From: Fimbriiglobus ruber
GTDB lineage: Bacteria > Planctomycetota > Planctomycetia > Gemmatales > Gemmataceae
Direction: 5' to 3'
DNA: 64,000 bases
Assembly (NCBI RefSeq): GCF_002197845.1
Contig: NZ_NIDE01000003.1
Location: 1-64,000, forward strand
Shown here piece after piece: positions 1-64,000 of this stretch. Both the position numbers and the translations under genes were made by a program. The notes beneath the pieces are model-generated. The model had not been told where the DNA came from. It saw only the letters and a program-made list of their open reading frames with translations, and searched no databases. Every line of letters begins with the position of its first letter. Position 1 is the first letter of the stretch.

Positions 1-747
1 GGCCCGGCCCGTCCTTGAACGTGACCGTCCCGGTCGGCGTCCCGCTCCCGGGGGCCGATGCCGCCACCGCCGCCGTGAACGTCACCGCCTGGCCGGACAC
101 CCCCGGGTTGGCCGACGCTGTCAGGGTCGTGGTCGTCCCGTCCTGGCTGACCGTCGTCGTCACCGCGGTTGAGGTGCTGGTGGTGTACGTCGCGTTCCCA
201 ATGTATGCCGCGGTCACCGAGTGGGAGCCGGCCGCCAAGTTGCCGGTACTCAGCTTGGCCACCCCGCCCGTCAGGCTCCCGGTCCCGATCGGGGTCCCCC
301 CGTCGAGGAACACGACCGTCCCGGTCGGGGTTCCGGACCCCGAGGCGACGGTCGCCGTGTACGTCACCACCTGAGTCGTGACCGGGGTCGACGCCGATGC
401 CGTCAACGACGTGGTCGTCGCCGTGGTCGTCACCTCAGACAGGGTGACCGGGGGCGACATCGTGTAGTACCAGAGGAACCCGAGGAGGGCGCTGTCGGAC
501 GACCGGTACGTAGCCACGTACGTCCCGGCAGGGTTGCTGCTGGTACTCGTGGTGTAATACACCGCCGACCCGCCGGCCGTCGGCGGGGTGTGGTCGTACA
601 CGACGTCCCCGGTCCCGCCGGCCCCGAACACCTCGTAGTAGGTCGCGCTCTGGGGGGTAATGTCGAACGTGTCGGCACTCGTCGTCCCGTACAGGACGGT
701 CGCCCACGGCGGGTTGGTGGCCGAGAACCACACGGTCCCCAGGTTCG
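1..747 (-). CDS. C-terminal part of giant surface protein (frameshifted, runs off window)
   Basis: This is the downstream continuation of the giant protein encoded leftward from 10268. At a run of six G on the coding strand (748-753) the frame is lost by one base. Restoring one G lets the reading continue as SGGANLGTVWFSATNPP, matching earlier repeats. From there the frame is open to position 1. It contains the last ~80-residue 'LYGTxxADTFD' module and then at least two bacterial Ig-like (Big_3-type) domains of the form TSLTASA..VTYTATVASG..PTGTVVFLDG. No stop is seen, so the true C-terminus lies outside the window. Without the extra G this stretch is read out of frame and stops at 430. Either an assembly error or a real disruption. 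Confidence 0.75.
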
Positions 748-3700
748 CCCCCCGGACGCCGCCGTCGTCGTCACGTACGTCCCGCCGTTGCCCGGGTACG
801 TCGTGTCGTGAATGCCGGCGGCCGCCGGCGCATTGACGTACAGGACGTCCCCGCTGCCCCCGTTCCCGTACACGTCGAAGGTGGTGGCGGCGATCGGGAT
901 GACGGAGAACGCGTCGTTGTTGGCCGTCCCGTACAAATTAATCGCCGCGAACGGGTTGGCCGTGGCGGCAAAGACGACCCCGAGTGACGCCCCGCCGGCG
1001 AACGGGGTGGTGTTGATGCCCGTGTACGCGCCCCCGCTCGCCGTCGCGGCGACGATCCCGGCGGTCGTCGGGGCGTAATCGTTCAGCACGTCCGCCCCGC
1101 CGTTCCCGATGGCGTAAAAAGCGGTCGCGGCCACCGGGGTTACGTCGAACGTGTCGGCGTTGGCCGTCCCGTACAGCCCGACGGCCGCGAATGGGCTGGA
1201 CTCGTAGAACGACAAGGCTCCGAGGAGTGCCCCGCCAGCCGCCGGGGTCGCCGACACCCCCCCCCACACAACCCCCGAAACGGTGCCACTATACGTCACG
1301 TAGTGGACCCCGGCCGTGGCCGTGGCCGGCGCGTTCACGTTCAGGGTGTCCGCCCCGCCGTTCCCGAACACACTGTAAGAGGCGGCGGCTTGGAGGGTCA
1401 CGTCGAACTGGTCCGCCGTCCCCGCGCCGACCAAGCCGACCCCCGTCGGCGGGGCCGCCGCCGAGAACCACACGCTCCCGAGGGCCGCCCCGCCGGACAG
1501 TTGAGACGTGTTCACGTACGTCCCGGCGACCCCGGCGGACGCCCCCGCGACGGTCACGAAGTGGATGCCCGACCCGCCGGTTGTTGCCGGGGCGTACACG
1601 TTCAGAGTGTCGCTCGGGTCGCCGGCCACGAATGTATAATTGAGCCCGGCGGCCGGGGTCAATTGGGCCTGGCTGCCGGCACCCCCGTCGATCACCTCGA
1701 CCCCGCCGGCCGGCACGGAATACGTCCCGACCGTCGTCCCGTTAAGGACTACCGTGACCGACCCCGACCCGGACGGGGCGACGTTGACGGTGTTGTTCGT
1801 CGTGGACGGCGCCTGGACGACGAGCGTCGAACCCACGAGTTGGACGGTCGAGACGGGGTTAACGGCTTCCGTCAGGACGGCGGACGTGCTGGTCGTGAAG
1901 GTTCCATTCCCCGCGTACACCGCGGTAATTCCGTGGGGGGCGGCGGACAAGGCAGACGTGGCGTACGTGGCGACACCGCCGGTCAGAGTGGCGGTCCCGA
2001 GGACCGTCGTCCCGTCCTCGAACGTGACCGACCCGGTCGGCGTCCCGCCCCCGGGGGGAGACGATGCTACCGTGGCCGTGAACGTGATCGCTTGCCCGGA
2101 TGCGGTCGGGTTAGCGGACGAGACCAAACTCGTGGTGGTCGCCGATTGGCTCGCGCCGTCCGGGTGTGCGAACCGCGTGACCAACGAAGACCCTGTTTGA
2201 GCAGCTAGCGAATCCTGGCCGGCTACGGGGAGTTCGGTTGCTTCCGCCGGGGCCGCCTCGCGGGCGTCCGGGTGGCTCGTCCCCCCGCCGGTGTTCGGCC
2301 CGCGGACGGTCTGGGTTAGCAGCTGGCCGGCGGCGTCGTACGTCGACAGGGTCGTGTTCCCCACCCCGTCGGTGATCAGCGTCTGGCGACCGTCGGCGTC
2401 GTACGCGTACGTGCGCTGGCGGACGACGTCGCCCTCATCGTCGTAGAGCGTTTCCGCGGTCAGCCGGTTGTCCGCGTCGAAGGCCGACTGGGTGACGTTC
2501 CCGTCCGCGTCGACGACCTCGGTCAGGTTCCCGGCCCCGTCGTACGCGTCGGTCGTCTTGGCGTCGGTCCCGGCCGGCCCGTCGACGCCCGCGTCGGACG
2601 TCGTCTGCCGGCCGAGGGCGTCGTACGCGTACGACGTGACGTGGCTGTCGCCGTCGATCAGACCGATCAGGTTCCCGTCCGGATCGTACGCTTTCCGCGA
2701 GTACGTGTCGACGTCCCCTTCGGCGTCGTCAACCTCCTCGGACAGCAGGTTCCCGTCCGCGTCGTACACGTCGTACGTCTCGTTCCCGTCGGCGTCGGTC
2801 GCGAGCGTGAGCCGCCCGTCCAGGTCGTACGCGGACGTGGCGGCCCCGTCGCCCGCGGCCGGGGACTGGACCCGGGTGGCTTCGCCGAACGCGTCGTACG
2901 CGGTCAGGGTGGTGTGGCCGTCCCCGTCGATCGTGGCCGTCGGGTTCCCGGCCTGGTCGTACCGCGTCGTCGTCTGTGCAACCACGGTTCCGGTCGCGTC
3001 CACGGAAGTGGACAGGGTGACCCGGCCGGCCGGGTCGTAACCGGTCAGGTGGGTCGTCCCGTCCGGGTCGACGGACGCCGTCGGCCGGCCGGCCAGGTCG
3101 TACTGGGTCGTGGATTCGGTGACCACCGTCCCGGCGGCCGAGACGATCGTCTGCCCGAGCGACCGGCCCTCGGCGTCGTACGCGGTGAGCGTGCTGTCCC
3201 CGGTTCCGTCGACCACCAGGGTCGCCCGGCCGGCCGGGTCGTAGCTCGTCGTCGTCCGAACGGCCGCGGCCGTCCCGGCGGCGTCGGCCTCGTACGTCAG
3301 CCGGTTCGCGGCGTCGTACCGGGTCTGGGTCTGGTTCCCGTCCCCGTCCGTCTGGAGGGTCGCGTTCCCGTCGGCGTCGTACACGGTCTGATTCGACGTC
3401 ACCAGGGTCGACCCGGTCGCGGCCGACGAGTAGACGGCCGTGCTAATTGGTCGGCTCATCGCGTCGAAGGCCGTGAGCGTCGTGTTGCCGACGTTGTCGA
3501 CGGTCTCGGTCGGGTTCCCGTCGGCGTCGTACAGGGTGTTACTCGTGTACCCGTTCGGGTCGGTTACCGCGACTGCCCGCCCGTCGACGTCGTAGTACGT
3601 GCGGGTGACGTTCCCGAGCGGGTCGGTGACGGCCGTCGGGTCGCCGTCGGCGTCGTACGCGGTCAGCGTCGTCCGCCGGTCGGCGGCCGTGGCCCCGTCG

Positions 3701-6700
3701 GCGTTCCCGACCACCTGGGTGACCAAGCCCTGCGTGTTGTACGCGTACGTGGTGACGATCCCGTTGGCGTCGGTCGTGCCCGCGACCTGGCCGTCCGGGG
3801 TGTACGTGGTCGACGTGGTGTTGTGGTCCGGGTCGGTCGTGGAGACCAGCCGGTTCTCGCCGTCGTAGACGTACGTGGTGACGTCCCCGACCCCGTCGGT
3901 CATCGTCGACAGGTTGCCGGCCGCGTCGTACGTGTACGTGGCGGTACTCGACACGATCCCGGTCGGCCCGGTGTGGGTGACCGTCGACGTCTGCCGGTAC
4001 TGGGTGTAAGTGTAGCTGGTGACGTCCCCGACCGCGTCCGTCTCGGACATCAGCAGGCCGTCGGCCCACACGTCCGTGGTCGTGTCGCTGAGTGGGTCGG
4101 TCGTCGACGTCCGGTCCCCGGTCGCGTTCAGCCCGTACGTCGTGGGGTTCCCGTTCCCGTCGGTCGACGACGTCATCTGGTGATACAGGGGGTCGTAACC
4201 GTACGACAGATGCGACCCGTCCGGGTTGGTGATGCCGGTGACGTCCCCGTCGGTCACGCCCGACACGGACCCGTACTGGGTGGTCGTGGTCTGGCCGAGG
4301 AAGTCCGTCGCGGAGGTGACCAAGACCCCGTCGAGCAGTTTCCACGTCTGGGTCAGGCCGTCCGGCCGGGTGACCGCCAGCGGGACGTCCCCGCTGGTGA
4401 CCTGGTACTGGGTCTGGTAGCCGAGCGGGTCGGTCACCCGCGCCGCGGGGGTGGCCGTCGTCCCGACCGGGTCGGCGAACCCCAGGCCGGCGACCGAGTC
4501 GACCGTCCACGTCTGGTCGCCCCGGACGACCTCCGTCACCACGTTGTCGGTGTACGAGACGGTGGTTTCTATCGCCCCCCACGTGTCCATCGTCAGGTGG
4601 TGATCGTCGTCATACTCGAACGTGCGGGTGGTCCCGTCCGGGGTCGTCCACCCGGTCAGGTTACCGTTCGCCGCGAACGTCCACGCCCGCCCGCCCGGCT
4701 CGGTGATCTGGGCCAGCCCGCCGCCGCCGTACGCGAACGTGGTCACGCCCCCGTCCGCGGCCGTGACCGACGCCAGCGAGTCGTCGCCGTTGTACGCATA
4801 CTGGGTGGTCAGCCCGTCCCGGTCGGTGACCAGGGTCAGGTCGCCCTTGGCGTCGAAGTCCGAGACCGTCTGGTCCTTGGCCGTGTACTCGTACCCCTCG
4901 TCCGGGACGTACACCAGGGTGCCGAAGGTGCCGGCCGGGCTCGTGTACGTGTCGCCGGTGCCCTGGGCGAAGAACTCGTACCCGCCGGTCCCGGTCACCC
5001 ACATCAGGCCCCCGCACACGGGGATCAGGGTGTCCACCCCGGCGATCCCCCACCCGGCCCCGTACGGCGAGTTCGCCTCGTCCACGACGAATGCCGTCCC
5101 GGTGAACACCCCGGTCGCGTCGGTGACGTCCGACCCCGTGCCGGACACGAACGTGACCTGCGCCTGCCACCCGAACTGGCCGGTCTTGTCGTCCGGCGGG
5201 GCGTTCGTCGGGAGACTGAGGACGTAGTCCTGGCCGGGCTCGCGGTCGCCCGTGGTGAACGTGACCGGGTCGCCGTACTCCTGGCCGTCCCACGCGAACG
5301 CGACCTGGATCTGGTCGGGCAGCGGGTCGGTGTTCTGGCTGTGCAGGTCGAGCTGGACGGTGGGCGTGCCCCCGGCCGCCGCGGAGTTGTACACCAGGGC
5401 CGGGTTCAGCCCGACACTCGTCCCGGGGTTGAGGTCGAAGTCGAGGGGCTGGCTGACGGACAGGGCGCCGGTGTTGAGGGAGATGGACACGTCCCCGAGC
5501 GCCTGGGACTGGCCGTACGTCGGGTCGTCCGACAGTTGCGTGGTGGACCACCCGTTCACGGCCGGGACCGCGGTGGCGTACGTGTCGATCTCGTGCGTGT
5601 ACCCGCCCGCGTCGGTGAGCGTGACCCGGACCGCGAACGTCCCCGGCCCGGAATACGTGTGCTGCCCGCGGACCTCGAAGTCCGAGCCGTAGTCCGGGTC
5701 GGCGACGATCGTTCCGGGCGACGTCGTGCCGTCGCCCCAGTCGATGATGGCAGTGTCCTGAAGTGCGGTGCCGTCGACCTGCGTAAACCCGACGACCTCG
5801 ATGTCACTGGTCGTGACCCCGACGACGGCGCCAATGGGGGATGTGCTGACGGCGGCAACGGGGGCGCGGACGGTAACCGGTATCGCCGCGATTGCCGGGG
5901 TGCCTCCGTCGTGGGACGTTTTGATCAGGATGGTGTACACCCCGGCCGCGGAGTAGGTGTGCGGGTCAAGTACAGAGAATGTGTTGTCCCCGTCGTTGGT
6001 CGGAATAACGGTGTTCGTTGCCCCGTCGCCCCACTCGATGTCAGACGAGAGCCCGTCCGACACAAACGGGTCGTCGTCGGCGAACGTAGCGAGTACCTGG
6101 TCCAGAGATTGACCGGCGTCGAGCTGGATTGAAGGAATCGCACTGATGGTACGAACGGCACCGTCGGCGATGGTAACAGAGGCGGAAGTCGACCCTTGGC
6201 CGGAAACCTGGCCATTTACGCTGTATACAAACGTCGCCTTTGTCGTTGTCGTATATATGCCGGGCGTTTTGTAGATCGGGTCCCAATTTCCCGGATAATC
6301 CCCGTTAATCCATGTGACACCGTACGCACCGTACACCGCTCGTAGCGAAGAAGACCAGGACGTGGTGCCATTACCCCAATCGGTCTGTATTGTATCGGCC
6401 ACGGCGTACCGGTTACTGTCAGTTATTTGACCAAAATAAGCCAAGACTGGGACTCCAGTCTCGCCATCGATTGCCGGAATTGAATCGGTAACTCGACAGG
6501 TCGAATATCCGTCAGTTACTGTGACCGTCACCGCGTCCGAGAAAACAACCTCATCCGGACTGGCGAGTACATGAAAAGTATTACCCACCAGGATAATTGT
6601 GCCGGTAGAGACATTTCCGCTGCCCCAATCGACAGTAGCGATGTATTGAGCCTGTGCCGTTAACGGGTTCGAAGTCGTGAATGTTGCCACTTCAATGCCC

Positions 6701-7260
6701 GGTCCGTTGTTGCCGAACCTGGGGATCGAAAAACCATTAATATCTGCAACTCCAGACAGGTCGATCGGTGCCGCAGCGACCAGCGCCGATTCTAGCACTG
6801 TTTTTCCCGACACTTGAACCGTTACCGGAAAGGACCCGGGGCGCAAGTAGGTGTGATCCGCAGTGACGGTATATGTTTGATCAAGCGGTTCCTGGGCTTG
6901 GCCGGAATCCGTTGGGGCAAGAACCCCCGGACTAGAAGTGCCATCGCCCCAATAAACTGTGGCCGTGAGACAGGGTTCTGCCGGACCGACTACCTCGACC
7001 GTAGCGACATCGAATTGTTTGCTTTCACCTTCGGTCGAGGAAAGGGGCGTGGGGGTTACCACCACAGGAGGCAGAGGGCTAGGAGGTGACGAGGCCACAA
7101 CCGTGACATTGACTGACGTGGCTTGCACGTCACCGTCTGACGTTTTCAGCTGCACGTATGCGGTGTACAATCCAGGTGTATTGTAGGTGTGTGTACCTTG
7201 AATTTGGTAGCTACCTTGTGACCCAACGAGTGTAGCACCGGCCTCGCCACCATCCCCCAA
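430..7260 (-). CDS. central part of giant PKD/RHS/Ig surface protein
   Basis: An open frame of about 2270 codons without its own credible start; it continues the N-terminal piece after a missing G at 7254-7258 (VTVDWG | DGGEAG). Order: five PKD-like modules marked by WGDG/WGSG/WGNG (residues ~100-560), a junction domain (~580-790), a long RHS/YD-repeat region with dozens of copies such as YDADGNPT, YDAAGRLT and TDPLGNVT (~800-1640), a linker, one Ig-like domain (TSLVSSANPTASGQAITFTA), then a series of ~80-86-residue modules with GTANADTFDVTP and GNGGADxLN. RHS repeats form a large beta-shell in secreted toxins and adhesins. No toxin domain is visible here. After 748 the frame shown is wrong. 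Likely exported and surface-bound. Confidence 0.8.
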   Translation of the reverse strand: MGDGGEAGATLVGSQGSYQIQGTHTYNTPGLYTAYVQLKTSDGDVQATSVNVTVVASSPPSPLPPVVVTPTPLSSTEGESKQFDVATVEVVGPAEPCLTATVYWGDGTSSPGVLAPTDSGQAQEPLDQTYTVTADHTYLRPGSFPVTVQVSGKTVLESALVAAAPIDLSGVADINGFSIPRFGNNGPGIEVATFTTSNPLTAQAQYIATVDWGSGNVSTGTIILVGNTFHVLASPDEVVFSDAVTVTVTDGYSTCRVTDSIPAIDGETGVPVLAYFGQITDSNRYAVADTIQTDWGNGTTSWSSSLRAVYGAYGVTWINGDYPGNWDPIYKTPGIYTTTTKATFVYSVNGQVSGQGSTSASVTIADGAVRTISAIPSIQLDAGQSLDQVLATFADDDPFVSDGLSSDIEWGDGATNTVIPTNDGDNTFSVLDPHTYSAAGVYTILIKTSHDGGTPAIAAIPVTVRAPVAAVSTSPIGAVVGVTTSDIEVVGFTQVDGTALQDTAIIDWGDGTTSPGTIVADPDYGSDFEVRGQHTYSGPGTFAVRVTLTDAGGYTHEIDTYATAVPAVNGWSTTQLSDDPTYGQSQALGDVSISLNTGALSVSQPLDFDLNPGTSVGLNPALVYNSAAAGGTPTVQLDLHSQNTDPLPDQIQVAFAWDGQEYGDPVTFTTGDREPGQDYVLSLPTNAPPDDKTGQFGWQAQVTFVSGTGSDVTDATGVFTGTAFVVDEANSPYGAGWGIAGVDTLIPVCGGLMWVTGTGGYEFFAQGTGDTYTSPAGTFGTLVYVPDEGYEYTAKDQTVSDFDAKGDLTLVTDRDGLTTQYAYNGDDSLASVTAADGGVTTFAYGGGGLAQITEPGGRAWTFAANGNLTGWTTPDGTTRTFEYDDDHHLTMDTWGAIETTVSYTDNVVTEVVRGDQTWTVDSVAGLGFADPVGTTATPAARVTDPLGYQTQYQVTSGDVPLAVTRPDGLTQTWKLLDGVLVTSATDFLGQTTTTQYGSVSGVTDGDVTGITNPDGSHLSYGYDPLYHQMTSSTDGNGNPTTYGLNATGDRTSTTDPLSDTTTDVWADGLLMSETDAVGDVTSYTYTQYRQTSTVTHTGPTGIVSSTATYTYDAAGNLSTMTDGVGDVTTYVYDGENRLVSTTDPDHNTTSTTYTPDGQVAGTTDANGIVTTYAYNTQGLVTQVVGNADGATAADRRTTLTAYDADGDPTAVTDPLGNVTRTYYDVDGRAVAVTDPNGYTSNTLYDADGNPTETVDNVGNTTLTAFDAMSRPISTAVYSSAATGSTLVTSNQTVYDADGNATLQTDGDGNQTQTRYDAANRLTYEADAAGTAAAVRTTTSYDPAGRATLVVDGTGDSTLTAYDAEGRSLGQTIVSAAGTVVTESTTQYDLAGRPTASVDPDGTTHLTGYDPAGRVTLSTSVDATGTVVAQTTTRYDQAGNPTATIDGDGHTTLTAYDAFGEATRVQSPAAGDGAATSAYDLDGRLTLATDADGNETYDVYDADGNLLSEEVDDAEGDVDTYSRKAYDPDGNLIGLIDGDSHVTSYAYDALGRQTTSDAGVDGPAGTDAKTTDAYDGAGNLTEVVDADGNVTQSAFDADNRLTAETLYDDEGDVVRQRTYAYDADGRQTLITDGVGNTTLSTYDAAGQLLTQTVRGPNTGGGTSHPDAREAAPAEATELPVAGQDSLAAQTGSSLVTRFAHPDGASQSATTTSLVSSANPTASGQAITFTATVASSPPGGGTPTGSVTFEDGTTVLGTATLTGGVATYATSALSAAPHGITAVYAGNGTFTTSTSAVLTEAVNPVSTVQLVGSTLVVQAPSTTNNTVNVAPSGSGSVTVVLNGTTVGTYSVPAGGVEVIDGGAGSQAQLTPAAGLNYTFVAGDPSDTLNVYAPATTGGSGIHFVTVAGASAGVAGTYVNTSQLSGGAALGSVWFSAAAPPTGVGLVGAGTADQFDVTLQAAASYSVFGNGGADTLNVNAPATATAGVHYVTYSGTVSGVVWGGVSATPAAGGALLGALSFYESSPFAAVGLYGTANADTFDVTPVAATAFYAIGNGGADVLNDYAPTTAGIVAATASGGAYTGINTTPFAGGASLGVVFAATANPFAAINLYGTANNDAFSVIPIAATTFDVYGNGGSGDVLYVNAPAAAGIHDTTYPGNGGTYVTTTAASGGRTWGPCGSRPPTRRGRPSCTGRRVPTRSTLPPRARPTTRCSGPAGPGTSCTTTPRRRPAGRRCITPRVPAATLPGRTWLRTGRPTAPSSGSSGTTRCRPRSPCLR

Positions 7261-10200
7261 TCTACCGTAACGGTGTAGTCAGAACTACTCGCGCTGAGAT
7301 TTGCATCATCGAACGTAGCCAAGCTTCCGTCGAACTCGGCCGTTCCGTCCGAACCCGCCGTAATTGTTTGAGATCCAACACCGGCCAGTGATTTGGATGA
7401 AGGCGAGACGATTGCCGTGGTGGTTACCCTCGGGTAGGATGCCAACCCGGGAGTTAAGACCGTCCCGATACTGTCCAAAGTGCTGGTCGTATTACTGTCA
7501 AGGTTAACGCCAACGAAATATTCTCCGGGTTCTGAATAAGTGTGCGTGCCTGTGACAGTATATTGCCCGGCTGAACCTGTTACCGTACCCGGGCCGTACG
7601 ACCCATCGCCCCAGTAGATTGTAGCAACCGCGTTCTGAAGTGACAGAGACGGATCTGGATCCGAGAATGTTGCAAGAGGTATATTTGAGAGCATTACCCC
7701 TTGCGTTGCGTTGATCTGATTACTCTGGCCCTGCCAAGCAGTGTCGGTTACTGTTTCGGCGGCCACGTCTGCTATTGCGGTCCCGCTTCCTCCTTCATCA
7801 GCTTGCGGTCCATTAACATAAAAATCATCCGCGCCAACACTTATCGTATACTCGCCACTTACTGGATAAACGTGTCCTCCATAAATATCATACGCATCGG
7901 GACCGGTTTGTACGACACTCATCGATGTCGAATATGTAGTTGTATTCGTTGTTGGGCCGCTCCCCAAATTTAGGTAGCTGTCGCCATAGCCATCACCCCA
8001 GTTGATATCCGCAGTCAATTGATTGATATTTAATTGCCCCGTCGGATCTATTACGGAGGCGACGACACCTGAAAATGCATGGCCTGCTGTAGTAGAAACA
8101 GGATTGACGGTTACAGAGAGCGATGGCGGAGGAGTGGTTGGGGGCGCGGGCGGTGACGGTGGCACAGCAGGTGGGACAGGATCAAGGGTGTTCACTTGGA
8201 CATAGCTAACCGATGTGCTAATGTGGCCGTAGTTGTCCCAAGCCGTTACCGTCACTCCATATGATCCATCATTTGCATAGGCGTGATTTGGCGCAAGAAT
8301 ACGGTAATCATAATCAATCGATACACCATTAGATGACGCATAGCCCATCCAATTAATAATTTGAGCAGAATTTGATGTAGTTCCATCGCCCCAATCAACT
8401 GTTGCCGAAAAATCATCGCCGTGATCAAATACCCCTGCACTTAGAAAGCCCACGACCGTGGGGTCAGTATAGTCATTAGGAAACTCTGGGCTGGCTCCAA
8501 TAGGATAGCCCTGGGCCAGGTATTGCGGATACGTACTGGAGCCGAATGCCGAGTAAGCGGTGAGTGGCGCCTCGGCTACCGATGCGGTCCCGTTCAATAC
8601 AAGTTTGCCCTCGTCTCCTTTCTCGATAATAGCTGTTACAGAGTACGTCCCCTGTGCTGTATAGACGTGGTTCCCGTACACCACAAAATTACCTGCCCCG
8701 CTCGCCGCGTCAACCTGACCTGTCGATTCAAACCCGTCGCCCCACTCGATTGTGGCATTGTAGCCGTACGGCGATGTGACGGAGCTGGCGTCGTGAAATG
8801 TTGCCACTTGCCAGCTGGAATCTGTCGATTCAGTTGCCGTCATGCTTATGGGGTTGCCGGTCATGGCCGCATCCACAGCCAGGGTCGAGTTCCACAACGA
8901 CTCGGTTGTCGGCGCAGGCTCTACGTCCGCCGCCACGGTCGTCGTAACGTTGCCACCGTCCGCTTCGTGTACCGTGATCGTGACGCTGTAACTGCCCACG
9001 CTGTCGTATTCATGCGTTCCACGAATGCTTGTCTCGTTCACCTGGGCATCTTCGGTCATCCCATCGCCCCAGTCGATGGTCGCGGACGTCCCGGTCGGCA
9101 CCGTCTCACTCAGCCCGGCGACCACCGTTGAGAACGAGTTCCCGGCGATTGCCTGGATGTTGTACCCAGTTACCGTGACCGGTGCGGCGGCGATCGTCAC
9201 CGAGCTATTCGCGGTCCCCGACGATCCGCTCACCACGTCCTTGATGTCGACGCTGATCGAAAACGTGTCCGCGGTCGTGTACGTGTGCGACCCTTCGACC
9301 TGGTACCCGCCGCCCGCGACGGCCGTCACGACCCCGTAGCTCGTGCCGCCGTCGCCCCAGGCGATCGACGCCTGGAAGTCACTCACCTGGCTGAACGGGT
9401 TGCTGTCGGTAAATGTGGCCACCACGACGTTCGCCAGCGCCGTCCCTTGCTTCCCCGCCGCAAGTATTTCCCCTTCGGCCGTGACCAACCCGCCGGGCGT
9501 ACTCGTCGGGGCCGCGGGCGGAGAAGCCGGCGGAAGCGACCCGTGCGGGGTCGGCGGACTCTGGCCGGTCGGTTGGCCGGCGAGCGGGGGCACGGTCGGG
9601 GCCGCGGGCAGCGGCGGGGGACTAACCGGGCCGGGCGGGGACGCGGGCGGTGAGGCCGGCAAGGCGAGGGAGTGGACGCCGCCGGACGAGTTCGCCGCCG
9701 TCCCCGATGGGGTCGGCGCGACGCCGGGCATGGATGACCCGCCCCCGGTCGACGCCCCTTCGCCGTTCGACGCATTGTTGGCCGGCGCGCGGAGCCCGGT
9801 CGACGAACTCCCGGCGTCGGAGGACGACCCGCCGGGCGAACCCGCCCCGGACGTGGCCGTCCCCGACAACGCCCCGGACCCACTGGTGGCATTGTCGGTC
9901 GCGACCGCCGCGGACGAGGCCGGGGCGTCGGTCGAACCCGGTGCGCTGTCGCCGGGTATCACGGGCGGAAGAGTCGACGGGGAATCGGAATCCGACGTGT
10001 CCGTCACGGCGGGCGCGCTGACGTCCGCGGACGTGATCGACGTGCCGCCGACGTCCGACGCCGGGGCCTGGGCAGTGACGAACGCGGGAACCGCCCCGAA
10101 CGGCATCAGCCACGCGGTCGGCTGCCACAGCGAGCCCCCGGCGTCCCGGGTGTCGCACGGGTCGACGCCGAGGACGGCCCGCGTCCCCGGGGTCACCCAT

Positions 10201-10268
10201 GACCGCCGCCGCTTGGCCCAGAACCGGAACTGGCCGTAGATCCACCGCGTGAGCATGAACCGTCGCAT
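7146..10268 (-). CDS. N-terminal part of giant PKD-repeat surface protein
   Basis: I place the start at MRRFMLTRWIYGQFRFW (ATG at 10268), because the basic N-terminus followed by a hydrophobic stretch (WLMPFGAVPAFVTAQA) suits the long export leaders of planctomycete surface proteins. An in-frame ATG at 10370 is also possible. Residues ~70-300 are a low-complexity Ala/Ser/Pro/Gly/Thr linker. Then come seven PKD-like modules, each with WGDG in a beta-strand (AWGDGGTSYG, DWGDGMTED, EWGDGFEST, DWGDGTTSNS, NWGDGYGDS, YWGDGSYG, and DWG cut by the frameshift). The native frame leaves at a 5-G run (7254-7258); the codons after that down to 7146 are out of frame. The whole intact gene would exceed 3400 codons. 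Confidence 0.8.
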   Translation of the reverse strand: MRRFMLTRWIYGQFRFWAKRRRSWVTPGTRAVLGVDPCDTRDAGGSLWQPTAWLMPFGAVPAFVTAQAPASDVGGTSITSADVSAPAVTDTSDSDSPSTLPPVIPGDSAPGSTDAPASSAAVATDNATSGSGALSGTATSGAGSPGGSSSDAGSSSTGLRAPANNASNGEGASTGGGSSMPGVAPTPSGTAANSSGGVHSLALPASPPASPPGPVSPPPLPAAPTVPPLAGQPTGQSPPTPHGSLPPASPPAAPTSTPGGLVTAEGEILAAGKQGTALANVVVATFTDSNPFSQVSDFQASIAWGDGGTSYGVVTAVAGGGYQVEGSHTYTTADTFSISVDIKDVVSGSSGTANSSVTIAAAPVTVTGYNIQAIAGNSFSTVVAGLSETVPTGTSATIDWGDGMTEDAQVNETSIRGTHEYDSVGSYSVTITVHEADGGNVTTTVAADVEPAPTTESLWNSTLAVDAAMTGNPISMTATESTDSSWQVATFHDASSVTSPYGYNATIEWGDGFESTGQVDAASGAGNFVVYGNHVYTAQGTYSVTAIIEKGDEGKLVLNGTASVAEAPLTAYSAFGSSTYPQYLAQGYPIGASPEFPNDYTDPTVVGFLSAGVFDHGDDFSATVDWGDGTTSNSAQIINWMGYASSNGVSIDYDYRILAPNHAYANDGSYGVTVTAWDNYGHISTSVSYVQVNTLDPVPPAVPPSPPAPPTTPPPSLSVTVNPVSTTAGHAFSGVVASVIDPTGQLNINQLTADINWGDGYGDSYLNLGSGPTTNTTTYSTSMSVVQTGPDAYDIYGGHVYPVSGEYTISVGADDFYVNGPQADEGGSGTAIADVAAETVTDTAWQGQSNQINATQGVMLSNIPLATFSDPDPSLSLQNAVATIYWGDGSYGPGTVTGSAGQYTVTGTHTYSEPGEYFVGVNLDSNTTSTLDSIGTVLTPGLASYPRVTTTAIVSPSSKSLAGVGSQTITAGSDGTAEFDGSLATFDDANLSASSSDYTVTVDWGMVARPVLHSLGHKVATKFKVHTPTIHLDCTPHTCS

Positions 10269-10879
10269 GGGCGCCCCGGCATAAAGCGTGGGAAGATTGG
10301 ACCGGTCAGAGAGCGGACGAACAGGCCCGGACATCACACCCCGGCGGCGGTCGGCGGAGAAATCCCGCAACCGGACCCGTTCGTTGCGTGTGGAAGGGCT
10401 GTTCGTCAGACAGCTTGGTGGGCACGATAGAAGTGCGTGATCGTGCGCGAATTCGCAGAGCAGGCTACGACACCGGCTCGCGGACGAAAATGGCCGAAAT
10501 GAACAAGGAGCGGACGATCCGTGTCGGTGGGAAAAGGTTCATGGTGGGCTGATCTAATCAAATATAAGGAATGATACAGTCGCACTCACAAGGACAATTG
10601 TAGCGACCGAACCCGCGCCCGCGAAGAAGAACTAGAGAAAAAACCAAGTTCGCGCAACTGGTTGATTTGAATGACGTTATGTGTCTCGTCCGCCCAGTCG
10701 CGCCGTGGCGCCCGGTTGACCGGGCTCTTTCTGGGGTCGGGATCGGGCCGTAGGATTGCCGCGTATCGGGCGCTCCCAGCGATCGCAATGGTCGGGCAGG
10801 ACACGGTCCTTTTGGCTTTGATTCTGGCGAGCCGCGATCTGCTATCCCCGAACCTCGCCGCCCGCAATTCCGAGGACGT
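10269..10879. other. divergent intergenic region, no gene seen
   Basis: About 600 bp between the leftward giant gene and the rightward TPR gene. Short frames here have no family features. It should hold the promoters of both genes, but I see no convincing -35/-10 pair. It is AT-richer around 10550-10680. Confidence 0.5.
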
Positions 10880-13173
10880 ATGTCGCCCCCGCACCCGTCG
10901 TTCGATCCGGCTGTCGCCGCCCAGCGGGCCGGCGAATACTCACGGGCCGAGACCCTTTTCCGCGAGGTCGTCGCGGCCGACCCCGGCCGGGCCGAGGCGT
11001 GGGGCCGGCTCGGCGAGGTGTGCCAGGTCCAGGGCAAAATGGCCGAGGCGGCCGACGCGTACCGGCGGACCCTCGGGCTTACCCCGGGCGACGACCGCGC
11101 CCGGTATCATCTGGCCGTCGTCCTCGCCGACCGTGGGGAGAATGACGAGGCCGAGGAGTACTTTACAGCCGTCCTCGACCGCACCCCGGCCCACGCCGAC
11201 GCCCACGCCGGGCTCGGGGTGCTGCTCGCTCGGACCGGGCGGGTCGACCGGGCCGTCCCCCACTTCCGCCAGGCCCTCACCCTCCGCCCCGACCTCGTCA
11301 AGGCCCACCACAACCTGGGCGTCGCCCTGGCCGAGCAGGGGCACCACGACCAGGCCCGGGTCAGCTTCGAGCACGCCGTCCGCCTTCAGCCGGCGTACGC
11401 GGACGCCCACTTCAACCTGGCCAACACCCTGGCCCACCTGGGCAACAAGGCCGAGGCCGCCGTCCACTACCGGAAGACGCTGGAGATCCGTCCGGACCAC
11501 CCGGACGCCCTCAACAACCTGGGGCTCACCCTGACCGAACTCGGGCGGGCCGGCGAGGCCGTCGTCCTCCTCCGCCAGGCCACCCGCCTCCGCCCGACCC
11601 TGGTCGAGGCGTGGAACAACCTCGGGCTGGCCCTGGCCGACCTCGGCCGGTTCGAGGACGCCAAGGAGTACTTCGAGCAGGCCCTCAAGCTCCGCCCGAG
11701 CTTCCCGGACGCCCACACCAACCTGGCCAGCGCGAACAAGGAGCAGGGGCGGTACGAGGAGGCCCTGGCCGGGTACCAGACGAGCCTGTGGCTGAAGCCG
11801 GACAACCCGACCGCCCACTGGAACCGGTCGCTCGCGTGGCTCCAGGCCGGGGACTACGAGAAGGGGTGGCCGGAGTACGAGTGGCGGTGGCGGCGGAAGC
11901 GGGCCAAGCCGCGGGCGTTCGCGGCCCCTCGGTGGGCCGGCGAGCCGGTCGACGGGAAGACCGTCCTGCTGTACGCCGAGCAGGGCTCGGGGACGTCATC
12001 CAGTTCGTCCGGTACGCGACTCGGGTCAAAGCCCGCGGGGCCGCCCGGGTGCTGGTCGAGGTGCCGGGCGTCCTGGCCCGGCTGCTGGCCACCTGCCCGG
12101 GGGTCGACACGGTCATCGCCGAGGGCCAGCCGCTCCCGGGGGTCGATTTCCAGTGCCCGCTCATGAGCCTCCCGGCGGTGTTCGGGACGACCGTCCCGAC
12201 GATCCCCAACCCGGTGCCGTACCTGTCGCCCGACCCCGGGCTACTGAAGCACTGGGGGCGGCTCCTGGCGGACTTGCGGGGGTTCAACGTCGGGATCGCG
12301 TGGCAGGGCAACCCGAACCACAAGTGGGACCGCCACCGGTCGGTCCCGGTGACCGCGTTCGCCCCGCTGGCCCGGGTGCCCGGGGTCCGGCTGGTCGCCC
12401 TCCAGCAGGGGCCGGCGCTCAAGCAGGTGGACGTCCTGGGCGGACGGTTCGCGGTCACCCGGCTGCCCCCGCGGGACCCGTCGGCCAGGCAGTGGACGTT
12501 CCCGGACACGGCGGCCGTGATCCGGTCCCTGGACCTGGTGGTGACGGTCGACACGTCGGTCGCCCACCTGGCCGGGGCCCTCGGGGTGCCGACCTGGGTG
12601 GGCCTGTCGACGGTCGTCGACTGGCGGTGGCTGCTCGACCGGGAGGACTGCCCGTGGTACCCGACCGTCCGGCTGTTCCGCCAAGCCGTCCAGGGCGAGT
12701 GGGCCCCGGTGTTCGACCGGATCGCCCGGGAACTGACCGACCGCCTGCGGGTGTGGCCGGCCGGCCGCGGGGTGCCGGTCGAACTCGACCCGGGCGACCT
12801 GCTCGACCGGATCGCGGCCCTGACGGCGGCCGAGTCGCGGACGCGGGAGCCGATGGCCGCGGCCCGGGTGCGGGCCGAATTGGCCGCCCTGATCGCGGCC
12901 CGCGACCACGGGCTGGCGACCACCCCCGAGTCCGACCGGCTGTTCCGGGAACTGCTGGCCACCCACCAAGCTGGATGCGACGCGGACGACGGCGTCCGCC
13001 GGTGCGACCAGGCCAAGGACTACGGCCCCGCGTTCGTCGAGGCGGCCCTGGCCGCGTACCGGGCGAACGGCCGCCGGGGGATCATCCGCGGGCGGCTGAA
13101 CGACCTACTCGGCGTCCGCGGCCCGCGACCCGCGGGCGAGTCACCGTCCGCGGCAGGTCCGGTCGCGCCATGA
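10880..13173 (+). CDS. TPR protein with glycosyltransferase domain and DUF6165-like tail (frameshifted)
   Basis: ATG at 10880. Residues ~10-310 are about nine tetratricopeptide repeats with repeated consensus such as AHHNLGVALAEQG, AWNNLGLALADLG and AHTNLASANKEQG. The second half is a GT-B fold like the GT41/GT9-type domains fused to bacterial TPR proteins: NVGIAWQGNPNHKWDRHRS, then VTVDTSVAHLAGALGVPTWV and the tail DWRWLLDREDCPWYPTVRLF. The last ~70 residues (RLFRELLATHQAG..YGPAFVEAALAAYRANGRR) resemble DUF6165. The gene is not in one frame: at GAGCAGGGCTCGGGG (GGG 11983-11985) one G is missing; with GGGG the sequence reads AEQGLGDVIQFVRYA. The first frame stops at 12166 if uncorrected. A protein-O-glycosylating role is an inference. 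Confidence 0.8.
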
Positions 13174-13603
13174 ACCGCACTGGGTTCTCTGTTGCGACAC
13201 ACCGGACGGCTGGCATCGCCTTCGAGAACTCGTCCCCGCTAACTTCCGGCCGGTGAAAGAAAGATTACCGCCTTCCCTGGCTGCTCCCGGTGGGGTCGAG
13301 CGAGGGTTCCCGGGCGGAAGGACCCGCGCGATCCCTCCCCCCCGAAAAGTTTGAAAACCCCCGCGAGTTTTTCCGGAACTGCCCCCACGGTCTCCGCCCG
13401 TATGCTCCAGACTTTCTGACCGGCATACGGGTATCCGGGTTGAGGCGCAACCCTTTTAGCATTTTGCCATGAACAGTGCGTGGCTTCTCGTGTGGTCTCC
13501 CCGACGTGTGGGCAACATTTTGTCCTCCATAGCCGTCTCGACCAACACCCTCGACTGCTACCGTCCGGCGGCCCAATCGCGAGGGCTTCGACAAGGGCTG
13601 TGG
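13174..13603. other. intergenic, no gene seen
   Basis: About 430 bp between the TPR gene and the convergent MGGMGSG gene. Only short frames without recognisable features. C-rich (13335-13345) and pyrimidine-rich patches occur; I see no clear terminator. Confidence 0.4.
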
Positions 13604-14221
13604 TCATGTCTCGTCACCGTGGTCGAGCTGATCCCGGACGCGGTCCAGTTTGCGAATCCGCCACTCCAACAACTTCAGGCTAAACGCCATCGCCGAGAGC
13701 GAGACGCCGACCGAGAGCTTGGCATACGCATTCACATCCCCGCCGCGCTTCAAGAACGCCCGCACCCGGCGATCACTCCTCTGCGACGTGAAGTACGCGA
13801 GATTGTGGCAATGACGACACCCGAAATACTTCCCCCGCAGGAACAACTTCCGCGCCCGCCGCGAGCACGCCTGACCGTCCCAAACCAGTGGGCACTCGAA
13901 CCACCACCGGACCCCGCCGAACCGGCACGGGGTCGAGATTAACCCCACCGGGTACGTGAACGATTCGCCCGGCGGGGTGAGTTGATACCGCAGCTCGACG
14001 TGCCCGCCGCCCGGGTCACGGAGGTCGACGGTGTAACCGATGGTCGCCGTGGTTTCCTCGAAGATCGTCCGCCGCCGGGTCCGGGTGAGGACACCGGACG
14101 CGTGCGTCCCGGGCGCCAGCAACCCGCGGCGTTTGAACACGGTGGTGTCGACCTCCCAGCAGTCTTCCACCATCGGCTTCTTCCCCCGCCAGTACCGATC
14201 CCCGCTTCCCATCCCACCCAT
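13604..14221 (-). CDS. MGGMGSG-type zinc-ribbon protein, copy 1
   Basis: 205 residues starting MGGMGSGDRYWRG. The ATG at 14221 is chosen because GGAGAGG lies 7 nt upstream and because the paralogue at 14769-15377 starts with the same motif; an upstream in-frame start would add 73 residues of non-conserved sequence. The C-terminal half carries a CPLVWDG..C and YFGCRHCHNLAY arrangement that looks like a metal-binding ribbon (CxxC plus an upstream Cys). The N-terminal half has GRRGLLAPG-like and TIGYTVDLRDP segments, suggesting a beta-rich domain. Small proteins of this type are widespread next to mobile DNA; their function is unknown to me. Confidence 0.7.
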   Translation of the reverse strand: MGGMGSGDRYWRGKKPMVEDCWEVDTTVFKRRGLLAPGTHASGVLTRTRRRTIFEETTATIGYTVDLRDPGGGHVELRYQLTPPGESFTYPVGLISTPCRFGGVRWWFECPLVWDGQACSRRARKLFLRGKYFGCRHCHNLAYFTSQRSDRRVRAFLKRGGDVNAYAKLSVGVSLSAMAFSLKLLEWRIRKLDRVRDQLDHGDET

Positions 14222-14467
14222 CGGCGCACCTCTCCGGTTTACCGAAATCATTAGCAATTTGCCCACCCACCCCGAACGATGGGCGTGCCGTAATCCACTA
14301 TTTGGAAGTCTGTTCCGGCGAAATGGCCGGGATTGTGAAGACCGCGCCCCACACGCATAACGACGCAAAAACGCGGGCTTTTCGGTGCCGAAATGGGGGT
14401 GGAACGGGGCAAAACCAGGTGATTTCTCGCCACATGCCACTTTTTTCGGCGCAAATCAGGGGGTGAT

Positions 14468-14719
14468 TCAGGACGGGTTAAGGGGGTGTTTGTTCGCACG
14501 GCAGTGGTCGCACGTCGCGCTTTTTCGCGCGTGGGACCAGAACCGCGAGCCGCCGCATGTCTGGCAGTTCCGCGGATGCCGGGGCCGCCAACTGGCCCAC
14601 GGGCCGAGCGGCCACCGCCCGCACCGCCAGAACGCGACCCCGGCCGGGGTCTTGCGGACGACGACCTTCGCCCGGCACGTCGGGCAGTCCTTCCGCTGGC
14701 GGATCTGGGGGCGCGCCAC
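14468..14719 (-). CDS. small zinc-ribbon protein (short paralogue of 15611-16117)
   Basis: 83 codons from a GTG at 14719, supported by AGAAGGA just upstream. Cysteines occur as CPTCRAK, a lone C in FWRCGRW, CQTCGG and CDHCRAN, i.e. two ribbon-like knuckles; the first resembles the C-terminal zinc ribbons of type I topoisomerases (CPxCxxxxxxR..G.FWxC). It matches the last ~80 residues of the 168-residue neighbour almost residue for residue but lacks its helix-turn-helix, so it is either a truncated duplicate or a stand-alone ribbon. It lies between the two MGGMGSG genes on the same strand. Confidence 0.6.
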   Translation of the reverse strand: MARPQIRQRKDCPTCRAKVVVRKTPAGVAFWRCGRWPLGPWASWRPRHPRNCQTCGGSRFWSHARKSATCDHCRANKHPLNPS

Positions 14720-14768
14720 ATCCTTCTGGTCCGTCCATTAATTCCCTCCCGACACATCGCGGCGTCCG

Positions 14769-15377
14769 CTACCCGGCGTCCAACCGCTTCTCCAGTCGGT
14801 TCAGCCGACGGATCTCCCACTTCAGTAACTTCAACGAAAACGACACCTCCGTCAGCGACCCGCGCCGGGCCGTTTCGGTATACGTCTCCGAATTCCCGCC
14901 AGCCTTGCGGTACGCGGACACCCGCCGGTCGCTGTTCTGGGTGCTGGCGTAGGTCAACCGGTGGCACGCCCGGCACCCGTAGTACCGGCCCCGCAGGTAC
15001 AACACTCGGACCCGTTGCCGACACGGTTTCCCGTCCCGGACCAACGGGCAGAGGAACCACCACCGCACCCCGCCGAACGCGCAATCCGTCGACACCAACC
15101 GCACCCGGTAGACGTGCGACTCGTCGGCCAGAACCAACCGATACCGCAGCTCCACAGAGGCCCCGTCGGGGTCACGCAGGTCGATCGTGTACTCGATCGT
15201 GGACGACAGCGCGCGACCCAGCAGGGCAGTACGGGTTCGCGTCAGCTCCCCGGACTGATGGGTGCCGGGGGCGAGGAGCCCTCGTCGGCCGAAGTCAGTC
15301 GTGTCGATGTCCCAGCAGTCTTCGGCCAAGGCTTTCTTGGACCGCCCGAATCGTTTTCCGCTGCCCATGCCGCCCAT
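14769..15377 (-). CDS. MGGMGSG-type zinc-ribbon protein, copy 2
   Basis: About 202 residues from ATG 15377 (MGGMGSGKRFGRSKK); a TTG three codons upstream is possible. Same architecture as copy 1: EDCWDIDTTDFGRRGLLAPG at the N-terminus, a beta-rich middle with IEYTIDLRDPDGASVELRY, then CPLVRDGKPC and YYGCRACHRLTY, ending in a helical tail SFSLKLLKWEIRRLNRLEK. Copies 1 and 2 are clear paralogues at around half identity, so the duplication is not recent. No signal peptide. Possibly a nucleic-acid-binding accessory protein, but that is only inference from the ribbon and basic tail. Confidence 0.7.
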   Translation of the reverse strand: MGGMGSGKRFGRSKKALAEDCWDIDTTDFGRRGLLAPGTHQSGELTRTRTALLGRALSSTIEYTIDLRDPDGASVELRYRLVLADESHVYRVRLVSTDCAFGGVRWWFLCPLVRDGKPCRQRVRVLYLRGRYYGCRACHRLTYASTQNSDRRVSAYRKAGGNSETYTETARRGSLTEVSFSLKLLKWEIRRLNRLEKRLDAG

Positions 15378-15610
15378 CCCACGCAACTCGAATTTTCCGA
15401 AATCATTTGCAATTTGCGCCCCGCCTGCCGGTCAGAGGCGAGCTGTAACCACCTGGAACGGGATGCGTTCCGTCGATCTGAGGCGAATTGTGAAGACCAC
15501 GCACTGTGTCGCAGCAATCCGAGAAACACCCGGCCTTTCGGTGCTGAAACGCCACGCCCACTTAACAAAACCTGACAACTACAACCGTTTCGACCCCGGT
15601 TTTGGCGGAA

Positions 15611-16117
15611 TTATGGCGGTTTCTCGTGCGGAGTTAGGGTGCCAGAATTCGCACGGCAGTAGTCGCAGTTGACGCTCTTGCGGGAGTGCGACCAGAACCG
15701 CGGGCCGCCGCACCGCCGACAGTTCCGGGGGTGCCGGGGTCGCCAGCTCGCCCACGGGCACCGGGGCCATCGCCCGCACCGCCAGAACACAATCTTTCCC
15801 GGGGCTGTCCGGACGACCACCTTGGCCCGGCAAACCGGGCAGTCCTTCCGCCAGGGGACGTGCGGCCGCTCAACAGGGAGGGATTCCCATGCTTCGGCTC
15901 GGGCCTCGCGGGCCGCTTCTCGCATCTCGTCAGCGAAGGCAGGATCGCGCGCCTGCCACCGGCAGACGGTCGCGACGTGGACGCCGGCTCGGTCGGCCGC
16001 ATCTCGTAGCGTCAGCCCGGCCCGCCGACACTCGACCATCAAATACTTCTGGCTGCCCGGACCCCGCACGACGATCTTGTCGAGGAGTCGTTTCTGGTCG
16101 TCGAGAGAAAGAGTCAT
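15611..16117 (-). CDS. HTH plus zinc-ribbon protein
   Basis: 168 residues, ATG 16117 (MTLSLDDQKRLLDKIVV). Residues ~25-65 form a helix-turn-helix (GLTLRDAADRAGVHVATVCRW) of the kind found in terminase small subunits and transposase N-termini. Residues ~90-160 are a double ribbon: CPVCRAK, FWRCGRW, CRRCGG, CDYCRAN. It is the first gene of a leftward series HTH-ribbon, MGGMGSG, ribbon, MGGMGSG. The HTH together with ribbons suggests DNA recognition, perhaps in a phage-like or integrative element. No catalytic motif is visible. Confidence 0.65.
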   Translation of the reverse strand: MTLSLDDQKRLLDKIVVRGPGSQKYLMVECRRAGLTLRDAADRAGVHVATVCRWQARDPAFADEMREAAREARAEAWESLPVERPHVPWRKDCPVCRAKVVVRTAPGKIVFWRCGRWPRCPWASWRPRHPRNCRRCGGPRFWSHSRKSVNCDYCRANSGTLTPHEKPP

Positions 16118-16590
16118 GATTGTTCATCCGATCGACGGAGCGGTAGGATTCAAAACCATGTAGACTGTTGTTCGATCTTCTGTTGTCCTTCCTTATCGGT
16201 CGTTTCATTTGCCGTTCTTCTCACTGAGGCTTTAGGTTCCCGGCACAGTCCGCGATATCCACGACCAAGGTACAGAGAGACCCCTTCGCACCCACAATCG
16301 CGCCAAACAGCCGTTGACCCGGGCACGGACACGGACACGGACCGGCACACCGAATTGAGGTCTGTCAGCCGGAATTTTCATTGGCCCTATCGGCGGGGGT
16401 AGCGAGAGCCCTGACAAGAGCAGCACGGTCAACCGATGACATCTGGTTCAGCAATGGAAGTAATGCAGAAACGAGAGCCGAAGGGGGTTGTTCCAGAACA
16501 GGCAATTGCGGTTTCGTGCAACTGGTGTGCAACTGGGCAATCGGTATGCCAGATTTACCTGTGTTTTCTAGGCATTCTTGTGCGTCGTCA
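16118..16590. other. no gene recognised
   Basis: Between the cassette and the tRNA-like fragment. Minus-strand frames such as 16365-16646 begin inside the tRNA-like sequence and are probably not genes. A helical reading (SALVSALLPLLNQMSSVDRAALVRALA) at 16390-16480 could be the tail of a lost protein, but this is weak. Confidence 0.3.
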
Positions 16591-16637
16591 GAAGACTGTC
16601 GATCCGGAGGTTGCGGGTTCGAGTCCCGTCGCCCTCG
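16591..16637 (+). other. tRNA 3'-half-like fragment (possible attachment site)
   Basis: GCGGG-TTCGAGT-CCCGT (16613-16629) is a five-pair T stem (one G-U) with a seven-base T loop, followed by CGCCCTC (16630-16636) in the position of the 3' acceptor strand. The matching 5' strand GAGGGCG is not found in the preceding ~120 bases and no proper anticodon arm can be drawn, so only the 3' part of a tRNA is present. Such fragments are what site-specific integrases leave at an attachment site. The region 16638-16879 downstream holds no recognisable gene. Confidence 0.45.
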
Positions 16638-16881
16638 CTTTCGCAAGCTGCGGCCGGTCGGTGCCGAGAGGTGCTAACCGGCCGATTTCGTTGGGGTTGC
16701 GGTAATTCCTGCTCACTTCCCCCCACGACCTGAAACGCGTTCATTGGTGCGGGCCGATGCTGATCGGCGCCCCCTGTTCCTACACCCGGCGCATCTTCGA
16801 TCGGCCCATTCGTCCCTGTCTCTGACAACTCGGCCGCGTTCGATCCGGCTTCCGGCGGAAGTAAATTAGGGAGCTTACCTA

Positions 16882-17115
16882 GTGGGTCACTTGGGTCGCG
16901 CGTGGCCTTTCGGGCGGGGCAGTGGCCGCCGGGTCGTCGCTCCGGAGCCACCCAGTCTGTGACTCCGGTCGCGTTGTCGCTTCCGTCGAGCGGCTCTCTT
17001 TCCGCCCCAGACAAACGGTGTCGGATTCGCATTCCAGTGCGCAGCCACCTCCTCAAACCACTTGATGATCTCGGATGGAGTCGTCGGATCTTGACCGGCC
17101 AGGGCTCGACTTTTT
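16882..17115 (-). mobile_element. 3' end of IS630-type element IS-E2 (detached by the inversion)
   Basis: From the terminal GTGGGTCACTTGGGTCGCGC next to TA (16880-16881) this closely matches the 3' end of IS-E1 (24702 onward) and stops at TTTTT (17111-17115) where IS-A begins. The 5' part of the same element is at 43169-46278, which breaks off at the same AAAAA. Together they make one element interrupted by IS-A. Confidence 0.85.
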
Positions 17116-17670
17116 ACTCACATTCCGCACCCTGGAAACCGGGTTGACGAACTTGACTATGTTAGCAAAATGCCGCTGTTTCGTTTGAATGCTTTTAGCG
17201 CGCTCGGCGGAATGCCTAACAGCTTTAACAGGTTCAACTGGGTCGTCGTCAACTCCGACAAGTGACGGCTTTGTGTGTGCTTATGCTTCACGATGACAAT
17301 GCACAGCGAGCGAAAGCATTCTAGGATCGCAGGGCCTGTCGGAGCGGGGCTCGGACGCTTTTCCGGGTACAGGCCCAGCAGCGGCTTGCCCTTCAGCTTT
17401 TGCCGCACCGTGCGTTCCATCAGCGACATCACCATCAACGCCCACAGCAAGACACTCAGGAAGCCCGCGATCCGCTCGGGCTTCTCCAAAAACATCGGCG
17501 CCACCGCCAACGGACCCTTCAAGTTGCCGATCCGATTTTCCACGTGGATCTGCTCGCGGTACTTTGCCAGCGCGGCTCCCAACGGCAACTGGCGCGTCGA
17601 CCGGTTCGTCTTCAACACAAACACGCCTTCGAGCTTCTTCCATTCCTCCAGCGCCTGAGCATTCTGCCCC
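17116..17670 (-). pseudogene. C-terminal third of IS1634-type transposase, element IS-A
   Basis: Reads inward from the IS-B1 edge as AQALEEWKKLEGVFVLKTNRS.. to a stop at 17157. It carries the third catalytic residue region YREQIHVENRIGNLKG (E of DDE) and the hydrophobic C-terminal helices of IS1634 transposases. The N-terminal two thirds (WGQN and before) sit 29 kb away at 46376-47537 on the opposite strand; the codon at the break, G|CT, is completed exactly across the two pieces once the 11-bp duplication GGGGCAGAATG is counted once. Outer end: ACTCACATTCCGCACC at 17116, matching the end at 46279. Confidence 0.85.
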
Positions 17671-19182
17671 CAATGGCACTGACGGAAGGCGTAAGTACTG
17701 TGTGTAGTTTGAGATAGACGGGGCCGGCCTCGTGCGGGATGATCGGTGTTGCACACCACTCGTCACCCCGGCACAGAGGCCGCCCCTTGTCCCATCCTAC
17801 CACCCCCCAGGTCGGCTGGCACCGGCACCAGTTGACCACCGGACCGGACCTCCCGTTCGAGAACCTGCTCACCCCCGACCAGATCGACCAAGCGGTCCGG
17901 GCCGACGGGGTCCGCTTCCGGGCCCGGATGTCTACCCCCGCCGTTACCCTGTGGGCGTTCCTGTGGCAAGTCGTCGACCCGAACGGGTCGTGCCACGATG
18001 CCGTCCTGCGGGTCATCGGGTGGTGCGTGCGGATCGGCCGGCGGCCCCCGTCGACCGACACCGGGGCGTACGGTAAGGCCCGGGGGCGATTGCCGTTCGG
18101 GGTCATCCGCCAGCTGGCCCGTGAGGTGGCCGACCGGACCGCCGATCACACCCGGGCGAAGGAGCGGTGGCGGGGCCATCGGGTTCGGGTGGTCGATGGG
18201 ACGACCGTGTCGATGCCCGACACCCCGGCCAACCAGGCCGCGTTCCCACAACCCCGGACCCAAGCCCGGGGGATCGGGTTCCCGATCGCTCGACTGGTGG
18301 CCGTGTTCGGACTCGGGTGCGGGAGTGCCCTCGGGTGGGCCGTCGGTCGGTATCAGGGCAAGGGACAGGGGGAAACGTCCCTGGCGTTGGGCTTGTTGGA
18401 CGAATTCGCGGCCGGGGATGTGATGCTCGCCGACCGGTACTACAGCGGGTATGGGATCGTCGCCCGGGCGGCCGCCCGCGGGGTCCATTACGTCGGTCGG
18501 GCCCACGCCGCCCGACGGGTCGATTTCCGCCGCGGGCGACGGCTCGGGGCGGGCGACCATGTGGTCACGTGGGTCAAACCGACGGCCCGCCCGGCCGGGT
18601 GGACGGCGACCGAGTGGGACGCCCTCCCGCCCACCCTCGACGTGCGGGAGATCCGGGTGATCGTCCGCCGGCCCGGGTTCCGGACCCGCCGGCACGTGGT
18701 CGTCACGACCCTCCGCGATCCCGTCGGATACCCGCCGACCGCTCTGGCCGACCTGTACCGCCGCCGGTGGACGGCGGAACTCGACCTGCGAGCCCTCAAG
18801 GTGACCCTCGGGATGGATGTCCTCCGGTGCCAGTCCCCGGACCTGGTCCGGAAAGAGATCGGGATGCACGTCCTGGTCTACAACCTGATCCGCGGAGTCA
18901 TGGCCGCGGCCGCCCGGGCCGGCCGGCACGCCCCCCGGACGATCAGCTTCGCCGGGGCCTGGTCCGCAATCCGCGGGTTGGCCGACATCGTGTGTGCGGC
19001 CCCGGCCACCGGGTGGGCGATCCTGCTCCGGGTCGTCCGGGCGACACGGGTCGGCCACCGGCCGGACCGCGTCGAACCGCGGGTCAAGAAACGCCGCCCG
19101 AAACCTCATCGGTTGATGAAACATCCCAGAGACGTGTTACGTCAACGCCTGCAACGACATAAAACTTAAGTCCGTGCCATTG
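17671..19182 (+). mobile_element. IS4-family element IS-B1, 1512 bp
   Basis: Ends are CAATGGCAC and its complement GTGCCATTG. The flanking 11-mers do not match each other (CATTCTGCCCC left, GGGTCAAGGAT right). They do match, in inverted form, the flanks of IS-B2: left with left and right with right. This is the signature of recombination between the two copies. Confidence 0.9.
17739..19169 (+). CDS. IS4-family transposase (IS-B1)
   Basis: 476 residues, intact. DDE catalytic residues: D in RVVDGTTVSMPDT, D in VMLADRYYSGYG, and E in the IS4 signature Y-(2)-R-(3)-E-(6)-K, seen as LYRRRWTAELDLRALK. The 11-bp target duplications deduced from the two copies agree with IS4 elements. The protein differs from the IS-B2 copy at only a few positions (for example Q/H near DQIDxAVRADG), so both copies are recent and either may be active. 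Confidence 0.9.
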   Translation: MIGVAHHSSPRHRGRPLSHPTTPQVGWHRHQLTTGPDLPFENLLTPDQIDQAVRADGVRFRARMSTPAVTLWAFLWQVVDPNGSCHDAVLRVIGWCVRIGRRPPSTDTGAYGKARGRLPFGVIRQLAREVADRTADHTRAKERWRGHRVRVVDGTTVSMPDTPANQAAFPQPRTQARGIGFPIARLVAVFGLGCGSALGWAVGRYQGKGQGETSLALGLLDEFAAGDVMLADRYYSGYGIVARAAARGVHYVGRAHAARRVDFRRGRRLGAGDHVVTWVKPTARPAGWTATEWDALPPTLDVREIRVIVRRPGFRTRRHVVVTTLRDPVGYPPTALADLYRRRWTAELDLRALKVTLGMDVLRCQSPDLVRKEIGMHVLVYNLIRGVMAAAARAGRHAPRTISFAGAWSAIRGLADIVCAAPATGWAILLRVVRATRVGHRPDRVEPRVKKRRPKPHRLMKHPRDVLRQRLQRHKT

Positions 19183-19346
19183 GGGTCAAGGATGATCCGT
19201 CCGGACACGACCAAGTGGAAACAGACGACCGACGATTTACGCCGCCTGGCGACGGAGTCGGGTCATGTGCGGACGCGGGAGCGGTTCCTGGCGTTATATC
19301 AGATCGCCACCCACCAAACGAACGCGACCCAATGGGCCGAACAGAT
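19183..19346 (+). pseudogene. N-terminal piece of IS630-type transposase, element IS-K
   Basis: ATG at 19192; MIRPDTTKWKQTTDDLRRLATESG...HQTNATQWAEQ is an IS630-type winged-helix N-terminus. It ends at the 8-bp target duplication GAACAGAT (19339-19346) of IS-J and resumes in frame at 22275 (AEQ|IDRCDECVMSWVYTYN). Its upstream leader and left terminus are now at 49050-49138, because IS-B sat just before the ATG and the segment was inverted. Confidence 0.8.
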
Positions 19347-19382
19347 GGGTCTGGCAAATTTTTCTGGCGTCGTTAAGGGCGA

Positions 19383-20747
19383 CCGGAACAATTACTTCAC
19401 CCTTTGGCCGCACCCGAAACTCCTTGGCGTGGCCGGATGGTATAGTTCCAACTCGGACAGGTCTTATGCCGTCGCAAGCGCAACTTCCTCATCTCGTGAT
19501 CCGTGACCTTCAGGCCCCTCTCATAGTTTCCCCGCAACAACACGGCTTTCACCTGCAAGCCTGTTTCGGTTCTCGTGTCCTGAATATAGCCCAACAAGAT
19601 CAACCACGAACGCAAGGGCTTGCCGGCCCAGTTGATGCTGATAAAGCTGAACAGCCGATGCTCAATCGGGTTCCACTTGGAGCCACCGCGGGGGTAGTGG
19701 CACACCGTCACCTCCAGGTTGAAGGCGTCAGCCAGCCGTTCCTGCAACTGACGCTTCCACATCCGAGGCCGACAGCCATTACTGCCACCCGAGTCCGCCA
19801 GGATCAGGAGTTTGGTAGCGTCCGGGAAACGACGGCGACCGTGGCTCTTCCACCACGAGACAATCGCATCGACCGCAAACTCCGGCGTGTCGGCCGATTC
19901 GCCCACGTACACGTAACCGCGGTCGTGTTGTACCAGGTAGATGCCATACGGGGTGGCCCGGCCCTCGGCGTCACTGAGGAAGTCATAAGCGTTGACCTCG
20001 TCCGCCTCGTGGCACCAGGTCTGCCCATCCTGCTGGAAGTTGCCGATCAACTCTTTTTTCTTGGTATCCACGCTGATGACCGGCCTGCCCGCTTTCAGGA
20101 ACCGCCGCTTCTGGTGGGCGATGTAGCGGAACTGACGATCCCGATCGGGGTGCGGTGGGCCGGTAAACCGTTTCCGATTCGCCTTCAACGAGTACTTGAG
20201 TTTGTGGAGCAAACGCCGGACGGTCTTGGGGTCGATGGCATGGCCTCGTTGGGCCAGCAGTTGGCCCAGTCGCTTCAGGCTCAGACGCACCCACCGCTGT
20301 TTCGTCATCGGGTCGCCGCCGGTGTCATCGACCAGCAGGGCTACCAGGTCTCGCTCCAGGACCGGATCTTTTTTTCCAAGGGCGGGCGGCCCGCTCCAGG
20401 GCGGCGGACCCGTCCCGGCGGGAGGTTGGCAAAAGCCGACCCTAACTCTTGGCGTCCCCGGCGAATGGTCTGGACGTGGAGGCCTGTGATGGAGGATACC
20501 AGGCGGTCACCGCCGTGGCCGATGCGCTGGGCTTCCCAGGCCGCCAGCCAGCGTCGCTGTTGCTCGTTGAGCCGACTGAGGAGCAAGTTGAGTTGTCGGT
20601 GGACCTCCTTGTTGGGATGGTCTGTCGCCTGGAGGCAATCAGGACATCGACATTGGTGAAGCGGGGTAGGGTGCATGATGTGGTCTCCAGCTGACGCAAC
20701 AAGCCATGCAAGTGATTGTAGGGACAAGGGTGAAGTAATTGTTCCGG
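19383..20747 (-). mobile_element. ISAzo13-family element IS-R, 1365 bp
   Basis: Inverted ends CCGGAACAATTACTTCACCC at 19383 and its complement ending at 20747. It lies inside the 3' end of IS-J. I could not define a target duplication with confidence. Confidence 0.8.
19397..20676 (-). CDS. ISAzo13-family transposase, two frames joined at A7
   Basis: First frame from ATG 20676 (MHPTPLHQCRCPDCLQ) through an HTH region (SSITGLHVQTIRRGRQEL) to LEKK; it stops at 20341 if not shifted. The second frame continues KKDPVLERDLVALLVDDTGG.. to 19397 with the DDE residues: D in VISVDTKKKELIGNF, D in LLILADSGGSNG, E in SKWNPIEHRLFSFIS, the last being diagnostic of ISAzo13. The frames meet at A7 (20369-20375), read GAA_AAA_AAG in frame zero; the second frame is -1, so A_AAA_AAG is a canonical slippery heptamer in the right phase. 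Alternatively one A is missing. Confidence 0.8.
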
Positions 20748-20752
20748 CCGCC

Positions 20753-22181
20753 CTAAGTCGTTTGCGGCAATTGGGTTTGCCAATACGTCTTCCACAAGTC
20801 GCTTTCGCGCAATGATTCCAGTGCCATGATCGCTTCGGCATTGTCGGCGTCCCACCGCATGCCCGGACCTTTGAGTCTCTGGGTCAAGGTTTTGCAGCAC
20901 GCCTCCGTGGGACCGCTGCCGATTTGCCAACCCTTGGCCGCGAACGCCGGATACAAGATCATCTCCCGACGTTCGCTGACGTAGTTCCTCAACGCGTCGG
21001 CGGCCGCACGCTTCGGACCCCGCCACAAGGCCCGCCAGGTGACCAGTTTCTCCCACGTGATGTCGTACCCGTCGTGTTTGAACGCGTGCAAGATGTCCCC
21101 CGCCCAGACCATGCCCGCCACGTCCGAGTCCCCGTACACCACCCGCCGGGCCTTATGCACGTTCTCCGCCAGGTGGTAGAAATCGAGCCCCAACGCGTCC
21201 AGCGGCAGGCCACGCCCCTCGACCTGGCCGCGAATCCACGGAGCCCCATCCACATTGCCCACCTTTTCCGCCGCCGTCGCCAAGTCGATGCGACCCGCCA
21301 ACCGGCGCATGAGCCGACCCGCCTCCTCACCGTTCCCCTTGGTTCCCACCACCAGCCGGTGCGTCTTCGGCTCGTCGTAATACGTGACGAGCTTGAACTC
21401 CTTGTACTTCTGATCCGCCCCCGCCTTGGCCCGGGGCAACGGGCGGCATTTCCGCCCACGCCGCCGCCGTTTCGACTGGATGGTCTGACGCCGCTTCGTC
21501 TTCTCCCCGGCCGTGACCATCGGGGCCATCACCCCGTCGCACCCGAAGTACACCCGCGTCGGCCCGGCCGTCCCGGGTTCGGCCACGCAGTCCTTCGCCG
21601 TCCAGGTGATCGGCACCGTCCCCTCGCGGAACGCTTTCACCACCTTGCGGCCCTCGGCTTCGATCAACGTCCGCAGCGTTTCCCCGCTCGCATGCACCTG
21701 GGCGACGTGGGCCAGATTCTCGGCCGTCCGGTCGAAGTTCGTTCCCCCGCCATTCAACCGACAGGCCATCTCTCGGATCCCCACACTGATCGTCCGCTCG
21801 GCCCGGTCGAGGTACCCGTCGATCACCGTCCGGCTGCCATCCGACCCCTGCCACCGAATCCGCGCCACCCGGACCCGACCGTTAACCGTCAGCACCGTGT
21901 ACTCCTGGCGGCCCTTATTCCGCAGCTTCTTCTGGGACCCGGCGTCCTGCGGAGGGGGAAAAAGCGGCTTCCGCCGCATCCGTTCGCATCTGGAGTCCGA
22001 CCTCATACGCCTTCTGCCGGAGGGTGCCGAAGAGGTCGCGGACCTGGCATTCGCTGCCGGCGATGATCTCCCCGTCCTTCGCATTGTTGATGGCGTCGGC
22101 AACTTGTCCGAGCATCGCCTCCACCTGCTGGCGCATCACCGCGATGTACGCGTCACGATTGAGTCGGGGCATCGGTTCCAT
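20753..22181 (-). CDS. ISKra4/ISLre2-like transposase (IS-J), two frames
   Basis: Frame one from ATG 22181 (MEPMPRLNRDAYIAVMRQQVE) gives ~75 residues ending EAAFS. Frame two continues PPQDAGSQKKLRNKGRQEY and runs to 20753. The catalytic core has D in YFGCDGVMAPMVTAGEK, D in LGLDFYHLAENVHKA and E in IGSGPTEACCKTLTQRLKG, the last typical of ISKra4/ISLre2 (UPF0236-like) proteins. The frames meet at GCT_TTT_TCC_CCC_T (coding strand of ~21949-21963) and need +1. Not found in one frame, so it is either programmed or inactive. Family placement between ISKra4 and ISLre2 is uncertain. Confidence 0.75.
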
Positions 22182-22266
22182 GACGGGCCTCGGACAGGGG
22201 TTACGGCATATATTCCCCTATTCTGGCACCCCTGAGCACCTATCGCCAGAAAGATTTGCCAGACCC

Positions 22267-23223
22267 GAACAGATCGACCGATGTGACGAATGCGTCATGA
22301 GTTGGGTGTATACGTATAACGAGGGTGGACCGGACGCATTGTCCTATCGTCGAACCGGCGGCGCCTCCCCCCTTTTTGCGCCGGCCGAGACCGAGAAGAT
22401 CATCGCGGTCATCGGAACGGAACCCACAACGCACGACCTACCGGGCCACGGCTGGACGTTGAAGAAACTGGGCTAGTGGGTCCGTAACGCGCTCCATCGG
22501 GAGGTGTCGCGATCCACCCTCCAGAAGATGTTGCGGAAAGCGAAGTTGAGTTGGAAGAAGTGCAAGAAGTTTCTCGACAAACGGAACCCGCAAAAGCGGG
22601 CCGCGTTCATGGAACAGTTTCTCGGCGTGTACGATCAGGTGGTGAACCAAGAGGTTGTCCTGATCTACATCGACGAGGCGCATTTCCACCGCGATCTGGA
22701 GGTCGGGTACTCGTGGGGTCCCATCGGCGAACGGATCTGGCGGAAGAGTGATTGCCCGCGACTGTCCGAACGCATCAACTGGTACGGCGCGTACAATTTT
22801 TCCGACGGCGAATGCGTCCTCTGGGCCGACGGGGCTTATAACAAAGAGAACACAGCGGAATTCCTGCAACGGGTCGCGGAATGGGTTCCGACGAATGGTC
22901 GTCGGGTCGTCGTGATTTGGGATGGAGCTCCGTGGCACAAAGCCAAACTGGTCCAACAGGCCGCCACAGATCTCGGCATCGAACTCCTCCCGTTGTCGGG
23001 ATATAGTCCGGACCTCAATCCGCTCGAAGGCTTATGGAAATGGCTGCGGAAAGAGGTCACGCAACTCTTCTGTCACCCGAACCTGAAAGCCCTCTTCGAT
23101 GCCTGTCAAGCATTTGTGGAAACCATCAACAAAAACCCGCTCCAGGTGATCAATCGCCTCTGGCCCAAATTCGAACTCGACCCCGAAGAGGAAAAACTCG
23201 GATTCTCAACATAGACGTGGTTT
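22267..23223 (+). pseudogene. catalytic part of IS630-type transposase, element IS-K
   Basis: Continues the HTH piece at 19192-19346. DRCDECVMSWVYTYNEGGPDALSYRRTGG finishes the second HTH, then the DDE domain follows: D in LIYIDEAHFHRD, D in VVVIWDGAPWHKA, E in YSPDLNPLEGLWKW, ending at 23214. A TAG at 22474-22476 interrupts it (LKKLG*WVRNALHREV), so this copy is dead. The right terminus GACGTGGTTTA ends at 23224; the same sequence, inverted, at 49128-49138 is its partner end. Confidence 0.85.
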
Positions 23224-23259
23224 AGGCCGATCGGAAGCTGTTATTGCTGGATTTTTCGT

Positions 23260-24157
23260 TCATCCCGAAACTGGTTCAGGAGTTTGGGAGGGTTGGAGAA
23301 ATTGCCGTCGGAGCCATTGCACGGTTTTGCCCATCGTTTTCCTCGCCCAACTCTCCACGTTCTTTTCCGGAACGCGATCCAAATCCGCTTGGATTTGCTC
23401 GGGCGTTGCTTGGCCCAGCATCGCACCCAACCCGACACTCAACGCGGTCAGTCCACTCTGCGATTGGTCCCGCGACAAACGTTTGAGCACCCCAAAGACC
23501 GACTCCAGAATCTCCGTTGAGCCGATCAGTCGTTCCCCGGCCCGCAATTCCCGACCGTGACACCCCACATAGGCCCGCAATCGATTTCGCAACAACAACG
23601 ACACGGGATGGGCCGCCAAACCCCGCCGCGTCCATTCGGCGTCGAGTTCCGCCTCCCCCCGCTCAAACAACCCTTCCACCCGTACTTGCGCCAAGGCCAC
23701 CTGGGTCACCTCGTGCTGCGTCGCCCACCCGGCCAATGCCTCGGCGTACTCCGACAGCCACGAATACCATCGCACCACCTTCGCGTTCGGTTCGGCCTCC
23801 TTCAACTTCCGCAGCACGACCCGACCGAACTGCACCATCGAGCCCACGCTCATAAACCGCGCCTTGTTACGCAACTTCGGAGCCATCAGATGTGCGGCGG
23901 CGGTTTGCCGAAGTTTCGCCGCGGTCTCGCTTATTCGCCGCGTGAATGCCGACCACCGGGGATCGTTCTCCCAGTAATGTTTCAGCAGATTGGCCGTGTG
24001 ATGGGCCACGTCCGGCACCGACGCCGTTTGCGGAAAATCCTTCCGAAACAACGCGATTCCCTTCTGCAAATCGCTCCCCCCATCGGCAATGATCTGACGG
24101 GGAGCACCCGTGCGCGGGACGGCAGTCACCAACGCCTCGGCGACGCGTTGTTGATTC
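23260..24157 (-). pseudogene. C-terminal part of IS-C2 transposase
   Basis: From the IS-D edge, NQQRVAEALVTAVPRTGAPRQ to the stop at 23260. Close paralogue of the IS-C1 protein: IIADGGSDLQKG (second catalytic D), VPDVAHHTANLLKHYW, LLRNRLRAYVGCHGRELRAGE, STEILESVFGVLKRLSRDQS (E), ending VQWLRRQFLQP. The preceding part of the protein is at 37199-37709 and 39385-39556. Broken by IS-D at ESNQQ|RVAEA. Confidence 0.8.
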
Positions 24158-24332
24158 GGGTGCAATCGGTTTCCGAACAGTTGACTCTTTCGTTTTCCAA
24201 GGGGATTTACGCTTGTCCTCGCCGGCTGACGAGCGTTTTGCTGGCATTAATGCCCGAATTGGGCTGTAAAAAAGCTGGGGCATGCCGTACCAGACCGTTC
24301 TCTTACCAACGGTTCGGATTCAGGCACGCCCC

Positions 24333-24701
24333 ATGGATGGGAAGCATAAAGACGACTGGGAACCGCGTCCAGACGACTTCGGCGATTCGGCCGGTGTCGA
24401 ACGCGAGGCGCGTCGAGCCTTCGACGAGGTCGTGCGGTTCTGTTCCGCCAGCGACAGCCCTTTCCGGGCGTTCGAACAGAACTTGCTCACACGACTTTTT
24501 GCCCTCGGCTGTTTGCTGACGCGGCTGTTTCTGGCATGCCGCCACGAACGTCTGGAGGCCTCGCCGCCTCCGGGTTTTCGCCGGGGCGCGCCCAGGGCCC
24601 AACGGACCCTGAAGACGCTATTCGGCCACGTGACGTTCGGTCGTTCGCAGATGATTCGCCTCGTCGCGGGCGTCAGTTTCTACCCGCTCGATGCGGCCCT
24701 A
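24333..24701 (+). pseudogene. N-terminal piece of ISKra4 transposase (IS-D)
   Basis: MDGKHKDDWEPRPDDFGDS then FRAFEQNLLTRLFALGCLLTRLFL and the zinc-free N-terminal domain typical of ISKra4 proteins, ending VSFYPLDAA at the TA where IS-E1 is inserted. Splicing 24701 to 35994 gives DAA-LGLTRDGFSPWVIQF with no gained or lost base, so the interrupting DNA entered by TA insertion alone. Confidence 0.85.
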
Positions 24702-26090
24702 GTGGGTCACTTGGGTCGCGCGTGGCCTTTCGGGCTGCGCAGTGGCCGCCGGGTCGTTGCTCCGGAGCCACCCAGTCTGTGACTGCGGTCGCGTTGTCGC
24801 TTCCGTCGAGCGGCCCTCTTTCCGCCCCAGACAAACGGTGTCGGGTTCGCGTTCCAGTGCGCCGCCACCTCCTCAAACCACTGGATGATCTCGGACGGAC
24901 TCGTCGGATCTTGACCGGCCAGGGCGCGACTTTTTAATACCCTCTGGATACTCTCGGCCATGTTCAGCCACGATCCGCTGACGGGGGTGTACAAGGGCAT
25001 AATTCCATGAGCGAATAACCACAACACTAATGCCACGCTCTTGTGGCCGGCCAAATTGTCCAGCACCAACAAGACCCTCAGCGGCGGCAAGACGGCCGGC
25101 AACGTGATCGGCTGCTGGAGCCCTCGTAGCCATCGTTCCCATGCGGCCCGTGACGGATCTACCGTCGGCAGCAGTGGAGGCAAGGCGGCCAGAATGGCCG
25201 TCCGCTCCCTCTCCAGCCATGGGTGCAACACCGTATTGGGACAGGTCGTTGTCCCCTGGATCCGGACCCGCCCATCCGCCGGGTGGAAGAGTGTCAGTAT
25301 CTTGGCGGTGCCGTTGCGAATGTATTCGTGTGGTTGTCTCGCGGGACTGCCCTCCGGCTGCCACGACGCTCCGGGCTGGGGGATCGCCTGGAACGGGCCG
25401 GCCTCGTCCTCGCACCACACCTCCAGACCCAGCGACTGGCCCACGGTGTCGGCGTCCTCGATCACTTTTTTTTCGACTCGGTTTCCGGGTCGGTGACCGT
25501 CACCACCCCCGCTTTGCGTTTACGGATCGCCTGACCCGTGGGACACCAGGTGCGGGTTCGCTGGAAGGTAAACTTGGCGTCATGCCGAACCCGCCAGATG
25601 GTGTACGTCGACACCCGCGGGAGCCCATCGGGGGCGGTCCGCAGTGCCTTACGCAACAGGGTCAACGACCACGTCGCGGTCCCATCGTGTTGTGGGGTCG
25701 GCGTTCGCCGTGCTTCTCGCAAGATGCGGTTCCGGGCGTCCGCGTCGTCGATCGATACACGTCCGCCTCCGTGTCGGGGCGTGACGGCGGCCAAACCGTC
25801 CGTGTTGAATCGGGCGACCAAGTGGGCGACTGCATCTCCGCTCTTGCGACCGACCGTGTCGGCCGCACACTGATACGCTTGCCCACCACTCACGAGCAGA
25901 AGAAGCGTTGCACGGGTTACCTCTATGGCCGGGGCCGATTGGGCATGGCTGAGCGCTGTGAGTTCCGCCCGTTCTTCGGCGGTCAGCGGGCGGAGGGGGT
26001 TCTTCTGACGGCGCGGCATGGGGACCCTTTCGGGCGATTACAACAATTATACCAGGCCGCGAATGGATATGCTCGACCCAAGTGACCCAC
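24702..26090 (-). mobile_element. IS630-type element IS-E1
   Basis: Ends GTGGGTCACTTGGGTCG at both termini, flanked by TA (24700-24701 and 26091-26092). It abuts IS-G; the shared TA is where IS-F1 later inserted. Confidence 0.85.
24707..26019 (-). CDS. IS630-type transposase (IS-E1), two frames joined at A8
   Basis: Frame one from ATG 26019 ([20 protein letters not shown]) contains two HTH motifs ([39 protein letters not shown]) and ends TESKKK with a stop. Frame two, [26 protein letters not shown], holds the DDE residues: D in CEDEAGPF, D in [13 protein letters not shown] in [15 protein letters not shown]; its stop lies in the terminal repeat. The junction is A8 (25466-25473), read AAA_AAA_AAG_TGA; the -1 frame is the catalytic one, so A_AAA_AAG fits -1 frameshifting just before a stop codon. 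Confidence 0.85.
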
Positions 26091-26093
26091 TAG

Positions 26094-27463
26094 CAGTACA
26101 GCGCGTATTTTACGTAACACGTTTGTGCCGCTGCTTCTTATGAGATCGGGTGGCTTGCTTGTTTCGCCGCTGGTGGTATTGAATTACGTCGCTGGTATGT
26201 TGGGTGGCCCCGGTTCCCCGTCGCCGCCGGAACAGGATCGCGCACCGGACGTTGAGCGCCCGGCACACCTGCTCCATCGTCACGTCTGGGTTTTTCCCCC
26301 CGGAGCCGCTCCGTGTGGGCGGCGACGAATCCGAGGACGACCACGGCCAGGGTCAGGTGCCGCATCAGCCCCGTGTAATCCCGCCCCTCGTAGTGCATCA
26401 GTCCGACTTCCTGTTTGGCGACCCGGAATAGATGCTCGACCGTCCACCGGCGGAAGGCGACGGCGAGAATCCGAGCCACCGGCTCGGCCGTGGCGTTCGT
26501 CAGGAAGTACTTGATCTCCCCGGTCGCGTCGTTGCGGGCGACCATCAGGGTGTGCTTGCGGTCGGCCACCCAGACGATGGCGGTGGCCACCCGCCAGACC
26601 GACGGGCGGGTCGTCTGGCGGGTCAACCGGTACACTCGCCCCCGCTCGGCGTGACCCCCGGTCAACCGCTCGTCGGCCCGCCGGGAGGGGCCCCCGGCCG
26701 CGTCCCGGACGGCGAAATGCGTCGGGATTTCACCCACGAACCGCTGTCCCATCACGCCCAACACGGTCAGGAGCGGGACGGCTGCCCCGTACCCTTCGTC
26801 GAACGTCAGCCAGTCGAACGTGATCCCGTTCGTGTTCGCCCGGAGGAGTTGGTCGAGGGCCAGCCGCCACTTCGGGTGGTGCCGGACGGTGTCCGGGATG
26901 CCGGCCGCCTGACACCGCGCGCGGTCCACGTCCCACGACTCGGGTAGGAACAGGTCGGCGTCCAACAGGGTACGAAAGGTGCCCTTGGTGACCCCCACGT
27001 GGACGGTCACGATCCCATTGTCGACCTTGCCCACACACCCCAGGTACTGCCGTTGGACGCCCGGAGTGTGATCCCCCCACTTCCGGCTGCTCGTCTCGTC
27101 GATCACCCCGACCGTTCCGACGGGATCGGTCGGGAGATCGGCCAGCGTATCGGCCACGAATCGGTGCAACCGCGTCCGGGCCTCGTCGTACGACCACACC
27201 GAGGTCGTCACGAACAACTGGAGGGTACGGACCGTCGTCCCGCTCGCCAACGCGATCGGTTCGATCGATTTCCGCGGCAGGTCGGATAACAGGCCCCGAC
27301 AATACGTGTCGAAGTGGGCGGCCGTGCGGTCCTGCCGGAACACGTCCCGATACCGGCCCAGATACCGGGCGAACGCCGGGCCGACGCCCACGATTTCCTG
27401 CTCGGTCATGTGATTCCTCCTAAATCCTTCCCTCCCATCCTATTAAATTACTGCGCTGTACTG
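26094..27463 (-). mobile_element. IS701-family element IS-F1, 1370 bp
   Basis: Ends CAGTACAGCGCGTATT and CAGTACAGCGCAGTAA (inverted). 4-bp target duplication CTAG (26090-26093 and 27464-27467), matching the YTAR target of IS701. It lies exactly on the TA junction between IS-E1 and IS-G. Confidence 0.9.
26138..27409 (-). CDS. IS701-family transposase (IS-F1)
   Basis: 423 residues from ATG 27409 with GGAGGAAT in front. DDE: D in GTVGVIDETSSRKWGDH, D in WLTFDEGYGAAVPL, E in RRWTVEHLFRVAKQEVGL. The last ~45 residues as written (EKPRRDDGAG..) look out of frame: after GGG_GAA_AAA the +1 frame reads NPDVTMEQVCRALNVRCAILF.. and continues to near the end, which matches an IS701 C-terminus. IS-F2 has the same site, and IS-H an equivalent one, so the shift point is inherited rather than random. 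Confidence 0.85.
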   Translation of the reverse strand: MTEQEIVGVGPAFARYLGRYRDVFRQDRTAAHFDTYCRGLLSDLPRKSIEPIALASGTTVRTLQLFVTTSVWSYDEARTRLHRFVADTLADLPTDPVGTVGVIDETSSRKWGDHTPGVQRQYLGCVGKVDNGIVTVHVGVTKGTFRTLLDADLFLPESWDVDRARCQAAGIPDTVRHHPKWRLALDQLLRANTNGITFDWLTFDEGYGAAVPLLTVLGVMGQRFVGEIPTHFAVRDAAGGPSRRADERLTGGHAERGRVYRLTRQTTRPSVWRVATAIVWVADRKHTLMVARNDATGEIKYFLTNATAEPVARILAVAFRRWTVEHLFRVAKQEVGLMHYEGRDYTGLMRHLTLAVVVLGFVAAHTERLRGEKPRRDDGAGVPGAQRPVRDPVPAATGNRGHPTYQRRNSIPPAAKQASHPIS

Positions 27464-27496
27464 CTAGTGGTCCTGGCCAGAAGTCGTGCACGAAAG

Positions 27497-28614
27497 TCAG
27501 TGGGCATGGCTGGCGAACCACTGCCGCATCTGCGGGTTGGTCCAGGTCCACTCAAACGGGTGGGCGTAGAGCCGGTTGTACTCGGGACCGGAGGCCAAGA
27601 CATGTGCGATGAACGCCCCCCGATCGTCCCACGAACCTCGCCGCAGGTAGTGGTAGCCAAACGCTCCGACCAGCATCTCGGCTTGATTCAACCACGAGGC
27701 GTGAGCCGGGGTCAGCCGGGGTCGCCACCACCCCCTGCAACCAGCCAAATAGTCCTGCGTGTCGCCGGCGGTATGGCTGGGGTCACCGTCTTGGATCAGA
27801 AAGACACCATGGAGTCCTCGGTGCCGACGACGAAAAGCCCTCAACGCGCGGATGTCGTGGGCCGCGTCCTTCTTGACCTCGACCGCCACCTCCATTCGGC
27901 CCGTGTGGACGATGAGGAACAGCAGCAGGTTGACCGTTCCGTGCCGGGTGTACTCGAACTCCCGCTGCTCGATCGCGCCGGGGATCGCCCGCCGGATCGG
28001 GTCGCGTTCCAGAACCTGGAGGTTGGGCACCTCATCAACCGCCACCGTCCAGACACCCCGACGGGCCAACGGTCCGGCATTCCCGTAGCACCAGAGCACC
28101 TTTTCGGCCCGCTCCTTGAAGGTGGCGTCCAGGCGGGCCGTTCGCCAGTATCGGGTGCGGTGTGGTTGCAGATCCACCTCGTCCAGAATCCGCCGGATGG
28201 TGCGTGGGCTGATGGTGTCCACAATGCCATCGGCGACCGCTTGACGTGCCAGATCCTGGCTGGTCCAGTGGGTGATGTGCAAGCCTTTGGCGACGGGCTC
28301 CAGGCACGCCAACGCGACGATCTGGGCGCGCTGGAGGGGGGGGAAATCTCCGGCGGCCGTCCCACCCGGGCGTCGTCCCGCAGGAGTTCGTTCAGTCCAC
28401 CGTGTTCGTACCGACGGCAAACCCGCCAGACGGTGGAGGGATCACACTCCAACCGAGAGGCCACGTCCTGGACGCGATCCCCGGCCGCGAGGGCCAAGAC
28501 GATCCGCGCGTGTTGTACTTGGAACCACGGTAATCGCCGACTTCGGGCTACGGTTTCCAGGATGGGCCGATCCGCCGGGGACAGCGTCACGGGCGAGGGC
28601 CTGCGGCCACGCAT
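27497..28614 (-). CDS. IS630-type transposase (IS-G), frameshift at C8
   Basis: ATG 28614 (MRGRRPSPVTLSPADRPILE) starts a two-HTH N-terminus (DVASRLECDPSTVWRVCRRYE). At a run of eight C on the coding strand (28336-28343) the frame must move -1 from PPEISPP to PLQRAQIVALACLEP. The catalytic part has D in TVAVDEVPNLQ, D in LIQDGDPSHTA, E in HASWLNQAEMLVGAF and ends at 27497. A C-run of nine or six would be in frame. Confidence 0.8.
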
Positions 28615-28652
28615 GGGAATACCCTAAGTGGTCCGTTTCACAGGGTGCCCCT

Positions 28653-30342
28653 AGGCTGATCGGAAGTCGGTCTTTTGAGGTGCGAGGGTTCATCCCGGAT
28701 TTGGTTCGCCGTTAGTCGTGCATGGGCCCGGATTCACGAATCGGCGACGGAGCCATTGCACGGTTTTCCCGAAGGTTCGGGCGGCCCAGTTGTTCACGGC
28801 TTTCTCCGGGACGCGATCGATCTCGGCCCGCATCTGCTCCGGCGTCACCTCCCCCAGCAATGCGCCCAGACCGGCACTCAATACCGTCAGGCCGCTCTGG
28901 GATTGGTCCCGGGACAGCCGCTTCTGGACTCCGAACGCGGATTCCAACACGTCCGTCGATCCGACCAGGCGTTCCCCGACCGGCAACCCACGGCCGTACC
29001 GCCCCACGTACGCCCGCAACCGATTCCGCAAGGCCGCGGTCGTCGGGTGGTCGCTGACGCCCAACCGGTCCCACGTGTCGTCGAGCGCGGCTTCGCCCCG
29101 GGTGAACAGTCCGTCCACCCGCACCTGATCCAGCATCGCGCGGACGAGGTCGTGCTGCTCGCCCCACGCCTGCACGGCGTTCGCGTACTCCGACACCCAG
29201 GCGTAATGCCGGACCACGTCGGCGTCCGGGGCCGCATCCCGTAACCTCCGCAGCACGAGCCGGCCGAAGCGGACGAACGTCCCGGCGCTCAGGAACCGCG
29301 CCTTGTTGCGCAGCTTGGGGGCCAGCAGATGCGCCGCACGGGTCTGGCGGATGGTCGCGGCCGTCTCGGTCATCCGCCGGGTGAACGCGGCCCACTGGGG
29401 GTCGTTCGCCCAGTAGTACTTCAGCAGGTTGGCCGCATGGTGGGCGGCATCCGAGACGGACACCGTCTGCGGATGCTGGTCCCGGAAGCGGTCGATCCCC
29501 CGTTGCAAATCCGACCCGCCGTCGGCCACGATCTGGTGGGGCACCCCGGTCCGGGCGACGGCCACCTCCAACGCGTCGGCCACCCGCTCCTGGTTCGACG
29601 TCGCCATCGGCACCATCGCGACGAGGTGGAGGTCGGCGAGTTGCAGGGGGCGGACGCCGAACGGGACGTGGTCGAGCGGTACCCCGACGATGACGAACAG
29701 CTTGGTCGCGCCGATTGGCAGCGTGTGGTCGATCAACCACACCCAGCGGTGGTCGTGGGACAGCGGTCGGGTCAGGTGGGCGTAGCCCAACCGCAGGACC
29801 CACGCGCGAACGGTGGTGGCGGAGGGGGTCCGATCGGGGGTCCGGTCGGTGTCACCCGCGGTCGCGAAGACGGCGAGAGCGGCCGCCGTCCCGCGGAACG
29901 ACAAGCCGGCCTGCCGCACTAACGTTACGGCGAGGGCGATGACCGCGACGTCGTACTGCCCACCCCGGGGCCGGTCCTGTTTTTTTGAGGCGCCGGCGGT
30001 GGGCCCGCCGGTGGTTCCGAAGTCGGGCGGCGGGCGGCGGCGAGTTGCTGCTCGAGCTGGGTGACGCGCTCCTGGAGTTGCTCGGCCCGCGCCCGGTGTC
30101 CGGCGCGGGAGGCCTCCAGATCGCGGACGCGAATGGTCAGGGCTTTCCGCTCGGCCTTGCGGGCGGTCGCTTTCGCCTTCCAGGCGTCCCGCGAGCGGAC
30201 CAGTTTGGGGATCAGAATCCGGGGTGGGGTATGGAATGCCGTTGCGGTCGCCATGCCCGCCTCGTGCCCGACCAACGGGAAACAATTCCCGGAAGTAGAA
30301 CCGCAAGAATAATCCACGACAAGCCCAACTTCCGATCAGCCT
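28653..30342 (-). mobile_element. element IS-C1 (unassigned DDE family), 1690 bp, innermost
   Basis: Terminal repeats AGGCTGATCGGAAGT and its complement. 11-bp target duplication AGGGTGCCCCT at 28642-28652 and 30343-30353. This is a complete copy; IS-C2 is an older relative forming the outer shell of the same nest. Confidence 0.9.
28690..30254 (-). CDS. unassigned DDE transposase with coiled-coil N-terminus (IS-C1)
   Basis: Frame one from ATG 30254 (MATATAFHTPPRILIPKLV) is a ~90-residue coiled coil rich in K/R/E/Q (RSRDAWKAKATARKAERKAL; ERVTQLEQQLAAARR). Frame two, KKQDRPRGGQYDVAVIALAV, carries LIDHTLPIGATKLFVIVGVP (D), QIVADGGSDLQRGIDRF (D), SDAAHHAANLLKYYW and DVLESAFGVQKRLSRDQS (E), ending at 28690. 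The frames join at A7 (29980-29986), read CAA_AAA_AAC; -1 on A_AAA_AAC is a textbook slippery heptamer in phase. I cannot place it in a named IS family. Confidence 0.8.
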
Positions 30343-30386
30343 AGGGTGCCCCTGTAGATTTTGGCGTTTGGGGTTTGGCACGGGAT

Positions 30387-31690
30387 TTATGCTGCGACCC
30401 AGAGCGTATTCCAATCGGGCGTGTCGATCAACGCGGCCAATTCCACCAGCGGGCCGACGTGGGCGACCTTCCACTTCGCCCCGGTCTGCTTCAGACGCCG
30501 GTTGACGAACTGCGTGATCGACCCTTCCACCAGCCCGCTGCCAATGCTCCGGCCTCGGGCCAGACGAGAGGCATACTCGAGTCGCGTCGCGTGCGGCAGC
30601 AGATACGCGGCCAGACCGATCAGCGGTTCGCCATCCGCCCCCGCCGGCAACTCGCCGAACCGATCCGCGATCCACGTTTCGATCCCGACCTTGCCCTGGC
30701 CCAGCAACGCCCGCCGGCCGGTGGCGATCCGCTCGGCCGCGGCCGACGGCTCGGTCCCGATCGCCTTCACCGCGTCCGCCACATGCGCGATGGCGTGGAA
30801 GGCATCCAGGACCCCGGCCGCCTGGGGGACGACGGCCGCGCTCAGATTCCAGATCCACTCGGCCCCGTCGCCCAGGACCGTGAGGTCGGCGGCGGTCGTG
30901 ACATTCAGTCGATCCGACTCGGCCCGCACCCGTCCGGCGAACGCACTCGCTTCTTCAATCGCGGCGACCACCGCGCGGACCGACGGGGTAGGAAGTGTTC
31001 GGTCCTTCCACTGGTCCAACCCCACCGGTGGCCCCGCTTTCCGCCGGCAAAAGACGGCCAGTTTGACGTCCCGCCAGCCCGTGTCGGTGTTGACCTTACC
31101 GGCGTCGATGGCGACTTCGAGGTCGCCGGGTGCCCGGGCCATACGTTCGTCGTCGGTCCGCGTCTCGCGGTGGGCCGTGGCGCGACGGGCGGCCGCGTGC
31201 GTGAGCTGGCGGATGACCTCGTCGTCGAGGTGCCAACCGCACAATTCCCGCAGGGTTTGCTGAGCGTGGGCGAACGAATCCCGGGTGCCGGCGAACACGG
31301 CCATGCGCTCGGCGGCCGGGCTCACGTACCCGTCGATGCCGAGGGTGTCGTCGGCGAGGAAGTGTCCGCCATCGGCCGTGGTGGTGTACTGCCGACCGAA
31401 GCGGAGGGTGCCGAGGGCGGTCAAAATCCAACGGGTGTGCCGCCCCTTGCGGCGGTGGCCGGGAACTTTTTTTTCGCGTCGGTCGTGTCGGCCCGGGTCT
31501 GGAGGGCGGCCGCCAGGGTCTCGCGGAGGAGTTGCCGCCCGCCGCTCAGGGCGAGTTGCTCGCAGACCGCGAGGACGGTCCCGTGTTCGGCGGTTTGCGC
31601 CAGTTGGTTCAGGTTCTGGACGTAGGCGATTGCCTGTTCCAGAGCCATCCGTTCCGCATCCGTCTGGTACTCGATCGTGAGCGTCGGCAT
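30387..31690 (-). CDS. ISKra4-family transposase (IS-L), two frames joined at A8
   Basis: Frame one from ATG 31690 (MPTLTIEYQTDAERMALEQA), ~75 residues to TDAKKK. Frame two, VPGHRRKGRHTRWILTALGTL, then YTTTADGGHFLADDTLGIDGYVSP, core D in VAIDAGKVNTDTGW, D in LDAFHAIAHVADAV, E in GSGLVEGSITQFVNRRLKQ, stop 30387. Junction A8 (31467-31474) read AAA_AAA_AAG; catalytic frame is -1, again A_AAA_AAG. Otherwise intact. Confidence 0.85.
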
Positions 31691-31790
31691 CCTTGCCTCC
31701 GAAAACGAGAACTGGGGCAAGACTTATACCAGAAACCGCCCGCCAAAATCTACAGCGGCACCCCGTTTCACAAATAACGTCGTGGTTAGT

Positions 31791-33282
31791 ACTACAGCGC
31801 AGGATATTATCCACTAGCCAACGAGGGACGTAAGTCGGCTCCGGCGCGTCGTTTTCGATGGCTGACGGCCGCCCGCCGATTCCTCTCTTGTCGCCAGTGG
31901 GACCACCTCAGGATCTCCGCCGCGTTCCATTCCCGAACGTCCAACAGGTGCATGAGGAGAGCCCGCACTTCGGGAACGGTCATCTGGGGCTCTTTTTTCC
32001 CCCAACCGGTGTTTCTGTAACACCAGGAAGGCCAGAGCCAACATCGACAGGGCCGTGTGGTGATGCCATCCCACCCACCCCCGCGTCTCATACTCGTCGA
32101 GTCCGCACTCCCCTTTACCGATCTGGAAATCTTCCTCGATGGTCCAACGACGTCCACGAATTTCGGCGAGTTTCTCCCGCCCGACATCCGCGGGGGCATT
32201 GGACCGGTGGTACGTGACCGCCGGTTCCTGGCTCAGGGATCGCCGCGCTAACAGTCGCTCGGGTGATCCCGGGCGTTCGTCCTCACGAAACCAGACCGTC
32301 ACCTCGGCGTACTCGTACACCCGTGGTCCTTTGGTCCCGTCCCCGACCACCACCCGGTGCCAGGCGGTTGCGGGTAAGTGGGCGATCACCTCGTCCACCC
32401 GGCGACGTTCGCCAACGATCCGGGGCTGGGTCGGCCGCCGACCCCTTGACGGCTTCGGTCGTTGGTCGGCCGGAATCACCTCCGGTCGCTGGGTCCACAC
32501 CTGGGTATCGCACGCGATGTCCAGGACGTACCACTTGCCGAGCCTCCGGACCCCCCTGGACAAACGTCGGGTTGTCCCCGTACACGCTATCCCCACCGAC
32601 CCACCGAAATGGGACGCCGGCCGCGATCGCGTCCGCGATCATCTCCCGGGCCAGTTCCGGTTGGGTTCGGAAGACCACGCCCTCGGGAACCCCGGCGTCT
32701 TGGCACCGGGGGCCATCCTCCACCCACTCCTCGGGGAGATACCACCGGCGGTCGACGACGGCGTGCCCGCGAGACGAGGCGTAATTCGCGAACACCCCGA
32801 TCTGGCAGTTGTCGACCCGCCCCAGGGTACCCGAATACTGCCGCTGGACCCCGACCGACTTGGTCCCCTTCTTGGGGAATCCGGTCTCGTCGACGTTCAG
32901 GACGGCGTCCGGATCGGTCAACGCGCCCACGACGGCTTGCCGCACCGCGCTCAGGAGCGCGCGGTCCGACCAGACCCCGGGGGCGACGAACGCTTGGAGG
33001 CTGCGAACCGGACCGCCGTTCGTCGCCTCGGCGATGTTCTCACTGTTGCGTCGGTCGCCCCCACGGAGGAGACCCTGGACGAACCGACGGGCATGGCCAT
33101 CGTTCTCGCTCCGCCCAAAGAGTGGGGTGAACTGGTCCAAGAAGCGATCGAGTTCGGGTTTGAGACGGAGGAGTTCTTGTTCGTCCATGAACAGCGCCGG
33201 AAAAGAGGGAAGATGTCTCCTGACAATACGTTATAACCAATCCCTATCCGGCGTCAAAGGGCTCTCTCGGCCTGCGCTGTAG
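31791..33282 (-). mobile_element. IS701-family element IS-H, about 1492 bp
   Basis: Ends ACTACAGCGCAGG and CTACAGCGCAGG (inverted), 4-bp duplication TAGT (31787-31790 and 33283-33286). Inserted in the left terminal region of IS-M. Confidence 0.8.
31807..33188 (-). pseudogene. IS701-family transposase with two frame breaks (IS-H)
   Basis: ATG 33188 (MDEQELLRLKPELDRFLDQF). N-terminal frame: D in LNVDETGFPKKGTKSVGVQ, D in VGGDSVYGDNPTFV. At a run of six G (~32553-32558) one G too many shifts NPTFVQG away; the next frame reads VRRLGKWYVLDIACDTQ.. RRWTIEEDFQIGKGECGLDE (E) ..HHTALSMLALAFLVLQ. At GGG_GAA_AAA (31992 region) a further +1 restores EPQMTVPEVRALLMHLLDV to the end at 31807. The second site corresponds to the one in IS-F; the first does not and probably kills the gene. 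Confidence 0.8.
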
Positions 33283-33351
33283 TAGTAGTCGAGGTTTTTG
33301 CTAAAAGGAGGCGAACGCCCCAAAAAGAATCCCGGCCGGTAGGACGCCGCA

Positions 33352-34504
33352 ATGCCAGGACCACGCTCCACACCTTGTAAGTTTCCGGACGATTTTGTGC
33401 AAGAGGCTCTCGACGCGGTTCGCCGACGAACGCTTCCCGTTCAAGTCGTGCAACGCTTTCGGCTCGTGTTGCTCCTTCACCAGCAATCGGAACTGACGAA
33501 CGAGGCCGCGGCCCAAGCGGTGGGCCTCTCTGTGCGACAAATTCAACGGTGGCGACGCCGATGGGCCGCGGGCGACTTCACCATCGACGATCTTCCGGGC
33601 CGCGGATGCAAGCCCGCTTTTTCCCCCGCTCGATCGCGCGCTCATCCAGGCCATGGCGTGTGAGGTGATCGCAGAAACTCACGAACCACTCCGTCGTCAG
33701 TCGCTCGGTGATCTGGTGCGGCGAAGCCAAACGGTGTTGAGCCGAAAGATCAGTCGCAGCACGGTCTGGCGGATGTTGCATGAATCGGCGATTAAACCGT
33801 GGCAGCACGAATCCTGGCTGTTCCCACGTGATCCGCTGTTCGCCGAGAAAGCCGGCCCGATTTTGGACCTGTACGCGGGACACTGGGACGGACAACCGTT
33901 GGGACCGAAGGATTTCGTGCTGAGTATGGATGAGAAGACGAGCATTCCGGCTCGCGGCCGGAAGCATGAGGAGATGCCACCCGAACCCCACCAACCGCGG
34001 CGGATCGAAGCGGAGTACGATCGGAATGGGGCCTTGCAGTATCTGGCGGCGTGGGATGTTCGAAGCGGAATGATCCTGGGGCGGTGCGAACGAACGACCG
34101 GGATCCAGCCGTTTGGGCGTTTGGTGGATCAGGTGCTGGCCCAACCGCCGTATGTCGATGCCACCCGCTTATTCTTCGTCGTCGACAATGGGTCCTCGCA
34201 CCGCGGGCGAACGTCGGTGGTGCGGATGCAAAAACGGGACACGCGAATCGTGCTGGTTCACACGCCGATTCATGCGCGTTGGCTGAACCACGTGGAGATC
34301 GATTGTTCGATCCTCCAGAGAAAGGTGCTGACGCCGAACGATTGCGCGAACTTGGAGGCGGTGCGCGTGCGCCTGCGTTTATACGAGGAACTCAGCAACC
34401 GCACGCCGAAGCCATTTAACTGGAAGTTCAATCGACAGGATTTGTTGAAGTGGTTAAAACGTGCGGCACCGCATTTTTTGGCAGCTTCCGCTGCCCCAGG
34501 GTAG
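33352..34504 (+). CDS. IS630-type transposase (IS-M), two frames
   Basis: ATG 33352 (MPGPRSTPCKFPDDFVQEAL) with an HTH (TNEAAAQAVGLSVRQIQRW) up to GRGCKPAF. At GCT_TTT_TCC_CCC_G (T5 33618-33622, C5 33623-33627) the frame must move +1 to PLDRALIQAMACEVIAETHE. Then D in LSMDEKTSIPARGRK, D in FFVVDNGSSHRG, E in HARWLNHVEIDCSILQRKV, stop 34504. The shift site is the same 12-mer as in the unrelated IS-J. Confidence 0.8.
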
Positions 34505-34546
34505 AAACAGGCTAACCACGACGTTATTTGTGAAACAGACCACTAA

Positions 34547-35916
34547 CAGTACAGCGCAGTAATTTAATAGGATGGGAGGGAAGGATTTAGGAGGAATCAC
34601 ATGACCGAGCAGGAAATCGTGGGCGTCGGCCCGGCGTTCGCCCGGTATCTGGGCCGGTATCGGGACGTGTTCCGGCAGGACCGCACGGCCGCCCACTTCG
34701 ACACGTATTGTCGGGGCCTGTTATCCGACCTGCCGCGGAAATCGATCGAACCGATCGCGTTGGCGAGCGGGACGACGGTCCGTACCCTCCAGTTGTTCGT
34801 GACGACCTCGGTGTGGTCGTACGACGAGGCCCGGACGCGGTTGCACCGATTCGTGGCCGATACGCTGGCCGATCTCCCGACCGATCCCGTCGGAACGGTC
34901 GGGGTGATCGACGAGACGAGCAGCCGGAAGTAGGGGGATCACACTCCGGGCGTCCAACGGCAGTACCTGGGGGGTGTGGGCAAGGTCGACAATGGGATCG
35001 TGACCGTCCACGTGGGGGTCACCCACGGCACCTTTCGCACCCTGTTGGACGCCGACCTGTTCCTACCCGAGTCGTGGGACGTGGACCGCGCGCGGTGTCA
35101 GGCGGCCGGCATCCCGGACACCGTCCGGCACCACCCGAAGTGGCGGCTCGCCCTCGACCAACTCCTCCGGGCGAACACGAACGGGATCACGTTCGACGGG
35201 CTGACGTTCGACGAAGGGTACGGGGCAGCCGTCCCGCTCCTGACCGTGTTGGGCGTGATGGGACAGCGGTTCGTGGGTGAAATCCCGACGCATTTCGCCG
35301 TCCGGGACGCGGCCGGGGGCCCCTCCCGGCGGGCCGACGAGCGGTTGACCGGGGGTCACGCCGAGCGGGGGCGAGTGTACCGGTTGACCCGCCAGACGAC
35401 CCGCCCGTCGGTCTGGCGGGTGGCCACCGCCATCGTCTGGGTGGCCGACCGCAAGCACACCCTGATGGTCGCCCGCAACGACGCGACCGGGGAGATCAAG
35501 TACTTCCTGACGAACGCCACGGCCGAGCCGGTGGCTCGGATTCTCGCCGTCGCCTTCCGCCGGTGGACGGTCGAGCATCTATTCCGGGTCGCCAAACAGG
35601 AAGTCGGACTGATGCACGACGAGGGGCGGGATTACACGGGGCTGATGCGGCACCGGACCCTGGCCGTGGTCGTCCTCGGATTCGTCGCCGCCCACACGGA
35701 GCGGCTCCGGGGGGAAAAACCCAGACGTGACGATGGAGCAGGTGTGCCGGGCGCTCAACGTCCGGTGCGCGATCCTGTTCCGGCGGCGACGGGGAACCGG
35801 GGCCACCCAACATACCAGCGACGTAATTCAATACCACCAGCGGCGAAACAAGCAAGCCACCCGATCTCATAAGAAGCAGCGGCACAAACGTGTTACGTAA
35901 AATACGCGCTGTACTG
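34547..35916 (+). mobile_element. IS701-family element IS-F2, 1370 bp
   Basis: Same ends and length as IS-F1, opposite orientation. 4-bp duplication CTAA (34543-34546 and 35917-35920). It sits on the last base of IS-M plus the flanking TA. Confidence 0.9.
34601..35872 (+). pseudogene. IS701-family transposase with nonsense mutation (IS-F2)
   Basis: Near-identical to IS-F1, but codon TGG in DETSSRKWGDH is TAG (34931-34933), ending the protein right after the first catalytic Asp. Other differences are single substitutions (for example W to G before LTFDEGYG, Y to D in LMHYEGRD), so it is a recent duplicate that has already decayed. Confidence 0.85.
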
Positions 35917-35993
35917 CTAAGGTCCGACTACGGGCGTAGAGCCAGCATACACCCTTCGCCAATTTCGTGCACGACTTCTGGCCAGGACCACTA

Positions 35994-37172
35994 GGTCTGA
36001 CCCGCGACGGCTTTTCTCCCTGGGTCATTCAGTTCGTGACGCGGTTGGCGACCCGGATGAGTTTCGCGTCGAGTCGATTGCTGTGCCGGTCGGTGTTGGG
36101 GTGGTCGCCGTCGGTGGAGTCGATCGCGGAAATGGCGATCGGTCTGGGACAGATGGCGGAGCCGTTCATGACGCACCAGTCGGCGCCCGCGAACGACGGC
36201 GAGGTCTTGGTGATCGAGGTGGATGGGACGTGTCCGCCGACGGCGCGGGCGGACGAGTTGGCCAAGCGTCGGGGTCGGCGGCGGAAGCATGCGAAGGCCT
36301 GTGGGTGCGGCTGTCAGCGTCATCGCGGTCAGGCGAAGCGGAAGCGGCGTGGGGGCAAGAAGCGCCGGAAAAAAGGGGACAAGAGCAAGAACGGCAAGGA
36401 GGTGGTGGTGATCGTGATGTACACGCTGGAACGGGGCGCGGACGGCCGCCTCCACGGCCCGAAAAACAAGACGGTGTGGGCCTCGTTCGGCCGGCGTAAG
36501 CGGGCGGCGTTGTGGGCGCGGGCCGAGGCGACCAAGCGTGGCTTCGGTCCGAACACGACCCAGACCGTGCAAATCGTGGTCGATGGGGCGAGCGGGTTGA
36601 GAAACAACCTGGCGGAGGCGTTTCCGAACGCGATTGTGACCGTCGATATCTGTCACGTGGTGGAGAAGTTATGGGAACTCGGTCATCGGTTTCGCCAGGA
36701 AGGCAGCGACGAACGGAAGACGTTGGTGGAGGACTGGAAGGCGTTGGTGTACGCGGGCCGGGCAGAAGAGTTGGTGACGCGGTTGAGGAGTTTGCTCGAC
36801 GGCGTCCCCCGGAATGGACCGGGAACGCTGGCCAAGCGGAAAGGACTGGGAAAAGTGATTGGCTACATCGAACCGCGTCTGTCGATGATGAAGTACGCCG
36901 AGTGGCGTGAGCGGGATTTGGTGATCGCCTCGGGTCAGGTGGAGGGCGCGGTGCGTCATGTGGTGGGCGAGCGGATGGACTGCGCGGGGATGCGTTGGAT
37001 ACCGGGCCGCGCCGAGGCGTTGCTGCACCTACGTTGCATCGAGATCAACGGCGACTGGGAAGAGTTCATCGCCTTCACGGACCAACAGATTCAGAAACGC
37101 CTCATAGAATATGAGGCGGTGCAGATTCGCTCCAACAAGCCGCTAAAATGCGGCTTCGCATTGGCCGCGTGA
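35994..37172 (+). pseudogene. catalytic part of ISKra4 transposase (IS-D)
   Basis: Continues 24333-24701. LGLTRDGFSPWVIQFVTRLA, D in VLVIEVDGTCPPTARA, a strongly basic loop (RRGRRRKHAKACGCGCQRH; KRKRRGGKKRRKK), D in VTVDICHVVEKLWELGH, E in ASGQVEGAVRHVVGERM, which is diagnostic for ISKra4, and the end FALAA at 37172. The reading frame is undamaged, so precise loss of the insertion would restore a full transposase of about 516 residues. Confidence 0.85.
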
Positions 37173-37198
37173 ACTCTGTTCGGAAACCGATTGCACCC

Positions 37199-37709
37199 TG
37201 TTGATTTGTTGATTCGACTCCTCCATGGGCACCATCGCGATGAGGTGGAGGTCGGCCAGTTCCAAGGGACATACGCTCAGCTCACTCGACCCCTCTCCCA
37301 CGACCACCGTTGGGCGTGGTTGATCGACCACACCTGGCAAATCGGCTCGACCAAATTGTTCGTCATCGTTGGCGTCACGCTGGACCAAGTTCCGTTCGGG
37401 GTATCCCAAACGCAATATCCACGACCGCACGGTGGTGGCGCACGGGGTGGCGGAACGTGACAGCGCGTCGTTCGTGGCGGCGAAGACGGCCAGCGCCGCC
37501 ACGAACGACGCGCAACGACAGTCCGGCGTTACGTACGAGGTTCAACGCCAGATGAATTACGGTCAACGGATAGTGACTGCCTCGGAGGCGACGATCTTTT
37601 TTTCCCCCGCCGAGGCATCGACGGTGCGTGCGACCGCCCGTTCGGCTTCGAGCTGCGTGACGCGTTGTTGGAGTTCGTCGTTTCGTTGTTCGAGTTCGTC
37701 CGCTCGTTG
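37199..37709 (-). pseudogene. middle part of IS-C2 transposase (degraded)
   Basis: Between IS-D and IS-N. In alternating frames it reads GGGKKDRRLRGSHYPLTVIH, LALNLVRNAGLSL, then CATTVRSWILRLGYP and LELADLHLIAMVPMEESNQQ, aligning with IS-C1 residues ~95-260. Several indels separate the matching frames. The A7 junction is kept (GGGGAAAAAAAGATC near 37597). Confidence 0.7.
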
Positions 37710-39384
37710 TATCCGTCCACGACTCCATTTCTGCTTCGGCTTGACAACCGCGACGGGTGCCGCGCATTTACTTGGCTATGCCGCGACCGCCTTCGATTCC
37801 TGACGACTTGTGGGCCACGTTTCCCGCGGCCGCGCAAGCCATCATCGCCGCTCTCACCGAAGAGATCGCCACCCTCCGCGCCCAGGTCGCCCATCTGTCC
37901 GAACGAGTCAGCCAGAACTCGACCAATTCACACAAGCCGCCGTCGTCCGACCCACCGCACGCCAAGCCGGCCCCGCCCCGAACGCCGTCCGGCAAGAGAC
38001 GGGGTGGCCAACCCGGTCACCCGAAGCACGAGCGGACGATTCTTCCGGCCGACGAAGTCCTCGACCACAAGCCGACCCGCTGCGGCCGCTGCCAACAGGC
38101 CCTCACCGGTGACGACCCCGAGCCCGTTATCGATCAGGTCATCGATCTGCCGGCGAAGATGCGGCACGTGATTCACCACCGCCGTCACACCCTGACCTGC
38201 CCGCACTGCCGCGTCCGGACGACCGCCCCGCCGGTTCCCGAAGCCGCCACCGGGTTCGGCCCGGCGGTCCAAGCGACCGCCGCGTACTTGACGGGCGGGT
38301 GCCGGATCGGCAAGCGGCCGACCCGCCAACTCTTCGAGGACGTCTTCGGCATCCCCATGAGTCTGGGCACCATCACCAATCTGGAGCACCGGACCAGCAC
38401 GGCCCTCGGGCCGATTCACACCGCGGCTCATGAGTACACCAAGACCCAGGATGCCAACCTCGACGAAACGACGTGGTATGAGGGCCGCCACCCGGCGACC
38501 CCGCCGGTCGAGTCGTCGCCCCCTCCGGACCCACCGACCGAAGCGCCCCCACCTCCACTGCCCCTGGACGCGCGCGGGACCACGCCGACCCACCAACGAA
38601 AGAAGAAGGCGTGGCTGTGGGTCGCCGTCACCCCGCGGTCGTTGTTTTCCTCATCCGCGGGTGCCGCAACCGGGCCGCGTTCGACGACCTCCGGGGGGGA
38701 GCCACGACGATCCACACGACGGACCGGTACGTCGTCTATGACCACCTCACCCCGGCCCGGCGCCAACTCTGCGGGGCCCACCTCGCCCGCGATTTCCAGG
38801 CCATGATCGACCGGACGAACGCCGGGTCGGGGATCGGGGAGGAATTGTTGGCTCACGCCCGGATCTTGTTCGAACACTGGGAACGCGTTCGCGACGGGAC
38901 GATCACCCGCGGCACGTTCCGGCGGAATTACCTTCCGGGGTTGCGGGACGAGGTCCACGCCTTGCTCGCTCGCGGCCGCGCCTGCGGGTGCCCGAAGACG
39001 GCCGCCGTGTGCGCCAACCTGTGGGCGACGGCGGACGCCTTATGGACGTTCGCCCGCCGGTCGACGGTCGAGCCGACGAACAACGCCGCCGAGCGGGAAC
39101 TCCGTCACGCCGTCTGCTGGCGGAAGACCAGCTATGGGACCGACAGCGCCCGCGGGAGTCGGTACGTCGAGCGGATCTTGACGGTGATCGCCAGTTGCCG
39201 GCGGCAGAAGCGGAACATCCTGGCGTTCCTGACGGCCGCGGTCGTGGCCGACCGGAATGGGACCGCACGACCCTCACTCGTCCCCGTAGCGGCCTGACCG
39301 ACAACATCGCCCGCGTGAACCCATCGCGAAATGCCCTTAAAAATCCAGGCGCAGATCACGTGAGTCGGAGCCCGTGAACGGATA
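37710..39384 (+). mobile_element. IS66-type element IS-N with tnpC only, 1675 bp
   Basis: Ends TATCCGTCCACGACTCC and (inverted) TATCCGTTCACGGGCTCC. The direct repeat CCGCTCGTTG flanks it (37700-37709 and 39385-39394), 10 bp where 8 bp is usual for IS66. There is no room for tnpA or tnpB. Confidence 0.8.
37778..39297 (+). CDS. tnpC: IS66-family TnpC transposase (frameshifted)
   Basis: ATG 37778 (MPRPPSIPDDLWATFPAAAQ). Leucine-zipper-like start (LTEEIATLRAQVAHLSERV), KRRGGQPGHPKHER linker, zinc finger (CGRCQQ; CPHCRV), then D in ANLDETTWYEGRHP. The frame is lost by one base near 38634 (ACCCCGCGGTC; with ..CCGGCGG.. it reads AVTPAVVVFLIRGCRN) and the second frame runs to 39297 with LCGAHLARDFQAMID (D) and STVEPTNNAAERELRHAVCW (E), the classic IS66 motif. 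A 45-residue Pro/Glu-rich insertion precedes the break. Confidence 0.85.
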
Positions 39385-39556
39385 CCGCTCGTTGCCGATG
39401 TTGATCGCGGGAGGCCTCGAGATCGCGAACGCGAATTTGAAGCGCCTTGCGTTCGGCTTTGCGTTCGGTAGCCTTGGCCTTCCACGCGTCGCGGGATTCG
39501 ACCAACTTGGGAATGAGAATCCGCGGCGGTGTCCGAAAAGTGGCGGAGGGAGTCAT
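39385..39556 (-). pseudogene. N-terminal piece of IS-C2 transposase
   Basis: MTPSATFRTPPRILIPKLVESRDAWKAKATERKAERKALQIRVRDLEAS matches the IS-C1 coiled-coil start (given here only as a pattern: TPPRILIPKLV and AWKAKAT). It is cut by IS-N after about 55 residues and is followed upstream by the right end of IS-C2 (39642). Confidence 0.75.
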
Positions 39557-39695
39557 CGAGCATCCTGCCCCAGATGGCGAAACAGTTCAGGCAGTTGATA
39601 TCGGGTGAAAAAGAAAACACCGGCCCAACTTCTGGTCGACCTAAGATCATCCTGGCTGAATCCCCCCGCCATGAGTGCGGGTACAGTCGCCAAGT

Positions 39696-39858
39696 TCACA
39701 CATTCAGCGGACGACTGGCGTATGTCCACTTGAACGGCTTCGCCATCGTGTCGTTGTAATAATCGATAAACGTCAGAATGCGATCCCGCAGGTCGGTCGT
39801 CGAACGGAACACGCCGCGGCGGAGCACGCGGCGACTCAGAATGCGGAACCCGATCTCA
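39696..39858 (-). pseudogene. C-terminal piece of IS630-type transposase (IS-P)
   Basis: Reads (Q)IEIGFRILSRRVLRRGVF, RDRILTFIDYYNDTMAKPFK and ends PLNV* at 39696. It continues HTSWLNQI of the piece beyond IS-O and supplies the catalytic E (WLNQIEIGF). Confidence 0.8.
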
Positions 39859-39865
39859 ATCTGAT

Positions 39866-40964
39866 AGGAGTTACGCAGTGTTTTATTTGGGTTTACCCAG
39901 GACCCGCAGATTGTCTATACCATGCGGCCATGAGCCACCCCAAGGTATCCGATACCGACGACATCGATTTCCTGATCGCAAGCCCACGCCAGGCCACCGC
40001 GACCGAAGGTCAGCGGACCCAACCGGCGTCGGCCGATGCGGCTCACGACGCGTACACGCGGCTGCTCCACCGGTTGGAACCCGACCCTGAGACGCTCTGG
40101 CGGGACGCCGAGCCGGAGGTCCGTCGGACGACCGGGGTGTTGGTCCTGGATGACACCGTCCTCGACAAGCCGTACGCCCGGGCCATCGACCTCGTCCACC
40201 GGTTGTGGTCCGGCAAGCACCGCCGGGTCGTCCAGGGGATCGGATTGCTCACCCTCCTGTGGACGGACGGGGATCGCCACGTCCCGTGCGACTACCGCCT
40301 GTACGACAAGCCGATCGATGGGAAGACCAAGAACGACCACTTCGGGGATCTGATTGCGGCCGCCCACGCCCGGGGCTTCACCCCCGAGTGCGTGGTGTTC
40401 GACGGGTGGTACAGCAGTCTGGCCAATGTGAAGGGGCTCCGGGGGCTCGGGTGGCACTGGCTGACCCGGCTGAAAGCGAACCGGAAGGTAAACCCGGATC
40501 GGACCGGGTTGCGGGCCGTGAGTGCGTGTGACATCGCGGCGACCGGGACGATCGTTCATCTCGAGGGGTACGGGTTGGTCAAAGTGTTCCGGATCGCAGC
40601 CCCAGACGGCACGACGGATCATTGGGCGACCAACCACCTGGGAATGACCGACCTCGACCGGGTGCGGTTGGCCGATGCCAGTTGGCGGATCGAGGAGTAT
40701 CACCGCGGGCTCAAGCAGGTGACGAACGTCGAGCGGTGCCAGTGCCGGGCGGAGGTCGCTCAGCGGAACCACATCGGACTGGCGATCCGCGCGTTCCTGG
40801 TGGTCGAGCGGTGGTGCTTCGGATCCGGGGTTGGGTGGCTCAGGGCGAAATGGCAGATCGTCCACCAAGCCGTCCAAGCGGACCGGGCTCATCCGATCTA
40901 CCGGATACCGCCACCCGCCACCATTTAAAATCGGTCGATCCGACAGGCGTTCTGCGTAACTCCT
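39866..40964 (+). mobile_element. IS4/IS701-superfamily element IS-O, 1099 bp
   Basis: Ends AGGAGTTACGCAG and its complement. 7-bp direct repeat ATCTGAT (39859-39865 and 40965-40971). Inserted inside the IS-P transposase. Confidence 0.85.
39930..40928 (+). CDS. DDE transposase, IS4/IS701 superfamily (IS-O)
   Basis: 332 residues, one frame, ATG 39930. D in [18 protein letters not shown] in [16 protein letters not shown] in [35 protein letters not shown] and [16 protein letters not shown] are typical of short cyanobacterial-type IS701 relatives. With no frameshift or stop it is one of the few clearly intact transposases in the island. The start is chosen because an ATG 8 nt upstream reads into a stop. 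Confidence 0.8.
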
Positions 40965-42050
40965 ATCTGATTCAGCCATGACGTATGTTTCGGCACGTAC
41001 ACGAACCGCACGCGGTGGCTCGCGTTGCTCAAGAACGCCTTCCGCGTCGCCACCGATTTCAACACCCCGCTCTTCCCCTTCACGCCGAGCGTGCCCACCG
41101 GGATGCTGCACCAGCCCGCGACCAACAACACCAGGGTGGCGGAACCGTGGGTCGTCAGGTTGTCGGCCACGAAGATCCCACCGGCCGTGGGATCGGTCGC
41201 GATGGTGTGCTCGATGTGCGTGGCGAAGTCGACCTCGCCGCGGGTCCGTAGCACCGTGGGAGCGATCACATCGCCGGTCGCGACTTCAAAGTTGCCGATC
41301 CGCACTTGCGTGCCGGGCCGCGTGTACTCGACCTCGCGTCGTTCGATCCGTCCGGGCCGCATCGGCTTGGTCGGCGCCTTCGGTTCGAGCGCCTGGATGC
41401 TCGTCTTCTCGTCGACGCACACCGTGTGAACGCCGTCATTTTCCAGTCTTTTCGGCGCCGCCTGATCCGTTTCACACACCTCCCGCACGTGCTGCTCGAA
41501 GGCGGCCACATCCTTCGGATTCGCGTTGAGCCAGTACCGGCTCTTGTGCGGCGGAAGGGCCGCCGCCTTTTAAAAAACGTCCGACGTGTCGGACGGAAAT
41601 CGAGGCCACGATGCCGCGTGGGATGACTTCATCGGTCAGTTCTCGCGGGGTCCAGTGCGTCACCGGCCGCCCCGATTTCTCCGGTGGCTCGCAGGCCACG
41701 GCAATGATCTGCGCGATCTGCGCGGCCGTGAACGTTCCCCCGCAACCGGCCCGCGGCAAATCGCCGAGGACCTCTTCGATGGCGTCACGCAACGCGGGCG
41801 GTTTCTCCACACATTCGATGACCGTCAACCGCGGGAAGGCTTTTTGCCAGCGCGTCCGCCAGATGCCGACGCCGTGCCGCTCACACCGAAGCTTTTGGGC
41901 GCTCTCTTCGTTCGTGAGCCCTTCGAAGGCGAGCAGGATGATTTCCGCGCGGTGGGCGAGCCCTTGTGGACAGTTCCGGGAGAAGGCCATCGTTTGCAGT
42001 ACCTGTTGCTGCCGTTCGGTGATGACGACCTTGGCTGCCATTCCTGGCAT
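40965..42050 (-). pseudogene. N-terminal and central part of IS630-type transposase (IS-P)
   Basis: ATG 42050 with GGAGGAG five bases upstream (MPGMAAKVVITERQQQVLQT). HTH domain, then [24 protein letters not shown], where TTTTTTAAAA (~41571-41580) breaks the frame by one base; the next frame reads [21 protein letters not shown] in [16 protein letters not shown] in [15 protein letters not shown] and stops at the IS-O edge in [10 protein letters not shown]. Completed by 39696-39858. Confidence 0.8.
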
Positions 42051-42094
42051 GACATCTCCTCCCGCGGTGCGATCTTGCGTCCGGTAGAGCATTT

Positions 42095-43033
42095 TCAAGT
42101 TCTTCCTGGCGGGTAGCCAGAATTCCGGAAGTAATTCTGGGCATCCGTTGCGGTGATCCAATCGAGGGCTTCGCCGAACGCCTTCTCGAGTGCGGGGACG
42201 GTCCGGAGTTCCCGTCGGCGGAGTTCGTTCTTGATCTTCGAAACGACCTGCTCAATCGGGTTGAAGTCGGGGCTGTACGGCGGCAAATGGATCACCCGAG
42301 TTCCCCGCCCACGGACGACGTCGGCCACACCCGGGACTTTGTGCGTCCGCAGGTTGTCCATGATCAGAACGTCCCCGGATCGGAGACACGGGGCGAGTTC
42401 CTGGCGGACGTACTGAAGGAACAGTTCGCCATTCAGGGCCCCATCGACGACCAGGGGTGCGAACAACCCGCGGAGCCCGAACGCGGCGACAAACGTGGTC
42501 GTCTTCCAATGCCCGTGGGGGGCCGCGTAGGAGACGCGGTCGCGGGTCGGCCCCCACCCGTAGAGGCGGGTCATGGCGGTGTTCCCGAACGTCTCATCCC
42601 GGAAGATCAGACGCCGGGGATCGATCCGGTCGGCGAACACCGCCCACCGCACCCGATCGGCGGCCACATCCGGGCGATCCCGCTCCGCCGCCCGCAGCAT
42701 TTTTTTTTTCAGGCTGATCTTCAAGTCCCGGAGGGCTCGCCAGAGGTTGGACACGGACGTATCGAGTTGGAGGTCCTGCTTCAGGTCTTCGAGAGTCGTG
42801 CCCGGTGTGGTCCGGATGTGGGCGCGGATGCGTTCGCCCTCCCGTTCGGCCAGGGACCGTCGGGTGTTGGCCCGCGATTTCGGTTCGAGTGGTTCGCCGG
42901 ACCGGTGTAAGGCTTTGATCGACCGCACCCAGGCCGTACTCACGCCGAGGACATCCGCGATTTCGCTCGTGATCAATCCGTCGTCGGTCAGGGCGACGAC
43001 ACGATGGCGGAAGGCGGCGGGAAGCGTTTTCAT
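42095..43033 (-). CDS. IS630-type transposase (IS-I)
   Basis: ATG 43033 with GGAGG eight bases upstream (MKTLPAAFRHRVVALTDDG); 312 residues in one frame. HTH in SEIADVLGVSTAWVRSIKAL, then LKKKMLRAAERDRPDVAADR, D in LIFRDETFGNTAM, D in LIMDNLRTHKVPG, E in YSPDFNPIEQVVSKIKNEL. It contains an A10 run (RC of 42700-42709) at the KKK site where relatives carry their frameshift; here the run length keeps the frame open, although transcriptional slippage would still produce other frames. The last few residues may be read-through of the element end. Confidence 0.85.
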   Translation of the reverse strand: MKTLPAAFRHRVVALTDDGLITSEIADVLGVSTAWVRSIKALHRSGEPLEPKSRANTRRSLAEREGERIRAHIRTTPGTTLEDLKQDLQLDTSVSNLWRALRDLKISLKKKMLRAAERDRPDVAADRVRWAVFADRIDPRRLIFRDETFGNTAMTRLYGWGPTRDRVSYAAPHGHWKTTTFVAAFGLRGLFAPLVVDGALNGELFLQYVRQELAPCLRSGDVLIMDNLRTHKVPGVADVVRGRGTRVIHLPPYSPDFNPIEQVVSKIKNELRRRELRTVPALEKAFGEALDWITATDAQNYFRNSGYPPGRT

Positions 43034-43266
43034 CGGCGGAACCTCCAGGGTCACCGCCGACGGTAGCCGATTCCGAGAAGTAGCGCAAGAATGAAATTCA
43101 AACTGCTCTAGTGTTAAGATGGCAAAATGAGATCCTGGATGGAAGGCCGATTCGGCCGGGGTGATCTAGTGGGTCACTTGGGTCGCGCGTGGCCTTTCGC
43201 GGTCGGGTACAATCATACTCATCGCCTGAAAGGTCTCCGATGCCGCGCCGCCACAAGAGCCCACTT

Positions 43267-45206
43267 CGGGTGTGCGACATGGTTTGCGACCCCCGACTCC
43301 ATCTGCCTCGTCCCTTCTCCGAAGTCCGATTGCCGGACAAGAGGTTGCGACGAGGGCTACCCATTTTAACAGGACGATGGTCGTCGATTTATTTTACGGC
43401 ATTGGGTTTGCGTTGAGCGGGCGCTTGGCAGTAGTCTCTTTGACACCATAACGCGACTCTCCCTCCTACTGCCAAACGGTGCCACGGATGGCTACCTCCA
43501 CCATTTCGACGGCCCCCGCCAATGCGGTTCGTCCTCTGATCGAACAAGTCGCCATCGATCTGGTCCATCGGATCTACGGCGCCGAGGGACCGGCGTGGGG
43601 CACCCGACTCACCGCCATTGAGGACACCATTCTCGCGGTCCGACAAGTTCTCTCCGAAAAGATGCTCGACGAGGCCCTCCAACGCCAAGCCAACACCGCC
43701 GAGAAACGCCCCCCGGAATTCCGGTGCCGCTCGACATGCGGCACGGAGGTCGTCGCCACGAAGGAGCCGGAACCTCGCATCGTTGCCACGCGTGCGGGGG
43801 ACGCCGAATGGATGGAGCCCGAAACCACCTGCCGCAAATGTCGGCGGGCTTTTTTCCCCTCAGAGCAAGAGCTTGGGCCTTGACCGCTCCGAGATCAGTC
43901 CGGGTTTGCAACAAAAGCTGCTCCACGCCGGAATCCGGAACAGCTCCTTCGAGCAGGCCCGCCAGAATGTGGCCGAGTTGATGGACCTGAAGGTGTGTAC
44001 CAAACGGATCGAGCGGTTGACGAAGCGTGTCGGCCAGGAACGAGCCGACCAACGCGATCTCGACACACGGAAATACCTGGAATTGCCGTTAGTGGATCGG
44101 AAGGGGAAGCCGGCCGATGTCACCGCTCCGGAGACGGCGGTGGTGAGCGTGGATGGTGGTCGAATCCAGATTCTGGATCGCAGCGAGAAGGCGGCGGAAA
44201 AAGCGAACACCGAAGACGCGGATGGCGAAGAGCCGTTAGCTCCCGATGAGAAGCACCGCGGCCAGCACTGGCGTGAAGACAAGATTGCCGAATTCATGAC
44301 CACGGACAGTGAGTCGCACGACGCCGATCCGTGCCCACAAATCCCGGCGTTGTTCGTCAACCCGGCCCGGATCGTGAAGTTGGTGCGGGAATTGAAGACG
44401 AAGAAATCGGCCCGGACGGAGGCTCCGGGCCCGGAGATCGCGACCGAAACGGAGGCTCCCGAGGCCGACCTGGCGGTCGTGCAGGAGGCCGCCGAAACCG
44501 GGACGTGGAAACCGCCGGACGTGCGGACCAAGGAGTTGATGGCCACACGGCGTAAATGGCCGCAATTGGGCCCGATGGTGGCGGCCGCCGCTTGGATGCT
44601 GGGCTTTTTCGCCGCGAAACGGAAGGCCTTCGTGGCCGACGGGGCGGAGAACAACTGGACGATGTGGCGGAACCATTTCTCCTCGTTCGAACCCATTCTG
44701 GATATCATTCACGCGATCAGTTACGTCTTCGCGGCGGCAACCGCCGGTCGGCCGTTTGCGGAGGGCTGGCCGTGTTACGTGCGTTGGGTCGGTTGGATGT
44801 GGGCGGGCGAGATCGCGAACGTCGTGGCGGAATTGGCCGTGCGTCAAGCCGAGTTGGGTTTGCCCAAAGACGGCGATGGCGAAACGCATCCGCGGCAGAT
44901 CGTGACCACGGCGCTGGGCGACTTGCAGAACCATTGCGACAAGATGAAGTACGACGAATACCGGAAAGCCGGGTTGCCGATCACGTCGAGTTACGTGGAG
45001 TCGGCGGTGAAGCAATTCAATCAGCGGGTCAAAGGGACGGAAAAGTTCTGGTCGGAGGATGGGGCCGAGGCAATTCTGGAACTCCGTGGAGAATATCTGA
45101 GCGATTCAAAACCCCTCGACGGGTACTGGCAGCGAAAGCAGGAAAACGAGACCGGAACTCGGAAATACGACATGGCTGCGTGAGCGCAAACCATGTCGCA
45201 CACCCG
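43267..45206 (+). mobile_element. ISKra4/ISLre2-like element IS-Q, 1940 bp
   Basis: Perfect terminal repeats CGGGTGTGCGACATGGTTTG and complement. 7-bp target duplication CCCACTT (43260-43266 and 45207-45213), inside codon 9-10 of the IS-E2 transposase. Confidence 0.9.
43488..45183 (+). CDS. ISKra4/ISLre2-like transposase (IS-Q), two frames
   Basis: Frame one from ATG 43488 ([20 protein letters not shown]) ends with a zinc-finger-like [12 protein letters not shown]. At GCT_TTT_TTC_CCC_T (43848-43860) a +1 move gives [20 protein letters not shown] and the long second frame to 45183: D in [18 protein letters not shown] in [16 protein letters not shown] in [19 protein letters not shown]. If unshifted, frame one stops at 43883. 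Apart from the shift the gene is undamaged and the element has perfect ends, so it may be active. Confidence 0.8.
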
Positions 45207-46278
45207 CCCACTTCGCCCGCTGACTACCGACGAACGAACGGAACTCACGGCCCTCAGCCACGCTCAATCGGCCCCTGCGATCGAAGTGACCCGTGCGATT
45301 CTCCTTCTGCTCGTGAGCAATGGGCACTCGTACCAGTGTGCGGCCCGCGAGACCGGCCGCAAGAGCGGGGATGCGGTCGCCCATCTGGTGGCCCGGTTCA
45401 ACACGGACGGCTTGGCGGCCGTCACGCCCCGACACGGCGGCGGGCGGGCATCGATCGACGACACGGACGCCCGCACGCGCATCCTGCGGGAAGCCAACCG
45501 GACCCCGACTCCTCAGCACGACGGCACCGCGACCTGTTCGTTGACCCTGTTGCGCAAGGCACTACGAGCGGCCCCCGATGGGCTCCCGCGGGTGTCGTGT
45601 CGACGTACACGATCTGGCGGGTTCGGCAGGACGCACGGTTTACCTACCAGCGAACCCGCACCTGGTGTCCAACGGGTCAGGCCATCCGCAAACGCAAAGC
45701 TGGGGTGGTGACGGTCACCGACCCGGAAATCGAGTCGAAAAAAATTGATTGAGGACGCCGACACCTTGGGTCAGTCGTTGGGTCTGGAGGTGTGGTGCGA
45801 GGACGAGGCCGGCCCGTTCCAGGCGATCCCCCAGCCCGGAGCGTCGTGGCAGCCGGAGGGCAGCCCCGCCAGACAGCCACACGAATACATTCGCAACGGC
45901 ACCGCCAAGATACTGACACTCTTCCACCCGGCGGATGGGCAGGTCCGGATCCCGGGGGCAGCGACGTGTCCCAATACGGTGTTGCACCCGTGGCTGGAGA
46001 GGGAACGGACGGCCATTCTGGCCGCCTTGCCTCCACTGCTGCCGACGGCGGATCCGTCACGGGCCGCATGGGAACGATGGCTACGAGGACTCCAGCAACC
46101 GATCACGTTGCCGGTCGTCTTGCCGCCGCGGAGGGTGTTGTTGGTGCTGGACAATTTGGCCGGCCACAAAAGCGTGGCGTTGGTGATGTGGTTATTCGCT
46201 CATGGAATTATGCCCTTGTACACCCCAGTCAGCGGATCGTGGCTGAACATGGCCGAGAGCATCCAGAGGGTATTAAAA
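45207..46278 (+). pseudogene. IS630-type transposase (IS-E2), damaged and split
   Basis: Relative of IS-E1 (~85% at the protein level). [20 protein letters not shown] onward; a 5-bp tandem duplication (GTGTCGTGTCG at ~45592) breaks the frame after GLPRVS; the homopolymer at ESKK is A7 (45738-45744) instead of A8, followed by [13 protein letters not shown].. with D in [10 protein letters not shown] and D in [12 protein letters not shown], and ends SIQRVLK at IS-A. Not functional. Confidence 0.85.
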
Positions 46279-47537
46279 ACTCACATTCCGCACCCCTGGA
46301 ATCGGGTTGGCGGTGACAGAATAACGCGGTCATGGCATCCTCGGTCCTTCCGGCAACGCGTCAGGGAGGCTGAGGATGAACGCGCCGACGCGGTTTGATA
46401 CCGAAGTCATTGGGTCGCTGCCGATTCTGATCGCTTATCTGGATCGGCTCAAACTGGCCGAGACGATCGACCGCGTCGTGCCCTGGGAAGGCGAGATCCC
46501 GCTCGGCACGTTGACCGCGGTGCTGGTGCTCAATCGCTTGCTCAACCCCAAAGCGATGTTTCGCATTGAGGACTGGGCCCAGACCTCGGGCGTCGCGGCT
46601 TACTACGGTCTGGAACCCAATCAACTCAACGATGATCGCCTGGGCCGAGCTTTGGAACGCCTGGCGACTCATACCGACACGATCCAGGCTCCGTTGGTGT
46701 TGCAGGCGGTCAAGGCGTTTGCCTTGGATGTGTCGCAGATTCACTACGACCTCACCAGCATCGAATTCTCCGGCGCTTACGAACCGGCCGTCGCCCGTGC
46801 CACGCCCTCGGAAGGCGCAACGCCCGCAACGTCCGCCCCGCAGCCGACCTATGGCCGCAGCAAGAGTGGCCGCAAGCATGTCAAGCAAGTCCAGGCCGGC
46901 ATCAACGTCACCGGAGACGGCGCGGTGCCGGTGTGTCACGCCGCCTTCGATGGCCACACGGCGGAATCGACCACGCATGCGGACAACGTGCGTCGTTTGA
47001 AAGAGATCTTGCCCACGAGCGAACTGTTGGACATTGCCGACACCAAACGGGATACCGAAGAGAACTTGTGGGCGATCGTCGATGCCAAGGGAACGTTCCT
47101 GTGCGGCGGCGCCTTCAACGTCGGCTTGCAACAACGTTTTTTGAAACACGACCGGGACCTCAAGCCGGTCACGTACTGGCCCAAGAGCCAAGAGAAATGG
47201 GCGCCGGACGAACGCGACCAGTACCAGGCGTTCGAGTTGACGGAGCGGTTGGGACGAATCGTGGACGGCAACAAGCAGAAACACGCGTATCGCGTGCTGT
47301 TCGTGTGGAGTGAATCGAAGGAGCGTCAGGAAATTCAAACCCGTGAGCGTCATGTGGCCAAGATTCGCGCCGAGTTCGACGCGATCCAGCGCAATCTGAA
47401 TCGCGACACACTCAAGGACGAGAAGACGATTCTGCGTCGCTTGGAAAAGGCGAAGGGTCTGTACGCGGAAGGGAGCCTGTTCGAGTACACGCTGGCCGGT
47501 AAGCAAGGCAGCTACACGCTGACGTGGGGGCAGAATG
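46279..47537 (+). pseudogene. N-terminal two thirds of IS1634-type transposase, element IS-A
   Basis: Left end ACTCACATTCCGCACCCC at 46279. ATG 46376 with GGAGGCTGAGG in front: MNAPTRFDTEVIGSLPILIA, IS1634 N-terminal domain (RVVPWEGEIPLGTLTAVLVL), D in VSQIHYDLTSIEFSG, D in LLDIADTKRDTEENLW. It reads without interruption to WGQN, where IS-B2 begins; the remaining ~170 residues are at 17157-17670. Intact length about 560 residues, normal for IS1634. Confidence 0.9.
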
Positions 47538-49049
47538 CAATGGCACGGACTTAAGTTTTATGTCGTTGCAGGCGTTGACGTAACACGTCTCTGGGATGTT
47601 TCATCAACCGATGAGGTTTCGGGCGGCGTTTCTTGACCCGCGGTTCGACGCGGTCCGGCCGGTGGCCGACCCGTGTCGCCCGGACGACCCGGAGCAGGAT
47701 CGCCCACCCGGTGGCCGGGGCCGCACACACGATGTCGGCCAACCCGCGGATTGCGGACCAGGCCCCGGCGAAGCTGATCGTCCGGGGGGCGTGCCGGCCG
47801 GCCCGGGCGGCCGCGGCCATGACTCCGCGGATCAGGTTGTAGACCAGGACGTGCATCCCGATCTCTTTCCGGACCAGGTCCGGGGACTGGCACCGGAGGA
47901 CATCCATCCCGAGGGTCACCTTGAGGGCTCGCAGGTCGAGTTCCGCCGTCCACCGGCGGCGGTACAGGTCGGCCAGAGCGGTCGGCGGGTATCCGACGGG
48001 ATCGCGGAGGGTCGTGACGACCACGTGCCGGCGGGTCCGGAACCCGGGCCGGCGGACGATCACCCGGATCTCCCGCACGTCGAGGGTGGGCGGGAGGGCG
48101 TCCCACTCGGTCGCCGTCCACCCGGCCGGGCGGGCCGTCGGTTTGACCCACGTGACCACATGGTCGCCCGCCCCGAGCCGTCGCCCGCGGCGGAAATCGA
48201 CCCGTCGGGCGGCGTGGGCCCGACCGACGTAATGGACCCCGCGGGCGGCCGCCCGGGCGACGATCCCATACCCGCTGTAGTACCGGTCGGCGAGCATCAC
48301 ATCCCCGGCCGCGAATTCGTCCAACAAGCCCAACGCCAGGGACGTTTCCCCCTGTCCCTTGCCCTGATACCGACCGACGGCCCACCCGAGGGCACTCCCG
48401 CACCCGAGTCCGAACACGGCCACCAGTCGAGCGATCGGGAACCCGATCCCCCGGGCTTGGGTCCGGGGTTGTGGGAACGCGGCCTGGTTGGCCGGGGTGT
48501 CGGGCATCGACACGGTCGTCCCATCGACCACCCGAACCCGATGGCCCCGCCACCGCTCCTTCGCCCGGGTGTGATCGGCGGTCCGGTCGGCCACCTCACG
48601 GGCCAGCTGGCGGATGACCCCGAACGGCAATCGCCCCCGGGCCTTACCGTACGCCCCGGTGTCGGTCGACGGGGGCTGCCGGCCGATCCGCACGCACCAC
48701 CCGATGACCCGCAGGACGGCATCGTGGCACGACCCGTTCGGGTCGACGACTTGCCACAGGAACGCCCACAGGGTAACGGCGGGGGTAGACATCCGGGCGC
48801 GGAAGCGGACCCCGTCGGCCCGGACCGCGTGGTCGATCTGGTCGGGGGTGAGCAGATTCTCGAACGGGAGGTCCGGTCCGGTGGTCAACTGGTGCCGGTG
48901 CCAGCCGACCTGGGGGGTGGTAGGATGGGACAAGGGGCGGCCTCTGTGCCGGGGTGACGAGTGGTGTGCAACACCGATCATCCCGCACGAGGCCGGCCCC
49001 GTCTATCTCAAACTACACACAGTACTTACGCCTTCCGTCAGTGCCATTG
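47538..49049 (-). mobile_element. IS4-family element IS-B2, 1512 bp
   Basis: Same CAATGGCAC ends and length as IS-B1, opposite orientation. Flanks GGGGCAGAATG (left) and ATCCTTGACCC (right) are the exact complements of the IS-B1 left and right flanks respectively. Confidence 0.9.
47551..48981 (-). CDS. IS4-family transposase (IS-B2)
   Basis: 476 residues, intact, differing from the IS-B1 product at only about two positions (DQIDHAVRADG for DQIDQAVRADG; RIGRQPPS for RIGRRPPS). DDE residues and the Y-(2)-R-(3)-E-(6)-K signature are all present. Both genes face inward to the flipped segment. Confidence 0.9.
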   Translation of the reverse strand: MIGVAHHSSPRHRGRPLSHPTTPQVGWHRHQLTTGPDLPFENLLTPDQIDHAVRADGVRFRARMSTPAVTLWAFLWQVVDPNGSCHDAVLRVIGWCVRIGRQPPSTDTGAYGKARGRLPFGVIRQLAREVADRTADHTRAKERWRGHRVRVVDGTTVSMPDTPANQAAFPQPRTQARGIGFPIARLVAVFGLGCGSALGWAVGRYQGKGQGETSLALGLLDEFAAGDVMLADRYYSGYGIVARAAARGVHYVGRAHAARRVDFRRGRRLGAGDHVVTWVKPTARPAGWTATEWDALPPTLDVREIRVIVRRPGFRTRRHVVVTTLRDPVGYPPTALADLYRRRWTAELDLRALKVTLGMDVLRCQSPDLVRKEIGMHVLVYNLIRGVMAAAARAGRHAPRTISFAGAWSAIRGLADIVCAAPATGWAILLRVVRATRVGHRPDRVEPRVKKRRPKPHRLMKHPRDVLRQRLQRHKT

Positions 49050-49138
49050 ATCCTTGACCCCTCTTGTGATCTCAGTTTCGCCTGAGAATACACGGGGCGA
49101 CCGAAAGAAACTCCAGTTTTCATCTCGGACGTGGTTTA
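49050..49138 (-). mobile_element. left end and leader of IS-K (detached by the inversion)
   Basis: The complement reads TAAACCACGTCCGAGATG.. up to ..AGAGGGGTCAAGGAT, the leader and ribosome-binding region of the transposase that starts at 19192. TAAACCACGTC is the inverted partner of the right end at 23214-23224. Confidence 0.8.
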
Positions 49139-49520
49139 GGTTGCCCGGTTCCCCGCCCGGGTCTACGTCCGGTCGCCACAGCAGAAGGGTGATCGAACAT
49201 TCGGACGGGCCGATTCTGGTCAGATTCGTGACCGCTCGGGCGGGTCCAGCCCGGTGTCATACCGACGGGTGGCGCGGAGTCTACGGACTGCCGTGCCGCG
49301 AATACTACCGGGCGGGCGTCCCGTCGACGCCTTTCCGGCCGAATTCTGGTTATCCACATCCGTCTACGCCCGTAGATTAGGTATTCTGGGCCGTCATTCG
49401 CCCGCTATCATTAGGCACATTTATTCAGGCGGCGAAGCATAAGTCGGATGCTGACCTGGACCACGGCAAACACGAGCGAACCGTAAGTTTTCGCTTTCCA
49501 ATCGGAGTCCGGGAACCGTC
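49139..49520. other. intergenic, no gene seen
   Basis: First unique DNA right of the IS island. No frame with recognisable features; presumably carries the promoter of the gene at 49521. Confidence 0.4.
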
Positions 49521-52500
49521 ATGGCGTGGAACATGAGGCTGGCTTCGGTCTTCGTGTTATCGGTCGGTCGGTCCGGCGGTTCCGTCGTGCGGCGCCGCGG
49601 TTGTCCATTACCATTCCGCCCGACGCTCGACTTGCTGGAACCGCGAAACATACCCTCCGCGGTGACGGTTAACGTCGGCCAGGTCGTCAACACGCTCAAC
49701 GACGACGTGATCGGGGTCAACCTGACCAACTTCGACAACGTCCTGAGCAGCGGCGACCAAGCCACGGCCGCCCCGGACCCGGGTTCGGTGTCGCTCCTCT
49801 CCGCCGCCGGGTTCCACATGGTCCGCCTGGGGAGCGGCGGGTCAACGGATTCGTGGCACTTCTATCAGGAGAACCAGGCTCCGGCGCTACCGTATTACGA
49901 CAGCGGGGCGGGGGAACTGGCGAACACGGCCGCCGCGATCGGGGCGGACGCCCTGGTCACATTCAACTACGGAACCGGCACCCCCCAGGAGGCGGCCGCG
50001 TACCTCGCGTACCTGAACGGCGACCCCGACAGCACGTTCCCGATCGGCACGGATTCGAACGGCGTCGACTGGGGCACCGCGGGATACTGGGCCACCCTCC
50101 GGGGGGAAAGCCCGGTCGCCGGCGACCCGCTCACGGTGAGCCCCATCGGCCCGCTCAATTTGAACATGCTCCGGGCCGGCCACCCGGCCCCGTTCGGGTT
50201 TCACGATTTCGAGGTCGGGAACGAAGCCTACTATCACGCCTGGACGAACGGCAACTCCTCGAACCCCTCGGCTTACGCCGGCTTCGCCGCCACCGTTGCG
50301 ACCCTCGCCGCCGGCATCGACCCCGACGCCCGAATCGGCATCGACTTCGCCGACCCCGGGAATTCCGCGGACCCGAACTCGTTGGAGAATACGTGGAACG
50401 TCCCGGTCCTCGCCGCCTGCCGGGCGGCCGGCTTCACCCCGGGCTTCGTTGACGACCACCTGTACTTGTACGACACGTTTTCGGAAGCGCCGTTGAGCGA
50501 CCAGGCACTGCTGACGCAGACGGTGAGCGACACGTCCAGCACCAACCCCGAGACCAACGTCCCGATCAACTGGGCGACCAGGGCGGCCGACGACCGGGCC
50601 GAGCTGAACGCCCAACTCGGCGCACAGGCCGCCGGCGTCCAGCTCCTGGCCGGCGAGTTCAACGCGGACGTCAACGCGGATAGTGTGACCCAGTCCACAG
50701 CCCTCACCAACGGGCTGCTGTTGGCGGACGCGATCGGCAGCATCATTCAGACCGAGTACCAGAGTCTGACGTTCTGGGACTTCCGGAACTTTTATAACGA
50801 CCCGGCCCAATCACCCCCGGCGGGAGACACGTTTTACGGGTGGCGGACCGGCTCCGATCAGGGAATGGTCGGATCGGACAACCCGAACGCCCCTCCCGGC
50901 ACCGGGCCGGACGTCCCGTATCCGACTTATTTTGCCGAAGAGTTGGCCTCGAAACTCGGAGTAACCGGCGACTCCGTTGTCGCGGCCCAAACCGACAACC
51001 CGCTGGTCTCGGTTTACGCGGTCGCGCAGCAGAGCGGGCACCTGGCCTTGTTGATGATCAACAAATCCTCCACCGCCGCCGACACGGCTGCCGTATCCGT
51101 GACCGGGTTCGCTCCCGCGGCCGGGGCGGAATTGTGGCAATACGGCGAGGCGGAAGACACCGCCCAGGAAAACTCGGCCGACGGCTCGGCGGCCCTCAAC
51201 CACACGACGCCGACCTTGAGTGTGACCGGCGGCCAGTTCTCGATCACCTTGCCCGCGTACTCGATGTCGGTCCTGGTTTTGTCCCCGGCCCCGGCCGCTC
51301 CCCCGACACCCACCGTTACCCGTGTCAGCCCGCCATCGGGTCCGGTGGCGGGCGGAACGACCGTGACCATCACCGGCACGAATCTGGTCGGCGCGACCGC
51401 GGTTCAATTCGGCGGGACCGGTGCGGCGATTGTGAGCGACATGGCGACCCAGATTGTGGCGACCAGTCCGGCGGGCAGCGCCGGTTCTGTTGACGTCACC
51501 GTCACGACGACCGCCGGCACGTCGCTCACCTCGGCGGCCGACGTCTTCACCTACGTCGCGCCACCGGCGGTGACGGACGTCGGCCCGGCGTCCGGCCCGG
51601 ATACCGGCGGCACCACCGTCACCATCTCGGGCACCGACCTGGCCGGCGCGACCGGGCTCGCGTTCGGCGGGACGTTGGCAACGATCGCGAGCGACACGGC
51701 GACGCAAATCGTGGCGACGAGTCCGGCGGGCATGGCCGGCCCGGTCGACGTCATCGTCACGACGGCCGCCGGCACGTCAGCCACCTCGGCGGCCGATGTC
51801 TTTACCTACATTTCGTCGGCCGTGCCTCCTGTGGTTCCGCCCGTCGTCCCTCCAACGGTTCCGCCGGTCACGCCCCCCGTACCCCCGGTCGCACCTCCGA
51901 CTCCCCCCACGGTACCGCCGGTCGTACCGCCCGCGGCCCCCCCAACAGTGCCGCCGGCCGTCCCGCCAATCACGCCACCCACTGTGCCCCCGCCGGTTCC
52001 ACCGGTCGTGCCCCCATTGGTTCCGCCGGTCGTGCCCCCATCGGTTCCGTCGGCCGTTCCGCCCGTAGTGCCTCCGCCCGTCCCGCCGACGGTTTCTCAG
52101 GGGCCGAATGCGGCCCTGGTCGGCATTCCCCAGTTCGCCGTCGGCGCGGACGCCGGCGGCCCGGGATCGGTCACGGTTTACAACCCGGACCAATCGGTCG
52201 CCTACGTCGCCACCCCGTTCGGGGCATCCTTCACCGACGGCGTCCGCGTGGCCGTCGCCGACCTCACCGGAGACGGCGTCCCCGACCTGGTCGCCGGGAC
52301 GGGTCAGGGCGTCAGTAACCAGGTTGTGGTAGTAGACGGGAAGACCCAACAACAGATCGTGTCATTCCACCCGTTCGAGATGTCCTTCACCGGCGGAGTC
52401 TTCGTGACCCTCGGCGACCTCAACGGGGACGGCGTCCCGGACCTGATCGTCACCCCGGATCAATCCGGCGGACCGGTCGTCGCCGTCTACGACGGCGCGG

Positions 52501-53138
52501 CCCTAGGGAAAGGAATCGTGACCCAGCTGGCCCGGTTCCTCGGCATCAACGACCCGAGTTTCCGCGGCGGGGCGCGGGCGGCAGTCGGCGACGTCAACGG
52601 GGACGGCGTCGGCGACTTGATCGTCTCGGCCGGGTTCGGCGGCGGCCCGCGGGTGGCCATCTACGACGGGAAATCCGTCGCGAGGAATGCCCCTTCGGAG
52701 TTGCTGCCGGACTTCTTCGCGTTCGAGACGTCGCTACGGAACGGCGTGTACGTGACGGCCGGCGACCTCACGGGCGCGGGTTACGCCGACCTGATCTTCG
52801 GGGCCGGCCCGGGTGGCGGGCCGCGGGTTCGGGCCGTGGACTCCAAGCAACTTCTGGCGGCTGGGGATTTCTCGTCGCTGGACAACGCGTCGGTAGCGGG
52901 CGCCGGACTGGCCGACTTCTTCGCGGGCGATCCGAGCAGCCGGGGTGGGGTCCGGGTCGCCGTGAAGAATCTCGACGGAGACGAGAAAGCCGATCTGGTC
53001 ACCGGATCGGGGACCGGGAGCGGGGCGCAGATCACGACTTACACCGGGGCGGCGCTGACGGCGGCCCCAAATTCCCCGGCGGCGGGGTTGGACTTCGACG
53101 CGCTGCCCGGGTTTACAGGAGGTGTGTTCGTGGGGTGA
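49521..53138 (+). CDS. secreted glycosidase-like protein with TIG, Pro-rich and FG-GAP regions
   Basis: 1205 residues. The N-terminus has RPTLDLLEPRNIPS, the 'LE.R..PS' motif typical of planctomycete surface/secreted proteins. Residues ~50-600 look like a TIM-barrel glycosidase plus beta-sandwich (GFHDFEVGNEAYYHAW with a conserved NE pair, a candidate acid/base; TPGFVDDHLYLYD; QLLAGEFNAD, a candidate nucleophile; C-terminal sandwich with LLMINKSS), resembling clan GH-A families such as GH79 or GH44. Residues ~605-775 are two IPT/TIG domains (VSPPSGPVAGGTTVTITGTN). Residues ~780-865 are PPVVPP-type repeats, then ~340 residues of FG-GAP/VCBS-like repeats (VAVADLTGDGVPDLVAG; VTLGDLNGDGVPDLIV). 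Substrate unknown. Confidence 0.75.
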   Translation: MAWNMRLASVFVLSVGRSGGSVVRRRGCPLPFRPTLDLLEPRNIPSAVTVNVGQVVNTLNDDVIGVNLTNFDNVLSSGDQATAAPDPGSVSLLSAAGFHMVRLGSGGSTDSWHFYQENQAPALPYYDSGAGELANTAAAIGADALVTFNYGTGTPQEAAAYLAYLNGDPDSTFPIGTDSNGVDWGTAGYWATLRGESPVAGDPLTVSPIGPLNLNMLRAGHPAPFGFHDFEVGNEAYYHAWTNGNSSNPSAYAGFAATVATLAAGIDPDARIGIDFADPGNSADPNSLENTWNVPVLAACRAAGFTPGFVDDHLYLYDTFSEAPLSDQALLTQTVSDTSSTNPETNVPINWATRAADDRAELNAQLGAQAAGVQLLAGEFNADVNADSVTQSTALTNGLLLADAIGSIIQTEYQSLTFWDFRNFYNDPAQSPPAGDTFYGWRTGSDQGMVGSDNPNAPPGTGPDVPYPTYFAEELASKLGVTGDSVVAAQTDNPLVSVYAVAQQSGHLALLMINKSSTAADTAAVSVTGFAPAAGAELWQYGEAEDTAQENSADGSAALNHTTPTLSVTGGQFSITLPAYSMSVLVLSPAPAAPPTPTVTRVSPPSGPVAGGTTVTITGTNLVGATAVQFGGTGAAIVSDMATQIVATSPAGSAGSVDVTVTTTAGTSLTSAADVFTYVAPPAVTDVGPASGPDTGGTTVTISGTDLAGATGLAFGGTLATIASDTATQIVATSPAGMAGPVDVIVTTAAGTSATSAADVFTYISSAVPPVVPPVVPPTVPPVTPPVPPVAPPTPPTVPPVVPPAAPPTVPPAVPPITPPTVPPPVPPVVPPLVPPVVPPSVPSAVPPVVPPPVPPTVSQGPNAALVGIPQFAVGADAGGPGSVTVYNPDQSVAYVATPFGASFTDGVRVAVADLTGDGVPDLVAGTGQGVSNQVVVVDGKTQQQIVSFHPFEMSFTGGVFVTLGDLNGDGVPDLIVTPDQSGGPVVAVYDGAALGKGIVTQLARFLGINDPSFRGGARAAVGDVNGDGVGDLIVSAGFGGGPRVAIYDGKSVARNAPSELLPDFFAFETSLRNGVYVTAGDLTGAGYADLIFGAGPGGGPRVRAVDSKQLLAAGDFSSLDNASVAGAGLADFFAGDPSSRGGVRVAVKNLDGDEKADLVTGSGTGSGAQITTYTGAALTAAPNSPAAGLDFDALPGFTGGVFVG

Positions 53139-53488
53139 CGTTGACGGAGGCCGTGTCTGGAAGTCCCGTAGTAAGTTCGACCACGACACGGTGTGTCTGC
53201 GGCGCTCGGGTACGCCGTCCGGGTCAATACAGCCGATCGATTGCCCGTAAGTTTTTCCCCAAGACGCGGATCGGGTTTTCGATACCTTAGCCGAAGAGGT
53301 CCGGTTATTATCGCGTGGACTGAAGTGAATGCAAAGTGACTACGAAGACGCTGCTCTGCACTCGCGACAAACAGTCGAAAATATTGTTGGATCATTTGAA
53401 ACCAATGCGTGGTCGCACGCCCGTTCGGTGCCCTTCGAGCTGACTTCCGAAACGATTCCACACACCTTGCCTTCGATTGACTTTCACT
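53139..53488. other. intergenic before the rsb operon, no gene seen
   Basis: About 350 bp. Contains an AT-richer stretch 53320-53400 that may hold the operon promoter; no specific sigma motif could be assigned. Confidence 0.35.
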
Positions 53489-54355
53489 ATGAGTAGCAAC
53501 AAAAACCCCCGTATCGCCGAGATCCTGGAGCGGCACGAGGCGGCTTTGTTGGCGGACTGGTTGGCCGCGCAAAAAGCCTCTCCGACGTACCGACCGGACC
53601 TCATCAAAGAAGGCGAACTCCGGGACCAGAGCCGCGAGTTCCTCCGGTTGTTGACCAAGGCGGTCGCCAGCGGCGGCACCGATGTGGAAGGCTCCGAGTG
53701 GCAAGACGTGCGGGATCTTCTCTCGACCGTCTCGCAGTCTCGCGGACAAAAAGGGTTTTCCCCGTCCGCTACCGCGATGTTCGTCTTTTCGTTTAAAGAG
53801 CCGCTGTTTACTTACATCCGCAAGGAATTCGCCACCGACGCCCATGGCATGGCCGATGAGACCTGGACGGCAAACGTCCTGCTCGACCATCTCGGGCTCT
53901 ACACCACGGAAATCTACCAGCAGACCCGCGAATCGGTCATTCTGCGGCAGCAGCAGGAGATGCTCGAACTGTCGACGCCCGTGGTCAAAATGTGGGACGG
54001 CATCCTGGCCCTTCCGCTGATTGGCACCCTCGACAGCGGCCGCACCCAGACCGTGATGGAGAACCTACTCCAGCGGATCGTCGAGACCGGCAGCGAGACC
54101 GCGATCATCGACATCACCGGCGTGCCGACCGTCGACACCCTGACCGCCCAACACCTGCTGAAGACGGTCGCGGCGGCCCGCTTGATGGGGGTCGACTGCA
54201 TCATCTCGGGCATCCGCCCGCAGATCGCCCAGACGATCGTTCACCTCGGGATCGACCTGTCCGCGGTGACCACCAAGGCCAACCTTGCCGACGCCTTCGC
54301 GTTATCTCTCAAGCGTCTCGGGCTCACCGTCGTCCGCCAGACTTCCGGAAGGTGA
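53489..54355 (+). CDS. rsbR: RsbR-type stressosome protein
   Basis: ATG 53489 ([20 protein letters not shown]); an ATG four codons upstream is possible. N-terminal ~140 residues are an RsbRD-type helical sensor domain ([22 protein letters not shown]), followed by a linker and a STAS domain: [58 protein letters not shown]. The T in VDT corresponds to the phosphorylated Thr of Bacillus RsbR proteins. It forms the stressosome with RsbS and sequesters RsbT. Its stop overlaps the next start region. Confidence 0.9.
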
Positions 54356-54357
54356 CC

Positions 54358-54759
54358 GTGGAACGCATTCCGATTCTTAAAATGGGCCGCTTCTTACTGG
54401 TCAGTATCCAAGTCGACATGCACGACCGGCTGGCGATGACCTTACAGGACGATCTCACGACCCGGATTAGCGAGACGGGCGCCCGCGGGGTGTTGATCGA
54501 CATCTCGGCGCTCGATCTGGTCGACTCGTTTATCGGTCGCATCATCGGAACGATCGCCTCGATGGGCCGCGTGCTGGACGCCGACGTCGTGGTCGTCGGG
54601 ATGCGCCCGGCCGTCGCGATCACCTTGGTCGAACTCGGGATGTCTCTGCCGGGCGTACGGACCGCCCTCAACATCGAGCGGGGCATGCGGTTGTTGGAGC
54701 AATCGTCCAGCTCCGAGTCCGAGCCGACGGGGGGGGCCGATGCCCGTCCTGAAGAATGA
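54358..54759 (+). CDS. rsbS: RsbS-type STAS protein
   Basis: 133 residues; GTG at 54358 ([20 protein letters not shown]), with another in-frame GTG at 54352 overlapping the rsbR stop. Single STAS domain: [20 protein letters not shown] keeps the phospho-acceptor Ser (VDS) of RsbS, then [20 protein letters not shown]. Forms the stressosome core; phosphorylation by RsbT releases RsbT. Overlaps rsbT by 20 bp. Confidence 0.9.
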
Positions 54760-55144
54760 CACGTTGCCGATCCGATCTGACGGCGACGTGGTCCAGGTCC
54801 GACAGCTCATTCGGAACCGGGCCGTCGAACAGCGCTTCGGGCTGGTCGATCAGACGAAGATCGTGACCGCGGCTAGCGAGCTGGCCAGAAATACTTTGGA
54901 GTATGGCGGCGGCGGGACCGTCCGGGTGGAGGTTCTGGAAGAAAAAGGTCGTGTGGGTATTCGGCTCACTTTTGAAGATCAAGGCCCGGGAATTGCGGAT
55001 GTGAATCTGGCGTTGACGGATGGCTACACGAGCGGCAAGGGAATGGGACTCGGACTCGGTGGCGCGAAGCGACTGACCCACGAGTTTTCCATAGATACCA
55101 AACCCGGCGCAGGAACTCGTGTCACCATTACCCGGTGGAAGTGA
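54740..55144 (+). CDS. rsbT: RsbT-type serine kinase
   Basis: 134 residues, ATG 54740. GHKL ATPase fold with N-box [16 protein letters not shown]1 box [15 protein letters not shown] and G2 box [16 protein letters not shown]. It phosphorylates RsbR and RsbS in the stressosome and, when released, activates a downstream phosphatase; here the next gene encodes a PP2C-type domain. Translationally coupled to rsbS. Confidence 0.9.
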
Positions 55145-56252
55145 GCAAGTAATTGCTCGCAGCCGGGCGTGCCGTGTCTCAATAGTCGACAAGTTTCGGT
55201 CGTCTGGTGATCGATCTTACCCGAGCATCGCCCTGCACGACCCGGTATCCATAGTCGTTGACGACCCGAGCCGTGTCGGTGAAGCACGGCGGGTGGCCGT
55301 CGCCATCGCGGCTTCCGTCGCGATGAGTGATGTCGATCAGGGGCGCGTTGCCCTGATCGCGACGGAAGCCGCGACGAACCTGATCAAGCACGCCGGCGGT
55401 GGGGAAATCGTCGTCCGATCCGTCCCGACGGAACTTGGAGGCGGTGTCGAACTTCTCGCCCTTGATCGCGGTCCGGGCATCGTGGATGTCGGCAAGTCTC
55501 TTCGGGACGGGTTTTCGACGACCGGCACCGCCGGCAACGGGCTCGGCGCCATCCGACGACTGTCCGACGAATTCGATATGACTTCGACCTCGAACATCGG
55601 GACAGCGATTCTCGCCCGGGTTCGCGATAAACAAACCGCCGGCTCGCATCAAAAACGATATTGGCGGTCGGGGGCGGTCTGCCTTCCGGTCGCGGGGGAA
55701 GTGGTTTGTGGGGACGCGTGGGTGGTGATGACCTCGGCAGAGCAAACAAGTATTCTCGTCGCCGACGGACTGGGACACGGGTTGGCCGCGGCTACGGCTT
55801 CGGGTGAGGCTGTGCGCGTGTTCCGAGGGATGGCTCATGCCCCGCTTGAGCGTATTTTACGCGACCTCCACTCCGCCTTGCGTCCGACGCGCGGGGCCGC
55901 GGTTGCGGTCACGACGGTCGACCATTCGACCCGCACTCTTCAGTATGCCGGGATCGGAAATATCGCGGGAGTGATCGCCGGGCCGGACAAGCGACAAGGG
56001 CTAGTATCTTTGAATGGAACTCTGGGCCATGAACTCCGAAAGATCCAGGTCTTCGAATACCAGTGGCCCCCGGAGGCGGTACTAGTTCTCCATTCGGACG
56101 GCCTTGCTACGCAGTGGGATCTGCACCGGTATCCGGGACTTTCTTCCCGCCACCCGGGGTTGATCGCCGGGGTGCTCTACCGCGATTTCCGTCGCGGTCG
56201 GGACGACGTGACTGTCCTGGCTATTCGCGATCGCGACGAGGGGCCGTCGTGA
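55119..56252 (+). CDS. GHKL-ATPase/SpoIIE-type phosphatase fusion
   Basis: 377 codons from a GTG at 55119 overlapping the end of rsbT by 26 bp; the first ~45 codons may be untranslated. Residues ~50-165 are a second RsbT/RsbW-like ATPase (ATEAATNLIKHAGGG; LDRGPGIVDVGKSL; GNGLGAIRRLSDEF). Residues ~185-375 are a PP2C/SpoIIE domain resembling RsbX (GEVVCGDAWVVMTSAEQTSI; ADGLGHGLAAATASGEAV; GRDDVTVLAIRD). By analogy it would dephosphorylate RsbR/RsbS to reset the stressosome. Ends with GTGA overlapping the next gene. Confidence 0.85.
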   Translation: MSPLPGGSEQVIARSRACRVSIVDKFRSSGDRSYPSIALHDPVSIVVDDPSRVGEARRVAVAIAASVAMSDVDQGRVALIATEAATNLIKHAGGGEIVVRSVPTELGGGVELLALDRGPGIVDVGKSLRDGFSTTGTAGNGLGAIRRLSDEFDMTSTSNIGTAILARVRDKQTAGSHQKRYWRSGAVCLPVAGEVVCGDAWVVMTSAEQTSILVADGLGHGLAAATASGEAVRVFRGMAHAPLERILRDLHSALRPTRGAAVAVTTVDHSTRTLQYAGIGNIAGVIAGPDKRQGLVSLNGTLGHELRKIQVFEYQWPPEAVLVLHSDGLATQWDLHRYPGLSSRHPGLIAGVLYRDFRRGRDDVTVLAIRDRDEGPS

Positions 56253-58390
56253 CACGAATCCTCGCCCTCGACATCGCGGACGAACAAGGCATCATCCTCG
56301 CCCGCCGCCGGACCCGGCAGGTCGCCGGGTTGATCGGTTTCGACTCCCAGGACCAGGTCAGGCTGGCGACCGCCGTATCCGAAGTGGCCCGGAACGCATT
56401 CCAGTACGCGGGCCGCGGGCGGGTGGAATTCGTGCTCGACGGCCGAATCTTCCGCGTGACCGTTCGAGACCACGGCCCCGGGATTTCCAACCTGGACGAC
56501 GTACTCGAAGGCCGCTACACGTCGTCCAACGGTGCGGGCTTGGGTTTGGTCGGAGCCCGACGGTTCGTCGACGAGTTCAAAATCGAATCCCCGCCGACCG
56601 GGACGGGTACGATCGTCTGCCTGGGGCGGGAACTGCCCCGGCTCGTTTCGTCTCCCTCCGCCCGCGACCTGGCACGAATTACCGACGAGCTCGCCAAGTC
56701 GACCCCGGACGACCTCTTCGCGGAAGTTCGTCGACAAAACCAGGACCTCCTCGGCGCGCTCGCCGACCTCCGGGAGCGCGAAGCCCGTCTGGCGGAGATG
56801 AACCGCGAACTGGAGGAAACGAACCGCGGCGTCGTCGCGCTGTTCGCCGAACTGGAGGAGAAAGCTGATTCTGTGCGCCGGGTGTCCGACCTGAAAACGC
56901 GCTTCCTGTCGAACATGAGCCACGAGTTTCGCACCCCGTTGAACTCCATTATGGGCCTCGCGCAGCTGCTGCTGGATCGGGCAGACGGTCCGCTGACTGA
57001 AGAGCAGGAGAAGCAAGTCACGTTCATCCGGCGGGCGGCCGGCGGCTTGTCGGAGTTGGTGAACGATTTACTCGACCTGGCGAAAGTCGAAGCCGGGAAG
57101 GTCGTCATCCGGCCGGAGGAATTTCGCATCGTCGACCTGTTCGCGACTTTGCGCGGCATGATGCGGCCGTTGTTGACCCCGGACGTGATTCTCTCGTTCG
57201 AGGACACCTCGGGCGACATCGTTTTGAACACGGACGAAGGAAAGGTCTCGCAGATCCTGCGAAATTTCTTGTCGAACGCCCTGAAGTTCACCGAGCGCGG
57301 AGAGATCCGCGTGACCGCCGCGGTCGGGCCGGGGCGAACGATCCTGCTCGCCGTGTCGGACACCGGGATCGGGATCGCTCCGGCCGACCAGGAGCAAATC
57401 TTCGAGGAATTCGGCCAAGTTGATAGCGCCGTCCAAAAAAGGGTCAAGGGGACGGGGCTCGGGCTCCCGCTATCGAAGCGGCTGGCGGAACTACTTGGTG
57501 GGCGAGTATCCGTTAAAAGTAAGCCCGGGATCGGCTCGACGTTTTTTCTCACGATACCGTGCGTGTACACAGGACAGCAACCGGGCGGCGGACCGACCCC
57601 GAGTTCCCTCGCCCGCTGGCTCGACCCCGCCCGCCGTACTGGGCTCGTCGTCGGAGACGACCCGACGAGCGAAGTCCTTTACGAAAAGTCTCTCACCGCA
57701 GTCGGAGTTCAGGCGGTCGTGGCCCGGTCCGCCGCCGCCGCGCGAGAGATGATTCGCACGACCGCCCCGGCCGTTGTGATTTTAGACTCGGGCTCGGGGG
57801 ACGGAGTCGGGTGGGACTTGTTGGCCGAGTTAAAGGAGAGCGCGGCGACCCGCTCAATCCCGGTCGTTGTCGTCAGTTCCGGCGACGAGAAACTCCGGGC
57901 ACAGGCACTCGGGGCCGCGGCCTTCGGCCGTAAGCCGGTGGACGGCGAGTGGCTCGTTCGTCGTGTCCGCGAGCTACTTCTTCCGGATACGACCTGGCAG
58001 ATTCTTATTATTGATGACGACGAGGTGGCGCGATATCTCCTCCGGGGCATGCTCGACGGGACGCCCTTTTCCATTGTTGAAACGACGGGCGGCCGGGAGG
58101 GATTGCGGGCGGCACGCGAAATCCGCCCGCGGGCGATCTTTCTGGACCTGGTGATGCCCGACCTGTCGGGTTTCGAAGTTCTGGACCTGCTCAAAGACGA
58201 TCCGCACACCCGAGACATCCCCGTGATCGTTTTCACGTCCCAAATATTGAGCCTGGGCGAAACCCAGAATTTAGCTAACCGCACCGCGGCAATCTTTTCC
58301 AAAGAACCGAACGAGCCGCGGGAAGACACGTCGCGGAAAATCCGGGAGGCGCTAGACCGGGCGATCTCCAGTGGGGGCCTCAATGAGTAA
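56249..58390 (+). CDS. hybrid histidine kinase with RsbT-like N-terminal ATPase and two receiver domains
   Basis: 713 residues; GTG 56249 overlaps the preceding stop (GTGA). Domain order: RsbT-like GHKL domain (~10-135: ATAVSEVARNAFQYAGRG, RDHGPGISNLDDVL, GAGLGLVGARRFVDEF), coiled coil (~155-215), HisKA with NMSHEFRTPLNSIMGLAQ (H-box), HATPase_c (LRNFLSNALKFTERGE, SDTGIGIAPADQEQIFEEF, GTGLGLPLSKRLAELLGG), then two receiver domains (ILDSGSGDGVGWDLL; AIFLDLVMPDLSGFEVLDLL). No membrane segment, so cytoplasmic. The fused RsbT-like module suggests direct control by the stressosome. Confidence 0.85.
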   Translation: MTRILALDIADEQGIILARRRTRQVAGLIGFDSQDQVRLATAVSEVARNAFQYAGRGRVEFVLDGRIFRVTVRDHGPGISNLDDVLEGRYTSSNGAGLGLVGARRFVDEFKIESPPTGTGTIVCLGRELPRLVSSPSARDLARITDELAKSTPDDLFAEVRRQNQDLLGALADLREREARLAEMNRELEETNRGVVALFAELEEKADSVRRVSDLKTRFLSNMSHEFRTPLNSIMGLAQLLLDRADGPLTEEQEKQVTFIRRAAGGLSELVNDLLDLAKVEAGKVVIRPEEFRIVDLFATLRGMMRPLLTPDVILSFEDTSGDIVLNTDEGKVSQILRNFLSNALKFTERGEIRVTAAVGPGRTILLAVSDTGIGIAPADQEQIFEEFGQVDSAVQKRVKGTGLGLPLSKRLAELLGGRVSVKSKPGIGSTFFLTIPCVYTGQQPGGGPTPSSLARWLDPARRTGLVVGDDPTSEVLYEKSLTAVGVQAVVARSAAAAREMIRTTAPAVVILDSGSGDGVGWDLLAELKESAATRSIPVVVVSSGDEKLRAQALGAAAFGRKPVDGEWLVRRVRELLLPDTTWQILIIDDDEVARYLLRGMLDGTPFSIVETTGGREGLRAAREIRPRAIFLDLVMPDLSGFEVLDLLKDDPHTRDIPVIVFTSQILSLGETQNLANRTAAIFSKEPNEPREDTSRKIREALDRAISSGGLNE

Positions 58391-60287
58391 CCAGCCGATC
58401 CGTGTCGCGGTGGTCGACGACAACGAGGCCAAGCGGTACACCATCGCCCGCGTCCTCCGCCGGGCCGAGTTCGAGGTACTTGAGGGAGTGGTCGGCGCGG
58501 ACGCCTTTCGATTGGCCCCGGCGGCCGAGTTGATCGTGTTAGACATCAAGCTCCCGGACATGAACGGCTACCAAATCTGCCGGCAGCTCAAGAGTAATCC
58601 CGAGACGGCTCACATCCCGATCCTGCTCATATCGGCGACGTTCGTCGGGCCGGACAGCCAGGTCGAGGGGTTGGAGAGTGGGGCCGACGCCTACCTGACC
58701 GACGCGGCCGAGGCGCCGGTTCTGGTCGCGACCGTTCGGGCACTCTTGCGCATGCGGCAGGCCGAAGAACTCGCCCGCCGCGGTGAAACCCGCGTCCGCG
58801 TCGCGCTCGAAGCCGGTCAGCTCGGCGAGTGGAATTTCGACCCCGGGACGAATACGCTCAACTGTTCGACCCAGTGTAAGGCGATCTACGGCCGCGGGGC
58901 CGACCAGCCGCTTTCTTACGACGACCTCCTGGCGGCCGTCCACGCCGACGACCGCGCGGAGTTCGCGACTACGTTCAGTCGTGCAGTAACGGAAAGCGTG
59001 GGATACGACACCGAGTACAGGGTGGTATGGCCGGACGGGAGTACGCACTGGGTACTCGTCCGCGGTCAGGTGACGACCGTCCCCGGCGTGGGCGACCGGC
59101 GGTTGATCGGTGTGGCCCTCGACATCACCGACCGCAAACGGTCCGAAGAGGCACTGAAAGACGCGGACCGCAAGAAGGACGAGTTCCTGGCACTCCTGGC
59201 CCACGAACTCCGTAACCCGCTCGCGCCGATCCGGACCGCGCTGCACATCGTCCGCCAGCCGGGCGTGGACGCGGTCGACGTGGCCAAGGCGCGCGACACG
59301 ATGGCCCGGCAGCTCGCCCACATGGTCCGGCTGATCGACGATCTGCTCGACGTCAGCCGAATCTCCAAGGGGCGGATCGAACTCCGGAAAGAACGGGTCG
59401 CTGTCCGCGACATCCTGGACATCGCGGTCGAAACGAGCCGGCCCCTGATCGAAGCCGGCCGCCACGAGTTGCAGATCGACCTGCCTCCCGAGCCCCTGTA
59501 CATTTTCGCCGACCTGACCCGAATCGGGCAGGTCGTCGCGAACCTGCTCAACAACGCGGCCAAGTACACCCCGGAGGGGGGACACATTCGTCTGTCGGTT
59601 CGGCGCGCGACCGACGAGGCGGACGAAGTCGTGGTGCGCGTCGTCGACAACGGGACGGGAATTACCCCGGAGATGCTGCCGAAAGTTTGGGGACTCTTTA
59701 CCCAGTCCGACCGGACTTTGGGCCGGTCGCAAGGCGGCTTGGGAATCGGGCTGACGTTGGTCAGGCACCTGGTCGAGTTACACGGCGGTGCCGTCGACGC
59801 CCGGAGTGCGGGAATCGGGATGGGCAGCGAGTTCATCGTTCGTCTGCCATTGCCCCCCCCACAGGAAAAATCGACCGGCTCGTCGCCGATTCCTGCCGTC
59901 CCGCAAACGTCTTCGTCGGTCGACCCCCACCGCGTACTCGTGGTCGACGACAATGTCGACGGGGCCGAGAGTCTTGCAACTCTTTTAAGTCTTCAAAACC
60001 ACACCGTTCGCGTCGCGCACGACGGCCCGAGCGCGCTGGTCATTGCCGAGGAATTCCGACCCGACGTTGTACTTCTTGACATTGGTTTGCCCGGCTTGGA
60101 CGGGTACGAAGTCGCCCACCGGTTGCGAGCGCGAAAGGAATTCCAGCACGTTTTCTTGGTTGCTCTCACAGGCTGGGGCCAAGACTCGGACCGCGAGCGA
60201 TCGCAAGCCGCCGGATTTGACGTTCACCTCGTAAAACCAATCGATCCGGCCACCCTCTTACAAGTCGTCAGCCGGCACGAGGGTTAA
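58383..60287 (+). CDS. hybrid histidine kinase REC-PAS-HisKA-HATPase-REC
   Basis: 634 residues; ATG 58383 overlaps the upstream stop (ATGAGTAA). N-terminal receiver (VAVVDDNEAKRYTIARVL; LIVLDIKLPDMNGYQIC), PAS/PAC (GEWNFDPGTNTLNCS..WVLVRGQ..VALDITDRKRSEEAL), HisKA H-box LLAHELRNPLAPIRTALHIV, HATPase_c (VVANLLNNAAKYTPEGGHI, VDNGTGITPEMLPKVWGLF, QGGLGIGLTLVRHLVELHGG) and a C-terminal receiver (LVVDDNVDGAESLATLL; VVLLDIGLPGLDGYEVAHRL). Soluble. Last gene of the rsb operon; no separate response regulator is seen. Confidence 0.9.
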   Translation: MSNQPIRVAVVDDNEAKRYTIARVLRRAEFEVLEGVVGADAFRLAPAAELIVLDIKLPDMNGYQICRQLKSNPETAHIPILLISATFVGPDSQVEGLESGADAYLTDAAEAPVLVATVRALLRMRQAEELARRGETRVRVALEAGQLGEWNFDPGTNTLNCSTQCKAIYGRGADQPLSYDDLLAAVHADDRAEFATTFSRAVTESVGYDTEYRVVWPDGSTHWVLVRGQVTTVPGVGDRRLIGVALDITDRKRSEEALKDADRKKDEFLALLAHELRNPLAPIRTALHIVRQPGVDAVDVAKARDTMARQLAHMVRLIDDLLDVSRISKGRIELRKERVAVRDILDIAVETSRPLIEAGRHELQIDLPPEPLYIFADLTRIGQVVANLLNNAAKYTPEGGHIRLSVRRATDEADEVVVRVVDNGTGITPEMLPKVWGLFTQSDRTLGRSQGGLGIGLTLVRHLVELHGGAVDARSAGIGMGSEFIVRLPLPPPQEKSTGSSPIPAVPQTSSSVDPHRVLVVDDNVDGAESLATLLSLQNHTVRVAHDGPSALVIAEEFRPDVVLLDIGLPGLDGYEVAHRLRARKEFQHVFLVALTGWGQDSDRERSQAAGFDVHLVKPIDPATLLQVVSRHEG

Positions 60288-60606
60288 CGCCGTGGCACGT
60301 TCGATGCCTCCCTCGATCAATTCGTGCTGAACGACGTGGCTATCGTTAGGCCATAAATTCGCCACGCATGGAAGGACGGGCGCCCGGTTGCACGGCGGAG
60401 CGGGTAGCTGTCTATTCTGTGACGGGAATTCGCCAAAATAAGGCAATTTCGAGGCGGCTCGATTTGCGGTAGCTGCCCTATCTCTGAAACCGGGGTGTTC
60501 TCTTTTCCCTCGTTCGAGTAGCGTTTTCGGGCATGGATGTGTTGGAGGCTTAGCCGTTACCGGCACTGACGACGGGTTGCGTTCCGGCTGTATGGGCATT
60601 GCGTCT
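60288..60606. other. intergenic, no gene seen
   Basis: About 320 bp between the rsb operon and IS-S. Short frames without features; no clear stem-loop terminator. Confidence 0.35.
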
Positions 60607-62049
60607 TACCGCTGTCACTATTGACTTTTTCTGGTAGACTCGTGGGTGAAGTAAACCCAGACACTTCCCGGAGTTCCGCATGGATGCGGCCGCCATCTAC
60701 CAGCGATTCGTCGAACAGGCTCCGGCTGCCGTCTTGATCCACGGTCTGATCCAGAGCTGTATGTCCCCGGAGTTCCTGGATCAAACGGCCGCCCCCCACC
60801 TGCCGGCGTCCCCGAACCCCCGCCAACTCGCGTTCGCGGATCTGGTGGAGATCCTATTGCCCGTCGTCTTCGGGTCCGCGACCTCGGTTCGGCACTCGTA
60901 CCGACAGGCGACCCACATGCACGCCGTGGCGACACTCAAGTGCGTCTACGAGCGACTCGACCGGACCCCGCCGGCCGCCGTCGCCGCACTCGTCGGGGCC
61001 GTCGCCGATCGCGTCGGCCCACTGTTCGACACCCCGGCCACCGGACCCCTCCGGTTCCGAACTCTGGATGGGAATCACTTGGCCGCGACGCAGAACCGGT
61101 TGGCCGACCTGGCTGGCCGGCCGGCTCCCCTCCCGGGTCAGGCGATCGTTCTCCGGGACCAAGCGACCGGCGTGTTCGTCCGCATCCTGTTGCACGAGGA
61201 CGGGCATGCGAACGAGCGGGCCCTGCACGCCCAATTGATGCCGGCATTCGAGCCCGGGGATGTGGTCATTGCGGACAGCTCGTTCTGCACCGAAGGGTTC
61301 CTCACGGGCGTTCAGGCCCGGGGGGCGGCGTCCGTCGTACGCCACCACGGTGGGGTCGGGTTGACCCCGGTCGGCGACCGGATCGACCACGGGTTGGTCC
61401 CGACCGGACGGGTGTACGAGACGCGGGTGCAATACGCCCAGACGGCTCTCGTCCTCCGACTCGTCGAGATCGAACTGTGTCAGCCGACGCGGGAGGGGAT
61501 CACCGTCGTGGGAGTACTGACCGATGTCCCGGCCGAGACCCTGCCGGCTCCGGACGTGGCGGCCACGTACCTGCGTCGGCGAACGATCGAAGTCGCGTTC
61601 CAGGAATTGGCCGACGGGTTGCGCGGGGAGGTCGACACGCTCGCGTACCCGAAGGCCGCGTTGTTCGCGTTCGGGTTGGCGGTCGCCGTGTACAACCTCT
61701 TGCAGGTTGTCCGACGGGCAGCCGAGCACCACGCGGTGGCGTCGGGCGAGCCGATTCCGGACCCGGTGTCCCCAGTCCTGTTGGGGCACGAGGTGCGTTC
61801 GTTCGCCGCGGGTGTCGCCACCGCGCTGAACGGGAACCCCGACATGCCCACGCCCGCGTGGACGGTGGAGCGGTTGCGGGCGTGGGTCAAGACGTTGGCC
61901 CGCCGGTTGACTGACGGGCGGTATGCGAAGAGCAAACGCGGTCATCGCAAGGCGCGACCCAAGACGCCCAAAGCCCCCAAGGGCTCGCACACTGCGACCG
62001 CCCGCGTTCTCGAACAACGACGCATCAAAAGTCAATAGTGACAGCGGTA
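60607..62049 (+). mobile_element. IS4-family element IS-S, 1443 bp
   Basis: Terminal repeats TACCGCTGTCACTATTGACT and its complement. Perfect 11-bp target duplication GCATTGCGTCT (60596-60606 and 62050-62060). Complete and apparently recent. Confidence 0.9.
60680..62038 (+). CDS. IS4-family transposase (IS-S)
   Basis: 452 residues, one frame, ATG 60680 (MDAAAIYQRFVEQAPAAVLI). D in FRTLDGNHLAATQNR, D in DVVIADSSFCTEGFL, E in the YLRRRTIEVAFQEL motif (Y-(2)-R-(3)-E). The C-terminal tail is very basic (KSKRGHRKARPKTPKAPKG). The stop lies in the terminal repeat. Unlike the island elements it stands alone in unique DNA. Confidence 0.9.
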   Translation: MDAAAIYQRFVEQAPAAVLIHGLIQSCMSPEFLDQTAAPHLPASPNPRQLAFADLVEILLPVVFGSATSVRHSYRQATHMHAVATLKCVYERLDRTPPAAVAALVGAVADRVGPLFDTPATGPLRFRTLDGNHLAATQNRLADLAGRPAPLPGQAIVLRDQATGVFVRILLHEDGHANERALHAQLMPAFEPGDVVIADSSFCTEGFLTGVQARGAASVVRHHGGVGLTPVGDRIDHGLVPTGRVYETRVQYAQTALVLRLVEIELCQPTREGITVVGVLTDVPAETLPAPDVAATYLRRRTIEVAFQELADGLRGEVDTLAYPKAALFAFGLAVAVYNLLQVVRRAAEHHAVASGEPIPDPVSPVLLGHEVRSFAAGVATALNGNPDMPTPAWTVERLRAWVKTLARRLTDGRYAKSKRGHRKARPKTPKAPKGSHTATARVLEQRRIKSQ

Positions 62050-62189
62050 GCATTGCGTCTCCACCTTCCTGCATCCCTTCGCTCCCCCGGAATTACCCGG
62101 CTCCCACGCTACTATGGATGCTCTGACTCCGGACGAGAACCCGGCCCGACTTCGCGTCGATGACTTTTTTTCTCGCCACTCCGTTTCCG

Positions 62190-62915
62190 TCAGTCGTGGG
62201 TATTGGTGAAAATCAACTCGTTGCAAGCTGCCGCGACCGCCGCCACGTGAGACGTGGTCGGTTCCCAGCAGCAAACCGCCCACGCACTCATGGTCTCGGG
62301 CGGTCCGACGACGGCCGGCCGGTCTCTGGGGTCGAGATCCACTACCGCCCGATCCAGACCGCGGATCCCGCACCCGAGGCCCTTCAACACGGCTTCCTTG
62401 CAAGTCCACCCGCGTAGAAAACCGGCCGGCTGCAACTCCCCGGGAAGGTTTTGATACTGCTTCCGTTCGGCCGGCGCGAAGTACCTCTCGACTAACCCGT
62501 CCGCGTTCGCGACAGTCCGTCTAAACTCCACGTCGACGCCGACGCGCACTCCCGCCACGGCAAAAACCGCGACGCCGTCCGTATGGCTGATGTTGAACAG
62601 CAACCCCCTGCCCCCTTCGCCCAGCGCGGGCTTCCCGTCCGGTTCGACCGTGATCGGCACGTCGCCCGGCGCCACACCCGTGTAAGCCCCGAGGAGCCCT
62701 CTCAGCAACCCGCGACCGCACAGGAATTGATCCCTGGCCCGGGCGTGCGTGTACCGTTCCGCCCGTTTCCGTTCGTCGGCGACTAACACCGTCGCGAATT
62801 CGTCCGGGCGCACTTCCAGGGTGTCGAACGGGGCCTGCCACACGTGGACTTCGTTCGCCGGAAGAACCAGCGGCGCGACTGGTAGCTTGGTCAGCGTGCG
62901 GACGACGACGTGCAT
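62190..62915 (-). CDS. 4'-phosphopantetheinyl transferase, Sfp type
   Basis: About 241 residues from ATG 62915 (MHVVVRTLTKLPVAPLVLPA); an ATG 20 codons upstream would run into the divergent gene's promoter region. Motifs: RGLLRGLLGAYTG, NISHTDGVAVFAVAG, the Mg-binding GVRVGVDVEFRRT, then RYFAPAERKQYQ and GWTCKEAVLKGLGCGI (W..KEA..K). It transfers phosphopantetheine from CoA onto carrier-protein serines of fatty acid, polyketide or peptide synthases. No synthase is in the window, so the partner is elsewhere. Confidence 0.85.
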   Translation of the reverse strand: MHVVVRTLTKLPVAPLVLPANEVHVWQAPFDTLEVRPDEFATVLVADERKRAERYTHARARDQFLCGRGLLRGLLGAYTGVAPGDVPITVEPDGKPALGEGGRGLLFNISHTDGVAVFAVAGVRVGVDVEFRRTVANADGLVERYFAPAERKQYQNLPGELQPAGFLRGWTCKEAVLKGLGCGIRGLDRAVVDLDPRDRPAVVGPPETMSAWAVCCWEPTTSHVAAVAAACNELIFTNTHD

Positions 62916-62984
62916 CAGGTAAGACCACAGCCGGAGGCGGGTTGGGGTTGCGACTCCGCGGCGCGAACGGTACACCCTGTCGCC

Positions 62985-63989
62985 ATGTACCCGATCTTAG
63001 CGGCCCTCCTACTCGGGGCCACACCCGCACCGCCCGAGACCGCCACGCTCGTCGCCGTGGCGGCGACCGTGGACCGCGGCGACGTGCGTACCGGGCCGCC
63101 GCTGACGCACAAGTTTGAACTGGTCCACCGCGGCACGTCCGGCGCGGTCGAGATCACCGGCGTGGAAACCGGATGCGGCTGCCTGAAGTCGACCGTGAGT
63201 CGACCCGTTCTTCGACCCGGAGAGCGGTCGGAAATCACGCTCGCGGTCAGCACCCTGACCCAACCGCCCGGGCCGAACGCGTGGCGGGCCGTCGTCCACT
63301 TCCGCCCGGTCGCGCAATCCGGCCCGCCAGTGGTTTCGCCCGACGAGCAGATCGAGCTAAAGGTGACGGCGACGTTGATTCGCGAGGTCTTCGTGACCCC
63401 GCCGGCGCTGGCTGTGTCGACCGCGGGCGCCGTCACCCGAACAATCACGGTCACAGATCGCCGACCCATACCGCTGACCGTCACATCGGTCTCGACGACG
63501 AGCCCCTTTTTAACGGCCAGCCTCCACTCGCCCGCAACCGACGCCGGTGCGCAAAACCAGGTCGTCGACTTGACCGTGACCGACCGCTTCCCGACCGGCG
63601 AGACTGACGAAACCGTGGTCCTGAACACGACAGACCCCGCCTGTCGGGAGTTGCGTGTCCCGGTCCGCGTAACCAAGCGTCTGGTCGGGGCCGTCGTGGT
63701 CGTGCCCGAGGCTCCGACTGTCCGATTCGTCCGCGGCCAGACCGAAGCCTCGACTTTGGCACACGTTCGCATCCCCGGTGGCGGGTTGGTCCGGGTCGAG
63801 CGGGTCGAATGCGCGAACCCGGCCGTGAGTGCCAGATGGTCTCAGGACGCCGGCCCGGTTGCCACCGTCCGCTTCGTCGTGACCGCGGACAAAGTCGCGC
63901 CGCAAGGTGGCCGGGCGGACGTCCGAATGATTTTGGCGACCCCGCCCGGCGAAGTCGTGACCGTCCCGCTCGTGTGGACAGTGCCATGA
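62985..63989 (+). CDS. DUF1573-domain exported protein
   Basis: 334 residues from ATG 62985 (MYPILAALLLGATPAPPETA), a short hydrophobic leader fitting a signal peptide. Residues ~35-120 form the DUF1573 beta-sandwich with ITGVETGCGCLKSTVSRPVL; the CGC pair is the family hallmark, followed by LRPGERSEITLAV. Two further beta-rich repeats follow. The family is abundant in planctomycetes and Bacteroidetes; function unknown. Divergent from the transferase with 69 bp between starts. The stop overlaps the next start (ATGA). Confidence 0.8.
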   Translation: MYPILAALLLGATPAPPETATLVAVAATVDRGDVRTGPPLTHKFELVHRGTSGAVEITGVETGCGCLKSTVSRPVLRPGERSEITLAVSTLTQPPGPNAWRAVVHFRPVAQSGPPVVSPDEQIELKVTATLIREVFVTPPALAVSTAGAVTRTITVTDRRPIPLTVTSVSTTSPFLTASLHSPATDAGAQNQVVDLTVTDRFPTGETDETVVLNTTDPACRELRVPVRVTKRLVGAVVVVPEAPTVRFVRGQTEASTLAHVRIPGGGLVRVERVECANPAVSARWSQDAGPVATVRFVVTADKVAPQGGRADVRMILATPPGEVVTVPLVWTVP

Positions 63990-64000
63990 CGAATGGCAGC
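63986..64000 (+). CDS. start of a further gene, cut by window end
   Basis: ATG at 63986 overlaps the TGA of the DUF1573 gene (ATGA), a typical coupled start. Only five codons are visible, so nothing can be said about its product. Confidence 0.35.

Follow-up and report, generated by a model that had tools for sequence, protein, structure and literature searches.

An operon of Fimbriiglobus ruber joins a stressosome gene set to two hybrid histidine kinases, the first of which (K1) starts with an RsbT-like ATPase domain of its own, hereafter K1N. We put at roughly one half the probability that K1N serves as the stressosome-responsive input to a phosphorelay, docking on the stressosome core, leaving it upon phosphorylation and switching K1 via a helical linker. 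The anatomy of the operon and its conservation, a single K1N clade, the predicted fold, intact active-site residues and a near-fixed linker length are observed; to fold, residues, clade and linker length, the case for K1N as input adds the co-occurrence of the gene set, the use of the K1N position as an input slot and the lack of an RsbU_N match.

The operon spans positions 53489-60287 of the window (the whole 64-kb stretch of DNA that was analysed). As the first-pass annotation had claimed, rsbR, rsbS, rsbT, a phosphatase gene (X) and two kinase genes (K1 and K2) follow each other on the + strand, every gene overlapping the next. The gene rsbR (53489..54355, predicted ATG start read from the sequence, TGA stop) encodes an RsbRD_N sensor domain (Pfam, E 2e-26) and a STAS domain (1e-15), with a conserved threonine pair in LSTPV and VDTL. 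It is overlapped by 4 nt by rsbS (54352..54759, predicted GTG start with GTG 54358 as alternative), which codes for one STAS domain only (Pfam, 3e-7) with a serine in VDSF. A stand-alone HATPase of the switch-kinase type (Pfam HATPase_c, 2e-13) is encoded by rsbT (54740..55144, predicted ATG start, 20 nt overlap with rsbS). The serine is found in 79/79 RsbS of the module and the RsbR threonines in 78/78 and 77/78 (one gap); we take these residues to be the phosphosites of characterised RsbS and RsbR. The stressosome gene set is intact, with RsbR consisting of N-domain and STAS, RsbS of a single STAS, RsbT of a HATPase, and with the expected gene order.

The phosphatase gene comes immediately after rsbT and is followed by two-component genes, as in the Vibrio-type RSTX arrangement. 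X (55119..56252) probably starts at a GTG, the start codon being uncertain, and overlaps rsbT by 26 nt if that start is correct. Its product does carry an ATPase domain, as had been proposed: an N-terminal RsbT-related HATPase (Pfam HATPase_c_2, 1e-13) precedes a C-terminal SpoIIE/PP2C domain (SpoIIE, 2e-17), the PP2C aspartates of which are kept in 82-83/83 sequences. By position we regard X as an RsbX-like phosphatase. K1 (56249..58390, predicted GTG start, 4 nt overlap with X) is a hybrid histidine kinase made up of the RsbT-like N-domain, a helical linker, HisKA, HATPase_c and two REC domains (Pfam). K2 (58383..60287, predicted ATG start, 8 nt overlap with K1) has the architecture REC-PAS-HisKA-HATPase-REC, its PAS being matched by PAS_3 (Pfam), and its N-terminal REC likely receives phosphate from K1. 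A promoter scan gave 2 promoter-like sites against 1.0 expected, and terminator-like sites numbered 17 against 7.0 expected.

K1N corresponds to residues 1-133 of K1 (56249..56647) and matches HATPase_c_2 at 7e-15, and fold, residues and tree identify it as RsbT-type, in agreement with the initial claim of an RsbT-like ATPase domain ahead of HisKA. The ten best solved matches to its predicted fold are all of the partner-switching SpoIIAB/RsbW/UsfX kind (Z 18.3-13.7), followed by LvrC (12.5) and SiaB (11.3), with histidine-kinase and PDK/BCK domains at or below 9.9. An ordinary histidine-kinase CA domain is excluded by these fold scores together with Pfam. A fold search with the whole of K1 listed histidine-kinase cores. 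By sequence, K1N found four SpoIIAB sequences and one histidine kinase in the PDB, and RsbT found nothing there at E 0.01. The known RsbT receptor domain, RsbU_N (PF08673), gave no match at the N-terminus of K1 at E 0.01; HATPase_c_2 is found there instead.

Residues were counted in the 78 loci whose three HATPase domains all exceed 110 residues. The ATP site of K1N is conserved at E45 (100%), N49 (98%), D74 (97%), and G97 and G99 (both 100%), and K1N shares with RsbT the arginines R19 (100%), R23 (92%) and R48 (100%). In the alignment column that we tentatively equate with RsbT D92, 97% of module RsbT and 98% of X have D, and 98% of K1N have G. A C-terminal Trp is present in 78/78 RsbT and absent from K1N. 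In RsbT, R19 and R23 are described as part of the RsbU interface and D92 as touching the RsbU linker (PMC12143880). Both the Gly at the D92 position and the missing Trp count against K1N as the input, the Gly less clearly since X has the Asp too.

Catalytic-type Glu, Asn and Asp in 97-100% of the 78 K1N, on the fold of the partner-switching Ser kinases, could also mean that K1N is a Ser/Thr kinase acting in cis on RsbS, RsbR or K1, and that its main job is to tune how sensitive the stressosome is, not to receive its signal. We consider this very improbable, given that the Asn is gone in one K1N (G442, which also lacks part of the ATP lid and counts against the input reading as well) and that a separate rsbT is present in every operon with enough flanking DNA, with the exception of locus L163.

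In the tree, K1N forms a single clade (support 1.0) beside the RsbT and X clades. The K1N (78) and RsbT (81) sequences are separate clades with seven more stand-alone RsbT between them, and three RsbW-type domains, which are the only outgroup, all come from the F. ruber genome and sit on a long branch, fall apart from these. Since the K1N and RsbT clades are separate, K1N is, judged from sequence, an RsbT-type sister paralogue and not an RsbT orthologue. An RsbW-type anti-sigma identity is not favoured, K1N being placed with RsbT and X relative to those three outgroup domains.

Behind K1N, residues 156-242 of K1 (56714..56974) are predicted by AlphaFold2 as one unbroken helix that runs as a linker into HisKA and carries the conserved motif ETNRGVVALFAELEEKA. 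The distance from K1N to HisKA is 200-211 residues in 79/89 K1. Upon omission of the 3/89 K1 with a distance of at least 225, the strict form of the motif is found in 75/86. Five related kinases keep linker and motif under a different N-domain, with no R, S, T or X gene in the flanking DNA examined, and K1N plus linker is joined to another kinase core in Sphingomonas, Caulobacteraceae and Methylobacterium. Because the linker carries other N-domains and K1N plus linker carries other cores, the position of K1N is an input slot. The same five kinases show that the motif is not RsbT-specific, and we therefore dropped it as an RsbT-specific docking site; its occurrence elsewhere is also counted against the input reading.

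The gene set recurs widely. R, S, T, X and K1 occur together in 70/80 named loci from 11 phyla, and a K1N-bearing kinase in named records of 12 phyla, the 80 loci being the top-ranked among at least 579 confirmed matches. Being best matches only, biased to close relatives, they give no frequency, and several are metagenome bins with possibly wrong names (for instance L162, labelled Klebsiella pneumoniae). Recurrence in 11 phyla rules out chance or a local oddity, and the fusion, which the first-pass annotation suggested looking for in other planctomycetes, is present there and far beyond. The distance from the stop of X to the start of K1N has a median of 6 nt (74 loci), and 67/69 complete K2 in other loci start with REC. 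No recurrent output gene was seen downstream of K2 across phyla among the loci compared. Deinococcus radiodurans R1 (Deinococcota) has the full six-gene set on megaplasmid MP1 as DR_RS15570-DR_RS15595, K1 being DR_RS15590. Exceptions that count against K1N as the input are L107 (with Hpt) and L108, which are K1N-type fusions with no stressosome genes in the flanking DNA examined, and L163, which has K1 and X with no RST within 8 kb.

Eight planctomycete operons keep the order R-S-T-X-K1-K2 with a K1 that has the linker and no K1N, so that K1N is dispensable somewhere. Among 13 other planctomycete RST operons a histidine kinase follows X in 4, with neither K1N nor RsbU_N recognised in it; for the remaining 9 our queries found no kinase directly after X. 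Both groups weigh against the input reading, and the first suggests that RsbT in trans may be the real messenger, binding the helical linker of K1 as it does with RsbU, with K1N as an accessory for dimerisation, a tether or a decoy that competes for the core. We regard this as possible. All eight operons retain rsbT and linker, and in 8/8 their RsbT has a Trp two residues past the D92-equivalent, a site at which Phe or Tyr stands in the RsbT encoded alongside a fused K1 (18 read; 77/80 by pattern, the other three having Phe); because the eight form one clade, this Trp is one event. The Asp at the D92 position, kept in RsbT and replaced by Gly in K1N, points the same way, but X shares the Asp of RsbT. 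Moreover, the ATP site is intact in nearly all 78 K1N, which is beyond the needs of a mere tether, and the linker is also found in the five kinases that bear a different N-domain and lack RST genes close by.

The history of these eight kinases, loss of K1N or primitive absence, is read differently by the two tree programs. FastTree nests the 8-member clade among fused kinases, the node uniting the eight with 21 fused kinases receiving 0.929, and IQ-TREE (57 rows, including 26 other named fused kinases picked at random, with L286 left out) splits it from all 42 fused rows with 99.9; the outgroup branches are too long for a trusted root.

Regarding the output of the operon, the six genes include no sigma factor, RsbW or RsbV, as the first-pass annotation stated, and the genome searches gave no RsbW-type (PF13581) or SigB/F/G-type (TIGR02980) match in the rest of the window. 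The statement does not extend to the whole genome, where at G000:C11 (about 146.6-147.4 kb) a STAS protein adjoins an RsbW-like HATPase_c_2 protein (108 bits), forming an RsbV/RsbW-like pair. The search with RsbS recovered rsbS and rsbR alone; having also missed the C11 STAS gene, it says little about RsbV. In the 97% complete genome RsbU_N (PF08673) had no match at E 0.001, a B. subtilis control being found, and no SigB/F/G-type sigma passed the cut-off (best 134 bits versus 234). RsbU_N was likewise absent above cut-off from 42 genomes drawn from the 80 named loci. Together with the presence of K1 beside stressosome genes in 11 phyla, this favours phosphorelay over sigma-B as the output, as had been proposed.

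The C11 pair counts against the input reading, and since it exists elsewhere in the genome the stressosome may have cross-talk with it. With five more SpoIIE phosphatases outside the operon, the stressosome might even work through an RsbV/RsbW-type switch encoded elsewhere, with the kinases just sharing its operon and K1N sensing ATP or energy on behalf of K1. This we consider improbable in a genome that lacks both an RsbU_N match and a SigB/F/G sigma over cut-off, and where K1N has RsbT-type arginines and travels with R, S, T and X in 70/80 loci.

With K1N as the input, the system might work as follows. RsbR and RsbS would form the sensing core, both to be phosphorylated by RsbT on stress, as conserved sites and known stressosomes suggest. 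K1N, apparently a duplicated RsbT placed where the histidine kinase takes its input, would dock onto the STAS surface of RsbR/RsbS and would depart, like RsbT, when the core is phosphorylated, the direction of switching being the one that we infer. Departure may alter the state of the linker, which is continuous with the HisKA dimerisation helix, comparable to the ordering of the RsbU linker by RsbT in trans. K1 would then autophosphorylate and transfer the phosphoryl group to the REC domains of its own chain and, putatively, to the N-terminal REC of K2, and X would presumably reset the core by removing its phosphate. The final regulator is not among the operon genes. A bolder version, which we find doubtful, makes K1 a two-chemistry kinase, with K1N a working Ser/Thr kinase that sits on the core, phosphorylates RsbS/RsbR and by its release switches the histidine-kinase half. 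Such a direct handover, with no diffusing messenger, would then be a main route by which stressosomes act in SigB-less bacteria.

Several known systems resemble parts of this operon. Like B. subtilis RsbRST-RsbU-RsbV/W-SigB it has a stressosome core with conserved phosphosites, and the action of RsbT through a helical linker there is the model for the K1 switch; unlike B. subtilis, there is no RsbU_N match and no SigB-type sigma over cut-off in F. ruber, and the operon output is histidine kinases. Stressosomes with two-component output were reportedly treated by Pané-Farré in 2005. An RsbT-like domain fused to a histidine kinase was not found in the literature searched, and the Pané-Farré reviews of 2005 and 2017 may mention such a fusion. 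Two-component output itself has already been published (PMC9237108, section 10). A close likeness is Vibrio vulnificus RSTX, which is sigma-less and likewise has RsbR-RsbS-RsbT-phosphatase followed by two-component genes; its VvD1 and VvD2 follow the stressosome genes in their transcription kinetics (PMC9237108 and PMC10014275, both in the parts consulted). In the consulted part of PMC9237108 an interaction of VvRsbT with VvD1 could not be demonstrated, the sensor of VvRsbR is a globin, RsbX consists of one domain and no RsbT-like kinase domain is named; F. ruber has RsbRD_N on RsbR, HATPase plus SpoIIE in X and the RsbT-like domain on K1. Histidine kinases and diguanylate cyclases bearing RsbU_N are known (same part of PMC9237108), among them Moorella MtG and one gammaproteobacterial kinase (PMC12143880, in part). 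These are similarly stressosome-linked and have an N-terminal domain devoted to input, followed by a coiled-coil linker, but they carry the RsbT receptor and K1 a copy of RsbT instead. Mycobacterial Rv1364c (solved as 3ke6) also has partner-switching parts within a single chain; it is described in the consulted part of PMC12143880 with phosphatase, anti-sigma and anti-anti-sigma domains, and with no RsbT-like domain on a histidine kinase.

For stressosome signalling in bacteria without SigB, a kinase with its own RsbT-like domain offers a candidate physical link, and the full six-gene set in D. radiodurans R1 makes the question experimentally accessible.

Six genes lie on the plus strand of the window at 53489-60287, every neighbouring pair overlapping. 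By Pfam, rsbR encodes RsbRD_N-STAS, rsbS a STAS domain and rsbT a HATPase; they are followed by X, a phosphatase (HATPase_c_2-SpoIIE), and by two hybrid histidine kinases, K1 (HATPase_c_2-HisKA-HATPase_c-REC-REC) and K2 (REC-PAS-HisKA-HATPase_c-REC). Reading of the DNA together with Pfam thus bore out the genes and domains described in the first-pass annotation, including the RsbT-like domain at the N-terminus of K1, hereafter K1N. Just upstream, 49521-53138 encodes a large protein in which TIG and FG-GAP repeats are accompanied by a long PPxVPP stretch rich in proline; a DDE transposase gene (60680-62038) follows the operon and beyond it, on the opposite strand, lies a 4'-phosphopantetheinyl transferase gene (62193-62975).

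Modelled on its own (pLDDT 92.8), K1N has SpoIIAB as its top solved match (1l0o; Z 18.3, 131 residues, 2.2 A), with RsbW (6m36) at Z 16.3 and UsfX (8ih8) at Z 15.3. Every one of the ten top matches belongs to this group (lowest Z 13.7); next come LvrC (Z 12.5) and SiaB (Z 11.3), and PDK/BCK and histidine-kinase domains score 9.9 or less. In a tree of 251 HATPase domains, RsbT (81), the X HATPase (82) and K1N (78) form one clade each, with seven further stand-alone RsbT between them, and three RsbW-type domains of the F. ruber genome stand apart from all of these. The ATP-site residues of K1N are kept (E45 100%, N49 98%, D74 97%, G97 and G99 100%; n=78); in one K1N, of genome G442, the Asn is gone together with part of the lid. 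The Asp of the RsbT motif DG[FY]T, which we place at D92 by reference to the B. subtilis sequence, is Gly in K1N and Asp in X, and the C-terminal Trp of RsbT is missing from K1N. Arginines R19, R23 and R48 are common to K1N and RsbT, and PMC12143880 reports R19 and R23 of RsbT within the RsbU interface. Judged by its separate clade, the residues shared with RsbT, Gly at D92 and the missing Trp, K1N is a sister paralogue of RsbT.

K1N and HisKA are 200-211 residues apart in 79 of 89 K1, and the second half of this linker has the consensus LNRELEDTNRGVVALYAELDEKA. Its mean top-residue frequency is 0.77 versus 0.75 for HisKA (86 sequences), and a strict form of the core motif occurs in 75/86 K1. 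AlphaFold2 predicts K1 residues 156-242 as a single helix that runs along the linker and continues into HisKA (mean pLDDT 90.4, pTM 0.56). The F. ruber genome holds one clear and one weak occurrence of the linker. Six genomes of a 392-genome sample of the phylum gave matches over 80 bits, and exactly these six carry the K1-type fusion within that sample. G222 is not among them; its lone K1N-kinase (L108:9222-10520, minus strand), an RsbT-like domain on a HisKA kinase, lacks the TNRGVVALYAEL motif and has no stressosome genes within the 19 kb around it.

Within the class, 33 linker-bearing kinases were found in 30 of 397 genomes. In 19, K1N is present and stressosome genes adjoin, as read from the surrounding DNA, so that the same fusion, which the first-pass annotation had proposed seeking in other planctomycetes, does occur there; these include G482 (broken frames), G585 (rsbR lost at a contig end) and G709 (diverged K1N missed by Pfam). 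The K1N of Limnoglobus roseus, of the same family Gemmataceae, is 58% identical to that of the window. Eight of the 33, forming one clade, lack K1N and keep the order R-S-T-X-K1-K2; K1N may have been lost in this clade. Their RsbT has Trp two residues past the D92 position, where that of fused-K1 operons has Phe or Tyr. Five carry another N-domain (no Pfam match in the three scanned) and no R, S, T or X in the surrounding DNA examined. In the last (G615:C265) K1N and the linker motif are decayed, and its 6.3-kb contig carries no RST; four of these six RST-less kinases are on contigs below 10 kb, where the lack of RST is weak evidence. Among 13 further planctomycete R-S-T-SpoIIE operons (L102-L106, L202, L203, L208-L210, L212-L214), four have a histidine kinase after X with no K1N or RsbU_N (the known RsbT receptor domain) recognised, and nine have no kinase right after X by the queries used. 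One open frame of G754 (L291:9093-11051, minus strand) reads HATPase-SpoIIE-linker-HisKA-HATPase, apparently X fused to K1 without K1N. A single protein of G146 (L107:5467-6792) joins an RsbT-like and an Hpt domain, possibly another route from the RsbT type to phosphorelay.

Searching named genomes with nine K1N queries confirmed at least 579 places; the 80 best, which come from 12 phyla by their records, were kept. R, S, T, X and K1 are all present in 70 of these 80, in 11 phyla, and the complete loci listed have the order R-S-T-X-K1. Eight are cut at contig ends (L124, L131, L140, L164, L183, L184, L188, L199); L177 has every gene of the set, its kinase core missed by the query and its HisKA found by Pfam; at L163, K1 is preceded by a shortened X, and no R, S or T lies within 8 kb upstream. 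A Desulfuromonadales bin has, between rsbT and X, an additional kinase frame of 521 aa with K1N (L142:6167-7730, plus strand), which gives this operon two RsbT-like kinases. In Sphingomonas, Caulobacteraceae and Methylobacterium, K1N and linker sit on another kinase core, with no K2 recognised. In L147, L158, L177, L184 and L231, K1N and linker are joined to a different core, of GGIAHDFNN or GGVAHDFNN type, and no K2 was recognised after the kinase. Across the proteins recovered from 91 loci (the window, 80 named loci and 10 without a name), the RsbS Ser is kept in 79/79, the RsbR Thr residues in 78/78 and 77/78 (one gap) and the PP2C aspartates of X in 82-83/83. Of 69 complete K2, 67 open with REC; at seven loci K2 is missing within 600 nt, and three of these loci are at contig ends. 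In D. radiodurans R1 all six genes are on megaplasmid MP1 (NC_000958), where the annotation calls two of them STAS proteins, two anti-sigma regulatory factors and two ATP-binding proteins. Five of the six are on a Sphingomonas aliaeris plasmid, and plasmid carriage in both suggests spread of the set by plasmids. On MP1 the set (L230; NC_000958.1 25219-31023) is close to IS elements and a ParB gene.

The F. ruber genome has no RsbU_N match and no SigB/F/G sigma factor over cut-off. RsbU_N was likewise not found over cut-off in 42 named-locus genomes (44 of 80 chosen, 42 covered), with three weak matches below it, and no regulator recurs after K2 across phyla in the named loci. Outside the operon, F. 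ruber has five other SpoIIE phosphatases and, on contig C11 (~146.6-147.4 kb; L097:9585-10433, minus strand), an RsbV-like STAS protein followed directly by an RsbW-like HATPase_c_2 protein, possibly a separate partner-switching system. A SpoIIE phosphatase lies ~5 kb from this pair.

PMC9237108 describes RSTX modules followed by HisKA/REC proteins, as well as effectors bearing RsbU_N, and reports no interaction of VvRsbT with VvD1; Vibrio is also treated in PMC10014275 and PMC4976288, and RsbU_N histidine kinases are modelled in PMC12143880. No histidine kinase with a fused RsbT-like domain is named in the literature searched, partly available as text and with the 2005 and 2017 reviews outside its scope.

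Eight operons without K1N show that RsbT acting in trans may suffice to couple the stressosome to K1, so that control of K1 may be in cis, in trans or both. N-domains interchange before one linker and core, and K1N accompanies stressosome genes; this swapping and co-occurrence, together with the predicted continuous helix, point to K1N as the input by which K1 would respond to the stressosome. With K1N as input, the signal would pass from the stressosome through K1N and the helical linker to HisKA, and gene order and domains suggest phosphate transfer from K1 to K2. In the model published in PMC12143880, RsbT orders the RsbU linker, and by analogy this ordering likely supplies the physics of K1 switching.
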